Below are positions 1 to 64,000 of a stretch of DNA of 64,000 bases, piece after piece. The notes under the pieces are model-generated. The model did not search any database, was not told the origin of the DNA, and saw only the letters and a program-made list of their open reading frames with translations. Both the position numbers and the translations under genes were made by a program. Positions within the stretch are counted from its first letter, which is position 1. The number at the start of each line of letters is the position of its first letter. The stretch is from Kineothrix sp. MSJ-39 (lineage in GTDB: Bacteria > Bacillota > Clostridia > Lachnospirales > Lachnospiraceae), in NCBI RefSeq assembly GCF_018917935.1, contig NZ_JAHLPN010000011.1:1-64000 (forward strand). The letters are read 5' to 3'.

Positions 1-149
1 TATTGTATTCATGGCGGTTGAGAATCCTTTTCATTGGAGTTTTGGTTTGGCGATTAAAATTCTATAGGACTCAACCGTTTTTGTATAGTGGTAGGTGTCA
101 CATCAATTGTAACCCTACAGAATCCTGATAAGTGATTTGGGAAATCGTA
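1..149. other. Noncoding start of window with a terminator-like hairpin
   Basis: No convincing gene is visible. The arms at 15-22 (CGGTTGAG) and 70-77 (CTCAACCG) are exact reverse complements, and the right arm is followed by five T residues. This could be the terminator of a gene lying before the window, though the loop is long (47 nt). Nothing else can be supported here. Confidence 0.35.
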
Positions 150-178
150 TTGACAGTTCCCGGAGGGTGTCATATAAT
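150..178 (+). promoter_or_regulatory. Sigma-A promoter of the ureide/hydantoin operon
   Basis: An exact -35 box TTGACA (150-155) and an exact -10 box TATAAT (173-178) are separated by 17 nt, so transcription should start near 185. It is the only strong promoter ahead of the transporter and catabolic genes running to 9163, and therefore probably drives that operon. Confidence 0.85.
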
Positions 179-211
179 CCGAATAAATAAAACAAAGCAA
201 GAAAAGCAAAG

Positions 212-243
212 GCGCTTACACAGATTGTGTAAGCGCTATTTTT
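212..243 (+). terminator. Leader terminator or attenuator
   Basis: The arms 212-222 and 226-236 form a perfect 11-bp stem with a GAT loop, followed by a T-rich tract (237-243). It lies only about 27 nt after the predicted transcription start and before the first gene, so most transcripts would end here unless antitermination occurs. It could instead be the end of a very short RNA. No known riboswitch or T-box signature was recognised in the short leader. Confidence 0.75.
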
Positions 244-250
244 TATGAAA

Positions 251-322
251 TGTCATGTATCGAAGATATGTGATGCAGCCTCGGTTCATCTGCAAAGCAG
301 ATTATGCAGGAACCGGGGTTCA
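251..322 (+). repeat. Structured leader element S, copy A
   Basis: This 72-nt segment aligns without gaps to 25517-25588. Hairpin one pairs 254-261 with 265-272 around a GAA loop. Hairpin two pairs 279-287 with 310-318 and 288-293 with 297-302. Differences from the second copy keep the pairing: 258/268 is U-A here and C-G there, and the inner stem ATCTGC/GCAGAT here is ATCGTC/GACGAT there. It lies in the 5' leader of the ABC-transporter operon, just after a terminator. The class is unknown to me; it may be a cis-regulatory RNA or a dispersed palindromic repeat. Confidence 0.7.
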
Positions 323-379
323 AAAAAGGAAACAACTTGTATACAACAAAAATACACATTAGATACGAGGTGCGGAGCA

Positions 380-1120
380 ATGGAAGAAAAAGAAAACGAT
401 ATGATCAGATTAGTCAATGTAAACAAGAGCTTTGGAGATCTTCACGTGCTGAAGGATGTGAATCTGAGCGTGAAGGAAGGAGAAAAACTTGTTATCATCG
501 GTCCGTCCGGTTCCGGAAAATCAACATCGATCCGGTGCATGAACTTTCTGGAACGCCCGACAAGCGGTGATGTTTATATTGCAGGAGAAAAAATGACACA
601 TAAAAACTGCACAAGGCTGATCCGGGAAAATGTATCCATGGTATTCCAGCAGTTTAATCTGTATCCGCACATGACGGTACTTAAAAACCTGACACTGGCA
701 CCTGTCATGCTGAAGCTGGCAAGTAAACAGGAAGCAGAGGAAACCGCTTATAAATATCTGGAGGTTGTCGGACTGAAAAATAAGGCAGATGCCTATCCGA
801 CACAGCTTTCCGGTGGACAGCAGCAGAGAGTGGCGATCGCCAGAGCACTTTGCATGAAGTCAAAGATCATCCTGTTTGATGAGCCGACAAGTGCCTTAGA
901 TCCGGAAATGGTACAGGAAGTACTGGAGGTTATGATAAGACTTTCCAAAGAAAATATCACGATGGTCGTTGTGACACATGAAATGGGATTTGCAAGAGAA
1001 GTGGCAGACAGGATCGTTTTCATGGACGATGGCAGGATCGCTGAGGAAGGAACACCGGAGCATTTCTTTACAAATGCACAGAATAAGCGTACCAGAGAAT
1101 TTTTAAGTAAGATCTTATAA
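380..1120 (+). CDS. Polar amino acid-type ABC transporter ATPase
   Basis: This is the cytoplasmic ATPase of a GlnQ/ArtP-family importer that powers uptake of amino acids or similar small polar solutes. Of its 246 residues, Walker A is GPSGSGKS at 41-48, the signature LSGGQQQR lies near residue 140, and Walker B with D-loop ([11 protein letters not shown]) and the switch histidine (VVTHEMGFA) follow in order. The ATG at 380 was chosen because GAGGTG lies just upstream and family homology begins soon after; an in-frame ATG at 245 would sit in the leader hairpins. The next genes encode its binding protein and two permeases. The substrate cannot be read from sequence, but downstream genes suggest a ureide, hydantoin or carbamoyl amino acid. 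Confidence 0.93.
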
Positions 1121-1187
1121 ACAGACAATAGGAGAATACCCCTTGCGGGTTTCGATATAGTTTTACACAACAAGGAGGAATAACATT

Positions 1188-2180
1188 ATGAAGAAACTGG
1201 AATGGATGAAAAAAATGGGTGTGATGACACTGGCAATGGCAATGACAGCAGGCATGCTGACAGGCTGTGGTTCTTCTTCTGAACCTGCAGCAGACAGCGC
1301 GTCAGATGCATCGTCAGCCGAAACAGATGCAGCGACAGATGATGCAGCAACTGATGCATCAGATGCAGGATCAGCCGTAGAAGCGATCAAAGCACGCGGC
1401 GTATTACATTATGGTACAGAAGATTCAGCGCTTGGCTTTGGCTATCTGAATCCTGAAACAAATGAATATGAAGGTCTGGAAGCCGATCTTGGCAGACTGA
1501 TCGCACAGGAGCTTGGTGTCGATGTAGAGTTTACAACAGTTGTGACCAATACAAGAGGTCCGCTCATTGATTCCGGTGATGTGGATATGGTAGCAGCTAC
1601 ATTCACGATCACAGATGAAAGAAAACAGTCATATGACTTTACAGAGCCTTATTACGTAGATGCACAGAGTGTGCTTGTCAATAAAGATTCCGGCCTGAAA
1701 ACAATTGATGATTTCGATGGTAAGAAGATTGCCATGAGCGCGGGCGGTACAGAAAAAGATTCTATTTCCGCTATTACAGATGCCAATATTGAATTTGTGG
1801 AATTCGCAGATTTCTCTGAAGCAAAACTGGCACTGACAGCCGGTACAGTAGACGGCTTTGCAGCTGATAGTTCCATTTTACAGTCTTATGTAGATGATGA
1901 TACAGAATTCATCGAAACAAAATTCAGCCCACAGCCATATGGTATTGCAACAAAGAAAGGTTCTGACCTGTCAGCTTATGTCAATGAGCTTGTACAGAAA
2001 TGGTTAGAGGATGGCACGATCGACGGACTGATCGAGAAGAACGGTATCCAGCCTTCTTATGAAGAGCCAGCAGCTACTGAAGAACCTGCAGCAGAAGCAA
2101 CAGACGCAGCTACTGAAGAGCCGGCAGCAGAGGCAACAGATGCAGCTACTGACGAAGCAACAGATGAGGCAGCAGAATAA
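1188..2180 (+). CDS. Family 3 extracellular solute-binding lipoprotein
   Basis: This is the lipid-anchored binding protein of the importer. A signal peptide ends in a lipobox with Cys27 (MLTGC), followed by an Ala/Asp/Ser/Thr-rich linker and a SBP_bac_3-type domain (about 65-285). That domain carries hallmarks such as the DMVAATFTIT segment, where these proteins contact the ligand backbone. The 330-residue length exceeds the usual 260-280 because of an acidic C-terminal tail built from a 12-residue unit (EEPAAEATDAAT) present twice. The start at 1188 follows AAGGAGGAATAACATT. It lies 67 nt after the ATPase, and a stable hairpin follows the gene, which may raise its mRNA level over the permeases. 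Confidence 0.93.
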   Translation: MKKLEWMKKMGVMTLAMAMTAGMLTGCGSSSEPAADSASDASSAETDAATDDAATDASDAGSAVEAIKARGVLHYGTEDSALGFGYLNPETNEYEGLEADLGRLIAQELGVDVEFTTVVTNTRGPLIDSGDVDMVAATFTITDERKQSYDFTEPYYVDAQSVLVNKDSGLKTIDDFDGKKIAMSAGGTEKDSISAITDANIEFVEFADFSEAKLALTAGTVDGFAADSSILQSYVDDDTEFIETKFSPQPYGIATKKGSDLSAYVNELVQKWLEDGTIDGLIEKNGIQPSYEEPAATEEPAAEATDAATEEPAAEATDAATDEATDEAAE

Positions 2181-2201
2181 GATTTGACAAAAGTTGTAAC
2201 C

Positions 2202-2228
2202 ACCGGAGAGCTTTCAGGGCTCTCCGGT
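2202..2228 (+). other. Intercistronic hairpin
   Basis: The arms 2202-2211 and 2219-2228 form a perfect 10-bp GC-rich stem with a 7-nt loop between the binding-protein and first permease genes. No T-tract follows, so it more likely protects the upstream mRNA from 3' exonucleases than terminates transcription. This arrangement often gives binding proteins higher expression than their permeases. Confidence 0.6.
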
Positions 2229-2255
2229 AAATGATAGAAAGTAAGGTAAGGGATT

Positions 2256-2942
2256 ATGGCAGATATGTTTGCATTATGGAGATGGCAGAAATTATGGGAA
2301 GACAGAATGCTGTTTGTAAAGGCATTCGGTGTCACAGTGGAACTGGCTGTAGGCGGCCTGATCCTGGCACTTATTCTTGGATTTTTAGTAGGAATCCTGG
2401 CAACGACTTCTTCCCGCTTTGTCAGGGCACTTACAAGAATTTATGTTGAGCTTTTCAGAAATATCCCACTGACACTGCAGGTTATGTTTTTCTATTACGG
2501 CTGTGTTTACGGCGGCATTAAAATATCGACACTGACAGTCGGAATCGTCGGACTGGGGATCTGTTCCGGAGCATTTATAGCGGAGATCGTAAGAGGCGGT
2601 CTGAATGCAGTACCGAGAGGGCAGTACGATGCAGCTTTCTCACAGGGGCTGAATTACTTCCAGACAATGACAAGGATCATCCTGCCGCAGACGATCAAGA
2701 TCATCCTGCCACCGCTGGGCACACAGCTTGCATGGCTTGTGCTGGATACTTCTGTTTTGTCCATCATTGCAGGCGGCGATCTGCTTTATGTGACAAAGAA
2801 CTGGGCATGTAACGGAACGCTCAGTTACGGACCGGCTTATCTGGTAACCGGTATTATCTTCTTTATTATATGTTTCCCGATCACACATACGGCAAGAAAG
2901 TATGAGAAAAAAATGGAAGTTGACAGAGGAGAGGTGTTGTAA
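2256..2942 (+). CDS. Polar amino acid-type ABC permease 1
   Basis: A membrane permease of the HisMQ/GlnP family, 228 residues. It has several hydrophobic segments, a helix with VELFRNIPLTLQ, and the EAA-type coupling loop that contacts the ATPase (VRGGLNAVPRGQYDAAFSQG, about 110-130). The start at 2256 is preceded by purine-rich AAGGTAAGGG. It is followed without a gap by a second permease, so the channel is probably a heterodimer. Family assignment is firm; substrate is not. Confidence 0.9.
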   Translation: MADMFALWRWQKLWEDRMLFVKAFGVTVELAVGGLILALILGFLVGILATTSSRFVRALTRIYVELFRNIPLTLQVMFFYYGCVYGGIKISTLTVGIVGLGICSGAFIAEIVRGGLNAVPRGQYDAAFSQGLNYFQTMTRIILPQTIKIILPPLGTQLAWLVLDTSVLSIIAGGDLLYVTKNWACNGTLSYGPAYLVTGIIFFIICFPITHTARKYEKKMEVDRGEVL

Positions 2943-3641
2943 ATGGAAATAATAAATGAATGCAGATTACTTTTTACAAGTGTTACAGTGCCACCGCTCT
3001 TAAACGGACTTTTGCTTTCTTTCAAGCTCGCAGGCGGCATATTACTGGCAAGTCTGGTTGCGGGCACGATACTTGCACTTCTGAAAACCTATGCAGGTAA
3101 GATCATAGGAGCGGTCGTTACAGCCTATGTGGAAATTTTCAGAAATACGCCGATCCTTTTCTGGATCACGGTTTGTTTTATAGCGTTACCTGTAGGTAAC
3201 CAATATATCAGAGCTTCGGCAGGACTTTTCCTTGCTTCTACCGCTACGATCTGTGAGATTGTAAGAGGTGGTCTGAATTCCATCGGAAAAGGACAGATCG
3301 AAGCAGGAAAGAGCCAGGGACTCAGCAGACTGCAGATCATCTATGCGATCATTCTGCCGCAGTGTCTGCGAAGAGTGGTTCCGAATTTGATCAATCAGAC
3401 AATTTCAGTATTCAAGGATACTTCATTTTTTGGACAGGTTGCCATTATGGAATTTTTATACTGCTCCAGAAAGCTGCTTGGTACTGCTAACAAATATACA
3501 GGACATGGTATTGGTGCGATGGATGCTTTCATTATATTCGGTGCGGCAGCAGCGGTTTACTTTATTATCAACCTGCTGTTATCCACGATCATGAGGGCAA
3601 TAGAGATGCACGGCAATAAGGGAAAGGTGGTAGTAAAATGA
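2943..3641 (+). CDS. Polar amino acid-type ABC permease 2
   Basis: The second HisMQ-family permease, 232 residues, starting at the base after the stop of permease 1 with GGAGAGG ahead of it. It shows the same VEIFRNTPILFW helix and EAA loop (VRGGLNSIGKGQIEAGKSQG) as its neighbour, as expected for a paralogous pair. The stop overlaps the start of the next gene by 4 nt, so translation is coupled to the cytidylate-kinase-like gene, an unusual partner for an importer. Confidence 0.9.
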   Translation: MEIINECRLLFTSVTVPPLLNGLLLSFKLAGGILLASLVAGTILALLKTYAGKIIGAVVTAYVEIFRNTPILFWITVCFIALPVGNQYIRASAGLFLASTATICEIVRGGLNSIGKGQIEAGKSQGLSRLQIIYAIILPQCLRRVVPNLINQTISVFKDTSFFGQVAIMEFLYCSRKLLGTANKYTGHGIGAMDAFIIFGAAAAVYFIINLLLSTIMRAIEMHGNKGKVVVK

Positions 3642-4258
3642 GTCATTATGCAATCACGATCACAAGACAGTTTGGCAGTCTGGGAAGACCGATCGCCAGA
3701 GAGCTGGCAGAAGAGCTGGGTATCAATTATTACGACAGAGATATTGTGGAAAGTGTGGCACAGAAAACAAACCTCAGTGTTTCCGAGATCAGCAACAATG
3801 AAGAGGTGGCAAGCAACAGCTTCTGGAAAATGAAATTCCCGATCATTTCGGAAACACGGATGGTACAGGATCATATTTTTGAGGTACAGAAAAACATCAT
3901 TCAGGATATTGCGGCAAGAGAGGACTGTATCATTGTCGGCAGATGCTCCGATTATGTTCTGAAAGATCATGAACAGTGTATCCATATTTATATTTTCGCC
4001 AGTGAAGAACAGCGTATGAAAAACTGTGTTGAGGTGCTGCATCTGGAACCGCAGGAAGCAAAACGTATGATCAAGGATGTTGACCGGGCGAGAGATTCCT
4101 ACCATACCCGTTATGCAGGGTATCTGCCAAATGATGAAAATCATCAGGACATCATGATCAACAGCGGACTTCTTGGGACAAAAGGAACCGCACAGGCACT
4201 TGCCGAGATCATCCGCAAGAAGCTGGAGATCGGAGCTCATCCGAGTATGAAGGATTAG
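3638..4258 (+). CDS. Cytidylate kinase-like family protein
   Basis: A 206-residue soluble P-loop protein of the Cytidylate_kin2 type. The N-terminus ITITRQFGSLGRPIARELAE matches the family's divergent nucleotide-binding loop, which lacks the usual GKS/T (here GSLGRP). The LINYYDRDIV-like segment and REDCIIVGRCSDYVL are other family hallmarks. The ATGA overlap with permease 2 places it inside the transporter operon. Family members are of unknown substrate; a phosphotransfer or regulatory role is possible, but CMP kinase activity should not be assumed. Confidence 0.75.
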   Translation: MSHYAITITRQFGSLGRPIARELAEELGINYYDRDIVESVAQKTNLSVSEISNNEEVASNSFWKMKFPIISETRMVQDHIFEVQKNIIQDIAAREDCIIVGRCSDYVLKDHEQCIHIYIFASEEQRMKNCVEVLHLEPQEAKRMIKDVDRARDSYHTRYAGYLPNDENHQDIMINSGLLGTKGTAQALAEIIRKKLEIGAHPSMKD

Positions 4259-4299
4259 ACAAATAATGGTTTGAAAAAGGCGAGATACGGAGGCAGAGG

Positions 4300-5481
4300 A
4301 TGGAGACAGAAAGTTTGAAGGACAGAATGCTGCATATTGCACAGATCGGACAGGAAGCAGATGGCAGTATCAGCCGCGTATTCGGTTCCGATGCCTATGA
4401 AGAGGCTGCAAAAGAAATGCAGGCATATATGCAGGCATCGGGTATGGAAAGCTACATAGACAGTGTCGGTAATGTGCATGGGATCTATCGCTGCAGGCAG
4501 GAACATGCAAAGGAAATATTGATAGCCTCCCATCTGGATACGGTATTGCACGGCGGCGTCTTTGACGGGCTGCTTGGTGTCATGGCAGGGATCGAATGTG
4601 TCAGAAGGCTGCAGGAAGAAGGCAGAGAGCTTTTTGTGGATGTGCATGTGATCGCGACAAACGGCGAGGAAGGCAATGAACTCGGCGGTACATTCGGCGG
4701 ACGTGCCATGATGGGTATGCTGCCTGAGACGGCAGCGTTTTATGCGCTGGCAGAAAAGTATGGCTATACAAAAGAAAAACTTGCGCAGGCACTGTATGAT
4801 ACAAGCCGCTGCATGTGCTATCTGGAGCTGCATATCGAGCAGGGCAATCTGCTGGAAAAGGAGCACAGACAGATCGGTGTCGTTACAGGCATCGTCGGAC
4901 TGGAACGTTACAATGTGACAATAGACGGACAGAGCAACCATGCGGGCACAACGATGATGGAGTACAGAGATGATGCACTTGTTAAGGCTGGAAAGTTCAT
5001 TACAGCAATGGATCAGAAAGCGAGAGAGATCGGCGACAGGCTCGTCTGTACGTGCAGCAGACTTTCGGTAGAACCGAATGTACTGGCAGTCATCAACAGA
5101 CAGGTTTCCATGGTGCTGGAGTGCAGAAACCAGAAAAAAGAACGGATGCGGGAACTGATCCGGGCAGCAGAAGAGCTGCTGGAAAAACTGCATGGTACGA
5201 TCGGCTGTCTGGTGCAGAAGGATCCGGTGGACTGTGATCCAAAGATCGTGCAGACGATGGAAGGCATCTGCCGGGAAAGAAAAATCGCATATCAGGACAT
5301 GCCAAGCGGTGCGACCCATGACGGGAACAGCTTCGCGAAGAAAATGCCGATCGGCATGTTATTTGTACCAAGTAAAAACGGACTGAGCCATTGCAAAGAA
5401 GAAGCGACGGACTGGGACGATATCGCACTTGGTATTTCTGTATTGTATGAGACACTGCTCAGACTGGGGCAGGCGGAATAA
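4300..5481 (+). CDS. M20 family Zn amidohydrolase (allantoate amidohydrolase or N-carbamoyl amino acid hydrolase)
   Basis: A cytoplasmic binuclear-metal hydrolase of the AllC/HyuC group, 393 residues. The metal-ligand motifs occur in order: SHLDTVLHGGVFDG, TNGEEGNELGG, LELHIEQG and a late GLSHCKEE histidine. A lid dimerisation domain contains DGQSNHAGTTMM. The usual substrate motif SGAGHDA reads SGATHDG here, which may signal a changed substrate. The enzyme would split allantoate or an N-carbamoyl amino acid, releasing ammonia and CO2. The neighbouring cyclic amidohydrolase would supply that substrate by ring opening. The start has GGAGGCAGAGG upstream. Confidence 0.85.
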   Translation: METESLKDRMLHIAQIGQEADGSISRVFGSDAYEEAAKEMQAYMQASGMESYIDSVGNVHGIYRCRQEHAKEILIASHLDTVLHGGVFDGLLGVMAGIECVRRLQEEGRELFVDVHVIATNGEEGNELGGTFGGRAMMGMLPETAAFYALAEKYGYTKEKLAQALYDTSRCMCYLELHIEQGNLLEKEHRQIGVVTGIVGLERYNVTIDGQSNHAGTTMMEYRDDALVKAGKFITAMDQKAREIGDRLVCTCSRLSVEPNVLAVINRQVSMVLECRNQKKERMRELIRAAEELLEKLHGTIGCLVQKDPVDCDPKIVQTMEGICRERKIAYQDMPSGATHDGNSFAKKMPIGMLFVPSKNGLSHCKEEATDWDDIALGISVLYETLLRLGQAE

Positions 5482-5503
5482 GAGAACAGAAGGAGGAGTC
5501 AAA

Positions 5504-6898
5504 ATGCTGGATCTTGTATTAAAAAACGCAACCGTATTTGTAGGAGACAGTTTTTGTCAGGTAGATGTAGGAGTAAAGGACGGAAAGATCGCTGTGATCA
5601 GTCAGGCGGATTGTATGCCGGAGGCAAAGGAAGTGCTGGATTTGACGGGGCAGTATCTGATCCCCGGAACGATCGATACCCATATGCATGTCCGCGATCC
5701 CGGTCATGTGGAGCGTGGTAATTTCTTTACTGAAACGATGTGTGCAGCCGCAGGCGGTGTGACAACGATCATGGAGCATCCGATCAGTGTTCCGCCGCAG
5801 TATAATGTGGAGATCCTGGAAAACCGGATCAAACGCGCCGAGGATCAGTGTGTTGTGGATTTCTGCTTTTACGGTGCAGCAGGTGCAGAATTCCCGGAGG
5901 AGATCACAAAGCTGGCTGCGGATGGCAGGATCGTGGCATTTAAGTCCTTTTTACATACAGCACCGCAGGGCAGATATGAGGAATTCAAAGGTCTGACAAT
6001 GGCGGATGATGCAGAGCTTTTGGTCGGTATGACAGAGCTTGCCAAAACAGGTCTGATCTGTGCATTCCATGCGGAAAACAATGATCTGATCAATTATTAC
6101 AGCAAGAAATTTCAGGAAGAAGGTCGTGTAGGCTTCCGTGATCATTCTCTGTCCAGACCGGTCATCACAGAGGTGCAGTCCGTTGAACGTGTGCTGCGTT
6201 TTGCAAAGGAGACAGGTGCCAGAGTGGAGATCGCCCATGTTTCTACACCGCAGGCAATGGAGCTGATCTGTAAAGCAAGGGCAGAGGGACAGGATGTGTA
6301 TATTGAAACCTGTCCGCATTATCTGTTTCTGGATGAAGAGGATCAGGCAAAGCTCGGACCGTATGCAAAATGCAATCCGCCGCTGCGGAAAAAAGAGTTA
6401 CAGGAAAAGCTCTGGGATTATATCAACGATGGCAGTGTGGATTATATCGGCAGCGATCACAGTCCTTTTTTACTGGAAGAAAAGACGAGAGGACTCGACA
6501 ATATCTTCAAGGCAAATTCCGGTTTCCCGGGCGCAGATCTGCGTCTGCCCCTGATGCTGGATGCGGTGACAAAAGGAAAAGTATCACTGCCGCGTGTCAT
6601 TGAACTGCTCTGCAAGAATCCGGCAAAGATCTTCAATATCTATCCACAGAAGGGTGAGATCAGAGTCGGTGCGGATGCGGATCTTGTCAGCTTTAATTTT
6701 GATCATGAGACGATCGTGGATAAAAATAAATGCTATTCACAGGCAAGAGAGATCGCGATTCCGTATGACGGCTGGAGACTGCAGTGCCAGCTTACCAATA
6801 CCTTTGTCAGAGGCAGAAGGATCATGCAGGATGGCATCGTAGATGAAAAGGCAAAGGCATACGGAACACTCGTAACGCCAAATAAAGCAGAAGCATAG
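5504..6898 (+). CDS. Allantoinase/hydantoinase-type cyclic amidohydrolase
   Basis: A 464-residue amidohydrolase with the dihydroorotase/allantoinase TIM-barrel fold. It would hydrolyse the ring of allantoin or a hydantoin. Visible metal ligands are THMHVRDPGH, the carbamylated-lysine segment AFKSFLH, CAFHAEN, EIAHVSTP and the catalytic SDHSP aspartate. TCPHYLFLDEED and KCNPPLR are typical of allantoinases rather than dihydroorotases. The start at 5504 follows AGGAGGAGTC; a longer frame opening at 5429 would overlap the preceding gene and lacks a site. Neighbours (M20 hydrolase, aminotransferase, dehydrogenase) suit a ureide or hydantoin pathway. Allantoinase is likelier, but the substrate is unproven. 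Confidence 0.83.
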   Translation: MLDLVLKNATVFVGDSFCQVDVGVKDGKIAVISQADCMPEAKEVLDLTGQYLIPGTIDTHMHVRDPGHVERGNFFTETMCAAAGGVTTIMEHPISVPPQYNVEILENRIKRAEDQCVVDFCFYGAAGAEFPEEITKLAADGRIVAFKSFLHTAPQGRYEEFKGLTMADDAELLVGMTELAKTGLICAFHAENNDLINYYSKKFQEEGRVGFRDHSLSRPVITEVQSVERVLRFAKETGARVEIAHVSTPQAMELICKARAEGQDVYIETCPHYLFLDEEDQAKLGPYAKCNPPLRKKELQEKLWDYINDGSVDYIGSDHSPFLLEEKTRGLDNIFKANSGFPGADLRLPLMLDAVTKGKVSLPRVIELLCKNPAKIFNIYPQKGEIRVGADADLVSFNFDHETIVDKNKCYSQAREIAIPYDGWRLQCQLTNTFVRGRRIMQDGIVDEKAKAYGTLVTPNKAEA

Positions 6899-6921
6899 CA
6901 AAAAGTAAGGCAGGGAAATAT

Positions 6922-8205
6922 ATGAAAGCAACAGAGGAAACAACAGAAAAGCTCCTGGAGCAAAGAGAAGCATTACAGAAAAAATATGAAGCATATCAGG
7001 CAGAAGGATTGTCTTTAAATATCAGCCGCGGACTGCCCTGCAAGGAGCAGCTCGAACTGAACAAAGAAATGTTTCATGTAGTGGATGAAACAAACTGTGT
7101 GGCAGAGGACGGAACGGATGTCAGACAATACGGTGTGATGTATGGTCTGCCGGAATGTATCCGCCTGTTTTCGGAGCTGTTACATATTCCGGAGGATCGT
7201 ATCGTACTTGGCGGAGAATCCAGCCTGAATCTGATGTACGATCAGTTCCTGCGCTATTATGCATTCGGAACACTCGGAGAAAAGCCGTGGAGCCAGCAGG
7301 GTAAGCTCAAATGGCTCTGCCCGGTACCGGGATATGACTGTCATTTCAATTTGACGGAAGCACTTGGTTTTGAAATGATCAACATTCCGATGACAAAGGA
7401 TGGCCCGGATATGGATCTGATCGAAAAGCTGGTAGCGGAGGATCCGACGATCAAGGGCATCTGGTGCGTTCCGCAGTATACCAATCCGAGCGGTTATGTG
7501 TACAGTGATGAAACGGTGGAGCGGCTTGCAAAAATGAAGACGGCTGCGCCGGATTTCAGGATCTTCTGGGATAACGCTTATGCAGTCCATCATATTTATA
7601 AAGAAAATATTGTAAAAGATATCATGAAAGAAGCCGAAAAGTACGGAACGGAAAACAGGATCTTATATTTCTTCTCTACCGCAAAGATCACCTTCCCGGG
7701 CTCCGGTGTCTGTCTGGTGGCAACAGGAGAGGAAGGCATCGCTGAGATCAAGAGGCTGTTGAAGCTTCAGATCTTCAGCCACGATAAGATCAACCAACTC
7801 CGTCATGTCAGATATCTGAAAGACCCGGAGACGATCAAGGCACATATGAAAGATATTGCAAAAATCCTGCGCCCGCGGTTTGACCTTGTGGATCGTATCC
7901 TCACAGAGCACAGGCTGTATGATGATCTGTATACCTGGTTTAAGCCGGACGGCGGATACTTTATCACGGTAGACAGCTTTGAGGGCTGTGCAAAGGAGAT
8001 CCTTTCCAGAATGCAGCAGGCAGGCGTTATGGTCGCCACGGCAGGTTCTACTTATCCGTATCACAAGGATCCGCATGATACGAATATCAGACTGGCACCG
8101 ACGTATCCGCCGATCGAGGATCTGACAAAGGCAGTTACGATGTTTTCCGATGTGGCATGCCTTGTGGGCATTGAGCAGATTTTAAAGGAGAGAGGAGCCA
8201 TTTAA
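6922..8205 (+). CDS. PLP-dependent class I aminotransferase
   Basis: A 427-residue fold-type I aminotransferase resembling the AspT/PF12897-type aspartate aminotransferases. The N-terminal half shows LNISRGLPCKEQL and a VPQYTNPSGYVY segment; the PLP Schiff-base lysine is Lys255 in STAKITFPGSG. The conserved C-terminal substrate arginine is probably in TNIRLAPTYPP. It lies 23 nt after the cyclic amidohydrolase and one base before the dehydrogenase gene. In a hydantoin route it would deaminate the freed amino acid; in an allantoin route it could act on ureidoglycine or glyoxylate-linked amines. The assignment to this pathway is inferred from context. Confidence 0.85.
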   Translation: MKATEETTEKLLEQREALQKKYEAYQAEGLSLNISRGLPCKEQLELNKEMFHVVDETNCVAEDGTDVRQYGVMYGLPECIRLFSELLHIPEDRIVLGGESSLNLMYDQFLRYYAFGTLGEKPWSQQGKLKWLCPVPGYDCHFNLTEALGFEMINIPMTKDGPDMDLIEKLVAEDPTIKGIWCVPQYTNPSGYVYSDETVERLAKMKTAAPDFRIFWDNAYAVHHIYKENIVKDIMKEAEKYGTENRILYFFSTAKITFPGSGVCLVATGEEGIAEIKRLLKLQIFSHDKINQLRHVRYLKDPETIKAHMKDIAKILRPRFDLVDRILTEHRLYDDLYTWFKPDGGYFITVDSFEGCAKEILSRMQQAGVMVATAGSTYPYHKDPHDTNIRLAPTYPPIEDLTKAVTMFSDVACLVGIEQILKERGAI

Positions 8206-8206
8206 T

Positions 8207-9163
8207 ATGAAATTTATCTGTAATACATTATACAAACATTTATTAGATCCTTCCCTGGAGGAGCAGGTGCTGTATCTGACAAACGAGCAGTGTGATGCCT
8301 GCGCCGAGGGCATTGATCTTTCGGATGTGGAAGGCATGATCATGCAGCCTTTTTACGTGAACAAAGCATTTCTGGACAGAATGCCCAATCTGAAATGGGT
8401 GCAGATCACAGGGGCAGGCTATGACAGAGTGGATGTGGAGGAAGTGAAAAAACGTGGTCTTGTGTTGACGAATACAAGAGGCGTCATGAGCATTTCCATT
8501 GCGGAGGATATTTTTTCCAAGATGCTGTTCCTTTCCCGTAAAATGCGCACGATCGAAGCCGATAAGAAAGCACACGTGTGGGAAATGTTCGGACAGGATC
8601 AGTGGATGTGCACCTGCTACGCGGATCTGTACGGCAAGACGATCGGTATTATGGGCTTCGGTTCGATCGGCAGTGAGATCGCAAAGCGTGCCAAGGCTTT
8701 TGAAATGAACGTACAGGTCTATGATATTGCAAAGATCGAGCATCCGTATGTGGACAAGTGCTTTGTCGGCGAAGGTGAGCTTTCCGCTTTCTATGCAAGC
8801 TGCGATTACATTGTGCTGAGTCTGCCGCTGAACGAGCATACAAGACATATGATCAGCACAGAGGCGTTTGACAGCATGAAAGAGTCTGCGATCTTTTTGA
8901 ACGTGGCACGCGGACCGATCGTGGATACGGAAGCACTGATCGAGGCACTGAAGCAGAAGAAAATACAGGCAGCAGCCCTCGATGTGTTTGAGACGGAGCC
9001 GCTTCCGGCGGAAAGCCCGTTATGGGACATCGATAACCTGTATATGTCACCGCATAAAGCCGGTATGGGAGACAGCTGGACATACTTTATTGGACAGCTT
9101 ATCATGCGGAATATCGAGAACTACAACAGCGGAAAAGAGCTTGAAAACATTATCCGGCTGTAA
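8207..9163 (+). CDS. D-2-hydroxyacid dehydrogenase
   Basis: A 318-residue NAD(P)-dependent reductase of the D-isomer-specific family. It would interconvert a 2-oxo acid and the D-2-hydroxy acid. Seen are the Rossmann motif GIMGFGSIGSEIAKRA, the catalytic arginine in NVARGPIVDTEAL, the glutamate in DVFETEPLP and the histidine in MSPHKAGMG. The start lies one base past the aminotransferase stop, so the two are coupled: the transaminase would make a 2-oxo acid (or glyoxylate) that this enzyme reduces, recycling NAD in a fermenting cell. It is the last gene of the operon. Confidence 0.88.
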   Translation: MKFICNTLYKHLLDPSLEEQVLYLTNEQCDACAEGIDLSDVEGMIMQPFYVNKAFLDRMPNLKWVQITGAGYDRVDVEEVKKRGLVLTNTRGVMSISIAEDIFSKMLFLSRKMRTIEADKKAHVWEMFGQDQWMCTCYADLYGKTIGIMGFGSIGSEIAKRAKAFEMNVQVYDIAKIEHPYVDKCFVGEGELSAFYASCDYIVLSLPLNEHTRHMISTEAFDSMKESAIFLNVARGPIVDTEALIEALKQKKIQAAALDVFETEPLPAESPLWDIDNLYMSPHKAGMGDSWTYFIGQLIMRNIENYNSGKELENIIRL

Positions 9164-9207
9164 AAAATAAAGAAAAGAACCTTCCTTATAAAAACAGAAA
9201 ATTCCTC

Positions 9208-9236
9208 TTGAAAAATGAGTGGGATTTTACTAGAAT
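9208..9236 (+). promoter_or_regulatory. Sigma-A promoter of MATE gene 1
   Basis: The boxes TTGAAA (9208-9213) and TAGAAT (9231-9236) are 17 nt apart, with the predicted start of transcription near 9243. This separates the pump from the catabolic operon and rules out an apparent ATG at 9208 as the protein start. Confidence 0.65.
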
Positions 9237-9267
9237 AGACACGCGAAAGAAAAAGGAAGGTGATAAA

Positions 9268-10623
9268 ATGTCAACATCTATGGTAAAGGGAAGCCCGCTG
9301 AAGCTTATGCTCCGTTTTGCATTGCCGCTTCTGATCGGGAATCTGTTACAGCAGACCTATAATATCATTGATGCTGCGATCGTAGGACAGATCCTGGGAG
9401 CTTCCGCACTTGCCAGTGTAGGTGCCAGCAGCAGTGTACAGTTTCTGGTACTGGGCTTCTGTATGGGAAGCTGTGCGGGATTTGGTGTTCCGATCGCAAA
9501 ATATTTTGGCGCAGGCGATCAGAAAAAGATGCGTGATTGTGTGTTTAACGGTGCTGTATTAACAGCAGCGATCGCAGTCATACTGACAACCGCCTGTGCA
9601 CTTTTATGCCATTTTATATTACATATTCTGTCAGTACCGTCTGATATTTATACAGGTGCTTACGAGTACCTGATCGTGATCTTTCTGGGCATTCCGTTCA
9701 CGCTGATGTATAACTATCTCTCCAGCGTGCTCCGTTCCGTGGGAGACAGCAGGACACCGTTTCTGTTTCTGGCGTTTTCCGCCTGCCTGAACATCGTTCT
9801 GGATCTGTTCTGCATTGCTGTCCTGCACTGGGGCTGTATGGGCGCTGCCATAGCGACGATTACGGCGCAGGCGATCAGCGGAATATTGTGCCTTGTATTT
9901 ATTAAAAAGAAAATGCCGCTGCTGCATCTGGAACAGGAAAACCGCAAATGCCGCGGCGATGTGGAGAAGGAACTGCTCCTGATGGGGCTTCCGACCGGAC
10001 TGCAGTTTTCCATCACGGCGATCGGCAGTATGGTCATGCAGTCTGCCAACAACGGGCTGGGCAGTACGTGCGTTTCCGGTTTTACGGCAGGGATGCGGAT
10101 CAAGCAGTTTACGATGTGTCCGTTTGATGCCTTCGGAACAGCAACCTCTGTTTTCTGCAGCCAGAATCTGGGGGCGGGGAAAGCAGACCGTATCAAAAAG
10201 GGATTGGCGGAAGGTATGCTGGTGGCAGTTGCCTATGGCTTACTGGCAGGACTGGTACTGATCTTCCTCGGCAGACCGTTGTCGCTGATCTTCGTTAAGA
10301 AGGATGCGGTGGCAGTACTTGACGCATCCGCAAAATATCTGCGCTGTATGGGATATTTCTACTGGAGTCTTGGAATTTTAAATGTGGCGAGAATGGTCAC
10401 ACAAGGACTGGGATATTCCGGAAGAACGGTATTTTCCGGTGTGACGGAAATGCTGGCAAGAACAATAGTCAGTCTGGGATTTGTAGGTACATTTGGTTAT
10501 ACCGCTATTTGTTTCGCGGATCAGACTGCCTGGCTTTCTGCCTGCTTTTATATTGTGCCTACCTGCATACATTGTGTCAGAAAATCTGAAAAAATGTTGC
10601 AGGCAGGTAACAATGCTGCATAG
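9268..10623 (+). CDS. MATE family efflux transporter 1
   Basis: A 451-residue integral membrane protein of the MATE (NorM/DinF-like) family, which exports cationic drugs or metabolites against Na+ or H+. About 12 hydrophobic helices are visible. The opening MVKGSPLKLMLRFALPLLIGNLLQQTYN (shown here only as its family hallmark region, residues 5-32) and the matching internal repeat GLPTGLQFSITAIGSMVMQS (about residue 240) are typical. The start at 9268 has AAGGAAGGTGATAAA upstream. It is convergent with nadX, with one base between the stops. The substrate is unknown. Confidence 0.88.
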   Translation: MSTSMVKGSPLKLMLRFALPLLIGNLLQQTYNIIDAAIVGQILGASALASVGASSSVQFLVLGFCMGSCAGFGVPIAKYFGAGDQKKMRDCVFNGAVLTAAIAVILTTACALLCHFILHILSVPSDIYTGAYEYLIVIFLGIPFTLMYNYLSSVLRSVGDSRTPFLFLAFSACLNIVLDLFCIAVLHWGCMGAAIATITAQAISGILCLVFIKKKMPLLHLEQENRKCRGDVEKELLLMGLPTGLQFSITAIGSMVMQSANNGLGSTCVSGFTAGMRIKQFTMCPFDAFGTATSVFCSQNLGAGKADRIKKGLAEGMLVAVAYGLLAGLVLIFLGRPLSLIFVKKDAVAVLDASAKYLRCMGYFYWSLGILNVARMVTQGLGYSGRTVFSGVTEMLARTIVSLGFVGTFGYTAICFADQTAWLSACFYIVPTCIHCVRKSEKMLQAGNNAA

Positions 10624-10624
10624 C

Positions 10625-11380
10625 TCAGACGAAGCGCAGCGCGCCTTCTGCGGCAAGGACACGGTCTAAGCTGCCACAGGCGGAGTGTGGGGTGTAAGCA
10701 CCGGTCACAGCCCCGTTGGCATAGCTGGAAATATCAAGCGTGATATCCATGCCATCGCCTTTTAAGGTGATCAGATGCGCGTTGGTGGAAACAGCCGGAT
10801 CCGATATGATCGTAGAGTGTGTCTTGTCAAAACCGATACCGGCAAGTGCGATACAGGCATGGACATTGACGTTGCGCGGATACAGACTGCACACAGCTCT
10901 GGTCGGGCCGTCATAGACAAGTGTTCTCTCCGTATCTGTTCTGCCAAGGCTCTTTGGGCTCTTTGTCGTGGTGATGTGGACTTCGTTCCAGATCTTATGA
11001 CCGTCAAAGATACCGTCAATGCCTAAAATGGCACCATGTGGAATATATACTTTATGTCCGTACTCTTTGCAGAGAGTACGGATTTTTTCTTCTGTTTCTT
11101 TTTCGCTGAAGGTTGTCACGGAAAACAGCATCAGGTCACAGTGCTTTAAGATCAGCTCCAGATTTGCCTTTAAGACGTTTGCCGTTGCACATTCGATGAC
11201 AAGGTCTGTCTGTGCAAGCAGCGATTCATCTGCCTGGGAAAGGACAGGGCAGGAGAGATCCAGATCGTTGACAAAGCCCGGATCCTGTACGAAGGTAATT
11301 TCACCTTCTTTTGATTCGATCAGATGCTTTGCAAGTGCTTTTCCGATTTTGCCACAGCCTAAAAATCCTACTTTTTTCAT
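10625..11380 (-). CDS. nadX: L-aspartate dehydrogenase-like protein
   Basis: A 251-residue NAD(P)-dependent oxidoreductase of the NadX family, expected to turn aspartate into iminoaspartate/oxaloacetate plus ammonia. The Rossmann start KVGFLGCGKIGKALAKHLIE is followed by IECATANVLKANLELILKH. The C-terminal part has TTTKSPKSLGR, YPRNVNVHACIALAGIGFD and the DP-containing strand of the DUF108 domain. It is the second gene of a minus-strand pair with an aminotransferase, 67 nt downstream of it, suggesting amino acid catabolism rather than NAD synthesis (no nadA or nadC nearby). GAGGAC precedes the start. Confidence 0.8.
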   Translation of the reverse strand: MKKVGFLGCGKIGKALAKHLIESKEGEITFVQDPGFVNDLDLSCPVLSQADESLLAQTDLVIECATANVLKANLELILKHCDLMLFSVTTFSEKETEEKIRTLCKEYGHKVYIPHGAILGIDGIFDGHKIWNEVHITTTKSPKSLGRTDTERTLVYDGPTRAVCSLYPRNVNVHACIALAGIGFDKTHSTIISDPAVSTNAHLITLKGDGMDITLDISSYANGAVTGAYTPHSACGSLDRVLAAEGALRFV

Positions 11381-11398
11381 TTATGATTGTCCTCGTCA

Positions 11399-11413
11399 GT
11401 ATCCATTGGATAC
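11399..11413. promoter_or_regulatory. Perfect palindrome between the minus-strand genes
   Basis: GTATCCATTGGATAC is a perfect 15-nt inverted repeat (7-nt arms, one-base centre) in the 67-nt gap between the aminotransferase and nadX-like genes. It may be an operator or a chance palindrome; it has no T-tract. Confidence 0.35.
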
Positions 11414-11447
11414 CACTTTCTTATCCTGATTTGTATTGATAGCGTTC

Positions 11448-12659
11448 CTATGCTCTGTAGCGTTCCATGATGGCAAGGATCCGTTTCATGGCATCAACTG
11501 CTGCGTCGTGATCCTGTGAGAAGTTGACACGGAAGCTGTCTGTGCAGTGGGCGCCAAATTCTGTTCCCGGTGTAATCGTGACACCTGCAAGCTCACGGAC
11601 GATCTTAGCAAATTCATCGATGGAAACAGTCAGAGGCGGAAGTTTCGGGAACAGATAGCTGCCTGCATCGGTTGGTCTGACGCTAACCCCTTCGGTCTGT
11701 CTTAACAGCGCTACAAGGTCGTCACGGATCTTCTGATGAGCCAGGATACGGTCTGCCATAAAGCCTTCCGGCTCGGAAAACCACGTTTTGAATACTGCCT
11801 GACAGTAACCGGCGCAGCGCAGGGAAACGATCGCCTGCAGTTTTTCCATTCTGGTAATGACAGTCTCACTGCCGAAGGCAACACCGAGACGGAAACCGCT
11901 TAATGATTCGGTCTTGGAAGGCCCGATGATCGTTACCATTTCGTCCGGCAGTTCATCGAGTGCACATAAATGGGCATAATCTCTGCCATCAAAGATCTGG
12001 CGGGAGTAAAGCTCATCGACGATCAGGGAAACGCCGTATTTCTTTGCCAGTGCGGCGATCTGTTTTACCTCGTCAGAGGAATATACAGCACCGGTCGGGT
12101 TGTTCGGGTTAGAGAAGAGGAACAGTCTGCAGCCCTCTTTGAATACCTGCTCTAAATAGGTCAGATCGATACCGGAACCGTCTTTGCTCTCAAAATAATG
12201 CATCGGAACGGGAACAGGCGTGCATTCAAAAAATTCTGCCAGCTTTCTGTTGGCAAAGTAGTCCGGTTCCACGATGGCAACTCTGTCTCCGCGGGCAGCC
12301 ATAGAGCCGATCGCAAGGAACAATGCCCCTTGTGTACCGGGCGTTAAGATAATGTTTTTGGCAGGTTCGATGGAAGCACCTGTGAATGCGGACAGCTTTT
12401 TGGCCAGCTCCTCACGCATTGTCTTCTTGCCTCTGTATTCGGTATAAGCCTGTTTGCCGCCGACCTGAAAGCCTTCTGTAAAGGCCTCCAGACTGCCCGG
12501 CAGCGGCGGAAATGCATCAACATCTCCGTGTGAGAAATCAACGACTGTGCCCGGCAGTTTTTCACCGATCAGATTGAGTGTACTTTTTTTCTGTAAGCTT
12601 TCCTGTCCCGGAGCATTGTCTACACCGAGGCGGGAGAATTTTTCTGTTAAAAGATCCAT
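11448..12659 (-). CDS. PLP-dependent class I/II aminotransferase
   Basis: A 403-residue fold-type I aminotransferase. LFSNPNNPTGAVY (182-194) is the diagnostic loop, LIVDELYSR contains the PLP-ring aspartate, and Lys249 in GPSKTESLSGFRLG is the likely Schiff-base lysine. The late FRVNFSQ supplies the usual substrate arginine. A good ribosome site (AAGGAAG) lies ahead of its start on the minus strand. It is first in a pair with the aspartate-dehydrogenase-like gene and divergent from a LysR regulator, which probably controls it. Substrate specificity cannot be read; aspartate, alanine or an aromatic amino acid are possible. Confidence 0.85.
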   Translation of the reverse strand: MDLLTEKFSRLGVDNAPGQESLQKKSTLNLIGEKLPGTVVDFSHGDVDAFPPLPGSLEAFTEGFQVGGKQAYTEYRGKKTMREELAKKLSAFTGASIEPAKNIILTPGTQGALFLAIGSMAARGDRVAIVEPDYFANRKLAEFFECTPVPVPMHYFESKDGSGIDLTYLEQVFKEGCRLFLFSNPNNPTGAVYSSDEVKQIAALAKKYGVSLIVDELYSRQIFDGRDYAHLCALDELPDEMVTIIGPSKTESLSGFRLGVAFGSETVITRMEKLQAIVSLRCAGYCQAVFKTWFSEPEGFMADRILAHQKIRDDLVALLRQTEGVSVRPTDAGSYLFPKLPPLTVSIDEFAKIVRELAGVTITPGTEFGAHCTDSFRVNFSQDHDAAVDAMKRILAIMERYRA

Positions 12660-12716
12660 ATTCTTACTTCCTTTCTTCTGGCAATCGGGAGTATCAAATT
12701 GTCATATTTTATGTAC

Positions 12717-12745
12717 TTGATTGTAAGAAAGAATCCGCCTATAAT
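12717..12745 (+). promoter_or_regulatory. Promoter of the LysR gene with flanking inverted repeats
   Basis: TTGATT (12717-12722) and TATAAT (12740-12745) are separated by 17 nt. ATCAA and TTGAT half-sites surround this region (for instance 12694-12698 with 12718-12722), a layout compatible with autoregulation by the LysR protein and control of the divergent aminotransferase. The operator assignment is inference. Confidence 0.6.
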
Positions 12746-12797
12746 CAAATAGATATAAATGATAGGACTTATTACAAAAATTTATAGGGGCAGAAAA

Positions 12798-13751
12798 ATG
12801 CAGGAATATCAATATGTTTATGAAATTTATAAGGCACACAGCTTTTCAAAGGCGGCGAAAAATCTGTATGTTTCCCAGCCTGCGCTGAGTGCGACGATCA
12901 AGAAAATAGAGGAACGGCTTGGCTGCCAGTTGTTTGAACGGACGACCACTTCTTTGGAAATCACAAAGGAGGGAGAAGCCTACATAGAAACAGCAAGAAA
13001 GATCATGGATCTGGAGGAAGAGCTGAAAGTGAAGCTTGACGATCTGTCTGAGCTGAAGACAGGAAGTCTTGTGCTGGCAGGAACTGCCTTTTTTTCTTCT
13101 TATATTATCCCGCCGGTGGTAAAGGAATACCGGAGACGATACGAGCACATCAATCTGGCATTTGAAGAGTCGGACTCCCTTCTTTTATATAAGATGGCGG
13201 ACGACCGTAATCTGGATCTGATCATCGATGCGGGCATCTGTGATACAGAGCATTTTGAAAAGCTTGTGTTATACCGGGAGAATATCATTCTGGCGGTTCC
13301 AAATGAAATGGTTCCCGTTTCCGTCAAAAATCTGGCATTTACAGGCGATGAGATCAAAGCTGGCAGACACTTGTCAGGGCATGACAGAAGCGTGGATATC
13401 GCCGTATTTCAGAAGCTCCCGTTCCTGCTTTTGAAAAAGGAGCATGACCTGCATCAGAGAGCAATGGCGCTTTGCGGGGAACGTGGTTTTGTTCCCATTT
13501 CGGACATGCATTTAAACCAGCTTCTGACTTCTTATAACCTGACGAAGCAGGGCTTTGGCATCTCTCTTGTTTCGGATTCCCTTGTCCGTTACAGTGAGAA
13601 CCGTAATGTTTCTTATTTCAAATGTAAGACAGAAGATCCTGAATTGCTCAAACGTGATGTATTTGTGGCATATCGGAAAAACCGCCATGTGTCAAGAGCG
13701 ATGAAATGCTTTATGGAGCTGGCACAGGAAATTTACAAGGATGCTTTTTAA
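12798..13751 (+). CDS. LysR family transcriptional regulator 1
   Basis: A 317-residue DNA-binding regulator. The N-terminal winged helix (about 1-60) contains SFSKAAKNLYVSQPALSATIKKIEERLG and LFERTTTSLEITKEGE. The C-terminal effector domain (about 90-300) resembles periplasmic binding proteins. The start at 12798 was preferred over an in-frame ATG at 12759, which is only about 14 nt after the predicted -10 box. The gene is divergent from the aminotransferase/nadX pair, its likely target; an amino acid or ureide may be the effector. Confidence 0.88.
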   Translation: MQEYQYVYEIYKAHSFSKAAKNLYVSQPALSATIKKIEERLGCQLFERTTTSLEITKEGEAYIETARKIMDLEEELKVKLDDLSELKTGSLVLAGTAFFSSYIIPPVVKEYRRRYEHINLAFEESDSLLLYKMADDRNLDLIIDAGICDTEHFEKLVLYRENIILAVPNEMVPVSVKNLAFTGDEIKAGRHLSGHDRSVDIAVFQKLPFLLLKKEHDLHQRAMALCGERGFVPISDMHLNQLLTSYNLTKQGFGISLVSDSLVRYSENRNVSYFKCKTEDPELLKRDVFVAYRKNRHVSRAMKCFMELAQEIYKDAF

Positions 13752-13769
13752 GCCGGGAGGAACTGCGAA

Positions 13770-15110
13770 ATGGAGCAGAGCAAAGTGAAAAGAGAAAAAC
13801 AGGCAGTGGATTTCGGAAAAGATCCGATCGCAAAGATATTATTCCGCCTTGCGCCGCCGGTCATGCTGGCACAGCTCATTCAGGCATTGTACAACATTGT
13901 GGACAGTTTTTTTGTGGGACGCAATTCGGAGAGCGGACTGACAGCACTTTCTATCGTATATCCGCTGCAGCTGTTGATGATCGCACTGGCTGTAGGGACA
14001 GGCGTCGGGATCAATACGCTGATGGCACATTTCAGCGGTCTGGGAAGAGAAAGGGAAAGCCAGGAAACGGCGGGACTTGCGATGCCGCTTGCCCTTTTGT
14101 CATGGGTCATATTTGCCCTGCTTTGTTTTGTGGGGATGCCAGCTTATGCCCGAATCTCGACACATTCCGATGCGATCATCCGGGAAGTCATCGTGTACGG
14201 ACGGATCGTCTGTGTATGCAGCATAGGGCTGTTTCTGGAAAGCGGCTGGACAAAGGTCTTGCAGGCGGAAGGCGATATGCGTCTGCCGATGGTGGCACAG
14301 ATCGTGGGTGCGGTTGTTAATATCGTGCTGGATCCGGTGCTGATCTTTGGGCTTGGCTTTGTGCCGAAAATGGGCATTGCGGGTGCAGCGGTTGCGACCG
14401 TGGCAGGACAGATCGCAGCAGCTCTCATCGTTATGCCGAAGGGCTATCGGAAAATGCCTGCGGTTTCTACATGGAAAAATTATATCAAACGTATCTATTA
14501 TCTGGGTTTTCCGAATATATTGATGCAGTCTGCATATACCTTTTATATTTTCGGTCTGAACATGATCTTAAAGGGCTTCTCCGATCAGGCAGTGACGACG
14601 CTGGGACTGTATTACAAGTGGCAGACGATCTTCTTTATCCCGCTTGGTGCGATGCAGACCTGTATCGTTCCTGTCATCAGCTATAACTATGGCGCAGGTG
14701 ACAGGAAAAGATGCCATAAGACTGTCATGGAGGCACTTTTATTTGGCATGGGCTTTATGCTGGTAACAGGTGTGCTCTGCTTTGAAACGATTCCGGGACC
14801 AATGCTGCGTGTTTTTTCAAGAGATGAGGAAGTGATCCGGATCGGTGTTAACGCATTCCATATCATTGGACTATCCTTCCTTCCGCTCGTCAGTTCTCTG
14901 ACATTCCCTGTTTTTTTTCAGGCGATCGGTTCGTTTTTCAAGAGCTCGTTTCTGACGGTGCTTCGTACGGTGTGCTTATTCGTACCGCTGGGCTATGCCT
15001 TTTCCCGTCTGGGGCTTGACTGGTTCTGGCTGACCTTCCCTTGCACGGAGATCATCACAACGACGGTCAGCCTGCTTTTGTACCGGAAATTTTACAGGCA
15101 GGCAAGATAA
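13770..15110 (+). CDS. MATE family efflux transporter 2
   Basis: A second MATE-family pump of 446 residues with about 12 membrane helices. PIAKILFRLAPPVMLAQLIQ and LYNIVDSFFVGRNSESGLTAL are family hallmarks near the N-terminus, and the second half begins near IYYLGFPNILMQSAY. It starts 18 nt after the LysR stop, with GGGAGGAA upstream, so it is probably cotranscribed with that regulator. It is clearly diverged from the pump at 9268 and is not a recent duplicate. The substrate is unknown. Confidence 0.87.
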   Translation: MEQSKVKREKQAVDFGKDPIAKILFRLAPPVMLAQLIQALYNIVDSFFVGRNSESGLTALSIVYPLQLLMIALAVGTGVGINTLMAHFSGLGRERESQETAGLAMPLALLSWVIFALLCFVGMPAYARISTHSDAIIREVIVYGRIVCVCSIGLFLESGWTKVLQAEGDMRLPMVAQIVGAVVNIVLDPVLIFGLGFVPKMGIAGAAVATVAGQIAAALIVMPKGYRKMPAVSTWKNYIKRIYYLGFPNILMQSAYTFYIFGLNMILKGFSDQAVTTLGLYYKWQTIFFIPLGAMQTCIVPVISYNYGAGDRKRCHKTVMEALLFGMGFMLVTGVLCFETIPGPMLRVFSRDEEVIRIGVNAFHIIGLSFLPLVSSLTFPVFFQAIGSFFKSSFLTVLRTVCLFVPLGYAFSRLGLDWFWLTFPCTEIITTTVSLLLYRKFYRQAR

Positions 15111-15318
15111 TGGTATTTTTGGCAAAAGGAAGAACCGGAACAATTATTTTTAAAGGGATACGGATTGGGACTGTAAAATCGGAAAGAAAACACGAAAGAT
15201 ATGTTGAATAATTGTATGTGAAAGGATTTATATGACAAAAAACAGATACAATATTCAAACAATAATATGAAAATAATCAAATATTCAAATAATCTGACAA
15301 CTTGCCGAAAAGTTACTA

Positions 15319-15347
15319 TTTACAAATGAAAAAAATAGAGGTATAGT
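15319..15347 (+). promoter_or_regulatory. Promoter of gltBD
   Basis: TTTACA (15319-15324) and TATAGT (15342-15347) with a 17-nt spacer place the transcription start about 45 nt before gltB. The AT-rich sequence just upstream (15240-15300) holds two copies of ATATTCAAA, a possible regulator site. The 289-nt gap before gltB has no gene. Confidence 0.65.
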
Positions 15348-15399
15348 TTCTCTAACAAAAGAAAACCGACTGGCAGCAGACAGGGAAAGGAGTCAGATC

Positions 15400-18300
15400 A
15401 TGTTTGACGCACAACCATCTGCCAAACGACCACCGTTATATCGGTCATCGTTTGAGCATGACAACTGCGGTATCGGTGCCTGCGTAAATATCAAAGGACA
15501 AAAGAGCAGGGCGACCGTAGAAAACGCACTTAGAATTGTAGAAAATCTTGAACACAGAGCCGGCAAAGACGCCGAGGGTAAGACCGGAGACGGAGTAGGT
15601 ATCCTGACACAGGTATCGCACAAGTTCTTCTCAAAGGTCACAAATACCCTCGGCTTTTCTATTGGTAAGGAGAGAGAATACGGAGTAGGTATGTTCTTCT
15701 TCCCACAGGATGAGCTGCAGCGTAACCAGGCGAAAAAGATGTTTGAGATCATTGTGGAAAAGGAAGGCATGGAGTTTTTAGGCTGGAGAGAAGTACCGAC
15801 TTATCCGTCCGTGCTTGGCCATAAGGCAATCGAATGTATGCCTTATATCATGCAGGCATTTATCAAAAAGCCTGATGATGTGGCAAAGGGACTTGATTTC
15901 GACCGCAAACTTTATATTGTCAGACGTGTCTTTGAGCAGTCTACAGATGTGACTTATGTGGTATCCCTGAGCAGCCGTACGATCGTTTATAAAGGTATGT
16001 TCCTGGTCGGACAGCTTCGTACCTTCTTTAAGGATCTGCAGGATGAGGATTACGAGTCAGCGATCGCGATCGTACATTCCCGTTTCTCCACAAACACAAA
16101 CCCGAGCTGGGAAAGAGCACATCCAAACCGGTTCATCGTGCACAACGGCGAGATCAACACGATCCGCGGTAATGCAGATAAGATGCTTGCCCGTGAAGAA
16201 AATATGGAATCCGAGCATCTGCATGGAGAACTGCACAAGATCCTGCCTGTGATCAATGCATCCGGTTCCGATTCCGCGATGCTTGACAATACACTGGAAT
16301 TCCTTGTCATGAGTGGTATGGATCTGCCACTGGCAGTCATGATCACGATTCCGGAGCCATGGGCAAATAATAAGACAATGTCCCAGAAGAAGAAGGATTT
16401 CTATCATTATTATGCAACGATGATGGAGCCATGGGACGGACCGGCTTCTATCCTGTTTTCAGACGGTGATGTAATGGGTGCGGTACTTGACCGTAACGGT
16501 CTGCGTCCTTCCAGATACTTTATTACGGATGATGATCAGCTGATCCTCTCTTCCGAGGTCGGTGTTCTGCCGATCGATCCGACAAAGATCGTGAAGAAAG
16601 AAAGGCTCCGTCCGGGCAAGATGCTTTTAGTAGATACGGTAAAAGGCCGTGTCATTGATGATGATGAGATCAAGGATGCCTATGCAGGCAAAGAACCATA
16701 TGGTGAATGGCTGGATTCCAACCTGGTAGAGCTGCATTCCTTAAAGATCCCGAATGAGCGTGTTCCGGAATTTACTTATGAAGAAAGACAGCGTATGCAG
16801 AAAGCATTCGGTTACACGTATGATGAGCTGAAGCAGAGCATTCTGCCGATGGCAAAAAATGGCGGTGAAGCGATCGCAGCCATGGGTGTGGATACCCCGC
16901 TTCCGGTACTCAGCAAAGCAAAACATCCGCTGTTCCACTATTTCAAACAGCTGTTCGCACAGGTAACGAACCCTCCAATCGATGCGATCCGTGAGGAGGT
17001 CGTTACTTCTACAACGACTTATATCGGAACAGACGGTAACCTGCTTGAAGAATCACCGAAAAACTGTAATGTGCTGCAGGTCAACAATCCGATCCTGACC
17101 AATACCGATCTGATGAAGATCAAGAGCATGAAGGCGGAAGGCTTCAAGGTAGAAACCGTTCCGATTACCTACTATAAAAATACAAGTCTGGAGAAAGCGA
17201 TCGACAGATTATTCGTGGAAGTGGACAGAGCATTCCGTGATGGTGTCAATATTATCATCCTGTCCGACAGAGGTGTGGATGAAAACCATGTGGCAATCCC
17301 GTCATTGCTTGCAGTATCCGCTCTGCAGCAGCATCTGGTTACCACAAAGAAACGTACAAGTGTTGCGATCATTCTGGAAAGTGCAGAGCCGAGAGAGGTA
17401 CATCACTTTGCAACGCTGTTAGGCTTTGGTGCCTGCGCGATCAACCCGTATCTGGCACAGGAGTCCATCAAGGAGCTGATCGACAACCATATGCTGGATA
17501 AGGACTACTATGCGGCAGTAGATGATTACAACCATGCGGTACTGAGCGGTATCGTCAAGATTGCCTCCAAGATGGGTATCTCCACGATCCAGTCCTACCA
17601 GGGTTCCAAGATCTTTGAAGCGATCGGTATCGATTATGATGTGATCAACAAATACTTTACAGATACAGTCTGCCGCGTCGGCGGTATTACAATGAAGGAT
17701 ATCGAGCAGCAGGTAGATGAGCTGCATTCTCTGGCATTTGATCCGCTGGAGCTTGCAACAGACCTGACACTTGACAGCCCGGGTCATCATAAGATGCGTT
17801 CCGGCGGTGATGAACATCTGTACAATCCAAAGACGATCCATCTGCTGCAGGAAGCAACAAGACGTGGCGATTATGAAATGTTCAAGCAGTATACAGCCTG
17901 CGTGAATGATGAAACAAGCATCAAGACACTGCGTGGACTGATGGATTTCAAGTATCCGAAGAAGGGCATTCCGCTTGAAGAAGTGGAGAGTGTGGATTCT
18001 ATCGTAAAACGATTCAAGACAGGTGCAATGTCCTATGGTTCCATTTCACAGGAAGCACATGAATGTCTGGCGGTAGCCATGAACAACTTAGGCGGTAAAT
18101 CCAATACCGGTGAAGGCGGCGAGGATTTGGAGCGGCTTTCCATCGGACCGGACGGACTGAACAAATGCTCTGCAATCAAGCAGGTAGCGAGTGGTCGTTT
18201 CGGTGTAACAAGTAAATATCTGACCAGTGCAAAGGAAATCCAGATCAAGATGGCACAGGGGGCAAAACCGGGTGAAGGCGGACATCTGCCGGCAGGTAAG

Positions 18301-19947
18301 GTATATCCGTGGATCGCAAAGACCCGTCATTCCACACCGGGTGTCGGTCTGATCTCCCCGCCACCACATCATGATATTTATTCAATCGAAGATCTGGCGC
18401 AGCTCATTTACGATCTGAAAAATGCCAATAAAGATGCCCGTATTTCTGTGAAGCTCGTATCAGAATCCGGTGTCGGAACAGTCGCAGCAGGTGTTGCAAA
18501 AGCCGGTGCGCAGGTAGTCCTTGTTTCCGGTTATGACGGTGGTACAGGTGCTGCACCGCGTAACTCCATCCACAATGCGGGTCTTCCGTGGGAGCTTGGT
18601 CTTGCCGAGACACATCAGACACTGATCATGAACGGACTGAGAAACAAAGTCATTATCGAGACAGACGGTAAGCTGATGAGCGGACGTGACGTTGTGATCG
18701 CAGCACTGCTCGGCGCTGAGGAATACGGTTTTGCAACAGCACCGCTTGTTACCATGGGCTGTGTGATGATGCGTGTCTGCAACCTGGATACCTGTCCGGT
18801 CGGTATTGCAACCCAGAACCCGGAGCTTCGTAAGCGTTTCCGCGGTAAACCGGAATATGTCGAAAACTTCATGCGTTTTATCGCTGAAGAAATGCGTGAA
18901 TATATGGCACAGCTTGGTATCCGTACGATCGATGAACTGGTTGGACGTACCGATCTTCTGAAGGTACGCGAGGGTCTGGATGCCAGATATGAACGTATCG
19001 ACCTGAGCAATATTTTAAATAACCCATATGCAGGAAGTAAGGAAAAGGTAACTTTTGATCCGAAACAGGCATATGATTTCCATCTGGAAAAGACAAAAGA
19101 TGAAAAGGTACTCTTAAAGCAGCTTGGCAAGGCGCTCGAAACAGGTGCAAAGAGAAGCATAGAAGTGGATGTTACCAACACAGACCGTGCATTTGGTACG
19201 ATCCTCGGTGCAGAGATCACGAAGCGTTTCTACAATACGTTACCTGAGGACACCTACCGTGTACTTTGTAACGGCGCGGGCGGTCAGAGCTTTGGTGCTT
19301 TCATTCCGAAGGGACTGACACTGGAGCTTGTCGGTGATTCCAATGACTACTTCGGCAAAGGTCTTTCCGGCGGTAAGCTGATCGTATATCCACCGAAGGG
19401 CAGCAAGTTCAAGCAGGATGAGAACATTATCATCGGTAACGTGGCATTGTACGGTGCAACAAGCGGTAAAGCCTTTATCAACGGTGTGGCGGGAGAACGT
19501 TTCTGCGTTCGTAACTCCGGCGCGATCGCTGTTGTGGAAGGTGTCGGTGATCACGGCTGTGAATATATGACAGGCGGCCGTGCAGTCATCCTGGGCTGTG
19601 TCGGCAAGAACTTTGCAGCCGGTATGAGCGGCGGTATTGCTTATGTACTCGATGAAAACAATGATCTGTATACAAAGGTCAACAAAGATATGGTTTCTTC
19701 TTCCGAAATTACATCCAAATATGATGTACTGGAGCTGAAGGATATGATCAAGGAGCATGTTGCCTATACAAACTCCGAAAAGGGCAAACAGATCCTCGAT
19801 AACTTCGGAGAATATCTGCCGAAGTTCAAGAAGATCATCCCACATGACTATGAACGTATGCTGAAAGCGATCGTGCAGATGGAGGAAAAGGGACTTTCCG
19901 CAGAACAGGCACAGATCGAGGCATTTTATGCCAACAAAAATAAGTAG
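15400..19947 (+). CDS. gltB: Glutamate synthase large subunit
   Basis: The 1515-residue GOGAT alpha subunit makes two glutamates from glutamine and 2-oxoglutarate in the cytoplasm. The N-terminal glutaminase nucleophile is Cys23 (HDNCGIGA) after a 22-residue propeptide, as in known GltB proteins. The central and FMN-binding synthase domains follow, with GEGGEDLERL, AQGAKPGEGGHLP and the 3Fe-4S region CNLDTCPVGIATQNPELR. The C-terminal GXGXG beta-helix domain (NGAGGQSFGAF onward) is complete. AAAGGAGT precedes the start. gltD follows 11 nt later. Together they assimilate the ammonia that the upstream catabolic operons would release. Confidence 0.97.
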   Translation: MFDAQPSAKRPPLYRSSFEHDNCGIGACVNIKGQKSRATVENALRIVENLEHRAGKDAEGKTGDGVGILTQVSHKFFSKVTNTLGFSIGKEREYGVGMFFFPQDELQRNQAKKMFEIIVEKEGMEFLGWREVPTYPSVLGHKAIECMPYIMQAFIKKPDDVAKGLDFDRKLYIVRRVFEQSTDVTYVVSLSSRTIVYKGMFLVGQLRTFFKDLQDEDYESAIAIVHSRFSTNTNPSWERAHPNRFIVHNGEINTIRGNADKMLAREENMESEHLHGELHKILPVINASGSDSAMLDNTLEFLVMSGMDLPLAVMITIPEPWANNKTMSQKKKDFYHYYATMMEPWDGPASILFSDGDVMGAVLDRNGLRPSRYFITDDDQLILSSEVGVLPIDPTKIVKKERLRPGKMLLVDTVKGRVIDDDEIKDAYAGKEPYGEWLDSNLVELHSLKIPNERVPEFTYEERQRMQKAFGYTYDELKQSILPMAKNGGEAIAAMGVDTPLPVLSKAKHPLFHYFKQLFAQVTNPPIDAIREEVVTSTTTYIGTDGNLLEESPKNCNVLQVNNPILTNTDLMKIKSMKAEGFKVETVPITYYKNTSLEKAIDRLFVEVDRAFRDGVNIIILSDRGVDENHVAIPSLLAVSALQQHLVTTKKRTSVAIILESAEPREVHHFATLLGFGACAINPYLAQESIKELIDNHMLDKDYYAAVDDYNHAVLSGIVKIASKMGISTIQSYQGSKIFEAIGIDYDVINKYFTDTVCRVGGITMKDIEQQVDELHSLAFDPLELATDLTLDSPGHHKMRSGGDEHLYNPKTIHLLQEATRRGDYEMFKQYTACVNDETSIKTLRGLMDFKYPKKGIPLEEVESVDSIVKRFKTGAMSYGSISQEAHECLAVAMNNLGGKSNTGEGGEDLERLSIGPDGLNKCSAIKQVASGRFGVTSKYLTSAKEIQIKMAQGAKPGEGGHLPAGKVYPWIAKTRHSTPGVGLISPPPHHDIYSIEDLAQLIYDLKNANKDARISVKLVSESGVGTVAAGVAKAGAQVVLVSGYDGGTGAAPRNSIHNAGLPWELGLAETHQTLIMNGLRNKVIIETDGKLMSGRDVVIAALLGAEEYGFATAPLVTMGCVMMRVCNLDTCPVGIATQNPELRKRFRGKPEYVENFMRFIAEEMREYMAQLGIRTIDELVGRTDLLKVREGLDARYERIDLSNILNNPYAGSKEKVTFDPKQAYDFHLEKTKDEKVLLKQLGKALETGAKRSIEVDVTNTDRAFGTILGAEITKRFYNTLPEDTYRVLCNGAGGQSFGAFIPKGLTLELVGDSNDYFGKGLSGGKLIVYPPKGSKFKQDENIIIGNVALYGATSGKAFINGVAGERFCVRNSGAIAVVEGVGDHGCEYMTGGRAVILGCVGKNFAAGMSGGIAYVLDENNDLYTKVNKDMVSSSEITSKYDVLELKDMIKEHVAYTNSEKGKQILDNFGEYLPKFKKIIPHDYERMLKAIVQMEEKGLSAEQAQIEAFYANKNK

Positions 19948-19958
19948 GAGGTGGCAGC

Positions 19959-21452
19959 ATGGGAAAACCAACAGGCTTTATGGAGTATGAAAGACAGGTT
20001 TCAATAGCCGAGGAACCGAAAGAGAGAATCAAACATTTTAACGAATTCCATACGCACCTTCCGAAAGAAAAACAGCAGCTGCAGGGTGCAAGATGTATGG
20101 AATGCGGTGTACCGTTCTGTCAGGCAGGCATGGATCTGTGCGGTATGACGAGCGGATGTCCGCTGCATAACCTCGTTCCGGAATGGAACGATCTGGTATA
20201 CACCGGAAACTGGCAGCAGGCATATAACAGACTGAAAAAGACGAATAACTTCCCGGAATTTACTTCCCGCGTCTGCCCGGCACTTTGCGAAAATGCATGT
20301 ACGTGCGGACTTTACGGGGATCCGGTGGCAACCAAGGAAAATGAATATGCCATCATCGAAAATGCCTATGAAAAAGGCTATGCAGCACCGAACCCGCCGA
20401 AGGTCAGAACCGGTAAAAAGGTGGCGGTTGTCGGCAGCGGCCCAAGCGGACTGGCGGTTGCGGACCAGCTCAATAAGCGGGGACATTTGGTAACGGTATT
20501 TGAAAGACATGACCGGATCGGCGGACTGCTTATGTACGGTATTCCGAATATGAAGCTGGAAAAGAGGATCATCGACCGGAAGATCGATGTGATGAAGGCA
20601 GAGGGTGTTACATTTGTGACAAACACAGATATCGGTAAAGATATCAAGCCTGCAAAGCTGCTGGCGGACTTTGACCGTGTGGTGCTCTGCTGCGGTTCTT
20701 CCAACCCGCGTGACATTACAGCACCGGGCAGAGATGCGGAGGGCATTTACTTTGCGGTTGATTTCCTGAGCCGGAATACAAAATCCCTTCTGGATTCTGA
20801 TTTCAAGGATGGAAACTATGTCAGCGCAAAGGGCAAAAACGTGATCATCATCGGTGGCGGTGATACCGGAAATGACTGTGTCGGTACTTGTATGCGACAT
20901 GGCTGCAAATCTGTGACACAGATTGAAATGATGCCAAAAGCACCGGATAAACGTGCGGCAAACAACCCATGGCCGGAATGGCCGAAGATCTGTAAGACAG
21001 ATTACGGTCAGGAAGAGGCGATCGCTGTATTCGGGCATGATCCGCGTATTTATGAATCTACCGTAAAAGAGTTCATCAAAGATAAAAACGGCAGGCTGAA
21101 AGCGGTTAAGATCGTAAAACTTGCATGGGAAAAGGATCCTCAGACAGGCAGAATGAATAGTAAAGAAGTAGCAGGAAGTGAAAAGATCATGGACTGCGAG
21201 CTTGTACTCATTGCTGCAGGCTTTCTGGGGGCACAGAAATACGTCACAGATGCGTTCAAGGTAGAACTGACGCCAAGAACCAATGTGAAGACAGAGCAAG
21301 ATAGTTTTAAAACAAACGTGAAAAATGTCTTTGCAGCGGGCGATATGCACACAGGACAATCCCTGGTTGTCAAAGCGATCAGACAGGGACGCGAATGCGC
21401 ACGTGAAGTAGATGAGAGTCTGATGGGCTACTCCAATCTGTATGTTCAGTAA
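19959..21452 (+). CDS. gltD: Glutamate synthase small subunit
   Basis: The 497-residue NAD(P)H-oxidising beta subunit passes electrons to GltB. The N-terminus carries the cysteine clusters for 4Fe-4S centres (CMECGVPFC, SGCPLHN, CPALCENAC). It is followed by an FAD-binding site (KVAVVGSGPSGLAVADQL, about 148-165) and an NADPH-binding site (NVIIIGGGDTGNDC, about 294-307), then AAGDMHTGQSLVVKAIRQGR near the C-terminus. Length and motif order match intact GltD. AGGAGGTGG lies before the start. A 487-residue open frame on the opposite strand is a coding shadow. Confidence 0.97.
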   Translation: MGKPTGFMEYERQVSIAEEPKERIKHFNEFHTHLPKEKQQLQGARCMECGVPFCQAGMDLCGMTSGCPLHNLVPEWNDLVYTGNWQQAYNRLKKTNNFPEFTSRVCPALCENACTCGLYGDPVATKENEYAIIENAYEKGYAAPNPPKVRTGKKVAVVGSGPSGLAVADQLNKRGHLVTVFERHDRIGGLLMYGIPNMKLEKRIIDRKIDVMKAEGVTFVTNTDIGKDIKPAKLLADFDRVVLCCGSSNPRDITAPGRDAEGIYFAVDFLSRNTKSLLDSDFKDGNYVSAKGKNVIIIGGGDTGNDCVGTCMRHGCKSVTQIEMMPKAPDKRAANNPWPEWPKICKTDYGQEEAIAVFGHDPRIYESTVKEFIKDKNGRLKAVKIVKLAWEKDPQTGRMNSKEVAGSEKIMDCELVLIAAGFLGAQKYVTDAFKVELTPRTNVKTEQDSFKTNVKNVFAAGDMHTGQSLVVKAIRQGRECAREVDESLMGYSNLYVQ

Positions 21453-21637
21453 AAAATACTTCAATTTGGATACGAAAAGGAAAAAATGACGTAAATTATA
21501 AGAAAAATGTGCAAAAAAATGAATGGATCAGGTGTTTCATTAGTGACTTTTTTACAAGGATGACTGAAGCAAAATGAATGCACTGTGCAGGATTGCACGG
21601 AAAATGCCCAAAAGCAAAATTGTATTAAAATAAATAC

Positions 21638-21665
21638 TTTACTTTTTGCGCAAATTGGGTATAAT
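21638..21665 (+). promoter_or_regulatory. Promoter of the HPr-like gene
   Basis: TTTACT (21638-21643) and an exact TATAAT (21660-21665) are 16 nt apart. Transcription would start near 21672, about 50 nt before the ATG at 21723, which supports that start over an in-frame ATG at 21585. Confidence 0.65.
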
Positions 21666-21722
21666 GCAAACAATGAAACAAAAAATCAGTATTCTGGCAT
21701 AGTAAGAAAGGTGGTAATTTCT

Positions 21723-21950
21723 ATGACACAACACAAGATTTTTTTAAGACATGATGAAGTAAAAGAATTTGTAAAGAGAGCATCCGCATGCGATTTTGAC
21801 ATTGACATTTCTTATAATCACTATACAGTAGACGCAAAATCCATTTTAGGCGTATTAGCTCTGGATTTCAGACAGGCATTGACAGTTTGCTGTCATGGCT
21901 ATGATGAAGGCTTTGAAAAATATCTTGGTAAGTACGCAATGGCTTGCTAA
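21723..21950 (+). CDS. HPr/Crh-like protein lacking the catalytic histidine
   Basis: A 75-residue protein that aligns across the HPr fold. VDAKSILGVLALDF matches the regulatory-serine region of HPr and Crh (typically NAKSIMGVMSL), keeping the serine that HPr kinase modifies. The N-terminal helix, where HPr has GIHARPA, reads FLRHDEV: an arginine occupies the active histidine position, with a histidine one place later. That arrangement recalls Crh, which has glutamine there and acts only in catabolite regulation. A PTS phosphocarrier role is therefore unlikely. It is monocistronic, with its own promoter and a strong terminator. GAAAGGTGG precedes the ATG. Confidence 0.75.
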   Translation: MTQHKIFLRHDEVKEFVKRASACDFDIDISYNHYTVDAKSILGVLALDFRQALTVCCHGYDEGFEKYLGKYAMAC

Positions 21951-21972
21951 GTATATGGCAGGAACAGACGAA

Positions 21973-22003
21973 ACACCCCCGACAACGTCGGGGGTGTTTT
22001 TGT
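21973..22003 (+). terminator. Terminator of the HPr-like gene
   Basis: A perfect 11-bp GC-rich stem (21973-21983 with 21987-21997, loop AAC) is followed by a T-rich run. The 92-nt repeat R begins in the same T-tract. Confidence 0.92.
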
Positions 22004-22092
22004 TATGGCGATGAGGAAAATGCACGCATTTATGCGGTGCATTTGACGACCGCTGATCAGAGCGAGATTCGCAGAGAGTATCTTGTCTCTGT
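22001..22092 (+). repeat. Structured repeat R, copy 1
   Basis: A 92-nt element aligning without gaps to 45082-45173 and 54511-54602. A central hairpin pairs AAATGCA with TGCATTT around CGCA/TGCG, and a 3' hairpin pairs 22063-22068 (CGAGAT) with 22080-22085 (ATCTTG). An alternative outer helix pairs 22010-22015 with 22082-22087. All copies lie directly after a terminator in the same orientation. Any reading frames across it are short and broken, so it is not coding. Confidence 0.85.
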
Positions 22093-22408
22093 TTTGCTGG
22101 GGGCTGTATTGTCATTCATACAAAATAATGATTTTCAGCAAATATGTATGAATGACAGCAGGGGCTAAAAGGCAGGATTCGTCCTAAATAAAGATTAAAG
22201 CAAAAAAAGTATGAAGAATAAGGCATAAAATGAAAGAAAGCGAGAATGTGATGGAAAATTTGCTGTGATTTTTCGCCTTTTTTAGGACAATTGATGCAAA
22301 TGGATGAATTTATCCCAGAAGGGCAAATTAAGATTCATCCAAAATCGATAAAAATAACAAAGATGGATGAAAATAGGCAAGCCGCCATCCATAACCTGCA
22401 TACGAGAC

Positions 22409-22437
22409 TTGACACCTCCCATGCAGTGGGAGACAAT
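22409..22437 (+). promoter_or_regulatory. Promoter with palindromic spacer
   Basis: TTGACA (22409-22414) and a weaker GACAAT (22432-22437) are 17 nt apart. The spacer contains CTCCCA-TGCAG-TGGGAG, a 6-bp inverted repeat positioned exactly between the boxes, where a bound repressor or a MerR-type activator would act. The regulator is unknown. Confidence 0.5.
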
Positions 22438-22502
22438 AAGAAAGGTCCTATATATGAATCCTGACAGAGGAGTCAGGCAATATAGAAAATAGACAGGAAA
22501 TA

Positions 22503-22600
22503 CAGGCAGCAAATACAGAAAACACAGGCAGCAAATACAGATAACGGCAGGCAGCAAATACAGATAAAGATACAGACAGAAAACACAGGCAGAGAAAACA
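22503..22600 (+). repeat. Short tandem repeat in the nuclease-helicase leader
   Basis: The 17-mer CAGGCAGCAAATACAGA occurs exactly at 22503, 22525 and 22548 (period 22-23 nt), followed by degenerate copies up to 22600. It is purine-rich and ends four bases before AGGAGGT. Such repeats can slip and change leader length; no function is known. Confidence 0.8.
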
Positions 22601-22616
22601 GAAAGGAGGTGCCAAT

Positions 22617-25043
22617 GTGGATATTCAGATTTCAGTGCGGAATCTTGTGGAATTTATTTTCCGGGAAGGTGATATTGATAACAGACATGCGGCTTCGCCG
22701 GATGCCATGCAGGACGGCAGCAGGATCCACAGGATGATCCAGAAGCGTATGGGGCTGGAGTATGAAGCGGAGGTGCCTCTTCGGTATACGGTGCCCTATG
22801 AGAACTATCGGATCCAGATCGAGGGGCGTGCGGATGGCGTGATCCACCGGGAAAACGGGCAGGTGATCGTGGACGAGATCAAGGGCACCTATCAGGATCT
22901 GAAGCATATCAAGGAACCTAAGAAAGTCCACCTGATGCAGGCACTCTGTTATGCGTTTATTGTGGCGGAAAAAGAAGATCTGCGGGAGATCGGTGTCCGT
23001 ATGACATATTGCAATATGGATACGGAGGAGATCAAATATTTCCATGAAACCTATACCAGAGTGGAAGTTCGAAATTGGTTCTGGGATCTTATGGATCAAT
23101 ATAAAAAATGGGCAGATTTCACTTATGAATGGCATCAGAAGCGGCAGGAGAGCATCCATGCACTTGCCTTTCCGTTTGCGTACCGGGCGGGACAGAAAGA
23201 ACTGGTCGGACATGTGTATCAGACGATCTGCCACAAAAAGAAGTTGTTCATTCAGGCACCGACCGGCGTGGGAAAGACGATCTCGACGATCTTTCCGGCG
23301 GTGAAGGCGGTCGGAGAGGAAAAGGCGGATAAGATCTTTTATCTGACGGCAAAAACGATTACCAGAACGGTGGCAAAGGAAGCCTTTTCTATTCTGGCAG
23401 AGAAAGGGCTCTGCTATAAAACGGTGCTGCTGACGGCAAAGGAAAAAATCTGTCCGTTGGAGGAGTGCAGCTGTAATCCGGTGGACTGCCCTTATGCGAA
23501 AGGACATTTCAGCAGGATCAATGATGCAATTTATGCACTTTTGCAGGAACGGGACTGTTTTGACAGGGATACGGTGCTGGCGTATGCGGAGCAGTTTTGT
23601 GTCTGCCCGTTTGAAATGTCGCTGGATATGAGCCTGTTTTCGGATGCGGTGATCTGCGATTACAACTATCTGTTTGATCCGTATGTACATTTAAAACGCT
23701 TTTTTACGGAGGGGATCAAAGGTCCGTATCTGTTTTTGATTGATGAAGCACACAATCTTGTGGAACGTGGACGGGAAATGTATAGTGCACAGCTTGTGAA
23801 AGAAGATTTTCTTGCTTTGAAAAAGACGATTAAGGAATACAAGACGGGACTGGATAAGTATATTGACCGCTGCAATAAGGAACTGCTTGCCCTTAAAAAA
23901 GAGAAGTGCGATATGGTCGTGGAGTCTGCAGGCAGTTTTACGATGCAGTTGTCAAGATTGCACAGCGCGATCGGGACTTATCTGGAGGATCATGAGGACA
24001 GCCCGGTGCGGGAGGAGATCCTGCAGTTTTATTTTGAAGCCGGACGGTTTCTCGATGTCAGTGAACGGCTGGACGAGCATTACCGGATCTATACGCGCCT
24101 CAGAGAAGATGGCAGCTTTCTGATCCGGGAATACTGTATCGACCCTTCTTTACGTCTGCAGGAATGTATGGACGAAGGTGTGGCTTCAATCCTGTTTTCG
24201 GCGACATTTCTGCCAATCCAGTATTATAAGCAGCTTTTGGGTGGAACAAAGGAAGATTTTGAAGTGTATGCAAGCTCTGCGTTCCATAAGGAACAGATGC
24301 AGCTGCTTCTGGCAAGTGATGTCACAAGCCGTTATACAAGACGCTGCGAGCTGGAATACTATCATATCGCTGCCTATATTTCCAATATTGTGACGCAGAG
24401 AAGCGGCAATTACATGATTTTCTTTCCGTCCCACCAGTTTTTGGAGCAGGTATATAACTGTTATATGGACCGCTTTTATATAGAAGAAACACAGGAATGT
24501 ATCGTGCAGCAGGAATACATGAACGAAACGGCCAGAGAACAGTTCCTGAAGCGTTTTGCGGTAGCAGAATCCGTTTCAGATACAGCTGAAACAAACAGTG
24601 CCCTTTCCTGGGAAAGCCTTGTGCATATGGAAATCGAACAGGAAGAAAAAAGTTTGTTGGGATTCTGTGTGCTGGGCGGCATTTTCTCGGAAGGAATCGA
24701 TCTGAAGGGGGAAAGTCTGATCGGTGCGATCATCGTCGGAACCGGTCTGCCGCAGGTCTGCTTTGAACGGGAAATGTTGAAGGACTACTTTGATGCGGAA
24801 GGAAAAAACGGATTTGATTTTGCTTATCGGTATCCGGGCATGAATAAGGTGCAGCAGGCAGCAGGCAGGGTGATCAGAAGCGAAACAGATCGCGGGATCG
24901 TGGCACTTTTAGATGACCGCTTTTTGCAGACCGGGTATCAGAAACTGTTCCCACGGGAGTGGCAGTCTTATCGGCGCGTCACCGGAGAGAGCTGCGCAGA
25001 GGCGGTGGATAACTTCTGGAAAAACACAGAAACAGATAAATAA
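22617..25043 (+). CDS. PD-(D/E)XK nuclease / XPD-DinG-type helicase fusion
   Basis: An 808-residue DNA repair-type enzyme. Residues 1-120 carry RecB/Cas4-like nuclease motifs: His38, Asp73 (GRADG), Asp86-Glu87-X-Lys89 (DEIK) and QxxxY (Gln108-Tyr112). A superfamily 2 helicase follows with Walker A APTGVGKT (Lys220), four cysteines (279, 284, 286, 291) placed as in the 4Fe-4S domain of XPD/DinG, DEAH at 376-379 and a late AAGRVIRSETDRG arginine finger. The start is GTG at 22617, six bases after AGGAGGT; the nearby ATG at 22615 is out of frame. It would unwind DNA 5'-3' and may cut single strands. It is monocistronic with an elaborate leader. Confidence 0.85.
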   Translation: MDIQISVRNLVEFIFREGDIDNRHAASPDAMQDGSRIHRMIQKRMGLEYEAEVPLRYTVPYENYRIQIEGRADGVIHRENGQVIVDEIKGTYQDLKHIKEPKKVHLMQALCYAFIVAEKEDLREIGVRMTYCNMDTEEIKYFHETYTRVEVRNWFWDLMDQYKKWADFTYEWHQKRQESIHALAFPFAYRAGQKELVGHVYQTICHKKKLFIQAPTGVGKTISTIFPAVKAVGEEKADKIFYLTAKTITRTVAKEAFSILAEKGLCYKTVLLTAKEKICPLEECSCNPVDCPYAKGHFSRINDAIYALLQERDCFDRDTVLAYAEQFCVCPFEMSLDMSLFSDAVICDYNYLFDPYVHLKRFFTEGIKGPYLFLIDEAHNLVERGREMYSAQLVKEDFLALKKTIKEYKTGLDKYIDRCNKELLALKKEKCDMVVESAGSFTMQLSRLHSAIGTYLEDHEDSPVREEILQFYFEAGRFLDVSERLDEHYRIYTRLREDGSFLIREYCIDPSLRLQECMDEGVASILFSATFLPIQYYKQLLGGTKEDFEVYASSAFHKEQMQLLLASDVTSRYTRRCELEYYHIAAYISNIVTQRSGNYMIFFPSHQFLEQVYNCYMDRFYIEETQECIVQQEYMNETAREQFLKRFAVAESVSDTAETNSALSWESLVHMEIEQEEKSLLGFCVLGGIFSEGIDLKGESLIGAIIVGTGLPQVCFEREMLKDYFDAEGKNGFDFAYRYPGMNKVQQAAGRVIRSETDRGIVALLDDRFLQTGYQKLFPREWQSYRRVTGESCAEAVDNFWKNTETDK

Positions 25044-25457
25044 CGTAAGATATCAAAAGATATCCACACAAAAGAGTTGACATAAAAGAAAAAGGAAAAT
25101 GCATGTTATGAAATTGATAAAATGTCGAAAAATCTCGAAAAATCAATTATGACATGCATTTTTTGCAATTTTAGACAGCAAATTTCGGAGAAGACAGGCT
25201 TGTCATAATGTGTGGATAACTATGTGGAAAGTGTGGATTTCTCGGGAAAAGGGGATAACTTATCCCAAATCCGGCTTTTGCAGGGAGGGGAAAAGGCCTG
25301 CAAGACATCTTGCAAAATGTGACGACCGGTGAATTGTGCTTATGTCAACTATGAGAATCGGCTTCGTATAAAATAACAGGATGTGTAAAATAAGAGAGGA
25401 AATGCCGGATGACACAGATATTTCACATATTCCATGCATGGAATCCGGAGCCGTATC
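25044..25457. other. Intergenic region with DnaA-box-like sites and a long hairpin
   Basis: No gene is seen. 25099-25168 forms a long imperfect hairpin (AAAATGCATGT on the left, ACATGCATTTT on the right) that probably terminates the helicase transcript on either strand. Next come DnaA-box-like 9-mers and a perfect palindrome GGGATAACTTATCCC (25252-25266). The rest, to the promoter at 25458, is unremarkable. Confidence 0.55.
25060..25240. promoter_or_regulatory. Cluster of DnaA-box-like 9-mers
   Basis: TGTGGATAA at 25211-25219 is the exact reverse complement of the consensus TTATCCACA. TGTGGAAAG (25223-25231) and TGTGGATTT (25232-25240) follow in the same orientation, and ATATCCACA (25060-25068) is a one-mismatch match on the other strand. 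It may be a DnaA-titrating or regulatory cluster. No dnaA, dnaN or parA-type gene is near, so it is not evidently oriC. Confidence 0.45.
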
Positions 25458-25486
25458 TTGGTTTTGCCGCCGGAGTGTGATATAAT
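25458..25486 (+). promoter_or_regulatory. Promoter of the GH13/ABC operon
   Basis: TTGGTT (25458-25463) and an exact TATAAT (25481-25486) are separated by 17 nt. The predicted start near 25493 gives a leader of about 260 nt that carries the structured element S and further hairpins before the GH13 gene. Confidence 0.65.
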
Positions 25487-25718
25487 AATGAGCGCTAAAG
25501 AAAAACAAGCGACAACTGTCATGCATCGAAGATGCATGATGTAGCCACGGCTCATCGTCGTAGACGATTATGCATGAGCAGTGGTTCATGACAGGTGGCA
25601 TTTGTTTTTCTGGCGCCATTAGCGAACGAATATCCTGCAAGGGATACCGTAGCAGGATGTGGAGTGCGATAGCACGGATTTGTGAGCAAATACATAATGA
25701 GCACCAAAGAAAAACAAG
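25485..25718 (+). repeat. Direct repeats flanking a structured leader segment
   Basis: The 25-mers at 25485-25509 and 25694-25718 match at 23 positions (ATAATGAGC, then AAAGAAAAACAAG). They bracket 184 nt containing element S, an ATCCTGC/GCAGGAT hairpin (about 25632-25659) and a GTGC-GATA-GCAC hairpin near 25664-25675. The layout could reflect insertion of a small non-autonomous element with duplication of its surroundings, or a local tandem duplication. Confidence 0.6.
25517..25588 (+). repeat. Structured leader element S, copy B
   Basis: The ungapped partner of 251-322. Hairpin one pairs 25520-25527 with 25531-25538 perfectly around GAA. Hairpin two pairs 25545-25553 with 25576-25584 (one G-A mismatch) and 25554-25559 with 25563-25568. 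An extra closing helix CTGTCATG/CATGACAG (25516-25523 with 25587-25594) is alternative to hairpin one. It lies in the leader of the GH13 gene. Confidence 0.7.
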
Positions 25719-25755
25719 ATAAGGAAAACAAACTTCAGAAAAGAGGAATGAAATT

Positions 25756-27069
25756 ATGTGGGCATATGAAAGCGTGTTTTATCAGATTTATCCGCTGGGC
25801 TTTTGCGGGGCACCGTTTGAAAACGACGGTGTGGAAGTAAACAGAATCCAGAAAGTGATCGACTGGATCCCGCACATCAAAAAGCTGGGAGCAAATGCGA
25901 TCTACTTCTCGCCGGTATTTGAATCTGATACGCATGGCTATAACACAAGAGATTATACAAAGATCGATAAGCGCCTTGGCACAAATGCAGATTTTGCTAA
26001 AGTATGTGCTGCATTACATAAGGAAGGTATCCGTGTGGTGCTGGACGGTGTGTTCAATCATGTGGGTAGAGGATTCTGGGCATTTCAGGATGTTTTGCAG
26101 AATCGTGAGAATTCCCGGTATAAAGACTGGTTTGCCCGGATCGATTTCGGTGGCAATTCCAATTATAATGACGGGCTCTGGTATGAAGGCTGGGAAGGCA
26201 ACTATGATCTGGTCAAGTTAAACCTCAGAAACGAAGAGGTGGTACAGCACATTTTCAGTGCGATCAAGGGCTGGATCGAAGAATTTGATATCGATGGACT
26301 GCGTCTGGATGTGGCATATTGTCTGGACGAAGACTTCGCAAGACGTCTGCGGAGCTTCTGTGACAGTCAGAAGCAGGACTTCTTCTTAGTAGGAGAAATG
26401 CTGCACGGTGATTATAACAGAATGATGAATGACCAGATGTTCCACTCCGTAACGAATTACGAGTGCTACAAAGGCTTGTTCTCCAGCTTCAACAGCATGA
26501 ATATGTTTGAGATCGTTCATTCTCTGCTGCGTCAGTTTGGACCGGAGAATTGGACGTTATATAAAGGGAAACATCTGTTATCATTTGTAGATAACCATGA
26601 TGTTTCGAGAATTGCAAGCAATCTGACAAACGAAAAGCATCTGCCACTCATCTATGCCATGATGTTCGGTATGCCGGGTATCCCATGTGTTTATTACGGA
26701 AGCGAATGGGGCGCAAAGGCAAATAAGAGCGAGGGCGATCCGGCACTTAGGGCAAGCTTTGACGCACCTGTCTATAATGAACTGTCTGCTTTCATCACAA
26801 AGCTGGCAGAAGCAAAGAAGAACAGCGAAGCACTGAACTATGGCAGCTTCCGCAGTGTGGTACTGACAAACAGACAGTGCATCTTTGCAAGAGAAACAGC
26901 AAATGAAAGAGTTTTTGTGGCGATCAATGCGGATGAAAACAGCTATACAGCACATTTTGATGCTGGCTGTGGACAGGCTGTTGATTTAATAACAGGTGAT
27001 ACACATGATTTCGGCGGTGGCAGCGAGCTGGCACCGTACAGTGCGGCATTTTGGAAAACGGAGCGATAA
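25756..27069 (+). CDS. GH13 alpha-amylase family enzyme (cytoplasmic)
   Basis: A 437-residue glycoside hydrolase of the alpha-amylase superfamily without a signal peptide, so it acts inside the cell on imported maltodextrins. Catalytic regions are complete: region I D97-GVFN-H102, region II GLRLDVAYCLD with nucleophile Asp185, region III LVGEMLHGDY with acid Glu214, and region IV FVDNHD with Asp282. The short C-terminal domain is a beta sandwich. Maltogenic amylase, neopullulanase or oligo-glucosidase activity are all possible. Its TAA stop directly abuts the ATG of the next ABC gene, so an export module is coupled to it. The start has AAGAGGAA upstream. Confidence 0.88.
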   Translation: MWAYESVFYQIYPLGFCGAPFENDGVEVNRIQKVIDWIPHIKKLGANAIYFSPVFESDTHGYNTRDYTKIDKRLGTNADFAKVCAALHKEGIRVVLDGVFNHVGRGFWAFQDVLQNRENSRYKDWFARIDFGGNSNYNDGLWYEGWEGNYDLVKLNLRNEEVVQHIFSAIKGWIEEFDIDGLRLDVAYCLDEDFARRLRSFCDSQKQDFFLVGEMLHGDYNRMMNDQMFHSVTNYECYKGLFSSFNSMNMFEIVHSLLRQFGPENWTLYKGKHLLSFVDNHDVSRIASNLTNEKHLPLIYAMMFGMPGIPCVYYGSEWGAKANKSEGDPALRASFDAPVYNELSAFITKLAEAKKNSEALNYGSFRSVVLTNRQCIFARETANERVFVAINADENSYTAHFDAGCGQAVDLITGDTHDFGGGSELAPYSAAFWKTER

Positions 27070-27771
27070 ATGGCAGGTAAAACAGTTATCCGTGTAAAAG
27101 ACCTCTATAAAGTATACCGTGTCGGCGACAGTAAGGTAAAGGCGCTCAACGGCGTGGATTTTACGATACAAAAGGGCGAATTCTGTTCCATCGTGGGTAC
27201 ATCCGGTTCCGGTAAGTCTACTCTGCTGAATATGCTGGCAGGCCTTGAAAAGCCAACAAAGGGACAGATCGTGATCGCGGGAGAACATATTGAAAAGAAA
27301 AGCGAGAATCAGCTTGTTAAATTCAGAAGAGAGCATATCGGCTTTATCTTTCAGTCGTTTAATCTTCTGCCGGCTTTAAGTGCCGTGGAAAATGTGGCAC
27401 TGCCGCTTACTTTTCAGGGAATGGATAAAGCAAAACGATTGGAAAAAGCAGCACAGGTACTGGATTTGGTAGGACTTTCCAAGCATAAGGATCACAAACC
27501 GACACAGATGTCAGGCGGTCAGCAGCAAAGGGTCGGTATTGCCAGGGCACTCGTTGTGAATCCACAGATCATTTTTGCGGATGAGCCGACGGGAAATCTG
27601 GATTCCCATACCTCGGCGGAGGTCATGGAACTGATCAGGAGGATTATCCATGAACAAAACCAGACACTTGTTATGGTAACGCATGATGATCATCTGGCAG
27701 GCTTTGCAGACCGGATCTTCCGGATCTCGGATGGTAAGATCGTCAGTATTGAAGCAGGAAGAGAACAATAA
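27070..27771 (+). CDS. MacB/LolD-type ABC transporter ATPase
   Basis: The 233-residue ATPase of a type VII (MacB-like) ABC system, which uses mechanotransmission across the membrane instead of classical import. It shows Walker A GTSGSGKS, signature [15 protein letters not shown], Walker B IIFADEPTGNLDS and the switch histidine VMVTHDDHL. The ATG follows the GH13 stop codon with no gap. It is followed by an anchored extracellular protein and the MacB-like permease, completing the module. The substrate is unknown; peptide or lipoprotein handling or envelope-stress sensing are family precedents. Confidence 0.9.
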   Translation: MAGKTVIRVKDLYKVYRVGDSKVKALNGVDFTIQKGEFCSIVGTSGSGKSTLLNMLAGLEKPTKGQIVIAGEHIEKKSENQLVKFRREHIGFIFQSFNLLPALSAVENVALPLTFQGMDKAKRLEKAAQVLDLVGLSKHKDHKPTQMSGGQQQRVGIARALVVNPQIIFADEPTGNLDSHTSAEVMELIRRIIHEQNQTLVMVTHDDHLAGFADRIFRISDGKIVSIEAGREQ

Positions 27772-27811
27772 TAGAGTAGACAGCGCATGAAATAAAGGAG
27801 GAGTTCGTTTC

Positions 27812-29608
27812 ATGACTATGAAATTGAAAAAAGCAGGAATTGCACTTCTGACAGCAATGCTTGTTCTGGGAAATGTAACGCCTGTTATGGCAACACAAAC
27901 ATCAGGAACACAGCAGACGACAAAGACAGATACATTGCAGGAAGAAAAAGAAGATGCAGTAAAAGAGATTGGGGACTATGGCAGTATTACAAAGCTGAAG
28001 ACCGATGCAGAGACAGCAAAAAAGATAGATGATCTTGTTGCCAAATATCAGGAGCTGATCGGAACGGCGGATAAGGATAAGAATAAATCGGGACTTTCCA
28101 CTTCTGCCAGCATTGAGGATTGCGTCTCAAGTGCAAAGGCAGCGATCGATGCACTTGTAGCAGGCGATGATAACAGTGGTCAGGATGATACGAATGTGAA
28201 TCCATCCTCCACAAGTGACTTTGTGATGGTGGGAGGTGACTGGGTCACACCGGTTGCAACCTACGGACAGAATGTCAATATTGTGCTTCCGGTTGTCAAT
28301 ATGGGCAGTGTGAACCTTGCAAATATATCTGTAACGCCTGTTATTTCAAATGCGGTAACAGAATGGCCGTTTGAGATCGAAACCAGCGGTTATACGCAGA
28401 CGATCACAGATCTGCCGGGAAAAGGCAACGGACAGAGTGATATGGACAGAAGACGGGAGCTGACCTGGACGCTGAAAACAAGAGAGGATGCGCCGTCAGG
28501 CTATTACAAGCTGCAGTTTACCGCTTTATATTATGTGGGAACGGAAGCGGAAAGTGCGACACTGACTACTTATGTCAAGGTTGTCGGTGCACCGGGCAGT
28601 GGTAATATCGAGTCAGAGGGAAGCGGCAGTTCGACGCCGCGTGTCATTGTAACAGGATTTACGACCGATCCGGCGGAGGTCAATGCGGGAGATACCTTTA
28701 CGCTGACACTGCATTTGAAAAATACATCCAAGAGAACGGCAGTATCCAATATGCTTGTTAATTTTACCGCACCGTCGGAAGGCAGTGATACGGAAAATAC
28801 GTATGCTGCTTTTCTGCCGACATCCGGTTCTAATACAGCTTATATCAGCTCTATCGGCAAAAATGCCACAACAGATCTTTCAATAGAAATGACAGCAAAA
28901 TCCGATCTATCGCAGAAGCCGTATCAGCTTGATGTGACAATGGATTATGAAGATGATTCTTATACGGCATATACGTCTACAGCAGATGTATCGATTCCGA
29001 TCCATCAGGCAGCAAAATTCGAACTCAGTACACCGGAGATCCTGCCGGCTACGATCTCGGTCGGAAACGAAGCTGATATCATGTTCAGCATTTACAATAC
29101 AGGAAAAACGACATTGTATAATGTACAGGTAAAATTTGAAGGTGATTCCATTACCGGTGGTGAAAGTTTTATCGGTAAAATCGAGGCAGGCGGTACCGGA
29201 ACGGTAGACGCACTTGTGACCGGGCAGGCTGCCACAAAAGACGACGGAACGATCAAGGCAGTTATCACTTATGAAGATGAAGCGGGCAATGAATCCAGCT
29301 ATGAACAGGAAATGACTCTGATGGTAACGGAAGATACAGGCTTGTCCGGTATGGATGACTGGGATATGGAGGAAATAGAATACAACGACTCCACGGGAAG
29401 CAGCAAAAAGGCTGTAATTATTACATTGATTGTTGTCATCCTGCTTGTGATAGCAACTGTTATTATAATTCTTCTGAAAAAGCGTAAAGCGAAAAAGATG
29501 CTTGCGGAAGAGCTCGATCTGTTGGAAGAGGATGAAGACGAAACAGATGCTGCAGCTGACGGAGAAAAGGACGAAAACGGAAAGGACGACGCGGATGAAA
29601 TTTCGTGA
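27812..29608 (+). CDS. Membrane-anchored extracellular accessory protein
   Basis: A 598-residue secreted protein with a signal peptide (about 1-30, ending near VMA). A polar, partly helical region follows (about 30-130), then several beta-sandwich repeats of the CARDB/NEW3 or S-layer COG1361 style (for example DPAEVNAGDTFTLTLHLKNT, and ATISVGNEADIMFSIYNTGK). One transmembrane helix lies at about 533-556, then a KKRK stop-transfer and an acidic cytoplasmic tail. Proteins of this build often sit between the ATPase and permease genes of MacB-like modules, as here, and probably extend or gate the permease. AAAGGAGGAG precedes the start. Its last 14 nt overlap the permease gene. Confidence 0.75.
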   Translation: MTMKLKKAGIALLTAMLVLGNVTPVMATQTSGTQQTTKTDTLQEEKEDAVKEIGDYGSITKLKTDAETAKKIDDLVAKYQELIGTADKDKNKSGLSTSASIEDCVSSAKAAIDALVAGDDNSGQDDTNVNPSSTSDFVMVGGDWVTPVATYGQNVNIVLPVVNMGSVNLANISVTPVISNAVTEWPFEIETSGYTQTITDLPGKGNGQSDMDRRRELTWTLKTREDAPSGYYKLQFTALYYVGTEAESATLTTYVKVVGAPGSGNIESEGSGSSTPRVIVTGFTTDPAEVNAGDTFTLTLHLKNTSKRTAVSNMLVNFTAPSEGSDTENTYAAFLPTSGSNTAYISSIGKNATTDLSIEMTAKSDLSQKPYQLDVTMDYEDDSYTAYTSTADVSIPIHQAAKFELSTPEILPATISVGNEADIMFSIYNTGKTTLYNVQVKFEGDSITGGESFIGKIEAGGTGTVDALVTGQAATKDDGTIKAVITYEDEAGNESSYEQEMTLMVTEDTGLSGMDDWDMEEIEYNDSTGSSKKAVIITLIVVILLVIATVIIILLKKRKAKKMLAEELDLLEEDEDETDAAADGEKDENGKDDADEIS

Positions 29609-30992
29609 TATGCTTCGCATGAGCTTAAGCAGTCTGTGGAAACGGAAAGTGCGGACGTTTCTGACCGTGCTTGGTGTTGTGATCGGTACCGCATCTATTG
29701 TGGTCATGATCTCACTCGGACTGGGGCTTTCCAGAGCATCTATGGCTGAAATTGAAAAATATGGTGGAATAACAACTGTTACCGTAACTGAACAGGATTC
29801 TTATACGGTGGATTCCTCTATTACCGGAGCTGCTTCCCAGTCGCAGACAGTGGAGCATCTGGATGATGATCTTGTGGATAATATTTTGCAGCTGGATCAT
29901 GTGAAGGATGCCTATCCGGTGCTGGATACGGATGCGCTTGCTATTTCCGGCGGTTTTCAGGCAAATATTCAGATCAGAGGTGTGGCGGCGGATAAAATGC
30001 AGAATCTGCAGCTGAATCTGGGAAGAGGAAGCCTCCCACAGCCGGGAGAGGGGCAGCTTTCCGTTGTATACGGCAATATGGTACTGGGCGATTTCTATAA
30101 TGACAAGACCGGAGAAGGCTACTGGTATAACGGCACACTGCCGGATATCGACCTGATGACAGATACGATTTTATATGTTTTTGATGTGGACCGCTACTAT
30201 AATGCGATCTGGGGCGGTACGGATGACAAAGGACAGGCAGTTACCATGCCAAAGAAATATGTAGTGGATACCGCGGGCGTCGTGGCCGGCGGCATGGAGG
30301 ATTACAACAGTAACAGTAGTTATGTATTCTGTGATCTGGAACAGCTTAAAACACTTCTGCGAAAGGAATTCAGGGGTTCTGTGATCCCCGGTCAGCCTAC
30401 AACGGCAAATGGAAAAGCCTATAAAGATATTTACTATACAAGCATTATCGTGAATGTCGATAATATGGATTATGTCCAACAGGTCCAAAATGAGATCAAT
30501 GACATGGGCTATCAGGCGACTTCAAATGCAGAGTGGGTTGCCTCCATGCAGGGACAGTATAAATATATCCAACTGGCACTTGGTGGGATCGGTGCAGTCT
30601 CTCTGTTTGTTGCGGCGATCGGCATTGCCAATACGATGATGATGTCGATTTATGAACGGACAAAGGAGATCGGTATTATGAAGGTGCTCGGTTGTGATAT
30701 GCGTAATATCCAGAGCATGTTCCTGATGGAAGCGGGCTATATCGGTCTGATCGGCGGTGCAATCGGTCTGGAGCTCAGCTATGGCTTGTCGGCGGTGATC
30801 AACTCTGTGGTCAAGACGGTTGATCTCGGTGTGGATGAAGCGGTCAGTGCCAGCGTGGGGCTTTCCTATATCCCATTGTGGCTGGCTGCGCTTTCGATCG
30901 TGTTTGCGGTACTGGTCGGTATGGTCGCAGGCTTTTTCCCATCCCTGCGGGCGATGAAATTAAGTCCGCTGGCTGCGATCCGTACAGAATAG
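29595..30992 (+). CDS. MacB/FtsX-type ABC permease
   Basis: A 465-residue permease with the MacB/FtsX layout. One N-terminal helix (TFLTVLGVVIGTASIVVMIS, about 20-40) is followed by a large extracellular MacB_PCD domain (about 45-335) and three C-terminal helices (starting AVSLFVAAIGIANTMMMSIYERTKEIGIMK). That GANTMxxSVxERTxEIGxxKALG-like stretch is the coupling motif. The start at 29595 overlaps the accessory-protein gene by 14 nt, giving translational coupling. A terminator follows at 31020. Confidence 0.88.
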   Translation: MKFRDMLRMSLSSLWKRKVRTFLTVLGVVIGTASIVVMISLGLGLSRASMAEIEKYGGITTVTVTEQDSYTVDSSITGAASQSQTVEHLDDDLVDNILQLDHVKDAYPVLDTDALAISGGFQANIQIRGVAADKMQNLQLNLGRGSLPQPGEGQLSVVYGNMVLGDFYNDKTGEGYWYNGTLPDIDLMTDTILYVFDVDRYYNAIWGGTDDKGQAVTMPKKYVVDTAGVVAGGMEDYNSNSSYVFCDLEQLKTLLRKEFRGSVIPGQPTTANGKAYKDIYYTSIIVNVDNMDYVQQVQNEINDMGYQATSNAEWVASMQGQYKYIQLALGGIGAVSLFVAAIGIANTMMMSIYERTKEIGIMKVLGCDMRNIQSMFLMEAGYIGLIGGAIGLELSYGLSAVINSVVKTVDLGVDEAVSASVGLSYIPLWLAALSIVFAVLVGMVAGFFPSLRAMKLSPLAAIRTE

Positions 30993-31019
30993 AAATGGTG
31001 ATAACATACTTATAGAGAG

Positions 31020-31048
31020 AAAAGACCATCCGAAAAATGGTCTTTTTT
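31020..31048 (+). terminator. Terminator of the GH13/ABC operon
   Basis: A 10-bp stem (31020-31029 with 31037-31046) is embedded in an A-tract and T-tract, ending in T residues. It separates the MacB-like module from the two-component operon. Confidence 0.85.
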
Positions 31049-31203
31049 CATATCATACAGTATTGTCTGGTATTATTTTTAACAGTGCATCTATAAAAAA
31101 TGATACCTGCCCGGCGGGAAAACGGGTACAATAAATGTAAGAAGATAGATAAACTGCCACAGTCTGCCCTTTTGTGGGCGATGAACAGAAAGGAAGGCAG
31201 GGC

Positions 31204-32793
31204 ATGGAATTATTAAAACTGGTGATCGTGGATGATGAGGCAATTCTACTGCAGGGACTTTTGCAGACTTATGACTGGGAGCAGATGGGCTTTCGTGTTG
31301 TCGGAAGTGCCATGAGCGGCGAGCAGGCGATCGGGGTAATTGAACAAGAGCGGCCCGATGTTGTGCTGACGGATATCAGGATGCGGCAGATCAGTGGTCT
31401 GATGGTCATGGAGGAAATGTCAAAAAGAGGTATTGACTGCCTGTTTATTGTGCTCAGTGCTTACAGGGATTTTGAATATGCACAGAAAGCCTGCGATATG
31501 GGTGCGTACGCTTATCTTTTAAAGCCGATCGAGGATGATAAGCTGACGGAAACGATGACGGGTGCTTATGAGCAGTGCATGAAAAAGATCCGGGAAACAA
31601 AGAAGCTGCATAAGATGGAAGATATCCTGCGCAGGGATGAAAATAATTTCCTGCAGGTTATGGTGCAAAAATATATCCGCGGAGAACTTCTGCCGGAGCA
31701 GATGCTGGAAATTTTTGAGACGCTCGAGGAGATGCCACAGCCCAATGAAAAATATATTGCTGTATTTGCGGATATCGATCTTGTTTATCAGATCACCGCA
31801 CCGGCAGATTTTGAAAAAAGCAGACAGCTTCTGGCACAGTATCTGGAAACAGAGCTGCTGCCACTGTATCCATGCTTCCACTTTGTCGGAAGATCGGGTG
31901 TTTTGATCTATATCCTGCATACAGAGGACAACAGCGCGGTGCAGGCGGCAAGACAGGTACTTGATCAGGCGGGAAAAGCGATCGACAGACCGGTTGCGGC
32001 TGCGGTTTCCAGACCGTACAAGGGAATTGAAGGGCTGCAGAAATGCTGTCAGGAAGCGGATCAGATCCTGTTGCAGGCGGGAGAAAACGGAGAAGGCATT
32101 TTTGCCATGCAGAAGCCGGAAGAGGATTTCAAACAGAGAGAGATGATGGAATCGATCACGGCGATCCTTGGTGCAGTCCGCAAAAATGCGGATGCGGATC
32201 TGAAAAATGCGTTTGTTTCCTTTATTTACCAACTGCCGCCGGAAGAGGAAAAACAGTGCAGCTACATTCATTACCTGATGATCCATGCGGATGATATGCT
32301 GATGGAAACCTATGGCATGACAGACCGCCTGCGAGATAAAATCAGCAGATATTACCAGAATCTGCAGAATTTAAGCCCTGCCAGAGCAGTGGATGTGTGC
32401 TATAAGATCCTGCTGGAAGCGATCCATGACAGACAGGAGATCGCAGCGGGAGAGGACGGCGGCTCCACGGAGAAATATATGGCGGAAGCACTCAGCTATA
32501 TTGCGGAAAATCTGCGTGATGAAGATCTGTCGATCGTATCGGTGGCTTCGCATGTCTATCTGAATCCGGTGTATTTCGGCAGAGTGTTCAAAAATGCTAT
32601 GCAGATGACCTTCAAAAAGTATCTGCTGCAGCAGTGCATGGAGAAGGCGAAGAAGATGCTGCAGGAAGGGGATGTCAGCATCAGCACGATCTGTGAAACG
32701 GTCGGGATCAGCAATCCTTCTTATTTTACGCACTTGTTCAAGCAGTATGCCGGTATGCTGCCAAGCGATTACAAAAAGGAATTTGAGGCATGA
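31204..32793 (+). CDS. YesN-type response regulator with AraC DNA-binding domain
   Basis: A 529-residue response regulator. The receiver domain (1-125) has acidic-pocket residues DDE at 10-12, phosphoacceptor Asp57 (VLTDIRM) and Lys near 108 (LLKPIED). A middle helical region of unclear fold follows, and the C-terminal AraC-type double helix-turn-helix (about 430-529) includes YLNPVYFGRVFKNAM and ISNPSYFTHLFKQYAGMLPSDYKK. The start at 31204 has AAGGAAGGCAGGGC. It overlaps the histidine kinase gene by 4 nt. It probably activates the carbohydrate operon from 35999. Confidence 0.92.
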   Translation: MELLKLVIVDDEAILLQGLLQTYDWEQMGFRVVGSAMSGEQAIGVIEQERPDVVLTDIRMRQISGLMVMEEMSKRGIDCLFIVLSAYRDFEYAQKACDMGAYAYLLKPIEDDKLTETMTGAYEQCMKKIRETKKLHKMEDILRRDENNFLQVMVQKYIRGELLPEQMLEIFETLEEMPQPNEKYIAVFADIDLVYQITAPADFEKSRQLLAQYLETELLPLYPCFHFVGRSGVLIYILHTEDNSAVQAARQVLDQAGKAIDRPVAAAVSRPYKGIEGLQKCCQEADQILLQAGENGEGIFAMQKPEEDFKQREMMESITAILGAVRKNADADLKNAFVSFIYQLPPEEEKQCSYIHYLMIHADDMLMETYGMTDRLRDKISRYYQNLQNLSPARAVDVCYKILLEAIHDRQEIAAGEDGGSTEKYMAEALSYIAENLRDEDLSIVSVASHVYLNPVYFGRVFKNAMQMTFKKYLLQQCMEKAKKMLQEGDVSISTICETVGISNPSYFTHLFKQYAGMLPSDYKKEFEA

Positions 32794-34547
32794 AAAAACA
32801 AAAGACGAGATCGGGTATCCAGAGAAAATACATCAAATATACGGTAGCACTGTTGCTGCTCGCCCTGCTTTTGTCCTGTGGCGGCGTCAGTTGGGTCGTA
32901 CAGAAAAACCAGGAAACCGTCATGATGGACACCTACAATACGATGTGTGAAAATCTGGGGGCTTCTTTAGATCTTTTATATGAAAAAACAGATGAGGTAA
33001 CGGCAGACTGTATCACGTATGACAGTGTGCAGAAAAGCCTGCGTTCCTCTGCCATGAGCGGGACACAGAGAAGTGCACTGAGTAAATATTTTGCCTATAT
33101 CAATCTGGATGATGTGGCGGAATACTGTTATGTGGACAATAAAAAGAACGTGTATACAAAATCATACTCCAAGCTGACCTTTCATGCATTCCGGGAAAGC
33201 GGGATGGAGCAGTTTCTGAAAGGCTCCTATGCCACAACAAAGTGGTTCTGGACAGAGGATACGCTGTTCGGCACAGGGCAGGAAGCTCTTTTTGTGGGCC
33301 GATATGTGCATAACATGGATTATGTGCATGAGCCGGGCATGCTCTTTCTGAAGATGGACCCGGCATTTCTGCAGGAGATCGCCGGAAGTGAGAAAAATCT
33401 GGATCCGGGCGTTCTGATGCAGATCACGGATGCGGACGGAGCGGTGTGTTTTCAGAGCGGAACAAAAACAGAATCAAAAAATACACTTTCGTATGTGCAG
33501 GAACGGATCAGTGCTGCGAAAGGAACCGGTATGATCATCAGCCGGGAGAAGACAGGAAACGGAATGCTGTGTGCTTACCGCCAGAAGGACAGTGGTATGA
33601 CGATCTCGATCTTTGTACCGGATTTTGTACTGTATGCAGGCATGGGAAAGATTCTAACGGTACTGGTTATGATCTTCCTGCTTGTTATGCTGTTTGCTGT
33701 TATATTAAGCGTTTATTTTTCGAAGCGCCTTTCCCTGCCTATTCAGAAGATCAGTAAAAAGATGGCAGGTTTTCACGGAAATGACTATACACGGATGGAG
33801 GAACTGCATACCAGAACAGAGCTGGATCAGATCGGACATTCTTATAATGAAATGCTGGGTAATATCGAGCAGCTTGTGACAGAGGTGAAGTCGCAGGAAA
33901 AAGAACTGCGGACGGTCGAGGTCAATATGCTCTTAAATCAGATGAACCCGCACTTTTTGTATAATACACTGGATACGATCTATATGCTGGCGCGCATCAA
34001 TAAGGAAGAGACGACGATGCGTATGATCCAGGCACTTTCCAAATACCTGCGGCTTTCTTTAAGTAAGGGAGAGGAGATCGTAACGGTTGCGGACGAGCTG
34101 GAAAATGTCAAAAGCTATATGGAGATCCAGCAGATCCGAAATGCGGATCTGTTCCGGTATGAGATACATTGCGATGAAGAGACGCAGCAGGAGAGAATGC
34201 TGAAGCTGATCCTGCAGCCGCTGGTGGAAAATGCGATCAAGTATGGCTTTGACAGCCAGGAGCATTACCGGATCGAGATTACAATCCGGCGGGAAAAAGA
34301 AGAACTGGTGCTGTCCGTTTACAACAGTGGAACGCCGATCACACCGGATGCCTGCGAAAAGATCAACGGATTGATGCAACTGCCGATCGCAGATATGAAG
34401 AACAGCTTCCAGAGCCGGAAAAACGGCTATGGTATCGTCAATGTGCTGACAAGGCTCAGACTGACTTATGAAGATCAGCTTTCCTTCTATGTGATCAGCA
34501 AAGAAGACGGAACGACCTTTGTGATCAGGATCCCAAGACAGGTATAA
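32790..34547 (+). CDS. YesM-type sensor histidine kinase
   Basis: A 585-residue membrane kinase with two transmembrane helices (about 18-38 and 285-310) enclosing a large extracellular sensor domain. A HAMP domain, a His_kinase box with His388 (NQMNPHFLYNTLD) and a HATPase_c domain follow; the latter has the N-box LQPLVENAIKYGF and glycine-rich YGIVNVLTRL. This LytS/YesM class phosphorylates AraC-type regulators like its neighbour. The next gene, a sugar-binding lipoprotein, may present ligand to the sensor domain. Confidence 0.92.
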   Translation: MKKQKTRSGIQRKYIKYTVALLLLALLLSCGGVSWVVQKNQETVMMDTYNTMCENLGASLDLLYEKTDEVTADCITYDSVQKSLRSSAMSGTQRSALSKYFAYINLDDVAEYCYVDNKKNVYTKSYSKLTFHAFRESGMEQFLKGSYATTKWFWTEDTLFGTGQEALFVGRYVHNMDYVHEPGMLFLKMDPAFLQEIAGSEKNLDPGVLMQITDADGAVCFQSGTKTESKNTLSYVQERISAAKGTGMIISREKTGNGMLCAYRQKDSGMTISIFVPDFVLYAGMGKILTVLVMIFLLVMLFAVILSVYFSKRLSLPIQKISKKMAGFHGNDYTRMEELHTRTELDQIGHSYNEMLGNIEQLVTEVKSQEKELRTVEVNMLLNQMNPHFLYNTLDTIYMLARINKEETTMRMIQALSKYLRLSLSKGEEIVTVADELENVKSYMEIQQIRNADLFRYEIHCDEETQQERMLKLILQPLVENAIKYGFDSQEHYRIEITIRREKEELVLSVYNSGTPITPDACEKINGLMQLPIADMKNSFQSRKNGYGIVNVLTRLRLTYEDQLSFYVISKEDGTTFVIRIPRQV

Positions 34548-34559
34548 AGGAGACAGGAC

Positions 34560-35846
34560 ATGAAAAAAAGACAAAGTCAGATTGCTTATATGTTGTTGTG
34601 TATACTGCTGCCTGTACTACTGCTGACCGGCTGTGGGCAGAAACAGCCAGAGGAAATGGCGCAGGCGGATGAGACAGTCGAGATTCCCATGATCCTGACG
34701 GTCAGTCCTTCCAGCGGAAAGAAAAGCGAGCAGGATGTGGTAGACGCGTTTAACACGGCATATCAGGGAAAATACCATATTGCGGTGGAATGGATCATGG
34801 AAACGGAAGAAGAATACAGACAGAATCTGAAGCGGCTCAATGTGACGGATAAACTGCCGGCAGTGATCACAGACCTGCGTATGCTGCCTTCTTATTACCG
34901 ACTGATGATCGAGGACCACCGGATCGTGGATCTGGCACCTTATATTGAGGCGGATCCGGAATGGAAGCAGATGATCGAACCGGTCGTGCTTGACGGCTGC
35001 AGTGAGCCGGACGGCAGTGTTTATTTAAGTCCGATCAGTACCGCGGCGTTTTCCTGCTCCGGTATTTTCTGGAACGAAGAACTGTTTGCACAGGCGGGGA
35101 TCGAGGAATTCCCACAGACATGGGAGGAGTTCTGGAGCTGCTGTGAAAAGCTGCAGGCAAAAGCAATCACACCGCTCGGTCTGCACACGGAAGGAACCGG
35201 CTGGTCGGCGATGCTTTTGGCAACTGCGGAAATGGCAGACAGTGAGGAAGGCGCAGCCTTTATGAATGAGCTGTATCCGAGCAGCTATCAGAATGACTGC
35301 ATCTATCATATGGCAGATACACTGCAGAGGCTTTATAAATATACGACAAAGGATGCCATGAATGCGGATTTTGACGTGGCATATAACAATTTTGTGGCGG
35401 GAAAGGTGGCTATGGTCGCAAACGGCTACTGGATGATCGACCAGCTCCCGGAGGAATTCAGGGAGAAAGTCAGATTTTCCCCGTTCCCGGGCAATAAACT
35501 CGTCTCTTCCCCGGAAACTTTTGGCTGGGCGGTTGTGGACAGCTACAGCGAGGAAGTGAAGCAGGGTGCGATCGAGTTTTTGAAATTCCGTACGGCAGAA
35601 AACCAGAAATTGAAGGAAGAACTGTTCGCACGGGATACGGATGCATCCAGACTGCTGCAGGACTATATCCGGGCATATCGCGGGCAGCCACAGATCGTAC
35701 CGAATTATCAGGTAAAATGGAATTCCGTGCTGCAGGAGCGCACGCTGGGAGAAGCGCTTCCCGCACTGGCACAGAAAAAGATCACACAGGCGGATTTTGT
35801 CAGAATGCTTGGAGAAAGCGTGACGGAATCGAAGAAAGAGGAATAG
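34560..35846 (+). CDS. Sensor-linked extracellular sugar-binding lipoprotein
   Basis: A 428-residue family-1 solute-binding lipoprotein (lipobox LLLTGC, Cys25). VVDAFNTAYQGKYHIAVEWIM and the WEEFWSCCEKLQAKAITPLGL segment are typical of sugar-binding proteins of the MalE/UgpB class. It is only 12 nt after the kinase, with AAGGAG ahead, and belongs to the sensor operon rather than to a permease pair. It may therefore act as a ligand-presenting third component, although service to the downstream importer is also possible. Confidence 0.82.
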   Translation: MKKRQSQIAYMLLCILLPVLLLTGCGQKQPEEMAQADETVEIPMILTVSPSSGKKSEQDVVDAFNTAYQGKYHIAVEWIMETEEEYRQNLKRLNVTDKLPAVITDLRMLPSYYRLMIEDHRIVDLAPYIEADPEWKQMIEPVVLDGCSEPDGSVYLSPISTAAFSCSGIFWNEELFAQAGIEEFPQTWEEFWSCCEKLQAKAITPLGLHTEGTGWSAMLLATAEMADSEEGAAFMNELYPSSYQNDCIYHMADTLQRLYKYTTKDAMNADFDVAYNNFVAGKVAMVANGYWMIDQLPEEFREKVRFSPFPGNKLVSSPETFGWAVVDSYSEEVKQGAIEFLKFRTAENQKLKEELFARDTDASRLLQDYIRAYRGQPQIVPNYQVKWNSVLQERTLGEALPALAQKKITQADFVRMLGESVTESKKEE

Positions 35847-35998
35847 AAACAGAAGTATAAAAAAGAATAGATGGGCATGTATGATTTTTGATAGTTTACG
35901 TTTTTAAATTGCTAATGCTCCCCGGAACTTCTCTGCTAAGATAAGTTCATCAACAAGAACACAGAGTTCTGAAAGATAAGAAAAGGAGAGATGAGTTT

Positions 35999-37372
35999 AT
36001 GAAAAACGTAAAAAAATTACTGGCACTCGGACTTGCAGTTACCATGACAGCTTCCATGCTGACAGGCTGCGGCAGCAGCAATGACGGAGCTGCAGATGCA
36101 GATGCAAAGACAGATGCAACAGACGCTGCTGCAGATACAGCGGCTGATACAGAGGCAAGCGCAGAAGGCGGCTCTGTTTACTACTTAAACTTCAAACCGG
36201 AGCAGGATCAGCAGTGGCAGGATCTGGCAGCAAAATACACAGAGGAAACAGGCGTAGATGTAACAGTTGTAACTGCAGCATCCGGCGAATATGAAACAAC
36301 ACTGATGAGTGAAATGGGCAAGAGCGGTGCTCCTACCATGTTCCAGGTAAACGGTCCTGTAGGTCTTGCAAACTGGAAAGATTACTGCTACGACCTCAAG
36401 GATTCCGCAGTATACGGCGAGCTGACAAGCGATGATTTCGCATTAAAGGATGGCGACGCAGTTGCAGGTATCGCATACGTTATCGAATCATACGGTCTTA
36501 TCACAAACAAGACATTACTTGACAAAGCAGGTTATTCCGTAGATGATATCAAGTCTTTCGCAGACTTAAAGAAGGTTGCAGAAGATATCACAGCCCGCAA
36601 AGATGAACTTGGATTTGCAGCATTTACATCAGCAGGTATGGACGGATCTTCCGACTGGAGATTCAAGACACACCTTGCAAACCTTCCGATCTACTTTGAA
36701 TATCAGGCAGACGGAATCGGCACAACAAAAGAGATCAAAGGAACATACCTTAACAACTATCGTGACATCTGGGATCTGTACATCAATAACAGCACATGTG
36801 ATCCTTCAGAACTTGCAGCAAAGACAGGTGATGACTCCAGAAATGAATTCTTAGCAAGCCAGGCAGTATTCTTCCAGAACGGTTCCTGGGAATATGGCAA
36901 TCTGACAGCAGACGGTACATTTACGGATGATGATCTTGCTATGATCCCGATCTACATCGGTGTAGGCGACGAAGCAAACCAGGGTCTCTGCACAGGTACA
37001 GAAAACTACTGGTGTGTTAACAAAGATGCAGACGCAGCAGACATCCAGGCAACACTTGATTTCATGGACTGGTGTGTAACATCTGACGAAGGCACAAAGG
37101 CAATGGGCGAAGATATGGGATTCGTTATTCCTTTCAAGAACGCTGTAGAATCTCAGAACCTGTTTGTAAAGCAGGATAAGGAAATGACAGCAGAAGGCAA
37201 GACTCCTGTTTCATGGAACTTCCCTACAATGCCATCAGAAGAGTGGAAAAACGGCGTAGGTCAGGCTCTGACAGCTTATGCGGCTGATCAGACAGATGAC
37301 AACTGGGAAGCAGTCAGATCTGCATTCGTAGACGGCTGGAAGTCAGAATACGAATTAGTTTCTCAGGAATAA
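35999..37372 (+). CDS. Maltodextrin-type ABC substrate-binding lipoprotein
   Basis: A 457-residue family-1 binding protein: signal peptide with lipobox MLTGC (Cys24), an Ala/Asp/Thr-rich linker and a two-lobed domain. Its codon usage (ACA, GCA, GTA rich) is skewed as in very highly expressed genes. The neighbouring MalFG-like permeases, glucanotransferase and phosphorylase point to maltodextrin or another alpha-glucan oligosaccharide as substrate. AAAAGGAGAGATG precedes the start. A terminator hairpin follows directly, allowing excess production over the permeases. Confidence 0.9.
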   Translation: MKNVKKLLALGLAVTMTASMLTGCGSSNDGAADADAKTDATDAAADTAADTEASAEGGSVYYLNFKPEQDQQWQDLAAKYTEETGVDVTVVTAASGEYETTLMSEMGKSGAPTMFQVNGPVGLANWKDYCYDLKDSAVYGELTSDDFALKDGDAVAGIAYVIESYGLITNKTLLDKAGYSVDDIKSFADLKKVAEDITARKDELGFAAFTSAGMDGSSDWRFKTHLANLPIYFEYQADGIGTTKEIKGTYLNNYRDIWDLYINNSTCDPSELAAKTGDDSRNEFLASQAVFFQNGSWEYGNLTADGTFTDDDLAMIPIYIGVGDEANQGLCTGTENYWCVNKDADAADIQATLDFMDWCVTSDEGTKAMGEDMGFVIPFKNAVESQNLFVKQDKEMTAEGKTPVSWNFPTMPSEEWKNGVGQALTAYAADQTDDNWEAVRSAFVDGWKSEYELVSQE

Positions 37373-37387
37373 GAGATTGTTAATAAA

Positions 37388-37420
37388 GGGCAGGCAGGAT
37401 AAGCTGCCTGCCCCTTTTTT
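37388..37420 (+). terminator. Partial terminator between binding protein and permeases
   Basis: A 10-bp stem (37388-37397 with 37404-37413) is followed by a C and six T residues. It lies inside the operon, so it probably stops most transcripts after the abundant binding protein while some read through to the permease genes. Confidence 0.85.
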
Positions 37421-37433
37421 GGAGGTAGGTACT

Positions 37434-38285
37434 ATGCATAAAGCGTTAAAACGTTATTCACCCATTTTTGTCCTGCCGACACTGCTTGCGTTTATCATCG
37501 GATTCATCATTCCGTTTGCACAGGGATTGTATCTTTCCTTTTGTAAATTCACAACAGTAGATAATGCACAGTGGGTTGGATTTGCAAACTATAATGTCAT
37601 CCTGAAGGATGCTTCATTCTTAAATTCTTTCAAATTTACAATAGTATTCGCAGTGGTATCCATTGTACTCATCAATGTGATTGCCTTTGGTCTGGCACTC
37701 CTGCTGACAAAGGAACTGCGTGGAACCAATATTTTCCGTACAGTATTTTTCATGCCAAACCTGATCGGCGGTATCGTACTTGGTTACATCTGGCAGATCC
37801 TGATCAACTGTATCCTGTCACTTGCAAGTAAACCGCTTCTGGCACTGAATTCTTCAGCCGGTTACTGGGGACTTATCATTCTGATGTGCTGGCAGCAGAT
37901 CGGATACATGATGATCATCTACATTGCGGGTCTGCAGAATGTACCGTCCGATCTTGTGGAAGCAGCTGAAATCGATGGTGCAAACGCATGGGATATCTTA
38001 TGGAAGATCAAATTACCGATGGTTATGTCATCCGTTACGATCTGTGTCTTCCTGACACTGACGAACTCCTTTAAGCTGTTCGACCAGAACCTGGCCCTCA
38101 CAGGCGGTGATCCGAACCACTCCACAGAAATGCTTGCCCTGAACATCTATCAGACGTTCTATGCGCGTGCAGGTGCACTCTTTAAGGGCTACGGACAGGC
38201 AAAGGCAGTTATATTCTGTATTTTAGTCATTGCGATTTCCATGCTTCAGTTGAAGCTTACCAAATCTAAGGAGGTGCAGCAGTAA
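37434..38285 (+). CDS. Sugar ABC permease, MalF type
   Basis: A 283-residue carbohydrate ABC permease with six predicted membrane helices. The coupling loop VEAAEIDGANAWDILWKIKLPMV is the CUT1-family EAA motif. The start at 37434 follows GGAGGTAGG; an upstream in-frame TTG at 37377 would overlap the terminator hairpin. The stop shares one base with the start of the partner permease (ATAATGA arrangement). No ATPase gene accompanies it, as usual for importers served by a shared MsmX/MsmK-type ATPase. Confidence 0.9.
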   Translation: MHKALKRYSPIFVLPTLLAFIIGFIIPFAQGLYLSFCKFTTVDNAQWVGFANYNVILKDASFLNSFKFTIVFAVVSIVLINVIAFGLALLLTKELRGTNIFRTVFFMPNLIGGIVLGYIWQILINCILSLASKPLLALNSSAGYWGLIILMCWQQIGYMMIIYIAGLQNVPSDLVEAAEIDGANAWDILWKIKLPMVMSSVTICVFLTLTNSFKLFDQNLALTGGDPNHSTEMLALNIYQTFYARAGALFKGYGQAKAVIFCILVIAISMLQLKLTKSKEVQQ

Positions 38286-39127
38286 TGAAACAGAAAAGAA
38301 AAATATCCAATATCATCTGGATCACAGTATTGACAGTTGCCTCTCTTCTCTGGTTATACCCGATCGTAATGATCCTGTTTAACTCTTTGAAGAAAGAGAC
38401 GGCGATCAGCACAAGTACGGCATTTACGCTGCCAACGTCAGAAACTTTTGCAGGTATTTCAAACTATGTAAGCTCTCTGACATCCCAGGGATTTTTAAAG
38501 AGCCTTGGCTACAGTACACTGATTACGCTTACTTCAGTAGCAGCCATTCTGATCTGCTGCTCCATGTGTGCATGGTGCATCACAAGACTGAACGGTATTT
38601 TTTCCAAGATCATCTATTATATGTGCGTCCTTTCCATGGTCGTACCGTTCCAGATGGTTATGTTTACCCTGTCCCAGACAGCAGATAAGCTGAAGCTGAA
38701 CACACCGTTTAATATCTGGGTGATTTACCTCGGATTCGGTGCGGGACTTGCGGTATTCATGTTCTGCGGTTTTGTAAAATCCATTCCGATCGAGATCGAG
38801 GAAGCTGCCATGATCGACGGCTGCAATCCACTGCAGACCTTCTTCCTTGTGGTTGTTCCGATCTTAAAGCCGACAATGATCTCTGTCGGAGTCCTCGAAG
38901 CGATGTGGGTATGGAACGATTACCTTCTGCCGACACTTGTACTGGATATCAAGAAATACAAAACGATCCCAATGCTGATCCAGTATTTCAGAGGCAGCTA
39001 CGGAAAGGTAGAAATGGGACCGATGATGGCAAGTATCATGCTGACTGTCATTCCAATCATCATTGTATACCTGTTCGGACAGAAATATATTATCAAGGGC
39101 GTAGCTGACGGTGCAGTCAAAGGCTAA
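38285..39127 (+). CDS. Sugar ABC permease, MalG type
   Basis: The 280-residue partner permease. LYPIVMILFNSLKKETAIS at the start and the coupling loop IEEAAMIDGCNPLQTFFLVVVPILKP are typical of MalG. Six membrane helices are visible. GGAGGTGCAGCAGTA precedes the ATG. The glucanotransferase gene begins 26 nt after the stop, so uptake and breakdown genes are cotranscribed. Confidence 0.9.
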   Translation: MKQKRKISNIIWITVLTVASLLWLYPIVMILFNSLKKETAISTSTAFTLPTSETFAGISNYVSSLTSQGFLKSLGYSTLITLTSVAAILICCSMCAWCITRLNGIFSKIIYYMCVLSMVVPFQMVMFTLSQTADKLKLNTPFNIWVIYLGFGAGLAVFMFCGFVKSIPIEIEEAAMIDGCNPLQTFFLVVVPILKPTMISVGVLEAMWVWNDYLLPTLVLDIKKYKTIPMLIQYFRGSYGKVEMGPMMASIMLTVIPIIIVYLFGQKYIIKGVADGAVKG

Positions 39128-39153
39128 GCGCTCTTTAGGGAAAGGATAACGAA

Positions 39154-40716
39154 ATGAGACTTAGCGGAATGCTTTTACCGATATCAGCCCTGCCTTCCAA
39201 TTATGGGATCGGCTGTTTTTCAAAGGAAGCATATGAATTTGTAGATATTTTAAAAGAATGCGGGCAGTCCCTGTGGCAGATCCTGCCACTGGGGCCGACC
39301 GGTTACGGGGATTCGCCGTACCAGTCATTTTCCACTTTCGCGGGAAATCCGTATTTTATCGATCTGGAAACACTGATCAAGGACGGACTGTTAGGCAGAC
39401 TGGAATGTGAAGGTGCGGATTTTGGGACAGGAAACACCATAGATTATGAAAAAATGTTTCATACCAGATACCGGATCCTGCATATGGCATATCAGCGGGC
39501 TGTAAAAAACGGGATCACCGAAAAAGAGGAATATCTGCATTTTGTGAAACAGCATGAGAGCTGGCTGCCTGATTACGCACTGTTCATGGCACTGAAAGAT
39601 GCCAATCACGGAAAGAGCTGGAGTGAGTGGGAAGAAGGGATCCGGGATCGGAAACCGGAAGCCATGGAAGAGGCACGTCAGAAACTGCAGGTAGACATTG
39701 GTTTCTATGAATTTGTACAGTATGAGTTTTTCAGACAGTGGGATGCCCTGAAGGGGTATGCAAATGCGCAGGGCATACAGATCATCGGCGATATTCCGAT
39801 CTACGTGGCATTTGACAGTGCGGATACATGGAGTGACACAAGACAGTTCCAGCTGGATGTAGACAATCTGCCGGTTGCAGTGGCAGGCTGTCCGCCGGAC
39901 GGCTTTTCTGCAGATGGACAGCTCTGGGGCAATCCACTCTACGACTGGGACTATCATAAACAGACAGGATACGCGTGGTGGATGCGGCGGATCGCACATT
40001 GCTTTTCGCTGTATGATATCGTCAGGATTGATCATTTCAGAGGTTTTGACGAATATTATGCAATTCCTTACGGAGAGAAAACAGCAAGAAACGGAAAATG
40101 GCAGCAGGGTCCGGGAATGGATCTGTTTCAAACGGTCAGAAAGCAGTTTGGCGATCTGCCGATTATTGCAGAAGATCTCGGTTTTCTGACAGACAGTGTG
40201 AGAAGGATGCTTGCGGAAAGCGGATATCCGGGCATGAAGGTGCTGCAATTTGCTTTTGACTCCAGGGAGGAAAGCGATTATCTGCCGCATAATTACGAGA
40301 GAAACTGTGTGGTATATACAGGCACACATGATAACAACACCGTGATGGGCTGGTATGAGGAACTGACACCGGAGGATAAAAAGCTGGCGGTTGATTATCT
40401 GCATAACGGATATACACCGAAAAAGGAAATCTACTGGGATTACATTGCGCTTGCCATGCGCAGCGTGGCAGATACGTGTATCATTCCGGTGCAGGATTAT
40501 CTGGGACTCGGAAAAGAAGCGCGGATCAATACACCATCCACACTTGGCGGGAACTGGGTGTACAGATTACCGAAAAAGACATTTGATGAGGCAAGGATAA
40601 AGAAAATCAGACGACTGACGGAGATCTGTGCACGGCTGCCAAAGGAGCAGAAGGCAGAGACAGAAGACAAAGAAGTGAAAGAAACAAAAACAACAAAGGA
40701 TACATTAGAAAGATAA
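39154..40716 (+). CDS. malQ: 4-alpha-glucanotransferase
   Basis: A 520-residue GH77 amylomaltase that transfers glucan segments between maltodextrins in the cytoplasm. It shows ISALPSNYGIGCFSKEA near the N-terminus, WQILPLGPTGYGDSPYQSFS, nucleophile Asp in YDIVRIDHFRGFDEYY, acid Glu in IIAEDLGFLT and the TGTHDNNTVMGW region. Length is usual for GH77 apart from a short charged tail (KETKTTKDTLER). It supplies longer chains to the phosphorylase encoded next. Confidence 0.95.
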   Translation: MRLSGMLLPISALPSNYGIGCFSKEAYEFVDILKECGQSLWQILPLGPTGYGDSPYQSFSTFAGNPYFIDLETLIKDGLLGRLECEGADFGTGNTIDYEKMFHTRYRILHMAYQRAVKNGITEKEEYLHFVKQHESWLPDYALFMALKDANHGKSWSEWEEGIRDRKPEAMEEARQKLQVDIGFYEFVQYEFFRQWDALKGYANAQGIQIIGDIPIYVAFDSADTWSDTRQFQLDVDNLPVAVAGCPPDGFSADGQLWGNPLYDWDYHKQTGYAWWMRRIAHCFSLYDIVRIDHFRGFDEYYAIPYGEKTARNGKWQQGPGMDLFQTVRKQFGDLPIIAEDLGFLTDSVRRMLAESGYPGMKVLQFAFDSREESDYLPHNYERNCVVYTGTHDNNTVMGWYEELTPEDKKLAVDYLHNGYTPKKEIYWDYIALAMRSVADTCIIPVQDYLGLGKEARINTPSTLGGNWVYRLPKKTFDEARIKKIRRLTEICARLPKEQKAETEDKEVKETKTTKDTLER

Positions 40717-40790
40717 CACAGCAGAAATAACAGGGAAAGAATAACACTGCAGAGGTAATCTGCAAAATAACAGAAAAAGAGGAGGCACGC

Positions 40791-43040
40791 ATGGATTTAA
40801 AGACAACTATCGAAAACCGCCTGGGCACAACGATCGCCGGAGCGGATGACAAGGCACTTTACTACGCTCTGCTCGGACTGACAAAAGAGCTTTGCAGCAA
40901 AAAGAAGCCAAATGAAGGAGACAGAAAGGTTTATTATATATCAGCAGAATTTCTGATCGGAAAACTGTTATCCAACAATCTGATCAATCTTGGCGTCTAT
41001 GAGGAAGTGAAGACGCTGCTTGCCGAAAACGGCAAGTCACTTGCACAGATCGAGGAAATCGAGCCGGAACCGTCACTTGGAAACGGCGGACTGGGCAGAC
41101 TGGCAGCCTGCTTTATCGATTCCATTGCCACACTTGGGCTGAATGGAGAAGGCATCGGACTGAATTATCATTATGGACTGTTCCAGCAGAAATTTGTGGA
41201 TCACAAGCAGCGCGAAGAAAAGAATCCGTGGATCGAAAAGGAAAGCTGGCTCACAAAGACAGACCTGCATTTTCCGGTACAGTTTAAGGACTTTACAGTA
41301 GAATCCACATTATATGACATTGATGTACCTGGATATGACAGTGGTGTCAACAAACTGCATTTATTTGATATCGATACAGTAGATGAATCACTTGTCAAAG
41401 ACGGTATTTCCTTTGATAAGAGCGATGTGAAAAAGAACCTGACGCTTTTCTTATACCCGGACGACAGTGATAAGGCAGGTCAGCTTCTGCGTATTTACCA
41501 GCAGTATTTTATGGTAAGCAGCGGTGCACAGCTCATCTTAAAGGAACTGGCAGACAAAGGGTATGATGTCAGATCTTTAAGTGATCATGTGGTGATCCAG
41601 ATCAATGACACCCATCCTTCCATGGTTATCCCGGAACTGATCCGTTTATTGCAGGAGAAGGGGGTAGACTTTGAAGAGGCTGCACAGATCGTAGCCAAAA
41701 CCTGTGCTTACACCAATCATACGATCCTCGCGGAAGCACTGGAAAAATGGCCGGTTTCTTATCTGGAGGAAGTGGTTCCGCAGCTGATGCCGATCATCCG
41801 CAAACTGGATGAAATGGCAAAAGCAAAATATCAGGATGAGCGTGTAGCGATCATTGACAAAGAAAACAGAGTTCATATGGCACATATGGATATGCATTAC
41901 GGCTTCTCCGTAAACGGTGTTGCTGCGCTGCATACAGAGATTCTGAAGAATTCTGAACTCAAGCCGTTTTATGATATTTATCCTGAAAAGTTTAACAACA
42001 AGACAAACGGTATTACATTCCGCCGCTGGCTGCTGCACTGCAATCCGGAACTGGCTGCCTATATCACGGAGCTGATCGGTGACGGCTGGAAGAAGGATGC
42101 GACAGAACTTGAAAAGCTGCTGGATTTTCAGGCGGATGAAAAGGTACTTGCCCGCTTTATAGAGATCAAGAACGGAAAGAAAGCAGATCTGAAAAATTAC
42201 CTGAAAGAAACACAGAACATTGATATCCCGGCAGATTCCGTATTTGATATCCAGATCAAGAGACTGCATGAGTATAAGAGACAGCAGATGAATGCGCTGT
42301 ATATCATTCATAAATATAAGGAGATCAAGGCGGGCAAAAAGCCGAAAACACCTGTGACCATGATCTTTGGCGCAAAGGCAGCACCTGCCTATATCCTGGC
42401 AAAGGACATCATCCATCTGATCCTCTGCCTGCAGGAGCTGATCGACAACGATCCTGAGGTAAGCCCGTATCTGAAGGTTGTCATGGTAGAGAACTACAAT
42501 GTGACAAAGGCAGAGCACCTGATCCCTGCCTGTGATATTTCCGAGCAGATCTCCCTGGCAAGTAAGGAAGCAAGCGGAACAGGCAACATGAAATTCATGT
42601 TAAACGGCGCTGTGACACTTGGTACGATGGACGGTGCAAACGTGGAGATCCATGATCTGGTCGGCGAGGACAATATTTACATCTTCGGTAAGTCCAGTGA
42701 AGAAGTCATCCGTCTGTATGATACAGCAGGCTATCATCCACAGGACTACTATGCAGATCCTGAGATCGCAGAGCTGGTAGATTTCATTGTCAGCAAGGAG
42801 CTGATCCGGATCGGCGATCCTGAAAATCTGGGCCGTTTATACAAAGAGCTTTGCAACAAAGACTGGTTTATGACACTTCTTGATATCAAAGACTATATTG
42901 CAAAGAAAGAACAGATGCTTACAGACTACGAAGACCGCATGGCATGGGCAAAGAAGATGCTCATCAATACGGCAAAAGCAGGATTCTTCTCATCCGACAG
43001 AACGATCGCGGAATACAATCGCGATATCTGGAAGCTGTAG
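40791..43040 (+). CDS. glgP: Glycogen/maltodextrin phosphorylase
   Basis: A 749-residue GT35 phosphorylase that releases glucose-1-phosphate from alpha-1,4-glucan using inorganic phosphate and PLP. Hallmarks are [48 protein letters not shown] and the PLP lysine in [16 protein letters not shown]. The protein is shorter than animal enzymes and lacks their regulatory N-terminus. AGAGGAGGCACGC precedes the start. It follows malQ by 74 nt and ends with a strong terminator. Confidence 0.95.
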
Positions 43041-43095
43041 AAAGTTGTGCATGGCTGCGGCGGGCTGCTAAGCAGCGTTACCGCAATACGTGGCT

Positions 43096-43136
43096 GAAAG
43101 AAACGACACTTCTTGGGTGTCGTTTCTTTCTTTTTC
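43096..43136 (+). terminator. Terminator of the maltodextrin operon
   Basis: A perfect 14-bp stem (43096-43109 with 43117-43130) is followed by a T-rich run. The remaining gap to 43417 shows no gene. Confidence 0.92.
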
Positions 43137-43416
43137 CGGGGTAATTTGTCATGTGTGGGGAAATTTCGCCCAAAAGAGGGAAAATAGTAGTATAAGGATG
43201 AATTTGCTGAATGCTGAAAAGAATATTTCGCCTCAAAATGCAAGACGCGGCGAAAATGTATGAAGTTTTCAGTAGATGTCGCTGCGAACAAGCTTTCTTG
43301 TGAATTTTGAAAGGAAAAACAGTGTATCTAGGACGAGATGCACAAAAAATGTATGAAATTTTCATAAAAAAGTACGAAAGAAGTTTCTGTTCATTAGTAG
43401 AAATCTCTAAAATGTT
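43137..43416. other. Noncoding gap after glgP
   Basis: AT-rich sequence without a supported gene. TATGAAGTTTTC (43259) and TATGAAATTTTC (43351) form a near repeat about 92 nt apart. No ribosome site precedes the few short frames here. Confidence 0.4.
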
Positions 43417-43417
43417 A

Positions 43418-43426
43418 TGGTATACT
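43418..43426 (+). promoter_or_regulatory. Extended -10 promoter of the SHOCT protein gene
   Basis: TGGTATACT is an extended -10 element (TGn plus TATACT at 43421-43426) without a clear -35 box. Transcription from about 43433 would exclude the ATG at 43417 and support the start at 43510. Confidence 0.5.
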
Positions 43427-43509
43427 GTATTTTGAATAGTGTAAAACTTCCACAGGCAGATTTCTTTGTGAGACAGTTAATACAAATACTGGAAATAGGG
43501 GCGAATGAC

Positions 43510-45015
43510 ATGCAGGAAAATGTAGGAATGGAAGCTGCAAGAAAAGCAGCAGAAGAAGCAGCAAGAAAGGCGGCTGCAGCAGCAATTAAAAATACACCGG
43601 AGCAGGCTGCACCAAAGAAAGAACAGGCTGCGGGTGATGATAACAGCATTAAATCAGCAGAGGACGCGATCAGACAGACTGCCGGACTGAATGCAAAGAA
43701 AGCAGCGATCGAGTCCGCTTTCAGAATTGCGGATGAGGCAGCAAGAAAGGCAGCACATGATGTAACAGAAAGTACTTCTTCCGAGAAAGATCCGACAAGA
43801 AGAGCGTTGGAAGAAGAGACAATCCGTAAAGCAGCCAGTGAGCACACAAGAAAGATCGCAGAGGAAACAGCCCGAAAGCTTTCCGAAGAGAATATCAAGA
43901 AAGCACAGGAGTTTGCAAAGCAATCTGATGAGCGTGTAAAGAAGCTGAAAGAAGAAGTTGCCAAAAAGACAGAGGCAGAAGGCAAGCAGGCTGTAGAAGC
44001 AACTGTCAAAGCTGCTGATCTGAAAGCAAAGCAGACGGTAACAGAGAAGGTACAGCAGGCAGAAGCAGATGCCAAGAAGATGGTAGATGAAGCACTGCGT
44101 AAAGCACAGGAAGAAGCCAAGAAAATGGTGGAAGCTGCAAAGGCAAAGGCAGAAGAAGAAGCGCAGAAGCAGGTTGCTGATACACGCAAGAAGGCAGAAG
44201 AGCAGGCAGCAGCTGCAGTAGAAGCAGCAGTGACAAAGGCAGGCACAGATGCAAGAGCAAAAGAAGTGGAAGCAGCTAAGGCTGAGGATGCCAAGAATGT
44301 ACGTGCAGTAGAAGAGTATGTTCAGAAAGAAGCATCTGCTGCAGCTTTGAAGTTTGCCAAGGATGCTATTGTAAAGATGGAAGAAGAGAAGATCCGTCGT
44401 GCAGAGGAAGAAAAGGCAAGACTGGCAGCAGAAGAGAAAGCACGTAAAGAAGCAGAAGAGCGCGCAAAGAGAGAAGCAGAAGAAGCAGAAAAGCGTAGAA
44501 TAGAAGAAGAAAAACGCCGCAAGGAACAGGAAGCAAGAGAAAAGGCAGAAGCTGCTGAGAAGGCAAGAAAAGCAGCAGAAGCACTTCAGTTCCGCAAATA
44601 TGAAGAAGAAGCAAAGAGACAACAGCAGGCAGCAGCTGCAAAGGCAGCAGCACAGGGTCAGGCTCCTGCACAGGAACCTGCTAAAACAGTAGATGCAGCC
44701 GCAGCCGCAGCAGTAGCAGCCATGAAACAGGGACAGCCGCAGGCACAGCCAAAACCGGCTCCTGCACCTGCTCCGGCTCCTGCCGAGAAACCACAGCAGA
44801 CCGCATCTGCAGCCGCAGCTGCAGCCGCTGCTGCAGCAGCATCACAGGCAGCAGCCAAGAGTGCATCTACATCTGATGGCGCAGGAAAGACAATGTCATT
44901 GGATGAATTCCAGAAGGCAGCCATGAAGCTGAAGATCTTACTGGACAACGGTATTATTTCTCAGGCAGAGTTCGATGAAGAGAAAAAGCGTCTCGTAGAT
45001 TCCATGCAGCTTTAA
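43510..45015 (+). CDS. Ala/Glu/Lys-rich coiled-coil protein with C-terminal SHOCT domain
   Basis: A 501-residue protein of unknown function. Residues 1-380 are almost entirely charged, alanine-rich helix of the kind that forms long coiled coils (EEKARKEAEERAKREAEEAE style). A proline/alanine/glutamine linker follows (PAPAPAPAPAEKPQQ), then an alanine-rich stretch, and a C-terminal SHOCT motif (AMKLKILLDNGIISQAEFDEEKKRLV). SHOCT domains are small oligomerisation or membrane-associated tails. No signal peptide or membrane helix is seen. AGGGGCG lies before the ATG. Low complexity could mimic TolA or IgA-protease families, so those matches should not be trusted. Confidence 0.7.
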   Translation: MQENVGMEAARKAAEEAARKAAAAAIKNTPEQAAPKKEQAAGDDNSIKSAEDAIRQTAGLNAKKAAIESAFRIADEAARKAAHDVTESTSSEKDPTRRALEEETIRKAASEHTRKIAEETARKLSEENIKKAQEFAKQSDERVKKLKEEVAKKTEAEGKQAVEATVKAADLKAKQTVTEKVQQAEADAKKMVDEALRKAQEEAKKMVEAAKAKAEEEAQKQVADTRKKAEEQAAAAVEAAVTKAGTDARAKEVEAAKAEDAKNVRAVEEYVQKEASAAALKFAKDAIVKMEEEKIRRAEEEKARLAAEEKARKEAEERAKREAEEAEKRRIEEEKRRKEQEAREKAEAAEKARKAAEALQFRKYEEEAKRQQQAAAAKAAAQGQAPAQEPAKTVDAAAAAAVAAMKQGQPQAQPKPAPAPAPAPAEKPQQTASAAAAAAAAAAASQAAAKSASTSDGAGKTMSLDEFQKAAMKLKILLDNGIISQAEFDEEKKRLVDSMQL

Positions 45016-45050
45016 AAGGTAAAATAGGAAATAGAAATAAGAAGTGTTTG

Positions 45051-45083
45051 AGAGCACCTGTCGATAGACAGGTGCTCTTTTTG
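45051..45083 (+). terminator. Terminator of the SHOCT protein gene
   Basis: A perfect 12-bp stem (45051-45062 with 45067-45078, loop GATA) and a run of T residues. Repeat R copy 2 begins in the T-tract. Confidence 0.93.
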
Positions 45084-45173
45084 TTATGGAGACGAGGAAA
45101 ATGCACGCATTTATGCGATGCATTTGGCGACCGCTAATCAGAGCGAGATTCGAAGAGTGTATCTCGTCTCTGT
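45082..45173 (+). repeat. Structured repeat R, copy 2
   Basis: The second 92-nt copy. The 3' hairpin is CGAGAT (45144-45149) with ATCTCG (45161-45166). The competing outer helix GAGACGAG (45089-45096) with CTCGTCTC (45163-45170) is a perfect 8-bp match here. It sits between a terminator and the promoter of the PadR operon. Confidence 0.85.
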
Positions 45174-45234
45174 GTATGAGAAAGAGTACTTTGTCAGCGT
45201 GATCCGTAATTTTTACTAAATATATAATATAGTG

Positions 45235-45283
45235 TTGACAAATAATATTATATGACGTATAGTATTACAAAAGATATAATACT
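45235..45283 (+). promoter_or_regulatory. Promoter and probable operator of the PadR operon
   Basis: TTGACA (45235-45240) and TATAGT (45258-45263) have a 17-nt spacer. An inverted repeat AGTATTA (45261-45267) N9 TAATACT (45277-45283) overlaps the -10 box and start site, where an autoregulating PadR repressor would be expected to bind. The palindrome is seen; the binding protein is inferred. Confidence 0.7.
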
Positions 45284-45304
45284 ACATGGAAAGGAGTAAT
45301 GCAT

Positions 45305-45631
45305 ATGGTATTCAATACAGGAGCAGCGCTTTTAGATGCGATCGTGCTTGCTGTTGTAGATAAAGAAGAGATCGGTACCTATGGCTACCGGATCACACAG
45401 GATGTCCGTCAGGTACTCGAGATATCAGAATCCACGTTGTATCCGGTTCTGAGGCGGTTGCAGAAAAGCGGATTTCTGGAAGTTTATGACAGAGAATGTG
45501 CAGGCAGGAACCGACGGTATTATAAGACGACAGCGATCGGTAAGGCGCAGCTTTCCGAGTACAGGAAAGAATGGCTGGGATATGCCGAAAAAATAACTTC
45601 GATTTTTGAGGGAGGCAAGAAGGATGAATAA
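45305..45631 (+). CDS. PadR family transcriptional regulator
   Basis: A 108-residue winged-helix repressor of the PadR family: LDAIVLAVVDKEEIGTYGYRITQDV, ISESTLYPVLRRLQKSGFLEVYD and RYYKTTAIGKAQL are the canonical recognition-helix and wing segments. The second of two ATGs (45305) is chosen because GGAG lies nine bases ahead; the first at 45299 is too close. It overlaps the DUF1700 gene by 8 nt. Such PadR/DUF1700 pairs control envelope-stress modules in Firmicutes. It probably represses its own operon. Confidence 0.9.
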   Translation: MVFNTGAALLDAIVLAVVDKEEIGTYGYRITQDVRQVLEISESTLYPVLRRLQKSGFLEVYDRECAGRNRRYYKTTAIGKAQLSEYRKEWLGYAEKITSIFEGGKKDE

Positions 45632-46250
45632 AGATCAATATTTACGAAAATTAGAATACTTGCTATCGGATCTGCCGGAAGACGAACGCCGGGAAGCGAT
45701 GGAGTATTATGTGGAATATTTTGAAGAGGCAGGACCGGAGCGGGAAGCTGAAGTGATCCGCGAACTGGGAACGCCTGAGACGGTAGCAGAGACGATCCAT
45801 AAAGAGCTGGCTGACAAAGGCATTGTACCTTATCAGGCGGAGAAGAAACAGAAAAAGGAAAGAAACGGCTGGCAGATCGCATTTATCGTTCTGGTATGTG
45901 TGCTTGTATCACCGATAGTGATTCCGATCGGTATTGCACTGCTGGCAGTTGTGATCGCGGTTCTGGCATGTATTGTTGCATTGATCGTAAGCGTGGTTGT
46001 AGCGGTTGTCAGTATCGTAGCAGCTTTCTTTGTAGCAGCGATCCTTTTGTTTGTAGTGGGAATATCCAATATGGGACTTCCGCTTGTCGGACTGATGATG
46101 ATCGGCATCTCCTTCCTGTGCGCGGGACTGTTCCTGCTTTGCGGCTGGGGACTGATCAAGCTCTGTGCGGTCGTTGTACCGGCAGTGATCAAAGGCTGCA
46201 TTCATCTGATCGGTATGCTATTTCGCGAAAAGGAGGCGCATAAAGCATGA
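45624..46250 (+). CDS. DUF1700 family membrane protein
   Basis: A 208-residue protein. The N-terminal 75 residues form the soluble DUF1700 helical domain (YLRKLEYLLSDLPEDERREAMEYY and EVIRELGTPETVAETI). The remainder has three or four very hydrophobic valine/isoleucine-rich segments (about 80-180). It is regularly encoded between a PadR repressor and a DUF4097 protein, as here, and is thought to take part in envelope-stress signalling, though the biochemical role is not established. It overlaps both neighbours by 4-8 nt. Confidence 0.87.
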   Translation: MNKDQYLRKLEYLLSDLPEDERREAMEYYVEYFEEAGPEREAEVIRELGTPETVAETIHKELADKGIVPYQAEKKQKKERNGWQIAFIVLVCVLVSPIVIPIGIALLAVVIAVLACIVALIVSVVVAVVSIVAAFFVAAILLFVVGISNMGLPLVGLMMIGISFLCAGLFLLCGWGLIKLCAVVVPAVIKGCIHLIGMLFREKEAHKA

Positions 46251-47182
46251 AAAAATCAACAAAAATTGTATTGATCACCGCAGCGGTTTTAGCCGCAGTG
46301 GGAATCTTCCTGATACTGATCAGTGTTGCGCTTGGCGGTAACAAACAGTACAGGGAATATGTCAGGGAAAACGGAGAGGTATCGGTTGTGCTGTTTCCAC
46401 ACAGCTTAAAACTCCGCCTAAGTGCAGGAAACGGAGGACTCAATGTCAGCATGGTAGATGATGAGGACTGGAATGATATGGACGAGGATGAAGATGATGC
46501 TGAAGAAGCGTCAGATAATGAATCCGACGATGCTTCCGATGACGATTCGGATGAAGCCACAGATGATGCATGGGATGACACAGAAGAATCGGGAAAAACA
46601 ATGATAGCTTCCGAAAGCGATCAGATCGAAAAAATCGATCTGGCACTTGATGCAGGAGAGTTTACGATTAAGCCAAGCGGGGACAATTCCTTTTATGCAA
46701 GTTATGCCGGCGAAAGCAGATTACAGTTTAAAAAACAGAATGGCATGCTCAGTATCCAGACAAAAACAAAGACGATAACCTTGTTTGGTGTACATGACAC
46801 AAATGCAGGCAGTGCAACGATCTATCTGCCGGATCAGGCGTACAAAAAGATTGCAGTTTCCATCGGAGCCGGAACTGCCGTATCAGAAATGACGCTGCAG
46901 GCTGAAAAGGTGGAACTGGAAGTAGGCATGGGAACACTTGAAACTGCAGTGGATGCCTCCCAAAAACTGACAGTGGATGTTGGTATGGGAGAAGCAGACC
47001 TTACGGTAAATGGCAGTGAAGAGGACTATGATACAGATATATCTGTCGGAGCCGGTGATGTAAAGTGCGGTTCCCATGACTTCAGTGGCCTATCACAGGA
47101 ATATACCAAAGACAAGGGAACAGGTAAAAAGCTGGAGATCGATTGTGGCATGGGAAGTGTCAATGTGGATTTCCTCAGATAA
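46247..47182 (+). CDS. DUF4097 family membrane-anchored beta-helix protein
   Basis: A 311-residue protein with an N-terminal membrane anchor (about 6-28) and an extracellular region. A striking Asp/Glu/Ser stretch (about 75-120, DEDEDDAEEASDNESDDASDD) precedes the DUF4097 right-handed beta-helix (about 130-311, with repeated turns such as VELEVGMGTLETAVDA, LTVDVGMGEADLTV and ISVGAGDVKCG). The acidic stretch is unusual and could bind cations. It overlaps the DUF1700 gene by 4 nt. Confidence 0.82.
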   Translation: MKKSTKIVLITAAVLAAVGIFLILISVALGGNKQYREYVRENGEVSVVLFPHSLKLRLSAGNGGLNVSMVDDEDWNDMDEDEDDAEEASDNESDDASDDDSDEATDDAWDDTEESGKTMIASESDQIEKIDLALDAGEFTIKPSGDNSFYASYAGESRLQFKKQNGMLSIQTKTKTITLFGVHDTNAGSATIYLPDQAYKKIAVSIGAGTAVSEMTLQAEKVELEVGMGTLETAVDASQKLTVDVGMGEADLTVNGSEEDYDTDISVGAGDVKCGSHDFSGLSQEYTKDKGTGKKLEIDCGMGSVNVDFLR

Positions 47183-47206
47183 ATAGAAGAAAAGGAGTGT
47201 ATCAAG

Positions 47207-47407
47207 ATGAACGATAATAATATGAAGAAACTGACAAGATCAAGAGAACACAGAATGATCTGTGGGGTATGCGGCGGACTTGGCGAGTATTTCGGTGTGG
47301 ATCCGACGATCATTCGTCTGCTGTTTGCCATATTCGGCTGCACAGGAACCGGGCTGCTTGTTTATTTTATTGCAGCGGCGATTATTCCAAACGCGGATGA
47401 AATTTAA
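47207..47407 (+). CDS. PspC domain protein
   Basis: A 66-residue membrane protein consisting of one PspC domain: KKLTRSREHRMICGVCGGLGEYFGVDPTIIRLLFAIF, followed by a hydrophobic helix ending AAAIIPNADEI. PspC proteins answer membrane stress and often anchor such modules. It is the last gene of the PadR operon, with AAAAGGAGTG ahead of it. Confidence 0.9.
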   Translation: MNDNNMKKLTRSREHRMICGVCGGLGEYFGVDPTIIRLLFAIFGCTGTGLLVYFIAAAIIPNADEI

Positions 47408-47502
47408 GCATTGCAGTTTACTGGCCGCGAATTATAGATGTATCTTTTTCTGGTTCATGTTAAAATATCCGAATAATCGGAAATGTGAGAGGGATATTAT
47501 AC

Positions 47503-48378
47503 ATGAATATATATGAAAAAATCTTTGCCAGACTTGAAGAATTGCATATGAGCCAGCTTGAATTGTCACGTAGAACAGGCATTGCTACCAGTACAATTAG
47601 TGACTGGAGAAAGAAGCAGATTAATCCACAGGCTGATAAACTGGTAGCGATATGTAAAGCACTTGATATGTCACTTGTGGATTTGCTTTGCGATGATGAA
47701 AATGATGCTGAACGAATGGCAATGGATAGATTCATTGATGAAAAATACATTCTTGAGTTATTTAAAACATCAGATTATGAAAGCAAAAAAAGAATGGTCA
47801 GCTATTTTGATCTGGTAAGGATATGCAGAGAGATTAATGATGATTTAAAGAAAACAAAGAGAGAAGTCTCGGTTATTCAGGATGTTGATGGAAATAATAT
47901 TGTAGTAATTCATGATATTAGATTTAAGGGAAAAAGGTCTATTAACTGGAAAGAAGTCAGGGAATATTTAAAAGAATTTGTTGGAGAATTTTATACAATT
48001 ACGGCTACAGGGGATGCAATTTACATTGGGGCAGATCTGCCGAATGAATATAGCGGTTCCCAGTATACGCATAGTATAAAAGGAGCCAATGCTAAGGCAA
48101 AAGCAAATGCAGCACAAGGAATTCCTGAATTAATAGAGATTGCTGTCGGAAAACATTTTCGTGAAAATAACGCGGATAAACATTGGAGAAATGCAAAATA
48201 TGGTTGGTATAGATATGATTCAAGATTCGCATTACCGGTTTATGGTAAGGATGGAGAGATAGAAAGGTATAATGTATTTCATGCATCACTGATTGTCAGA
48301 CATTCTGAAGATGAAAAATTATACTTATATGATATTCTGGATATAAAAAAAGAAACGAGCACCCCGATTGAGTCATAA
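47503..48378 (+). CDS. XRE-type HTH protein with a phage-toxin-like C-terminal domain
   Basis: A 291-residue AT-rich gene unlike its neighbours in base use, suggesting transfer. Residues 1-65 are a Cro/CI helix-turn-helix (MSQLELSRRTGIATSTISDWRKK). A linker precedes a C-terminal domain (about 130-285) with IRFKGKRSINWKEVREYLKEF, YIGADLPNEYSGSQYTHSIKG, KYGWYRYDSRFALPVYGKDG and LYLYDILDIKKE. I associate this domain with nuclease-like endings of phage MuF and polyvalent proteins (the PBECR group), but that assignment is from memory and unproven. GAGAGGG precedes the ATG at 47503. No partner gene is adjacent, so toxin and DNA-binding functions may lie in one chain. Confidence 0.65.
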   Translation: MNIYEKIFARLEELHMSQLELSRRTGIATSTISDWRKKQINPQADKLVAICKALDMSLVDLLCDDENDAERMAMDRFIDEKYILELFKTSDYESKKRMVSYFDLVRICREINDDLKKTKREVSVIQDVDGNNIVVIHDIRFKGKRSINWKEVREYLKEFVGEFYTITATGDAIYIGADLPNEYSGSQYTHSIKGANAKAKANAAQGIPELIEIAVGKHFRENNADKHWRNAKYGWYRYDSRFALPVYGKDGEIERYNVFHASLIVRHSEDEKLYLYDILDIKKETSTPIES

Positions 48379-48495
48379 GACTGTACACGACAAAAACCCA
48401 TTTCTTCTATATGATAGTACTATAATATATAGAAAATGTCAATTCGGATATTTGATGAGACCGTGTTTTGAGATCCGCCTGCCTGTGCGGCAATC

Positions 48496-48524
48496 TTGAC
48501 AAATAAAAGCTGCAATACTATTAT
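48496..48524 (+). promoter_or_regulatory. Promoter of valS
   Basis: TTGACA (48496-48501) and TATTAT (48519-48524) with a 17-nt spacer. Transcription would begin near 48531, about 21 nt before a terminator hairpin, which suggests regulated readthrough. Confidence 0.7.
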
Positions 48525-48551
48525 ATAAATACGTATGCAGTAGCATAAAAT

Positions 48552-48585
48552 GCCCTTTACTGACAGACGCGGTAGAGGGCTTTTT
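48552..48585 (+). terminator. Leader terminator or attenuator of valS
   Basis: The arms 48552-48560 and 48572-48580 form a 9-bp stem (one G-U pair) with an 11-nt loop, followed by five T residues. No T-box sequence (GGGTGGNACCGCG) is present, although many Firmicutes control aminoacyl-tRNA synthetases that way. It may alternatively terminate the HTH gene upstream. Confidence 0.75.
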
Positions 48586-48623
48586 ATATGACAGGAAATT
48601 TGTACAGCAAAAGGAGACAGATC

Positions 48624-51278
48624 ATGAGTAAAGAGTTAGCGAAAACCTATGATCCCCACGGAATGGAAGACCGAATCTACCAGAAGTGGTTGGATAAAAA
48701 ATATTTTCATGCGGAGGTAGACCACAGTAAAACACCTTTTACCATCGTCATTCCACCGCCAAATATCACAGGACAGCTCCACATGGGACATGCACTCGAC
48801 AATACCATGCAGGATATTCTGATCCGTTTCAAGAGAATGCAGGGATATAATGCATTATGGCAGCCCGGTACAGATCATGCCTCCATTGCAACAGAGGTTA
48901 AGATCATTGAAAAGCTGAAAGAAGAGGGCATCGATAAAGAAGATCTCGGACGTGAAGGCTTCCTTGCACGTGCCTGGGACTGGAAGAAGGAATACGGCGG
49001 ACGTATCATTGAACAGCTGAAGAAAATGGGTTCTTCCTGTGACTGGGACAGAGAAAGATTTACCATGGATGAAGGCTGTAATAAAGCAGTTACGGAAGTA
49101 TTCTGTAAGATGCATGAAAAAGGCTGGATCTACAAGGGTTCCCGTATCGTAAACTGGTGTCCGGTCTGCAATACTTCTATTTCCGATGCGGAAGTACAGT
49201 ATGAAGAACAGCAGGGACATTTCTGGCATATCAAATATCCGCTCGTAGATGAGAACGGACAGCCGAGTAAGACAGAGTTCCTTGAGTTTGCAACGACAAG
49301 ACCGGAGACAATGCTCGGTGATACAGCAGTTGCTGTCAATCCGGCTGATGAAAGATACACGTATCTGCATGGCAGACAGGTTTGGCTTCCAATCGTGAAC
49401 AAGCCGATCCCGGTTGTAGAAGACAGCTATGTTGATATGGAATTCGGAACAGGTGTTGTAAAGATCACACCTGCACATGACCCGAACGACTTTGAAGTCG
49501 GTAAGCGTCACAACCTGCCTGAGATCAATATCTTAAACGATGATGCCACGATCAACAAAAACGGTGGTATTTACGAAGGCATGGATCGCTATGAAGCAAG
49601 AGAAGCGATCGTAAAAGAACTGGATAAAGAAGGCTTACTTGTCCGCATTGAGGACTACAGCCACAATGTTGGTACGCATGACCGTTGTAAGACAACGGTA
49701 GAGCCAATGATCAAAAAGCAGTGGTTCGTTAAGATGGACGAGCTGATCAAACCGGCAGTGAAAGCTGTCAAAGAGGGCGAGATCAAGCTGGTTCCGGAAC
49801 GTATGGAAAAGACATACTTTAACTGGACAGACAATATCAGAGACTGGTGTATTTCCAGACAGCTCTGGTGGGGACACAGAATCCCGGCTTATTATTGTGA
49901 TGACTGCGGTGAAACAGTTGTTGCCAAAGAAATGCCGAAGATCTGCCCGAAATGCGGTGGCAGCCATTTCACACAGGATCCGGATACACTCGATACCTGG
50001 TTCTCATCCGCGCTTTGGCCGTTCTCTACACTGGGCTGGCCGGAGCAGACAGAGGATCTGAAATACTTCTATCCGACTGACGTGCTTGTAACCGGATATG
50101 ATATCATCTTCTTCTGGGTTATCCGTATGATCTTCTCCGGTTATGAGCAGATGGGTGAAAAGCCGTTCAAGACAGTATTGTTCCATGGTCTGGTACGTGA
50201 TTCACAGGGTAGAAAGATGAGTAAATCTCTGGGTAATGGTATCGATCCGCTGGAGATCATCGATAAATACGGTGCAGATGCACTTCGTCTGACACTCATC
50301 ACCGGTAATGCACCGGGTAACGATATGCGTTTCTACATTGAGCGTGTAGAAGCAAGCAGAAATTTTGCCAATAAGGTATGGAATGCTTCCCGTTTCATTA
50401 TGATGAATATGGAAGGCAAGGAGATTACAGAGCAGCCTGCCCTTGAGCCGGTTGATAAGTGGATCTTATCCAAGCTCAACAGTCTGATCAAAGAAGTGAC
50501 AGACAATATGGAAAACTTCGAGCTTGGTATTGCCGTTCAGAAGGTATATGACTTCATCTGGGATGAATTCTGTGACTGGTATATCGAAATGGTAAAACCG
50601 CGTCTGTACAATTCAGACAATGCGGACAGCCAGAATGCAGCACTCTGGACACTCAAGCATGTTCTGATCGACGCACTGAAGCTGTTGCATCCATACATGC
50701 CGTTTATCACAGAAGAGATCTTCTGTACACTGCAGAGCGAAGAGGAATCCATCATGATCTCTGCATGGCCTGTATATAAAGAAGAATATGCATTTGCAAA
50801 GGAAGAAAAAGAGATCGAGACAATGAAGGAAGCTGTCCGTGGCATCCGTAATGTCAGAACATCCATGAATGTAGCACCTTCCCGCAAGGCATCCGTATAT
50901 GTTGTTTCAGAAAATGCAGATATCAGAGCGATTTTCGAGAATGGTAAGCTGTTCTTTGCACCGCTTGCTTATGCATCAGAAGTTCTGATTCAGGCAGACA
51001 AGACAGGCATCGCTGATGATGCGGTCAGCGTTGTGATCGACGGTGCAACACTGTACATTCCGTTTGCAGAGCTTGTTGATATCAAGCAGGAGATCGAACG
51101 ACTGGAAAAAGAAGAAAAGAGACTTGGCGGCGAGATCGCCAGAGCAAACGGTATGCTGAACAACGAGAAGTTCACGAGTAAAGCACCTGCACAGAAGGTA
51201 GAAGAAGAACGTGAAAAACTGACGAAGTATACACAGATGCTGGAAAAAGTACAGGAGCGTCTGGCACAGTTAAAATAA
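48624..51278 (+). CDS. valS: Valyl-tRNA synthetase
   Basis: The 884-residue class I synthetase joins valine to tRNA-Val. The HIGH motif reads LHMGHALDN (in the PPPNITGQ context), the KMSKS motif reads [11 protein letters not shown], the editing CP1 domain includes [14 protein letters not shown] and the Thr/Asp-rich pocket. A CDDCG...CPKCGG zinc knuckle lies in the insert near residue 430. The C-terminal anticodon and coiled-coil domains are complete (ending [22 protein letters not shown]). The start at 48624 follows AAAAGGAGACAG; the ATG at 48588 lies in the leader terminator. Confidence 0.97.
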
Positions 51279-51301
51279 AAGAACACAGCAATAAATCACA
51301 C

Positions 51302-51339
51302 AGCCATCAGTTGTACAAAAGTATGACTGATGGCTCTTG
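51302..51339 (+). terminator. Weak terminator after valS
   Basis: A perfect 10-bp stem (51302-51311 with 51326-51335) with a 14-nt loop and a short, interrupted T-tract (CTTGT). Immediately after, 51338-51352 matches the first 15 bases of structured element S at 14 positions. Confidence 0.6.
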
Positions 51340-51361
51340 TCGTGCATCGAAGGAAATTCAA

Positions 51362-52693
51362 ATGAATCAACCATACACCGAAGCAGAACAATATATCAAT
51401 GAGATCCAGAAATTTGCAAAAAAGAATACTTTATCCCACACCCGTATGTATCTGCAGGCACTGGGCATAGACGAAGAAACCTTTGCCGGACGCATCGTCC
51501 ATGTGGCGGGGACAAACGGAAAAGGCTCTGTCTGTAATTATCTGACGAACCTTCTTCTGGCGGAAGGGTTTCATGTGGGTACCTTTATCTCACCACATCT
51601 TGTCCATATGCGGGAGCGGATCCGCCTGGACAACCGGATGATCTCAGAGGCAGAGTTTGTCACGGCTTACGAAGCCGTCAGACAGGTGATCGATGCACAT
51701 ACCGGACAGGAAGCCTGGTATCATCCGACTTTCTTTGAATTCCTGTTTCTAATGGCGATGTATGTTTATAAAGAAAAAATGCCGGATTATCTGGTGCTGG
51801 AAACAGGGCTTGGCGGCAGACTGGATGCAACGAATGTTTTTAGTAAGCCTGCGCTAACTATAATTACAGAGATCGGTCTGGATCACTGTCAGTATCTGGG
51901 TGATACCAAAGAAAAGATCGCGGCGGAAAAGGCAGGCATTATACAAGAAGACGTTCCTCTGGTCTATGTCAGACGGGATCCGGAGACTGAAAAGGTACTG
52001 CTGGATACGGCAAAAGAGAAGAAAGCAGAGGCATTTGCGGTCGATAAAAGTCTTTTTATGGAAACAAATATAACCGATAAAGGCATTGATTTTTCCTATA
52101 AATCTAGGTATTATAATACTATTAGTTTCCATTTATCCACACATGCCATCTATCAGATGGAAAATGCATCAGCTTCGCTTCTGGCACTGGAGCATTTATT
52201 ACCAAAAGAAAAGGTGCAGCCTTCTGTCATGCAGCAGGCGGTCGCAGAGAGCATCTGGGAAGGACGAATGGAAGAGATCGCTGACCGGGTGTATTTGGAC
52301 GGTGCACACAATGCGGACGGCATAGAAGCGTTCCTTGACAGTGTGCGTCATCTGCCGGTAAAGGGAGAACGGATCCTTGTTTTTTCCGTTGTCAACGATA
52401 AGGCTTATACAGAGATGATCCATGAGCTGGTCAGTGCAAGATTATTTACGACATATATGATCGCCGGTATCCACGATAAAAGAGGTGTGGACGATCGGCA
52501 GCTTCGAGATATATTTACAAAGTACAGCGCAGAGCAGGTATATGACTTTGCGGATGCATCAGCGGCTTTTTCAGCAGCGCTTTTACGAAAAAGGCCGGAG
52601 GATGCGGTGTTTATTGTAGGCTCCTTGTATCTGGCAGGGGAGATCAAAGCCTGTCTGGAGGAAGCCGAAGGAGGAAAAAATGATCAACTTTGA
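51362..52693 (+). CDS. folC: Folylpolyglutamate/dihydrofolate synthase
   Basis: A 443-residue Mur-ligase-fold enzyme that adds glutamate to folates (and may make dihydrofolate). It shows the ATP loop VAGTNGKGSVCNYL, FISPHLVHMRERIRL, LETGLGGRLDATNVF, EIGLDHCQYLG with the carbamylated-lysine segment EKAGII, and YLDGAHNADG. The start at 51362 follows AAGGAAATTCAA; the frame extends upstream into the terminator hairpin but has no site there. The small gene at 52680 overlaps its last 14 nt. Confidence 0.93.
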   Translation: MNQPYTEAEQYINEIQKFAKKNTLSHTRMYLQALGIDEETFAGRIVHVAGTNGKGSVCNYLTNLLLAEGFHVGTFISPHLVHMRERIRLDNRMISEAEFVTAYEAVRQVIDAHTGQEAWYHPTFFEFLFLMAMYVYKEKMPDYLVLETGLGGRLDATNVFSKPALTIITEIGLDHCQYLGDTKEKIAAEKAGIIQEDVPLVYVRRDPETEKVLLDTAKEKKAEAFAVDKSLFMETNITDKGIDFSYKSRYYNTISFHLSTHAIYQMENASASLLALEHLLPKEKVQPSVMQQAVAESIWEGRMEEIADRVYLDGAHNADGIEAFLDSVRHLPVKGERILVFSVVNDKAYTEMIHELVSARLFTTYMIAGIHDKRGVDDRQLRDIFTKYSAEQVYDFADASAAFSAALLRKRPEDAVFIVGSLYLAGEIKACLEEAEGGKNDQL

Positions 52694-52823
52694 AGAAGAA
52701 TTAAAGAAGTTTCATCCGAGTCTGGAGATCGAGGATGCAGCAGATGCGATATATAACCAGGATCTGACGGACATGGCAGATGTTCTCGTAGGTATGCTGA
52801 AGGAAGCAAAGGAAGAAGAATAG
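52680..52823 (+). CDS. 47-residue acidic small protein
   Basis: A short gene, clearly translated in design: GAAGGAGGA lies just before the ATG at 52680 and it overlaps the folC end by 14 nt, so it is translationally coupled. The product starts MINFEEELKKFHPSLEIEDA and ends in KEAKEEE, is rich in Glu/Asp and helix formers, and has no cysteine or membrane segment. It stops 15 nt before the TPR gene. The function is unknown; it may be an accessory of either neighbour. Confidence 0.72.
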   Translation: MINFEEELKKFHPSLEIEDAADAIYNQDLTDMADVLVGMLKEAKEEE

Positions 52824-52838
52824 GATAAGGGTGAAACC

Positions 52839-54446
52839 ATGAAATGTTTTAATTGTGGCTGTGAATTGTCTGAGAAAGACTTTTGTACGGGCTGTGGTGC
52901 TGATGTCGGACTGTATAAAAAAATCATGCATATTTCCAACCGGTATTATAATGACGGACTGGAAAAGGCAAATGTCAGAGATCTTTCCGGTGCGATCGTC
53001 AGCCTGAGACAGAGTTTAAAATTTAACAAAAATAATATAGAAGCCAGAAATCTGTTAGGACTTGTTTATTTTGAGATGGGTGAAGTAGTTGCTGCGCTCA
53101 GTGAATGGGTCATCAGCAAAAATCTGCGTGCCAAGAAAAATCTGGCAGATGATTATATCGATGCGATCCAGAGCAATCCGACGCGTCTTGATACGATCAA
53201 CCAGACCGTCAAGAAATACAATCTGGCACTGCGCTACTGTCAGCAGGACAGCAAAGATCTGGCGATCATCCAGTTGAAAAAGGTTCTTTCTTTAAATCCG
53301 CGCCTGGTGCAGGGACACCAGCTTCTGGCACTTCTTTATATGGATGCGGAGGAATGGGAAAAGGCAAGAAAAGAGCTTGTAAAGTGCAGTAAGATCGATG
53401 CAAATAACACGACAACGCTGACCTACTTAAAAGAAGTCAACAGAATGCTTGGTATCGGGGAAGAAGCTGCAGGAAGCTCTGCGAAAAAGAAAAAAGCGGT
53501 AGCGGAAGAGGCAATTACCTACCAGAGCGGCAATGAGACGATCATTCAGCCGTTAAATGTCAAAGAACCGAGAGGAACTGCCTCTATTTTGAATATTGTG
53601 ATCGGTGTACTGATCGGTATTGCAGCATCGTATTTCCTGATTTTGCCTGCGCGTGTGCAGGTTGTGCGCAACCAGATGAAAGATGAGCTGAAGGTAGTCA
53701 GTGAGAATGCAGATGTCAAATCCGCACGGATCTCAGAGCTGGAGCAGACAGTATCTGATCTGCAGCAGGAAAAAAAGGATCTGCAGGATGCAGTGGATGG
53801 GTATACCGGTGTCAACGGAGAAAGCCACAAGGTAGAAAGCCTGTTGCAGACTGCGACCGATTATCTGAATAATCCGCAGGATTATGAGGCGATAGCAGAT
53901 ACCCTTTATAATGTAGATACCGATTATGTGCAGAATTCTGCGACAGATGCTTATAAGCAGCTCTATAACAAATTGATGGAGCTTGTAGGCAGTCAGGTGG
54001 CGGATCAGATGTACAAGGATGGCAGTGCGGCGATCAACCAGAGTGATTATACGACAGCAATTTCCACGCTGCAGAAGGCATGGTACTTTACCCAGAATAT
54101 GGAAACGCCGGATCCGGAAGTATTATATGAGCTGGCGCAGGCATATCAGATGGCGGGTGAGACCGATAAGGCGAAGGAAGCCTATAATCAGATCCTGCAG
54201 GAGTATGCAGAGTCGCAGACGGCGGGTAAGGCGTCAGAGCGTCTGACAGAGCTTGGAGATGGCAGCGATAATCAGAATGTGGCAGATACAAATACAACAA
54301 CTGATCAGCAGGCGGATCAGCAGGCAGCGGATACACAGACCGCGGACCAGCAGCCGGTTGATGGACAGGCAGATCAGCAGGCAGCGGATACACAGACCGC
54401 GGACCAGCAGCCGGTTGATGGACAGGCAGATCAGCAGACACAGTAG
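52839..54446 (+). CDS. Zinc-ribbon, TPR and single-TM protein
   Basis: A 535-residue membrane protein. An N-terminal zinc ribbon (Cys3, Cys6, Cys16, Cys19) is followed by cytoplasmic TPR repeats (about 35-205, for example IVSLRQSLKFNKNNIEARNLLGLVYFEMGE), a single membrane helix (about 247-268) and an extracellular coiled coil with further TPRs (about 390-470). The tail has two perfect copies of a 19-residue unit rich in Gln/Ala/Asp. It resembles proteins that scaffold envelope or division complexes; no enzyme motif is seen. It forms an operon with folC and the small protein at 52680. Confidence 0.8.
   Translation: MKCFNCGCELSEKDFCTGCGADVGLYKKIMHISNRYYNDGLEKANVRDLSGAIVSLRQSLKFNKNNIEARNLLGLVYFEMGEVVAALSEWVISKNLRAKKNLADDYIDAIQSNPTRLDTINQTVKKYNLALRYCQQDSKDLAIIQLKKVLSLNPRLVQGHQLLALLYMDAEEWEKARKELVKCSKIDANNTTTLTYLKEVNRMLGIGEEAAGSSAKKKKAVAEEAITYQSGNETIIQPLNVKEPRGTASILNIVIGVLIGIAASYFLILPARVQVVRNQMKDELKVVSENADVKSARISELEQTVSDLQQEKKDLQDAVDGYTGVNGESHKVESLLQTATDYLNNPQDYEAIADTLYNVDTDYVQNSATDAYKQLYNKLMELVGSQVADQMYKDGSAAINQSDYTTAISTLQKAWYFTQNMETPDPEVLYELAQAYQMAGETDKAKEAYNQILQEYAESQTAGKASERLTELGDGSDNQNVADTNTTTDQQADQQAADTQTADQQPVDGQADQQAADTQTADQQPVDGQADQQTQ
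54309..54422 (+). repeat. 57-nt tandem repeat in the TPR gene
   Basis: Two adjacent near-identical 57-nt units (54309-54365 and 54366-54422; the visible difference is GGCGGATCAG versus GGCAGATCAG), then the first 15 nt of a third. They encode the QADQQAADTQTADQQPVDG unit. Near identity indicates recent expansion and likely length variation between strains. Confidence 0.9.
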
Positions 54447-54477
54447 CGGCAGCGAAAACTGAATCAGATATTTTACG

Positions 54478-54511
54478 AAAGAGAACATGGAAATTCCAGG
54501 TTCTCTTTTTT
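54478..54511 (+). terminator. Terminator of the folC-TPR operon
   Basis: An imperfect stem AAAGAGAAC-TGG with CCA-GTTCTCTTT (one A-G mismatch) followed by T residues. Repeat R copy 3 starts at the T-tract. Confidence 0.85.
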
Positions 54512-54602
54512 GTTATGGCGACGAGGAAAATGCATGCATTTATGCGGTGCATTTGACGACCGCTAATCAGAGCGAAACTCGCGAAGCGTGTTTCGTCTCT
54601 GT
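54511..54602 (+). repeat. Structured repeat R, copy 3
   Basis: The third 92-nt copy. Its 3' hairpin is CGAAAC (54573-54578) with GTTTCG (54590-54595), extended inward by CGC/GCG around a GAA loop. Two base pairs differ from copies 1-2 with both bases changed (G-C to A-U and U-A to C-G). It fills almost the entire gap before spoIIAA. Confidence 0.87.
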
Positions 54603-54630
54603 TGCATAAAAAGTAGAAAGGATGGGAAAA

Positions 54631-54951
54631 ATGGAAGAAACGGGAATTTTTGAGATCAGGGAGAATTGTCTTCTGGTGCACATGCCTGAGGAGGTGGATC
54701 ATCATACGACAAAGTCGATCCGGCGTCTGGCAGATCATTATCTGCTCGATAACAGGGTGCAGCAGATCGTATTTGATTTTGCGGACACGATGTTTATGGA
54801 CAGCTCCGGGATCGGACTGTTATCAGGCAGAAATGCCAAAATAACCTGCTTTGGCGGCAGAACGATCGTGATCAATGCTAATACCAGGATCCGGAAATTA
54901 TTGCAGATCGCCGGTCTGCAGGATCAGGTATGTATCATGGATGAAATATAA
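54631..54951 (+). CDS. spoIIAA: Anti-sigma F factor antagonist
   Basis: A 106-residue STAS-domain protein that frees sigma F by binding SpoIIAB in the forespore. FADTMFMDSSGIGLLSGRNAK contains the serine (DSSG) phosphorylated by SpoIIAB. The start at 54631 was chosen because GAAAGG lies at a better distance than for the ATG at 54622. It is followed by spoIIAB and sigF in the standard order. No clear sigma-H promoter is seen in the 30 nt separating it from repeat R. Confidence 0.92.
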   Translation: MEETGIFEIRENCLLVHMPEEVDHHTTKSIRRLADHYLLDNRVQQIVFDFADTMFMDSSGIGLLSGRNAKITCFGGRTIVINANTRIRKLLQIAGLQDQVCIMDEI

Positions 54952-54961
54952 AGGAGTGAAA

Positions 54962-55396
54962 ATGATGAAAAATGAAATGAAACTGAGTATGGATGCCATA
55001 TCGGAAAATGAAGCACTCGGCAGGATCTGTATTGCGACGTTCCTGACAAGACTCCATCCGACACTGGAGGAACTGGAGGATGTAAAAACAGCCGTGTCGG
55101 AGGCGATCACCAATGCGATCATACATGGAACGCCTGCGGATGGAAAAGTTTACATAACATGCAGATGCGAAAAAGATATTTTTCATGTGGAGATCGAAGA
55201 TCACGGCGTTGGGATCGCGGATATCCAGAAGGCGATGGAACCTCTGTATACAACAAAGCCGGAGCAGGAACGATCCGGTATGGGATTTGCCTTTATGGAA
55301 GCTTTTATGGATGAACTGAAGGTCTGGTCGCAGCCCGGAAAAGGCACGACGATCATCATGGAAAAGGCAATAGGTTTTGCCCGGCTGGAGGACTAG
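54962..55396 (+). CDS. spoIIAB: Anti-sigma F factor / serine kinase
   Basis: A 144-residue GHKL-type kinase that holds sigma F inactive and phosphorylates SpoIIAA. The N-box VSEAITNAIIHG, G1 box EDHGVGIADI and G2-type RSGMGFAFMEAFMDEL are intact. AAAGGAGTGAAA precedes adjacent ATGs at 54962 and 54965. It lies 10 nt after spoIIAA and three nt before sigF. Confidence 0.95.
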   Translation: MMKNEMKLSMDAISENEALGRICIATFLTRLHPTLEELEDVKTAVSEAITNAIIHGTPADGKVYITCRCEKDIFHVEIEDHGVGIADIQKAMEPLYTTKPEQERSGMGFAFMEAFMDELKVWSQPGKGTTIIMEKAIGFARLED

Positions 55397-55399
55397 CCT

Positions 55400-56116
55400 A
55401 TGGACTGGCTGACGCTCATACAGCAGGCAAGGCAGGGGGACAAACAGAGCAGAGATACGATCATAGAGGAAAATATGGGGCTTGTGCACCATATTGTAAA
55501 GCGTTTTTTAAACAGGGGATATGATGCGGAAGAATTGTTCCAGATCGGCTGTATCGGGCTGATGAAGGCGGTAGATCATTTTGATACCGGATATGATGTG
55601 AAATTTTCAACTTATGCCGTGCCCATGATCATGGGGGAGATCAAGCGTTTTTTGCGGGATAATGGCATGATCAAGGTTTCCAGAAGCCTGAAGGAAAACG
55701 GCTGGCGGATCAGACAGACGAGGTCAATGCTGGAGGCAAAGCTCGGAAGAGAACCGACTGTGGATGAGATTGCCAGACAGACAGAATTGTCTGTGGAAGA
55801 GATCGTACAGGCAATGGAGGCAGAAATCGAGGTGGAATCGTTGTCGCGGACTGTCTATCAGGGAGATGGCAATGAGATATGTCTGTATGAAAAGCTGGCA
55901 GATGAAAGGGATGATATGCAGCAGCTCGTCAATCATGTGTTTTTGCAGGATTTGTTGCAAAAACTGTCTGAGGAGGAGCAGGATCTGATCCGGTACCGTT
56001 ATTATGATAATCTGACGCAGGTAGAAACAGCAAAAAGAATGGGGATCAGTCAGGTACAGGTAAGCAGGATGGAGAAGAAAACACTGGGCAGGCTCCGGAG
56101 CAGGGCAAGCCTGTAA
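55400..56116 (+). CDS. sigF: RNA polymerase sigma factor F
   Basis: A 238-residue sigma-70 family factor for forespore genes. Region 2 has EENMGLVHHIVKRF and the core-binding LFQIGCIGLMKAVDHFD, plus FSTYAVPMIMGEIKRFLRDNGMIKVSRSL. Region 3 has LGREPTVDEIARQTELSVEEI, and region 4 has YYDNLTQVETAKRMGISQVQVSRMEKK. Its position after spoIIAB identifies it as SigF rather than SigG. Presence of the operon shows the organism can probably form endospores. Confidence 0.95.
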   Translation: MDWLTLIQQARQGDKQSRDTIIEENMGLVHHIVKRFLNRGYDAEELFQIGCIGLMKAVDHFDTGYDVKFSTYAVPMIMGEIKRFLRDNGMIKVSRSLKENGWRIRQTRSMLEAKLGREPTVDEIARQTELSVEEIVQAMEAEIEVESLSRTVYQGDGNEICLYEKLADERDDMQQLVNHVFLQDLLQKLSEEEQDLIRYRYYDNLTQVETAKRMGISQVQVSRMEKKTLGRLRSRASL

Positions 56117-56219
56117 AAGCGGAGAATAAGACGGAAAGTTATAGAAATTATCCGAAAAATAGCTTACACTAGAAAGTACCAATGTGTCTGAAGAAAAAAT
56201 ACGGAAACGGGGGAAACTT

Positions 56220-57581
56220 ATGAAGAAGAGAAAGAAGCAAAACGGCAGGTTACTGGCACCGATCCTGGCACTGATCATATTGCTGGCAGCATGCAGCTCG
56301 CAGGGCAGCGATACAAAACAGGCAGATACGTCACAGCCGGCTGCGCAGACAGAACAGGCGGCTGTGACAGAACAGTCACAATCCAGTGCACAGGATGGAC
56401 AGCTTGCAGGAGATGCACTTATGCAGCCTTCCGGGGATGCAGAAGAAGAAAAAACAGATGCAGCCGATCAGGGGCAGGAGCCTCTGGAGGTGCACTACAT
56501 AGACGTCGGACAGGGAAATGCGATTCTGCTCAAGAGCGGCAGACATGCCATGCTTGTTGATGCGGGCAACAGTAATCAGGGTACGAAGGTACAGCTTTAT
56601 CTGACAAAACAGGGTGTGGAAAATCTGGATTATCTTGTACTGACGCATCCGGATGCGGATCATATCGGCGGTGCACCGGTCATTATCACAAAATATGATA
56701 TCGGACAGATTTTCCTTTCCAATTATGAGAAGGACAATCAGACAATACAAAAGGTCAATGATGCCATGCAGTATAAAAATCTGACAGCAGCGGATTATAA
56801 GGTTGGAGATACATTTGCACTTGGAAATGCTTCTTTTACGATCCTTGGACCTGTAAAAGAATATGCGGATTCCAATAATGCATCCGTTGCACTTATGGTA
56901 CAAAACGGAAATAACAGATTTTTATTTACGGGAGATTGTGAGTCAGAAGCAGAAGCGGATATGGTGGCGTCTCAGGCAGACCTGCAGGCAGACGTCTATC
57001 TGGCAGGCCATCATGGTAGTGACACGGCATCATCACAGATACTTATGGATGCAGTCAGCCCGACTTATGCAGTGATCAGCTGCGGCGAAGGAAACAGCTA
57101 CGGACATCCGCATGCGGAAGTATTGAACCGGTTCCGCAGCATGGGCATTCAGGTATTCCGGACAGACGAGCAGGGATCTGTGGTAGCTAAGAGCGATGGA
57201 ACCGAGATCACATGGAACTGTGCACCTTCCGAGACATGGCAGGCAGGAGAACGGACTAAAAATGCGCAGACCGGTGCAGAAGAGGCTGAAATACAGCCAG
57301 CAAATGAGACAACCATGCAGGAGACAGATACTGCAGCTGTGCAGGATACGCCTGCAACGCAGCAATCAGATGCAGTAACACTTCCAGCACAGGAACAGAA
57401 ACCGGTTGTGGTAGAAGAAACACCGCAGGCTGGCAATTATATTGGTAACCGCAATAACGGCAAGCTGCATAAGGCTTCCTGCAGTTATCTGCCGGATCCA
57501 CAGAATCAGGTTCCGTTCGCAACAAGAGAAGAAGCGGTGGCAGCAGGCTATGATGATCCGTGTAAGCGTTGTAATCCGTAA
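56220..57581 (+). CDS. Secreted metallo-beta-lactamase-fold lipoprotein (ComEC-related)
   Basis: A 453-residue lipoprotein (LLAAC, Cys25). After a Gln/Ala/Thr linker comes an MBL-fold domain (about 90-345) with THPDADHIGGA, LFTGDCESEAEADM and LAGHHGSDTASSQ, like the extracellular nuclease domain of ComEC/Rec2. A second low-complexity linker leads to a C-terminal module (about 403-453) with GNRNNGKLHKASCSYLPD and DPCKRCNP. That Ada-like metal/DNA-binding tail is seen on several secreted Firmicute nucleases. It may degrade or process external DNA. GGGGGAAACTT precedes the ATG. Confidence 0.82.
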   Translation: MKKRKKQNGRLLAPILALIILLAACSSQGSDTKQADTSQPAAQTEQAAVTEQSQSSAQDGQLAGDALMQPSGDAEEEKTDAADQGQEPLEVHYIDVGQGNAILLKSGRHAMLVDAGNSNQGTKVQLYLTKQGVENLDYLVLTHPDADHIGGAPVIITKYDIGQIFLSNYEKDNQTIQKVNDAMQYKNLTAADYKVGDTFALGNASFTILGPVKEYADSNNASVALMVQNGNNRFLFTGDCESEAEADMVASQADLQADVYLAGHHGSDTASSQILMDAVSPTYAVISCGEGNSYGHPHAEVLNRFRSMGIQVFRTDEQGSVVAKSDGTEITWNCAPSETWQAGERTKNAQTGAEEAEIQPANETTMQETDTAAVQDTPATQQSDAVTLPAQEQKPVVVEETPQAGNYIGNRNNGKLHKASCSYLPDPQNQVPFATREEAVAAGYDDPCKRCNP

Positions 57582-57613
57582 GCATATGGTACGGAAGAAA
57601 AGAGGAATATACG

Positions 57614-58507
57614 ATGGAACTGAGACATATTCGGTATTTTAAGGCTGTTGCGGAAGAAAAAAATTTTACCCGGGCCGCGGAAAAACTGGCGATCGCCCAG
57701 CCGCCGCTCTCGAGACAGATTCAGGATCTTGAGGCAGAGCTTGGCACACAGCTTTTTATCCGCTCGCCGCATAAAGTAACACTGACAGAAGAAGGAGAAC
57801 TTTTTTTGCAGTACGCCTCCCAGATACTGGATCTCGTTACCCGTTCGGAGGAAGAGGTTCGGGAGAGAAAGGAAAGTCTGCAGGGTACATTATACATTGC
57901 TTCTGTAGAAGGCTGCGGTCCAAGGCTGTTTGCGGAATGGATCGCTGCATTCGGGCAGCAGCATCCGCACGTGCAGTATAATCTCTGGAACGGTAATACG
58001 GACGATGTGAATAACCGTGTCATGAAGGGACTTTGTGAGATCGCCATGATCACAGCCCCTTATAATACAGAAGAGTTTCAGGTACTGCCGGTTTATCAGG
58101 AACCATGGGTGGCAATGATTCCTAAAGGGCATCCTTTGTATACACCGGAAAATGATCCGGTAAAGCCGGATGATCTTCTGCCGTATCCGCTTCTGATCCC
58201 TTCCAGAGAATCCAGAAAAAGCGAGATCGACAAATGGTTTTCGCAGACCGGACAGACACCGGTTATCCGTGGCAGGATCGCACATATGATGAATGCCTAT
58301 GAGCTGAGCCTGCATGATGTCGGAATTTCCATTTATCCGGCATCGATCTCCGCACTGGCAAAGAATAAGGAAGTCTGTATCCGTAAAATAGAGCATCCGG
58401 ACGCTTATGCGTCTTATGCACTCATCTGGAAAAAGGATCATACTCTTTCCCATGTGGCACAGGAGTTCCTTTCTTATATCCGGGAAGATACTGAAAATGC
58501 AGATTAA
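57614..58507 (+). CDS. LysR family transcriptional regulator 2
   Basis: A 297-residue LysR regulator. The N-terminal winged helix contains FTRAAEKLAIAQPPLSRQIQDLEAELGTQLF; the effector domain (about 90-290) follows with LYIASVEGCGPRLFAEW. The overall sequence resembles the BenM/CbbR-like branch. No divergent partner is present, since the MBL lipoprotein runs the same way 32 nt upstream; the targets are unknown. Confidence 0.88.
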   Translation: MELRHIRYFKAVAEEKNFTRAAEKLAIAQPPLSRQIQDLEAELGTQLFIRSPHKVTLTEEGELFLQYASQILDLVTRSEEEVRERKESLQGTLYIASVEGCGPRLFAEWIAAFGQQHPHVQYNLWNGNTDDVNNRVMKGLCEIAMITAPYNTEEFQVLPVYQEPWVAMIPKGHPLYTPENDPVKPDDLLPYPLLIPSRESRKSEIDKWFSQTGQTPVIRGRIAHMMNAYELSLHDVGISIYPASISALAKNKEVCIRKIEHPDAYASYALIWKKDHTLSHVAQEFLSYIREDTENAD

Positions 58508-58661
58508 ACTTATTATACCCAAAAGGTATTATGATACGTTTACAATATGTATTTCACATTATAGAACCTATATGGTACATTATAATCATCAAAAGGAAGT
58601 CAGGCCGGACCTCTAAAGTAACTGATCAATTTTAAAACGTAGAAAGGTTATGGTGAGTGTT

Positions 58662-58733
58662 ATGAAAAAAATTATGGGCAAGATCAATGAGTTCTTTGGT
58701 GAATATTATAAGAGCTTTGGTGAAAGAATCTGA
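58662..58733 (+). CDS. Possible 23-residue peptide
   Basis: The ATG at 58662 opens a short frame for a peptide starting MKKIMGKINEFFGEYYKSFG and ending ERI. GGTGAG lies just upstream; an in-frame ATG at 58650 would add four residues and is preceded by GAAAGG. It is helical and amphipathic in pattern, with KINEFFGEYYKSF facing spacing, and is followed by a strong terminator at 58780. A short regulatory or membrane-active peptide, or a leader peptide, is possible, but coding potential rests on the ribosome site and isolation alone. Confidence 0.45.
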   Translation: MKKIMGKINEFFGEYYKSFGERI

Positions 58734-58779
58734 TCGAAGAGGCGTAAAATGAATCAGAGTGATAATCAGACAGAGTCGT

Positions 58780-58821
58780 AAGACTGGCAGTGTATCGATT
58801 ACATTGCCAGTCTTATTTTTT
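58780..58821 (+). terminator. Terminator after the small peptide frame
   Basis: A 15-bp stem (58780-58794 with 58800-58814, one G-U pair) and a T-rich tail. The stem ends a short transcript from the LysR 2 side. Confidence 0.92.
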
Positions 58822-58850
58822 GAAAAACTCTTTTTTGAAAAAATAGGGAC

Positions 58851-58879
58851 TTGCATACAACAGATGGATATGCTATGAT
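58851..58879 (+). promoter_or_regulatory. Promoter of the ACT-hom-ask operon
   Basis: TTGCAT (58851-58856) and TATGAT (58874-58879) are 17 nt apart, with a TGC extension before the -10 box. Transcription from about 58886 rules out the ATG at 58851 as a start. Confidence 0.65.
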
Positions 58880-58943
58880 ATCCCTCGACGGCATACAGTT
58901 GTGCGCCGTACAAAAACATTCGGGAGAATGGAGCGTGAAAGAA

Positions 58944-59387
58944 ATGGAACAGTCTACCGGCTATTTTGTGGTAAAGCAGAAAGCATTACCGGAAGTATTG
59001 TTAAAGGTTGTGGAAGCAAAGAAGCTGATAGAGTCCGAACGTGCTGTTTCCGTGCAGGAAGCAACGGAGCGGGTGGGGATCAGCCGCAGTTCTTTTTATA
59101 AGTACAAGGACGATATTTTTCCTTTTCATGATACAGCGGCTGGCAAGACGATCACGCTGACCTTCCAAATGGATGATGAACCGGGCTTGTTATCGGATGT
59201 GCTCAAGATCATAGCCACATTCGGAGCAAATATATTAACCATCCATCAGAGTATTCCGATCAACGGAGTTGCCTCCCTGACGATCAGTGTACAGGTATTG
59301 CCGACAACGGCGGATGTATCCCTGATGGTCGATGAGATGGAAAAACAAAAAGGCGTACATTACGTGAAAATCATAGCTAAGGAGTAA
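58944..59387 (+). CDS. ACT domain protein (PheB/UPF0735-like)
   Basis: A 147-residue protein with a short helix-turn-helix-like part (VQEATERVGISRSSFYKYKDDIF) and a C-terminal ACT domain (about 70-147, LTFQMDDEPGLLSDVLKIIATFGANILTIHQS). ACT domains bind amino acids and tune enzymes or regulators. It is encoded six nt before homoserine dehydrogenase, which lacks its own ACT domain, so it may sense threonine for this operon. The start at 58944 has TGGAGC upstream; a GTG at 58935 is an alternative. Confidence 0.85.
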   Translation: MEQSTGYFVVKQKALPEVLLKVVEAKKLIESERAVSVQEATERVGISRSSFYKYKDDIFPFHDTAAGKTITLTFQMDDEPGLLSDVLKIIATFGANILTIHQSIPINGVASLTISVQVLPTTADVSLMVDEMEKQKGVHYVKIIAKE

Positions 59388-59392
59388 AGAAA

Positions 59393-60598
59393 ATGGTAAA
59401 AGTAGCAGTATTAGGATATGGTACAGTAGGAAGCGGTATCGTTGAGGTAATCAAAACAAACCAGGATATGGTCGATAAGAAAGCCGGAGATGAGATTGAT
59501 GTAAAATATATCTTGGATCTGCGTGATTTCCTGGGAGATCCTTATGAGAATCTGGTTGTACATGATGTCGAAGTCATCTTAAACGATCCGGAGGTGCTTG
59601 TGATCGCGGAAGCAATGGGCGGCGTGGAACCGGCCTATACCTTCACAAAGAGAGCACTCAGCGCAGGTAAGAGCGTATGTACTTCTAATAAAGAGCTTGT
59701 TGCAAAGCATGGTGCGGAACTGCTTGAGTTAGCACGTGCTAATAAATGTAACTATATGTTTGAAGCAAGTGTCGGCGGCGGTATTCCGATCATCCGTCCA
59801 TTAAATGCTTCTCTGACACCGGAGCGTGTGGACGGTATCACAGGTATTTTAAACGGTACAACAAACTACATCCTGACCAAGATGGAAAAGGAAGGATCAG
59901 ATTTTGATACAGTACTGAAGGAAGCACAGGAAAAAGGCTATGCGGAGCGTAATCCGGAAGCAGATGTGGAAGGCTATGATGCATGTCGTAAGATTGCGAT
60001 TCTTTCTTCTTTGATCTATGGTAAAAACGTAAATTTTGAGCATATTTATACAGAGGGTATTACAAAGATCACGACAAATGATTTCGCTTATGCAAAGAAA
60101 GCCGGTTATACGATCAAGCTGCTTGCCATGAGCAAAGAGGTAGACGGCAAATATTTTGCCATGGTAACACCTTGCATGATTAATGCCCAGAACCCACTTT
60201 ATTTTGTAAATGATGTATTTAACGGTATTCTGGTACACGGCAATACACTGGGGAATACAATGTATTATGGAGCAGGTGCAGGTAAACTTCCGACAGCAAG
60301 TGCGGTTGTATCCGATATCATTGACTGCGTGAAACATCTTGGAAAGACAGTATTCTGCTTCTGGGATAAAGAAGAACTGACATTGTCCAGCATGGATGAT
60401 TCTGTAAAACGTTTCTTTGTCCGTGTGAAAGATGCTGATTTTGCAAAGGCAAAAGAAGTATTTGGTGATGTGGAAGAGATTGATGCACAGATCGCAGGCG
60501 AAAAGGGCTTCTTTACAAATGCGATGAGCGAGAAAGCATTTAAAGAAAAGAGTGCACAGGTCGGTGAGATCATCAGCCGGATCCGTGTTGAGGAGTAA
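59393..60598 (+). CDS. hom: Homoserine dehydrogenase
   Basis: A 401-residue enzyme that reduces aspartate semialdehyde to homoserine in threonine and methionine synthesis. The Rossmann motif VAVLGYGTVGSGIVEVI, the segment KSVCTSNKELVAKHG with the catalytic lysine region, and GILNGTTNYILTKM with the substrate pocket are present, as is EADVEGYDACRKIAIL. It ends near 400 residues without the long C-terminal ACT domain found in some homologues. It lies between the ACT protein and aspartokinase. Confidence 0.95.
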   Translation: MVKVAVLGYGTVGSGIVEVIKTNQDMVDKKAGDEIDVKYILDLRDFLGDPYENLVVHDVEVILNDPEVLVIAEAMGGVEPAYTFTKRALSAGKSVCTSNKELVAKHGAELLELARANKCNYMFEASVGGGIPIIRPLNASLTPERVDGITGILNGTTNYILTKMEKEGSDFDTVLKEAQEKGYAERNPEADVEGYDACRKIAILSSLIYGKNVNFEHIYTEGITKITTNDFAYAKKAGYTIKLLAMSKEVDGKYFAMVTPCMINAQNPLYFVNDVFNGILVHGNTLGNTMYYGAGAGKLPTASAVVSDIIDCVKHLGKTVFCFWDKEELTLSSMDDSVKRFFVRVKDADFAKAKEVFGDVEEIDAQIAGEKGFFTNAMSEKAFKEKSAQVGEIISRIRVEE

Positions 60599-60673
60599 GC
60601 ACGGATTACATATGGAATCGCACATGACAGCGCGTGTGATCCTAAGTGAAAATAAATACCGAGGAGTAGGAAA

Positions 60674-61993
60674 ATGAAAAAAGTAGTAAAATTTGGTGGT
60701 AGTTCATTAGCAAGCGCAGAGCAGTTTGAAAAGGTGGGAAAGATTATCCGCGCAGACAAGGCAAGATGTTATGTAGTACCGTCTGCACCGGGTAAGAGAA
60801 ACAGCAAGGATACAAAAGTAACGGATATGCTGTACAATACCTATGCACTGGCAGAAAGTGACGACGCATTTGATAAAGAACTGGATGCGATCAAAGCAAG
60901 ATATCAGGAGATCATCGACGGATTGAAATTAAAACTTTCCCTGGATAAGGAATTCGAAGTGATCCGCGAGAACTTTAAAAAGAAAGCGGGCAGTGATTAT
61001 GCAGCAAGCCGCGGTGAGTTCTTAAACGGTATCATTATGGCAAATTATCTGGGTTATGAATTCATCGATGCAGCAGAAGTAATCTTCTTTGATGAAGATG
61101 GCAATTTTATGCCGGATCATACAAATGAGGTGCTTTCCGCACGTCTTGCCGATACACCAAAGGCTGTTGTACCGGGCTTCTACGGTGCGAAGCTGGATGG
61201 CAGTGTAAAGACTTTCTCCAGAGGCGGCTCTGATATCACAGGTTCTATCGTGGCAAAGGCTGCACACGTGGATGTATATGAAAACTGGACAGATGTTTCA
61301 GGCTTTTTGATCGCTGATCCACGTATCATCGATAATCCCAAAGGAATTGATACAATTACCTATCGCGAACTGCGAGAGCTTTCTTACATGGGTGCTACAG
61401 TACTGCATGAAGATGCGATCTTCCCGGTTCGTAAGGAAGGCATTCCGATCAATATCCGTAATACAAATGCACCGAAGGACAACGGTACATGGATCGTAGA
61501 AAGCACTTGTCAGAAGCCGAAATACGTGATCACAGGTATTGCGGGTAAGAAGGGCTTCTGTTCCATCAATATTGAAAAGGATCTCATGAATTCCGAGATC
61601 GGTTTTGGCAGAAAGGTTCTGCAGGCATTTGAAGAAAATGAGATTTCTTTTGAACATGTACCATCCGGTATCGATACAATGACGGTATTTGTACACCAGT
61701 CAGAATTCATGGAAAAAGAACAGCGTGTATTGGCAGCGATCCACAAGCTGGCACATCCGGATTCCATTGATCTGGAGTCTGATCTGGCACTGATCGCAGT
61801 CGTAGGACGTGGTATGAGACAGATGCGTGGTACAGCCGGACGGATCTTCTCCGCACTGGCACATGCCAATGTCAATGTCAAGATGATTGATCAGGGATCT
61901 TCCGAGCTGAATATCATCATTGGTGTGAAGAACGAAGACTTTGATGCAGCGATCCGTGCAATCTACAATATCTTTGTTGAGATTCAGTTATAA
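60674..61993 (+). CDS. Aspartokinase
   Basis: A 439-residue kinase that phosphorylates aspartate, the first step of the lysine, threonine and methionine pathway. The N-terminal kinase motif KKVVKFGGSSLAS, SRGGSDITGSIVAKAAHVDVYENWTDVSGF and VLHEDAIFPV (a typical ATP-grip segment) are present. Two C-terminal ACT domains (about 285-439, for example SFEHVPSGIDTMTVF and VGRGMRQMRGTAGRIF) provide allosteric control. It follows hom by 75 nt, with GAGGAGTAGG ahead. Confidence 0.95.
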   Translation: MKKVVKFGGSSLASAEQFEKVGKIIRADKARCYVVPSAPGKRNSKDTKVTDMLYNTYALAESDDAFDKELDAIKARYQEIIDGLKLKLSLDKEFEVIRENFKKKAGSDYAASRGEFLNGIIMANYLGYEFIDAAEVIFFDEDGNFMPDHTNEVLSARLADTPKAVVPGFYGAKLDGSVKTFSRGGSDITGSIVAKAAHVDVYENWTDVSGFLIADPRIIDNPKGIDTITYRELRELSYMGATVLHEDAIFPVRKEGIPINIRNTNAPKDNGTWIVESTCQKPKYVITGIAGKKGFCSINIEKDLMNSEIGFGRKVLQAFEENEISFEHVPSGIDTMTVFVHQSEFMEKEQRVLAAIHKLAHPDSIDLESDLALIAVVGRGMRQMRGTAGRIFSALAHANVNVKMIDQGSSELNIIIGVKNEDFDAAIRAIYNIFVEIQL

Positions 61994-62022
61994 ATTCTGA
62001 TTAAGTAAATACAGATAAAAGA

Positions 62023-62186
62023 AGAAACATCATATAGCAAGCAATCGATAGCGTAGGCGACTGAGATTTATCGCTCGTTTACCCGGCGGCGAGATCGAAA
62101 CGCTCTTTTTCGACCAGAGCCAGGTAAAATACGAGCAAGATAAATCGCAAGGTAGCCAAGCGTGATTGCGGCTATATGATGTTTCT
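62023..62186. repeat. 164-nt imperfect palindrome after aspartokinase
   Basis: The outer arms 62023-62038 and 62171-62186 are exact 16-nt reverse complements. GCAATC (62041-62046) pairs with GATTGC (62164-62169), and GATTTAT-CG-CTCGT (62065-62078) pairs with ACGAG-CAAG-ATAAATC (62131-62146). The tip holds GATCGAAACGCTCTTTTTCGACC. It could be a large stem-loop in the operon's 3' end or a non-autonomous palindromic element. No gene lies within it. Confidence 0.75.
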
Positions 62187-62253
62187 GTTTATATGAAATG
62201 ACTATAAAATGCCAAAATAATTTGGCAAAATGGCACAAAAAGAAAGTAGGGGA

Positions 62254-62282
62254 TTGCGCTTTCATAAGTGGAATCGTATACT
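62254..62282 (+). promoter_or_regulatory. Promoter of the small secreted protein gene
   Basis: TTGCGC (62254-62259) and TATACT (62277-62282) are separated by 17 nt. Transcription would start near 62289, about 37 nt before the ATG at 62326. Confidence 0.55.
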
Positions 62283-62325
62283 AAAAATGTGTATATCACA
62301 ATAATTATTTGATATGGAGGGACTT

Positions 62326-62898
62326 ATGAAAAGTAAAAAAGGAATCAAGAAACTTTTAATGGCTCTTGCACTGGTATTATGTGTTGCTGCATTTGTTCCG
62401 GCAACTGCAAGCGTACAGGCAGAGGCAAAAACAAAAACAATAAAGGCATACACGAATTATGAAAAAAACTACAAGAAGTCGCCAGCTGTTAAACTTGGAG
62501 TGACTTATAAGGTTTCTTCACAGAAAAAACGTAGTGCAGTAAAATTTACAGCTCCGAAAGCAGGCACATATAAGGTTACGATCAGCAATGCAGCTTCTGT
62601 TCCCAAGGCAAAAGACGGAGTAGATATTATGTATGGCACCGCCCATATTAATAAACCATCATCTACTGGGCGGTATCTGTTTCCTGAAAAGGTAAAAACA
62701 CAGGGGGGTAAGAGTTATACATTGTATATGACTACCAATTATTGTTATAACAATTTTGGAAAGGGGAAAAAAGTAGAAACCTATTTATCTCTGGCAAGCA
62801 GATATGGTAAGATTAAGCTTAAAAAGGGAGAAACAATATATATAGATTTCTCATGTACAAGCAAAAAAAATACTTATAATTTGAAAATTACAAAGTAA
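62326..62898 (+). CDS. Small secreted protein of unknown function
   Basis: A 190-residue protein with a signal peptide (basic KSKKGIKK, hydrophobic LLMALALVLCVAAFVPA, cleavage near VQAEA) and a lysine-rich mature part. The mature sequence looks beta-rich (AVKFTAPKAGTYKVTISNAAS and KLKKGETIYIDFSCTSKK), like a pre-peptidase C-terminal or jelly-roll domain. The start at 62326 follows GGAGGG. No catalytic motif was recognised. Base composition is AT-rich. A strong terminator follows, so it is monocistronic. Confidence 0.75.
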   Translation: MKSKKGIKKLLMALALVLCVAAFVPATASVQAEAKTKTIKAYTNYEKNYKKSPAVKLGVTYKVSSQKKRSAVKFTAPKAGTYKVTISNAASVPKAKDGVDIMYGTAHINKPSSTGRYLFPEKVKTQGGKSYTLYMTTNYCYNNFGKGKKVETYLSLASRYGKIKLKKGETIYIDFSCTSKKNTYNLKITK

Positions 62899-62920
62899 GA
62901 TTTCAATCGAAACTACACAG

Positions 62921-62969
62921 GCGGCGTTTCTGACTTCCCAGGCAGGAAGTTAGGAACGCTGCTTTTTTT
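62921..62969 (+). terminator. Terminator of the small secreted protein gene
   Basis: An 18-bp stem (62921-62938 with 62945-62962; three G-U or U-G pairs) with a 6-nt loop and seven T residues. Confidence 0.95.
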
Positions 62970-62976
62970 ATGATGT

Positions 62977-63060
62977 ATGGCAACAAAAAACATTATTTTA
63001 GAACTCAGAACCGGAAGAGGAATGTCGCAGGATGAACTGGCTGATAAGCTTATGGTATGA
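62977..63060 (+). pseudogene. Truncated XRE-type regulator
   Basis: The 27-codon frame starts MATKNIILELRTGRGMSQDE and ends LADKLMV. This is the N-terminal part of a Cro/CI helix-turn-helix protein, which normally continues with TRQAVSRWE; here a stop follows directly. The start lies just past a terminator and lacks a ribosome site. It is probably the remnant of a decayed regulator; nothing matching the missing half is seen in the next 300 nt. Confidence 0.65.
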
Positions 63061-63363
63061 AGCTGAAGAGTCTATAGAAGGAGATGATTATTCTTGAAGA
63101 GAAGAGCAGATCTGCTAATAGATGAAAAGTATAAAAGACAGATTATCTAATCTTGATAGTAAAAGTTATTCAGCAAAAAATAATATATAATTGGTAGTAT
63201 TTATTTCTCGTATAGACAGCGCAAATCGATAAATTGGTTACCCACTGCATAAAAATGTGCAAATACACATAAAATAGTAATGTCTATTGATTAAATAAAC
63301 GTTGGATGATACAATATCATTACTAAAAAATGTGTCAAGACACAAAAATAAGGAGTAAAACTC
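63061..63363. other. AT-rich gap after the broken regulator
   Basis: No supported gene. A 22-codon frame at 63123 (MKSIKDRLSNLD start) and shorter fragments look like debris of decayed genes. The sequence is very AT-rich up to the ATPase gene. A sigma-A promoter for that gene is probable but not clear enough to place. Confidence 0.4.
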
Positions 63364-64000
63364 ATGGAGATTAAAAGAGATGCATACCTTGAACAGTTAA
63401 GGATAAGAAAAGATAATGGGATGATAAAGATTATCACGGGAATCAGGAGATGCGGAAAATCATTCCTGTTATTTGTATTGTATAAAAAATATTTATTGGA
63501 GAGTGGTGTAGATAATGCCCATATCATTGAGATTGCTTTAGATGGCATTGAAAATGAGGAGCTGAGAGATCCAAAGAAGTGTTACCAGCATATTAAAGAT
63601 GCAATGAAAGATGACCAGAAGTATTATCTGCTTTTGGACGAAGTACAGTTTATGCCACGATTTGAGGAAGTGCTGAACAGCCTGCTTCGTATTAGCAATA
63701 TTGATGTATATGTGACTGGAAGTAACTCTAAGTTTTTATCCAGCGATATTGTAACTGAATTTAGAGGCAGAGGAGATGAAATAAGAATATATCCGCTGTC
63801 CTTCGCAGAGTTTTATGCGGCTTTTGATGGAGATTATGACGATGCTTGGGAGGAATATATGATATATGGTGGTTTACCACAGGTGGTACAGTTTTCTGTG
63901 GAACGCCAAAAGGCTGAGTATCTAAAAAACATTTTCACAAATGTTTATATTAAGGATGTTGTAGAACGAAACAAGCTTCAAAATGTTGATGAGATTTATA
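63364..64000 (+). CDS. DUF4143-type AAA ATPase, 3' end outside the window
   Basis: An ATP-binding protein cut by the window edge (212 complete codons seen). Walker A is KIITGIRRCGKSFLLF (about 21-36), Walker B YLLLDEVQFMPRFEE and sensor-like VYVTGSNSKFLSSDI, then RGRGDEIRIYPLSFAEF and YGGLPQVV, as in AAA_14/DUF4143 proteins. These are widespread in gut anaerobes, often near mobile or decayed genes. Their role is unclear. AATAAGGAGTAAAACTC precedes the ATG at 63364. Confidence 0.88.
   Translation, partial: MEIKRDAYLEQLRIRKDNGMIKIITGIRRCGKSFLLFVLYKKYLLESGVDNAHIIEIALDGIENEELRDPKKCYQHIKDAMKDDQKYYLLLDEVQFMPRFEEVLNSLLRISNIDVYVTGSNSKFLSSDIVTEFRGRGDEIRIYPLSFAEFYAAFDGDYDDAWEEYMIYGGLPQVVQFSVERQKAEYLKNIFTNVYIKDVVERNKLQNVDEIY

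Follow-up and report, generated by a model that had tools for sequence, protein, structure and literature searches.

Element S, which was first noticed as a pair of similar hairpin structures in a window of 64,000 nucleotides of Kineothrix sp. MSJ-39 DNA (the whole stretch analysed), is a dispersed repeat and not a two-copy leader RNA. Its base pairing is strongly supported as being maintained across a family that extends to other Lachnospiraceae genera, and its architecture, position and spread recall those of REP sequences. S is therefore best regarded as probably a non-autonomous, REP-like, transcribed repeat of Lachnospiraceae (Bacillota), whose spread and role as a structured spacer we in part infer.

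Element S in the window and in its own genome

Covariance model R1 was built from ten copies of S, and model R2 from 41. The repeat unit (about 72-76 nt) consists, in order, of AATGT, a hairpin P1 of nine or more pairs whose sequence is very variable, TG[T/C]AG, an imperfect palindrome P2/P3 whose 3′ bulge reads roughly TTNTNCATG, and GTTC, usually followed by C. Both copies in the window (Table 1) fold better than all 200 dinucleotide shuffles (z -4.4 and -4.0). The outer arms that place copy 2 at the tip of a longer hairpin form a flank duplex of -23.2 kcal/mol, and a local BLAST of these arms found them again at C1:184487, where they enclose merely a P1-like hairpin.

Table 1. Features of element S and its surroundings in the window
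Feature	Positions	Strand	Basis
Sigma-A type promoter TTGACA-17-TATAAT, upstream of S copy 1	150..178	+	promoter scan
Terminator-like hairpin and T-run, directly upstream of S copy 1	211..245	+	
S copy 1, whole model span	247..322	+	R1 90.6 bits; alignment
S copy 1, hairpin P1 (253-261 with 265-273, loop GAA 262-264)	253..273	+	fold, pair counts
S copy 1, tag GCAG (G[T/C]AG type; at the P2 base its A and G can also be paired, as A-U and G.U)	275..278	+	
S copy 1, imperfect palindrome (P2 277-287/310-320, P3 288-293/297-302, 3′ bulge 303-309)	277..320	+	pair counts
ABC transporter ATPase gene, downstream of S copy 1	380..1120	+	Pfam PF00005
Solute-binding protein family 3, next gene after the ABC transporter ATPase gene	1188-2180		Pfam PF00497
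Outer long hairpin with S copy 2 at its tip (arms about 25492-25512 and 25589-25617)	25492..25617	+	duplex, BLAST
S copy 2, whole model span	25513..25588	+	R1 93.6 bits
S copy 2, hairpin P1	25519..25539	+	fold, pair counts
S copy 2, tag GTAG	25541..25544	+	sequence
S copy 2, imperfect palindrome P2/P3 with 7-nt 3′ bulge	25543..25586	+	fold, pair counts
GH13 (alpha-amylase family) gene, downstream of S copy 2	25756..27069	+	Pfam PF00128
Repeat B, uninterrupted copy (reference for the copies that S splits)	62039..62170	+	

The earlier note on this DNA had aligned 251-322 with 25517-25588 without gaps, an alignment that we reproduce with a model span slightly longer at the 5′ side, and the paired changes it listed (T258-A268, T285-A312, and the inner stem ATCTGC/GCAGAT versus ATCGTC/GACGAT) are correct. 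Its description of S as a two-copy element does not hold, as R1 finds 48 matches genome-wide at E<0.003, of which the window contains two. A supposed third partial copy at 51338-51352 is absent from the genome-wide model matches even at E<=10, and the GAA loop and TTATGCA segment, taken to be conserved from two copies, vary across the family, in which the loops differ and the 3′ bulge is approximately TTNTNCATG. The sigma-A promoter said to precede both copies is present for copy 1 as a perfect TTGACA-17-TATAAT, though a terminator-like hairpin intervenes; before copy 2 no sense-strand promoter reaches the scan threshold, and a TATAAT is discernible by eye only. As a separate observation, the perfect promoter and subsequent terminator-like hairpin at 150-245 lie before amino-acid type ABC transporter genes and may constitute an attenuator.

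Across the 2.99-Mb, 54-contig assembly of its own genome (G000), BLAST with copy 2 returned 34 matches, and R1 returned 70 at E<=10, including the 48 mentioned above. Among the 41 stronger copies, 38 do not overlap a predicted gene and three overlap a predicted gene end; the tag reads GTAG in 19 of the 41 and GCAG in 20, as compared with 32 and 13 of 48 copies from other genera. Copies also occur in direct tandem, with a head-to-tail array of five at C5:73913-74285. Arrays and single sites often close with a partial copy comprising P1 plus GTAGC or P1 alone (L262, L085, L106, L094). Two copies, at C2:32979 and C5:4131, share the flanks CAACCGAGCGTACA...CGGAGAGAAAAACAGAAGCAGCATAGCTG and belong to a larger composite repeat.

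Base pairing is maintained across the family

Among the 41 copies from the own genome (38 distinct), 97.4% of cells pair and 22 of the 26 pairs change on both sides. The alignment holds 188 two-sided changed cells, as against a shuffled mean of 48, with none of 500 shuffles as high, and slid controls on the same alignment give 31-40% pairing. An alignment of 57 copies from nine genomes of other genera, fitted to the model and including six rows (from G158 and G449) that represent a related but different element, gives a similar picture: pairing holds in 96.3% of cells, two-sided changes affect 23 of the 26 pairs, and the 378 two-sided changed cells are again matched by none of 500 shuffles. 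The covariance-model search that the earlier note had proposed as a check thus yields matches that covary above shuffles both in the own genome and elsewhere, and the selected structure it had suggested is strongly supported as selected, or at least maintained.

At the base of P2 the pairs A-U, G.U and C-G are retained. Since the G.U is present in 37 of 38 own copies, these positions look conserved as sequence, as part of the tag, and not by pairing alone. With this constant pair excluded, G.T cells outnumber A.C cells by 43 to 6 in the cross-genus alignment (16 of the 43 fall at one pair), which suggests that the strand that folds is that of the element, whether RNA or single-stranded DNA; the corresponding figures of 8 and 5 in the own genome are not decisive. 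The earlier note could not name the type of structure, and Rfam 15 likewise contains no family that reaches its gathering score in either the window or nine loci of other genomes, nor one at E<=1 around copy 2.

Distribution among genomes

S is found in many Lachnospiraceae genomes, and its presence is patchy at the species level. A search of 145 relatives with R1 matched four genomes, the own genome included. R2 gives matches at E<=0.01 in 29 of 397 Lachnospiraceae genomes, again with the own genome included and with some weak members that match P2/P3 only, and among 398 genomes drawn across the phylum the own genome alone matches at E<=0.001. Both R2 searches used stricter filters than a count in 12 chosen genomes, in which laxer filters gave 22 copies each in G263 and G391, 10 in G321, nine in G291, seven in G156, six in G304 and two in G147, and no match in G001, G003, G005, G008 or G009. 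As G001 is a sister species in the own genus (84% complete) and G009 belongs to the same genus as G391, the presence of S changes between sister species.

Exact-pattern scans for the commonest form of P1 returned no match in GTDB species genomes (from which the own genome was possibly omitted) and viral contigs, and BLAST with S against plasmids returned none. The phage BLAST gave a short, chance-like match, of 25 bases among the top matches listed, in a resolvase/D14 gene, and was set aside. The open-licence literature that we searched yielded no description of such a repeat family in Lachnospiraceae.

Two observations concern individual genomes. Copies of S lie between tandem flagellin genes in G391 (L274:1501-1743, 2843-2922 and 5170-5247). 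The related element of G158 and G449 (L229, L278, L279, L280, L230) is about 150 nt long, with inverted ends GTAACTATTCAGTA...TACTGAACAGTTAC and a P2/P3-like hairpin inside, and is possibly a MITE that shares a module with S.

Position and orientation relative to genes

Statistically, S prefers the sense strand of neighbouring genes and a position a few bases after a stop codon. Of 31 independent loci in the own genome, 24 run in the direction of most of the genes around them (p 0.003), and five are antisense to both neighbours, which weakens the case for an obligatory RNA role. The 35 loci from seven other genomes include 25 that are sense to both neighbours and four that are antisense to both (p 1e-4), three of these four being in G321. 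Among the sense loci, 12 of 25 in other genomes begin no more than 6 nt from a stop codon (4.3 expected), as do four of 11 in the own genome (1.1 expected), counts that come from a simple gene caller with some overlapping loci left out. Many copies lie 16-60 nt upstream of the next gene, and the neighbours in the own genome are mixed and functionally unrelated. The sense bias can result from selection or from the insertion mechanism; because GC skew tracks the gene majority in the own genome, orientation to the replication strand and orientation to the gene strand are inseparable there.

Ends, insertion and nesting in other repeats

S has sharp ends: information content outside AATG...GTTCC is near zero, with the exception of a weak T at -5, and the flanks exhibit no target consensus. 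Its two conserved ends, AATGT and GTTCC, are not reverse complements of each other, and S contains no terminal inverted repeats. At 20 isolated loci in the own genome there is no sign of a target duplication (mean 3.85 versus 3.83 permuted; 485 of 1000 permutations as high). Copies in G071 alone are suggestive of one, being flanked by direct repeats of 7-10 nt such as TTATATCATG and variants of it (L192, L197, L201, L202, L207; 2 of 1000 permutations as high). These direct repeats share one motif, however, and may belong to the repeat unit.

Several copies are inserted into other palindromic repeats. Repeat B (GCAATCGATAGTGTAG...GGGTAGNCAAACGTGATTGC; about 130 bp) is present in the own genome as 13 uninterrupted copies, among them C2:183010 and C31:13549, and as seven copies split by S. 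It lies within arms of 15-20 bp that differ between copies yet remain complementary. S occupies the tip loop, after CGCTTTT or variants, in five of the seven split copies, and is inverted and placed elsewhere in the other two. No uninterrupted B was found in G001, G071, G321 or G391, and B has no Rfam match at a meaningful score. At C2:213763 S also occupies the loop of what looks like a terminator, and it is itself a host for a hairpin repeat, H, which is nested in S loops at C8:31439, C2:28869 and C14:25905. Repeat H (TTGTCRCATATTTGCG...CAAATGTGCGAC, frequently with AACCTGCGNAGCAGGTT after it) occurs alone or in S loops (L084:4102-4132, L077:898-954, L105:4022-4059, L102:6959-7161). A test for complementarity between the flanks of S was exceeded or equaled by one of 500 permutations, a result inflated by the seven B-hosted loci, which are not independent.

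On the basis of these nested insertions and the patchy presence described above, S appears to move. The GH13 locus of the sister species was considered as an orthologous empty site and rejected, as the best GH13 match there, a 612-aa frame with 45% identity, is not an orthologue.

Likeness to REPs and to other known elements

The best-known REP-type repeats are those of Proteobacteria, which occur alongside RAYT enzymes; REPs usually pair in opposite orientation, unlike S, whose arrays run head-to-tail. According to excerpts of PMC8266576, REPs are palindromes of 20-50 nt that follow a tetranucleotide, most often GTAG, with bulges in group 2 and recognition as one single strand. Excerpts of two further papers place REPs inside other palindromes (PMC3733652) and report that ribosomes can stall at REPs within 15 nt of a stop codon (PMC12306157). 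S shares much of this description of the REP/REPIN/BIME (GTAG) superfamily, including a small palindrome with an irregular zone or bulge (here P2/P3 with its 3′ bulge), a four-base tag 5′ of that palindrome, multiple intergenic copies (48 matches, with 38 of the 41 stronger copies outside genes) that often lie near stop codons and sometimes within other palindromes, and, as a presumed property of S by comparison with known REPs, recognition on one strand. It differs in its G[T/C]AG tag, in the additional variable hairpin P1 fused 5′ of the tag, and in its Lachnospiraceae hosts. PMC3733652 names Proteobacteria, Cyanobacteria, Chloroflexi and the PVC group as hosts of GTAG repeats, with neither 'firmicutes' nor 'clostridi' occurring in its text, and an excerpt of PMC6006769 lists Clostridia among the hosts of subclass 1.1 Y1 proteins.

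A cognate TnpA-REP (RAYT) gene flanked by S repeats was not found. Of nine clear carriers tested, six (G000, G071, G147, G263, G291 and G321) have no Y1_Tnp domain (PF01797) and three (G156, G304 and G391) have one; the domain is also missing from the weak, mostly P2/P3-only carriers G068, G203 and G393. Around 15 Y1 loci of other genomes, R2 detected no S within about 1.5 kb at E<=1. Because six of nine carriers have no PF01797 and no S lies near Y1 genes, a Y1/RAYT enzyme was rejected as the present mover for most carriers. In its architecture, position and spread S behaves as REPs do; we do not claim membership in the REP family since the RAYT is mostly missing, the Y1 genes are without S, half of the own tags are GCAG, and there is an extra hairpin.

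Other classes of elements are less similar. Bacterial MITEs (RUP, NEMIS, bcr1, ERIC and others treated in the excerpt of PMC3733652) are likewise small, non-coding, mobile-looking repeats that are often transcribed, but S fails to qualify as one because it has no inverted repeats and no target duplication in its own genome. The ends of IS200/IS605 elements, as described in part of PMC8266576, also combine hairpins with a short 5′ guide-like tetranucleotide, whereas the own genome of S has no tnpA and the flanks of S are nearly information-free apart from the weak T. With riboswitches and other Rfam leader RNAs S shares a covarying two-hairpin RNA in 5′ leaders, yet it is dispersed, has no Rfam match, and cannot be placed among them because it is not associated with functionally related genes. 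The AGC/GUU base of P2 is reminiscent of group II intron domain V, a likeness that was set aside because the bulge of S is 7 nt long and the G071 form lacks this base.

Discussion

The explanation that we favor, and hold to be probable, is that S spreads as a hairpin that a trans-acting factor would recognize on one single strand, in the manner of REPs, with this factor being something other than a Y1 transposase in most clear carriers. Where S lies between two genes of an operon it would be transcribed as a structured spacer, which by comparison with E. coli REPs may protect the 3′ end of the upstream message and/or slow ribosomes at the stop codon. An unlikely variant is that S is a standard GTAG REP family whose RAYT was lost or is not covered by the draft assemblies. 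The tag and bulged palindrome, the high intergenic copy number and the insertion in palindromes would all fit, but Y1_Tnp is missing from most clear carriers, no S adjoins the Y1 genes of other genomes, and half of the own tags are GCAG. The small size, non-coding character, multiple copies and sharp ends of S, together with the direct repeats in G071 and the related modules of G158 within elements bearing GTAACT...AGTTAC inverted ends, could suggest a classical MITE moved by a DDE transposase; given the lack of terminal inverted repeats and of target duplication at the 20 own loci, and a shared motif in the G071 repeats that may be part of the repeat unit, this origin seems improbable. There is a slim chance that S is instead a mobile RNA-strand element whose spread needs no Y1 transposase and is coupled to transcription or translation, through copying of the sense strand, or insertion targeted to it, at stop codons and into hairpin loops.

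Two further explanations address the structure itself. Template-switch or palindrome-correction mutation is a mechanism that keeps hairpin arms complementary in DNA, and if it acted here the arms would match with no selection on structure. The P1 arms are indeed wholly different between copies and yet near-perfect, even within arrays; such correction would not reach the conserved tag, 3′ bulge and GTTC end, however, which are not part of the arms, and the excess of G.T over A.C in other genera and the sense bias also speak against this account, which we consider very unlikely. It is more doubtful still that S is a cis-regulatory leader RNA (a riboswitch, attenuator or protein-binding leader) of the transporter and GH13 operons, as the earlier note implied. 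Strong covariation, the sense bias and the many copies 16-60 nt before the next gene would be expected of such an RNA, but the neighboring genes are unrelated, some copies are antisense, arrays hold up to five copies, and others lie at upstream stop codons or inside other repeats, with none in the sister species.

The combination of REP architecture, a fused hairpin and a preference for the sense strand and stop codons, often without Y1, in a major gut family would raise the questions of what moves S and of how it affects operon expression; the covariance model makes both testable. Should S prove to be a mobile RNA-strand element, it would represent a movable intercistronic control hairpin for Lachnospiraceae operons. 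More generally, the family is a caution that covarying leader hairpins can be mobile repeats and not regulators.

Follow-up and report, generated by a model that had tools for sequence, protein, structure and literature searches.

The element and its terminators in the window

The window, a 64,000-nt stretch of DNA from Kineothrix sp. MSJ-39, contains three copies of a short structured element, each preceded by an intrinsic terminator. The relevant features are the following, with the basis for each in parentheses.

21585-21950: HPr-domain gene, upstream of terminator 1 (Pfam PTS-HPr)
21972..22001, + strand: intrinsic terminator 1 and T-tract, putative landing site of copy 1; stem 21972-21983 / 21987-21998 (sequence)
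22002..22092, + strand: element copy 1 (covariance-model match, 112 bits; predicted fold)
Parts of copy 1: P1 22006-22010/22051-22055; hairpin 1 22018-22044, with bulged G 22036; hairpin 2 22058-22091 (predicted fold)
45051..45082, + strand: intrinsic terminator 2 and T-tract, putative landing site of copy 2 (sequence)
45083..45173, + strand: element copy 2 (covariance-model match, 103 bits; predicted fold)
45299-45631: PadR-type regulator gene, after copy 2 (Pfam PadR)
52839-54446: TPR-protein gene, before terminator 3 (Pfam)
54480..54511, + strand: intrinsic terminator 3 and T-tract, between the TPR-protein and STAS genes (sequence)
54512..54602, + strand: element copy 3 (covariance-model match, 118 bits; predicted fold)
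54622-54951: STAS-domain (SpoIIAA-like) gene, after copy 3, starting 19 nt beyond its end (Pfam)

The hairpins of terminators 1, 2, and 3 are AACACCCCCGAC/GTCGGGGGTGTT, AGAGCACCTGTC/GACAGGTGCTCT, and AGAGAACATGG/CCAGGTTCTCT, respectively, and a conserved 42-mer occurs three times in the window (0 expected from shuffles). An earlier sequence-only reading of this DNA described three copies on the + strand, alignable without internal gaps, directly after terminators. All of this is borne out at 22002-22092, 45083-45173, and 54512-54602: each copy begins directly after the T-tract of a clear terminator hairpin. The compensated changes reported for the 3' hairpin (CGAGAT/ATCTCG to CGAAAC/GTTTCG) and the G-U pair in copy 1 are likewise correct. 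Three is the right count for the window but an undercount for the genome. Specifically, a covariance-model search of the 2.99-Mb genome yields 22 matches, copies or fragments, about 17 of which are full length, and the full-length copies examined all hold one orientation relative to a terminator.

A two-hairpin fold maintained through sequence change

The element is ~92-105 nt long and comprises two dissimilar hairpins whose order and orientation are fixed. A closing helix, called P1 (UGGCG/CGCUA, UAACG/CGUUA, CACG/CGUG, and others), encloses hairpin 1 and an internal loop in which ACGAG stands opposite CGAC, an arrangement that could be read as tandem G-A pairs. In hairpin 1, the 3' side is longer by a single base in 75 of 91 distinct sequences. 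Next comes hairpin 2, whose apex is usually CGC/GCG and whose foot is the end of the element. Both the one-base bulge and the GAG/CGA internal loop are found again across sequence classes. Copies 1 and 3 are predicted to fold into P1, hairpin 1, and hairpin 2. Copy 2 is predicted to adopt an outer helix because its P1 is broken (TGGAG against CGCTA). The outer helix had been proposed to compete with the 3' hairpin in a two-state fold. It is indeed present as sequence, and it is the predicted winner in copy 2, but it is limited to the sublineage of the window: across the rest of the superfamily its length is no greater than in shuffles, and we thus reject the two-state fold as a family-wide property.

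Conserved pairing extends well beyond the window despite large sequence change. In an alignment of 103 copies, which was fitted to the structure by a model that tolerates G-U, 94% of cells pair, 29 of 30 pairs have changed on both sides, and double-changed cells number 666; shuffles give 164 and slid controls 46-66. The trend is the same in 25 copies aligned with MAFFT, which have 62 double-changed cells versus 19 in shuffles. Cells with G-U and G-A outnumber those with A-C and T-C on the + strand of the 103-copy alignment, a count subject to the same tolerance for G-U, and this excess gives a hint that folding takes place on the + strand. Taken by itself, hairpin 1 displays no clear G-U bias. 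Arm-copying events can produce apparent covariation without selection. In two loci, L053 (1501-1595, - strand) and L339 (G111:C17), one P1/hairpin 1 arm is now the reverse complement of the other, a replacement that hairpin template switching would be expected to leave.

Position behind terminators

A terminator-like hairpin with a T-tract ends at the 5' junction of the element in 139 of 158 distinct copies. An equal score is reached by 9/156 windows 85 nt upstream, 7/155 downstream, and 29/790 shuffles, a background of 4-6%; the covariance model includes the T-tract, and so may favor T-rich flanks, and includes no terminator hairpin. Terminator-linked class A and class B copies were likewise recovered by a core-only pattern search in which no terminator was required. 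In many of the 19 exceptions, hairpins with longer loops or eroded tails are visible by eye. Thus, the linkage and the single orientation claimed for the three window copies are strongly supported beyond them. Class C is the exception: its copies adjoin gene starts in reverse orientation and are not behind terminators (L098, L103, L139, L290, and others). Class C elements have TATACCAC at both ends, and their flank, GTGGTATAAT, resembles an extended -10 promoter box.

Genes on both sides are co-directional in 54 of 108 loci, and several copies lie only 20-30 nt before the next gene. The upstream genes of different copies are unrelated, which led us to reject a gene-specific regulator. A short peptide starting at GAGGAAAATG was also rejected, as variants such as L026 lose the frame and the ATG (judged by eye).

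An undescribed superfamily of the Lachnospiraceae

With a model built from diverged copies, the superfamily is detected in 101 of 397 Lachnospiraceae genomes, spanning 89 of 334 genera, and several genomes contain at least 10 matches. Outside the family, one of 397 genomes in a phylum-wide sample gives a match, and it is borderline. Matching contigs come mostly from Lachnospiraceae, for example Butyrivibrio, Roseburia, and Eubacterium uniforme. Classes A, B, and D have different sequences built to the same plan. Near-identical copies exist in G018, which belongs to another genus, while the congener G001 harbors a different variant. Plasmids and viral contigs contain no match except a half-length one in an unannotated phage record, and we therefore reject phage, plasmid, or viral carriage.

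No Rfam 15 covariance model matches at its gathering score. The best weak match, Clostridiales-1, reaches 21.9 of 48 bits (E=0.72) in one copy, which is chance level, and relatives within Rfam are accordingly rejected. In the literature we searched, we found no description of terminator-linked repeats in Lachnospiraceae. We regard the superfamily as an undescribed family of two-hairpin repeats, widespread and strongly structured, in important gut and rumen bacteria.

Turnover at shared sites

Presence of the element varies among orthologous sites. At the TPR-STAS terminator, which precedes copy 3, the element is present in the genome of the window and in G111; the loci of 29 relatives contain no confident copy. 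One terminator shared by G127 and G418 is filled in one and empty in the other to within about 3 nt: the filled site reads GAGTTTTTA, then the element TTTACGCG...GCTCGT, then TTTACC, against GAGTTTTTATAATTTTACC. No target-site duplication is visible at this one near-clean pair. At further sites in the same two genomes, one element has been lost by deletion at a TTTTAT repeat, another survives only as a degenerate stub, and unrelated modules fill a third site. Between G111 and G421, five compared sites still have the element, with a different terminator before it at one of the five; at a sixth, a single degenerate copy stands against two, and a seventh (L237) has unrelated sequence in G421. Some "empty" sites are not clean insertions: L250 is a deletion, and L237 and L305 are replacements. 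We caught no insertion within one species.

Four intact shared copies differ at 4 of 396 positions, versus 33/548 in the downstream flank (p=5e-5). Their divergence is no different from that of the upstream flank (8/579). A host function would also be compatible with copies that have diverged less than the sequence downstream of them.

Abutting tandem units occur in 10 of 158 copies, against a background of 0/86. The units join exactly end to end, and the second one is mostly truncated at the 3' end; truncated copies generally often lose the 3' end and keep the 5' end. Two elements of different sequence, E and F, start at the base of either hairpin 2 or a terminator, so the landing rule appears to be "directly behind a hairpin."

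Candidate enzymes and known systems

The protein content of the genome of the window was searched for three families. It yields no match to the Y1 (RAYT) transposase (PF01797), no match to reverse transcriptase (PF00078), and no full-length IS110 transposase, in an assembly of 54 contigs, from which a collapsed multi-copy transposon could be missed. Given their absence, we reject all three as the mover, and the dedicated REP-associated tyrosine transposase that the sequence-only reading had suggested looking for is among them. Y1 transposase is also absent from G018, G111, G359, and G392. The surroundings of 30 Y1 genes, out to about 1.5 kb, contain no element, and 42 Y1 or reverse transcriptase genes in relatives have no significant element match nearby.

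Three known systems invite comparison. Group IIC (bacterial-C) introns insert just past intrinsic terminators and in a single orientation (PMC8919778), and the element resembles them in position (139/158 copies versus 4-6%). It differs in being only ~92-105 nt long, in having no group II match in Rfam (window and loci), and in residing in a genome with no PF00078 reverse transcriptase match. Like REPs and REPINs, the element is a dispersed, short, imperfect palindrome with species-specific variants, mostly behind genes. Of the GTAG or CGTC tags that REPs carry beside the palindrome, CGTC is present on the reverse strand in classes A-C but not in class D. However, REPs are single palindromes of 20-40 nt, often in inverted pairs, while the element has 92-105 nt, two hairpins, and one orientation, is strictly behind terminators, and, in contrast to RAYT-associated REPs, is found in a genome with 0 PF01797 matches. 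CGTC-tagged REPs also lack a known transposase (PMC3733652); that paper does not mention Firmicutes or terminators. Bacterial MITEs of the RUP, NEMIS, and bcr1 type are likewise short, non-coding, folded, and dispersed. Unlike them, the element lands strictly behind hairpins, and its classes have no set of terminal inverted repeats in common (the only such match is a subterminal GACGAG/CTCGTC in some sublineages). We place it among the dispersed structured repeats as a new variant, distinct from both REP/RAYT elements and group IIC introns.

A proposed mobile element that targets hairpins, and alternatives

Our preferred reading, to which we assign a probability of roughly 0.6, is that the element is non-autonomous and mobile, one class of a two-hairpin Lachnospiraceae superfamily that inserts immediately 3' of a hairpin, in most cases that of an intrinsic terminator with its T-tract. 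The reading builds on the structure, position, orientation, dispersal, and turnover described above. Counting against it are the missing candidate enzymes, the deletions and replacements at some "empty" sites, and the class C copies at gene starts. In landing behind hairpins, the element may parallel group IIC introns. The notion is that a trans-acting enzyme or a host replication process would recognize the folded + strand, perhaps through P1, the GAG/CGA internal loop, the bulged hairpin 1, and hairpin 2. Starting with its own 5' end, the element strand would be attached to the 3' end of the T-tract or synthesized from there, which would explain why incomplete copies usually retain the 5' end. 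Hairpin 2 may mimic a terminator hairpin and serve as the next landing site, giving rise to tandems and to chains with unrelated elements. Landing behind terminators would make insertion nearly harmless. Of the three functions suggested earlier (transcript stabilization, insulation, or a REP-like mobile repeat), the last fits best, given the dispersed sites, presence/absence differences, tandems, and truncated copies, but a classical RAYT-driven REP it is not, with no Y1 transposase in the genome and no inverted pairs. More tentatively, classes A, B, and D could, together with the seemingly unrelated E and F, represent a new class of hairpin-targeting mobile element served by an undescribed enzyme or RNA-guided process; we consider this possible but well short of probable.

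The covariation could instead reflect a structured RNA that serves the host, transcribed in terminator read-through and acting there in 3' end protection, as an RNase signal, in insulation, or as the leader of the next gene. The + strand excess of G-U and G-A cells fits an RNA, but hairpin 1 lacks the G-U bias, and the count rests on an alignment made by a G-U-tolerant model. The little-diverged shared copies, the co-directional genes in 54/108 loci, and the copies 20-30 nt before the next gene also suit such a role. Nonetheless, the element is located past the transcript end, its upstream genes differ from copy to copy, most orthologous terminators have no element, copies occur in tandem or truncated, and unrelated elements substitute at the same place. 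We judge a host RNA unlikely. A further idea, favored by the absence of any candidate enzyme from the genome of the window, is enzyme-free spread by replication template switching. In this scenario, a nascent strand stalled at a terminator hairpin would pair its T-tract with that of a filled terminator and copy the sequence behind. Copies that are 5'-complete and 3'-truncated would follow, the T-tract and hairpin are the only features common to donors and targets, L237 and L305 are replacements rather than clean insertions, and L053 and G111:C17 display quasipalindromic arm-copying. Left unexplained are the conservation of the bulge, the GAG/CGA loop, and hairpin 2 over much sequence change, and the restriction to one bacterial family, and we hold this route to be less probable still. 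Least probable is that a Y1 (RAYT-like) transposase moves a REP- or IS200-IS605-type element by acting on its hairpins as single-stranded DNA. The element differs from REPs in its size, in its fixed orientation, and in landing behind terminators, the five genomes named above lack the enzyme, and the 30 Y1 genes have no nearby element. These points weigh against imperfect palindromes with a bulge, a CGTC directly before the palindrome on the reverse strand in classes A-C, as in CGTC-tagged REPs (PMC3733652), and a left flank similar to the right end (TTTTG and CTCTG; in class C, TATACCAC at both ends).

If the element is mobile, as we favor, terminators would be sites where short elements that have no evident transposase preferentially land. 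Its positions, the covariance models, and the close species pairs provide a concrete handle for finding the machinery. The case also carries a warning: conserved RNA-like structure beside a terminator is not necessarily a regulatory RNA.

Other repeats and gene order at these sites

Additional repeats are present at or near these junctions. An abundant palindromic repeat, GACCGGTTTCAAAACTCTGACATCGTCTTCAGACAGTTGAAACCGGTC, has dozens of copies per genome in G111 and G421; upstream of L239 it is the terminator before the element in G111, and a different terminator is there in G421. A repeat containing AATTGGTCCGGTGGATCAATT has dozens of copies in the G127 and G418 genomes and also lies directly before a class D element (upstream of L253). 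Directly behind the TPR-STAS terminator of the congener G001 (L359) is a different element of ~104 nt (AGCGAGGAAGGAAAATGAGCG...), in tandem, with its last unit truncated. The order of TPR gene, terminator, and STAS gene itself (window 54446-54622; orthologues L358-L387) is kept in many genera. Often only tens of bases separate the terminator from the STAS start, with the consequence that the STAS gene may be reached by read-through of the terminator or start before it.
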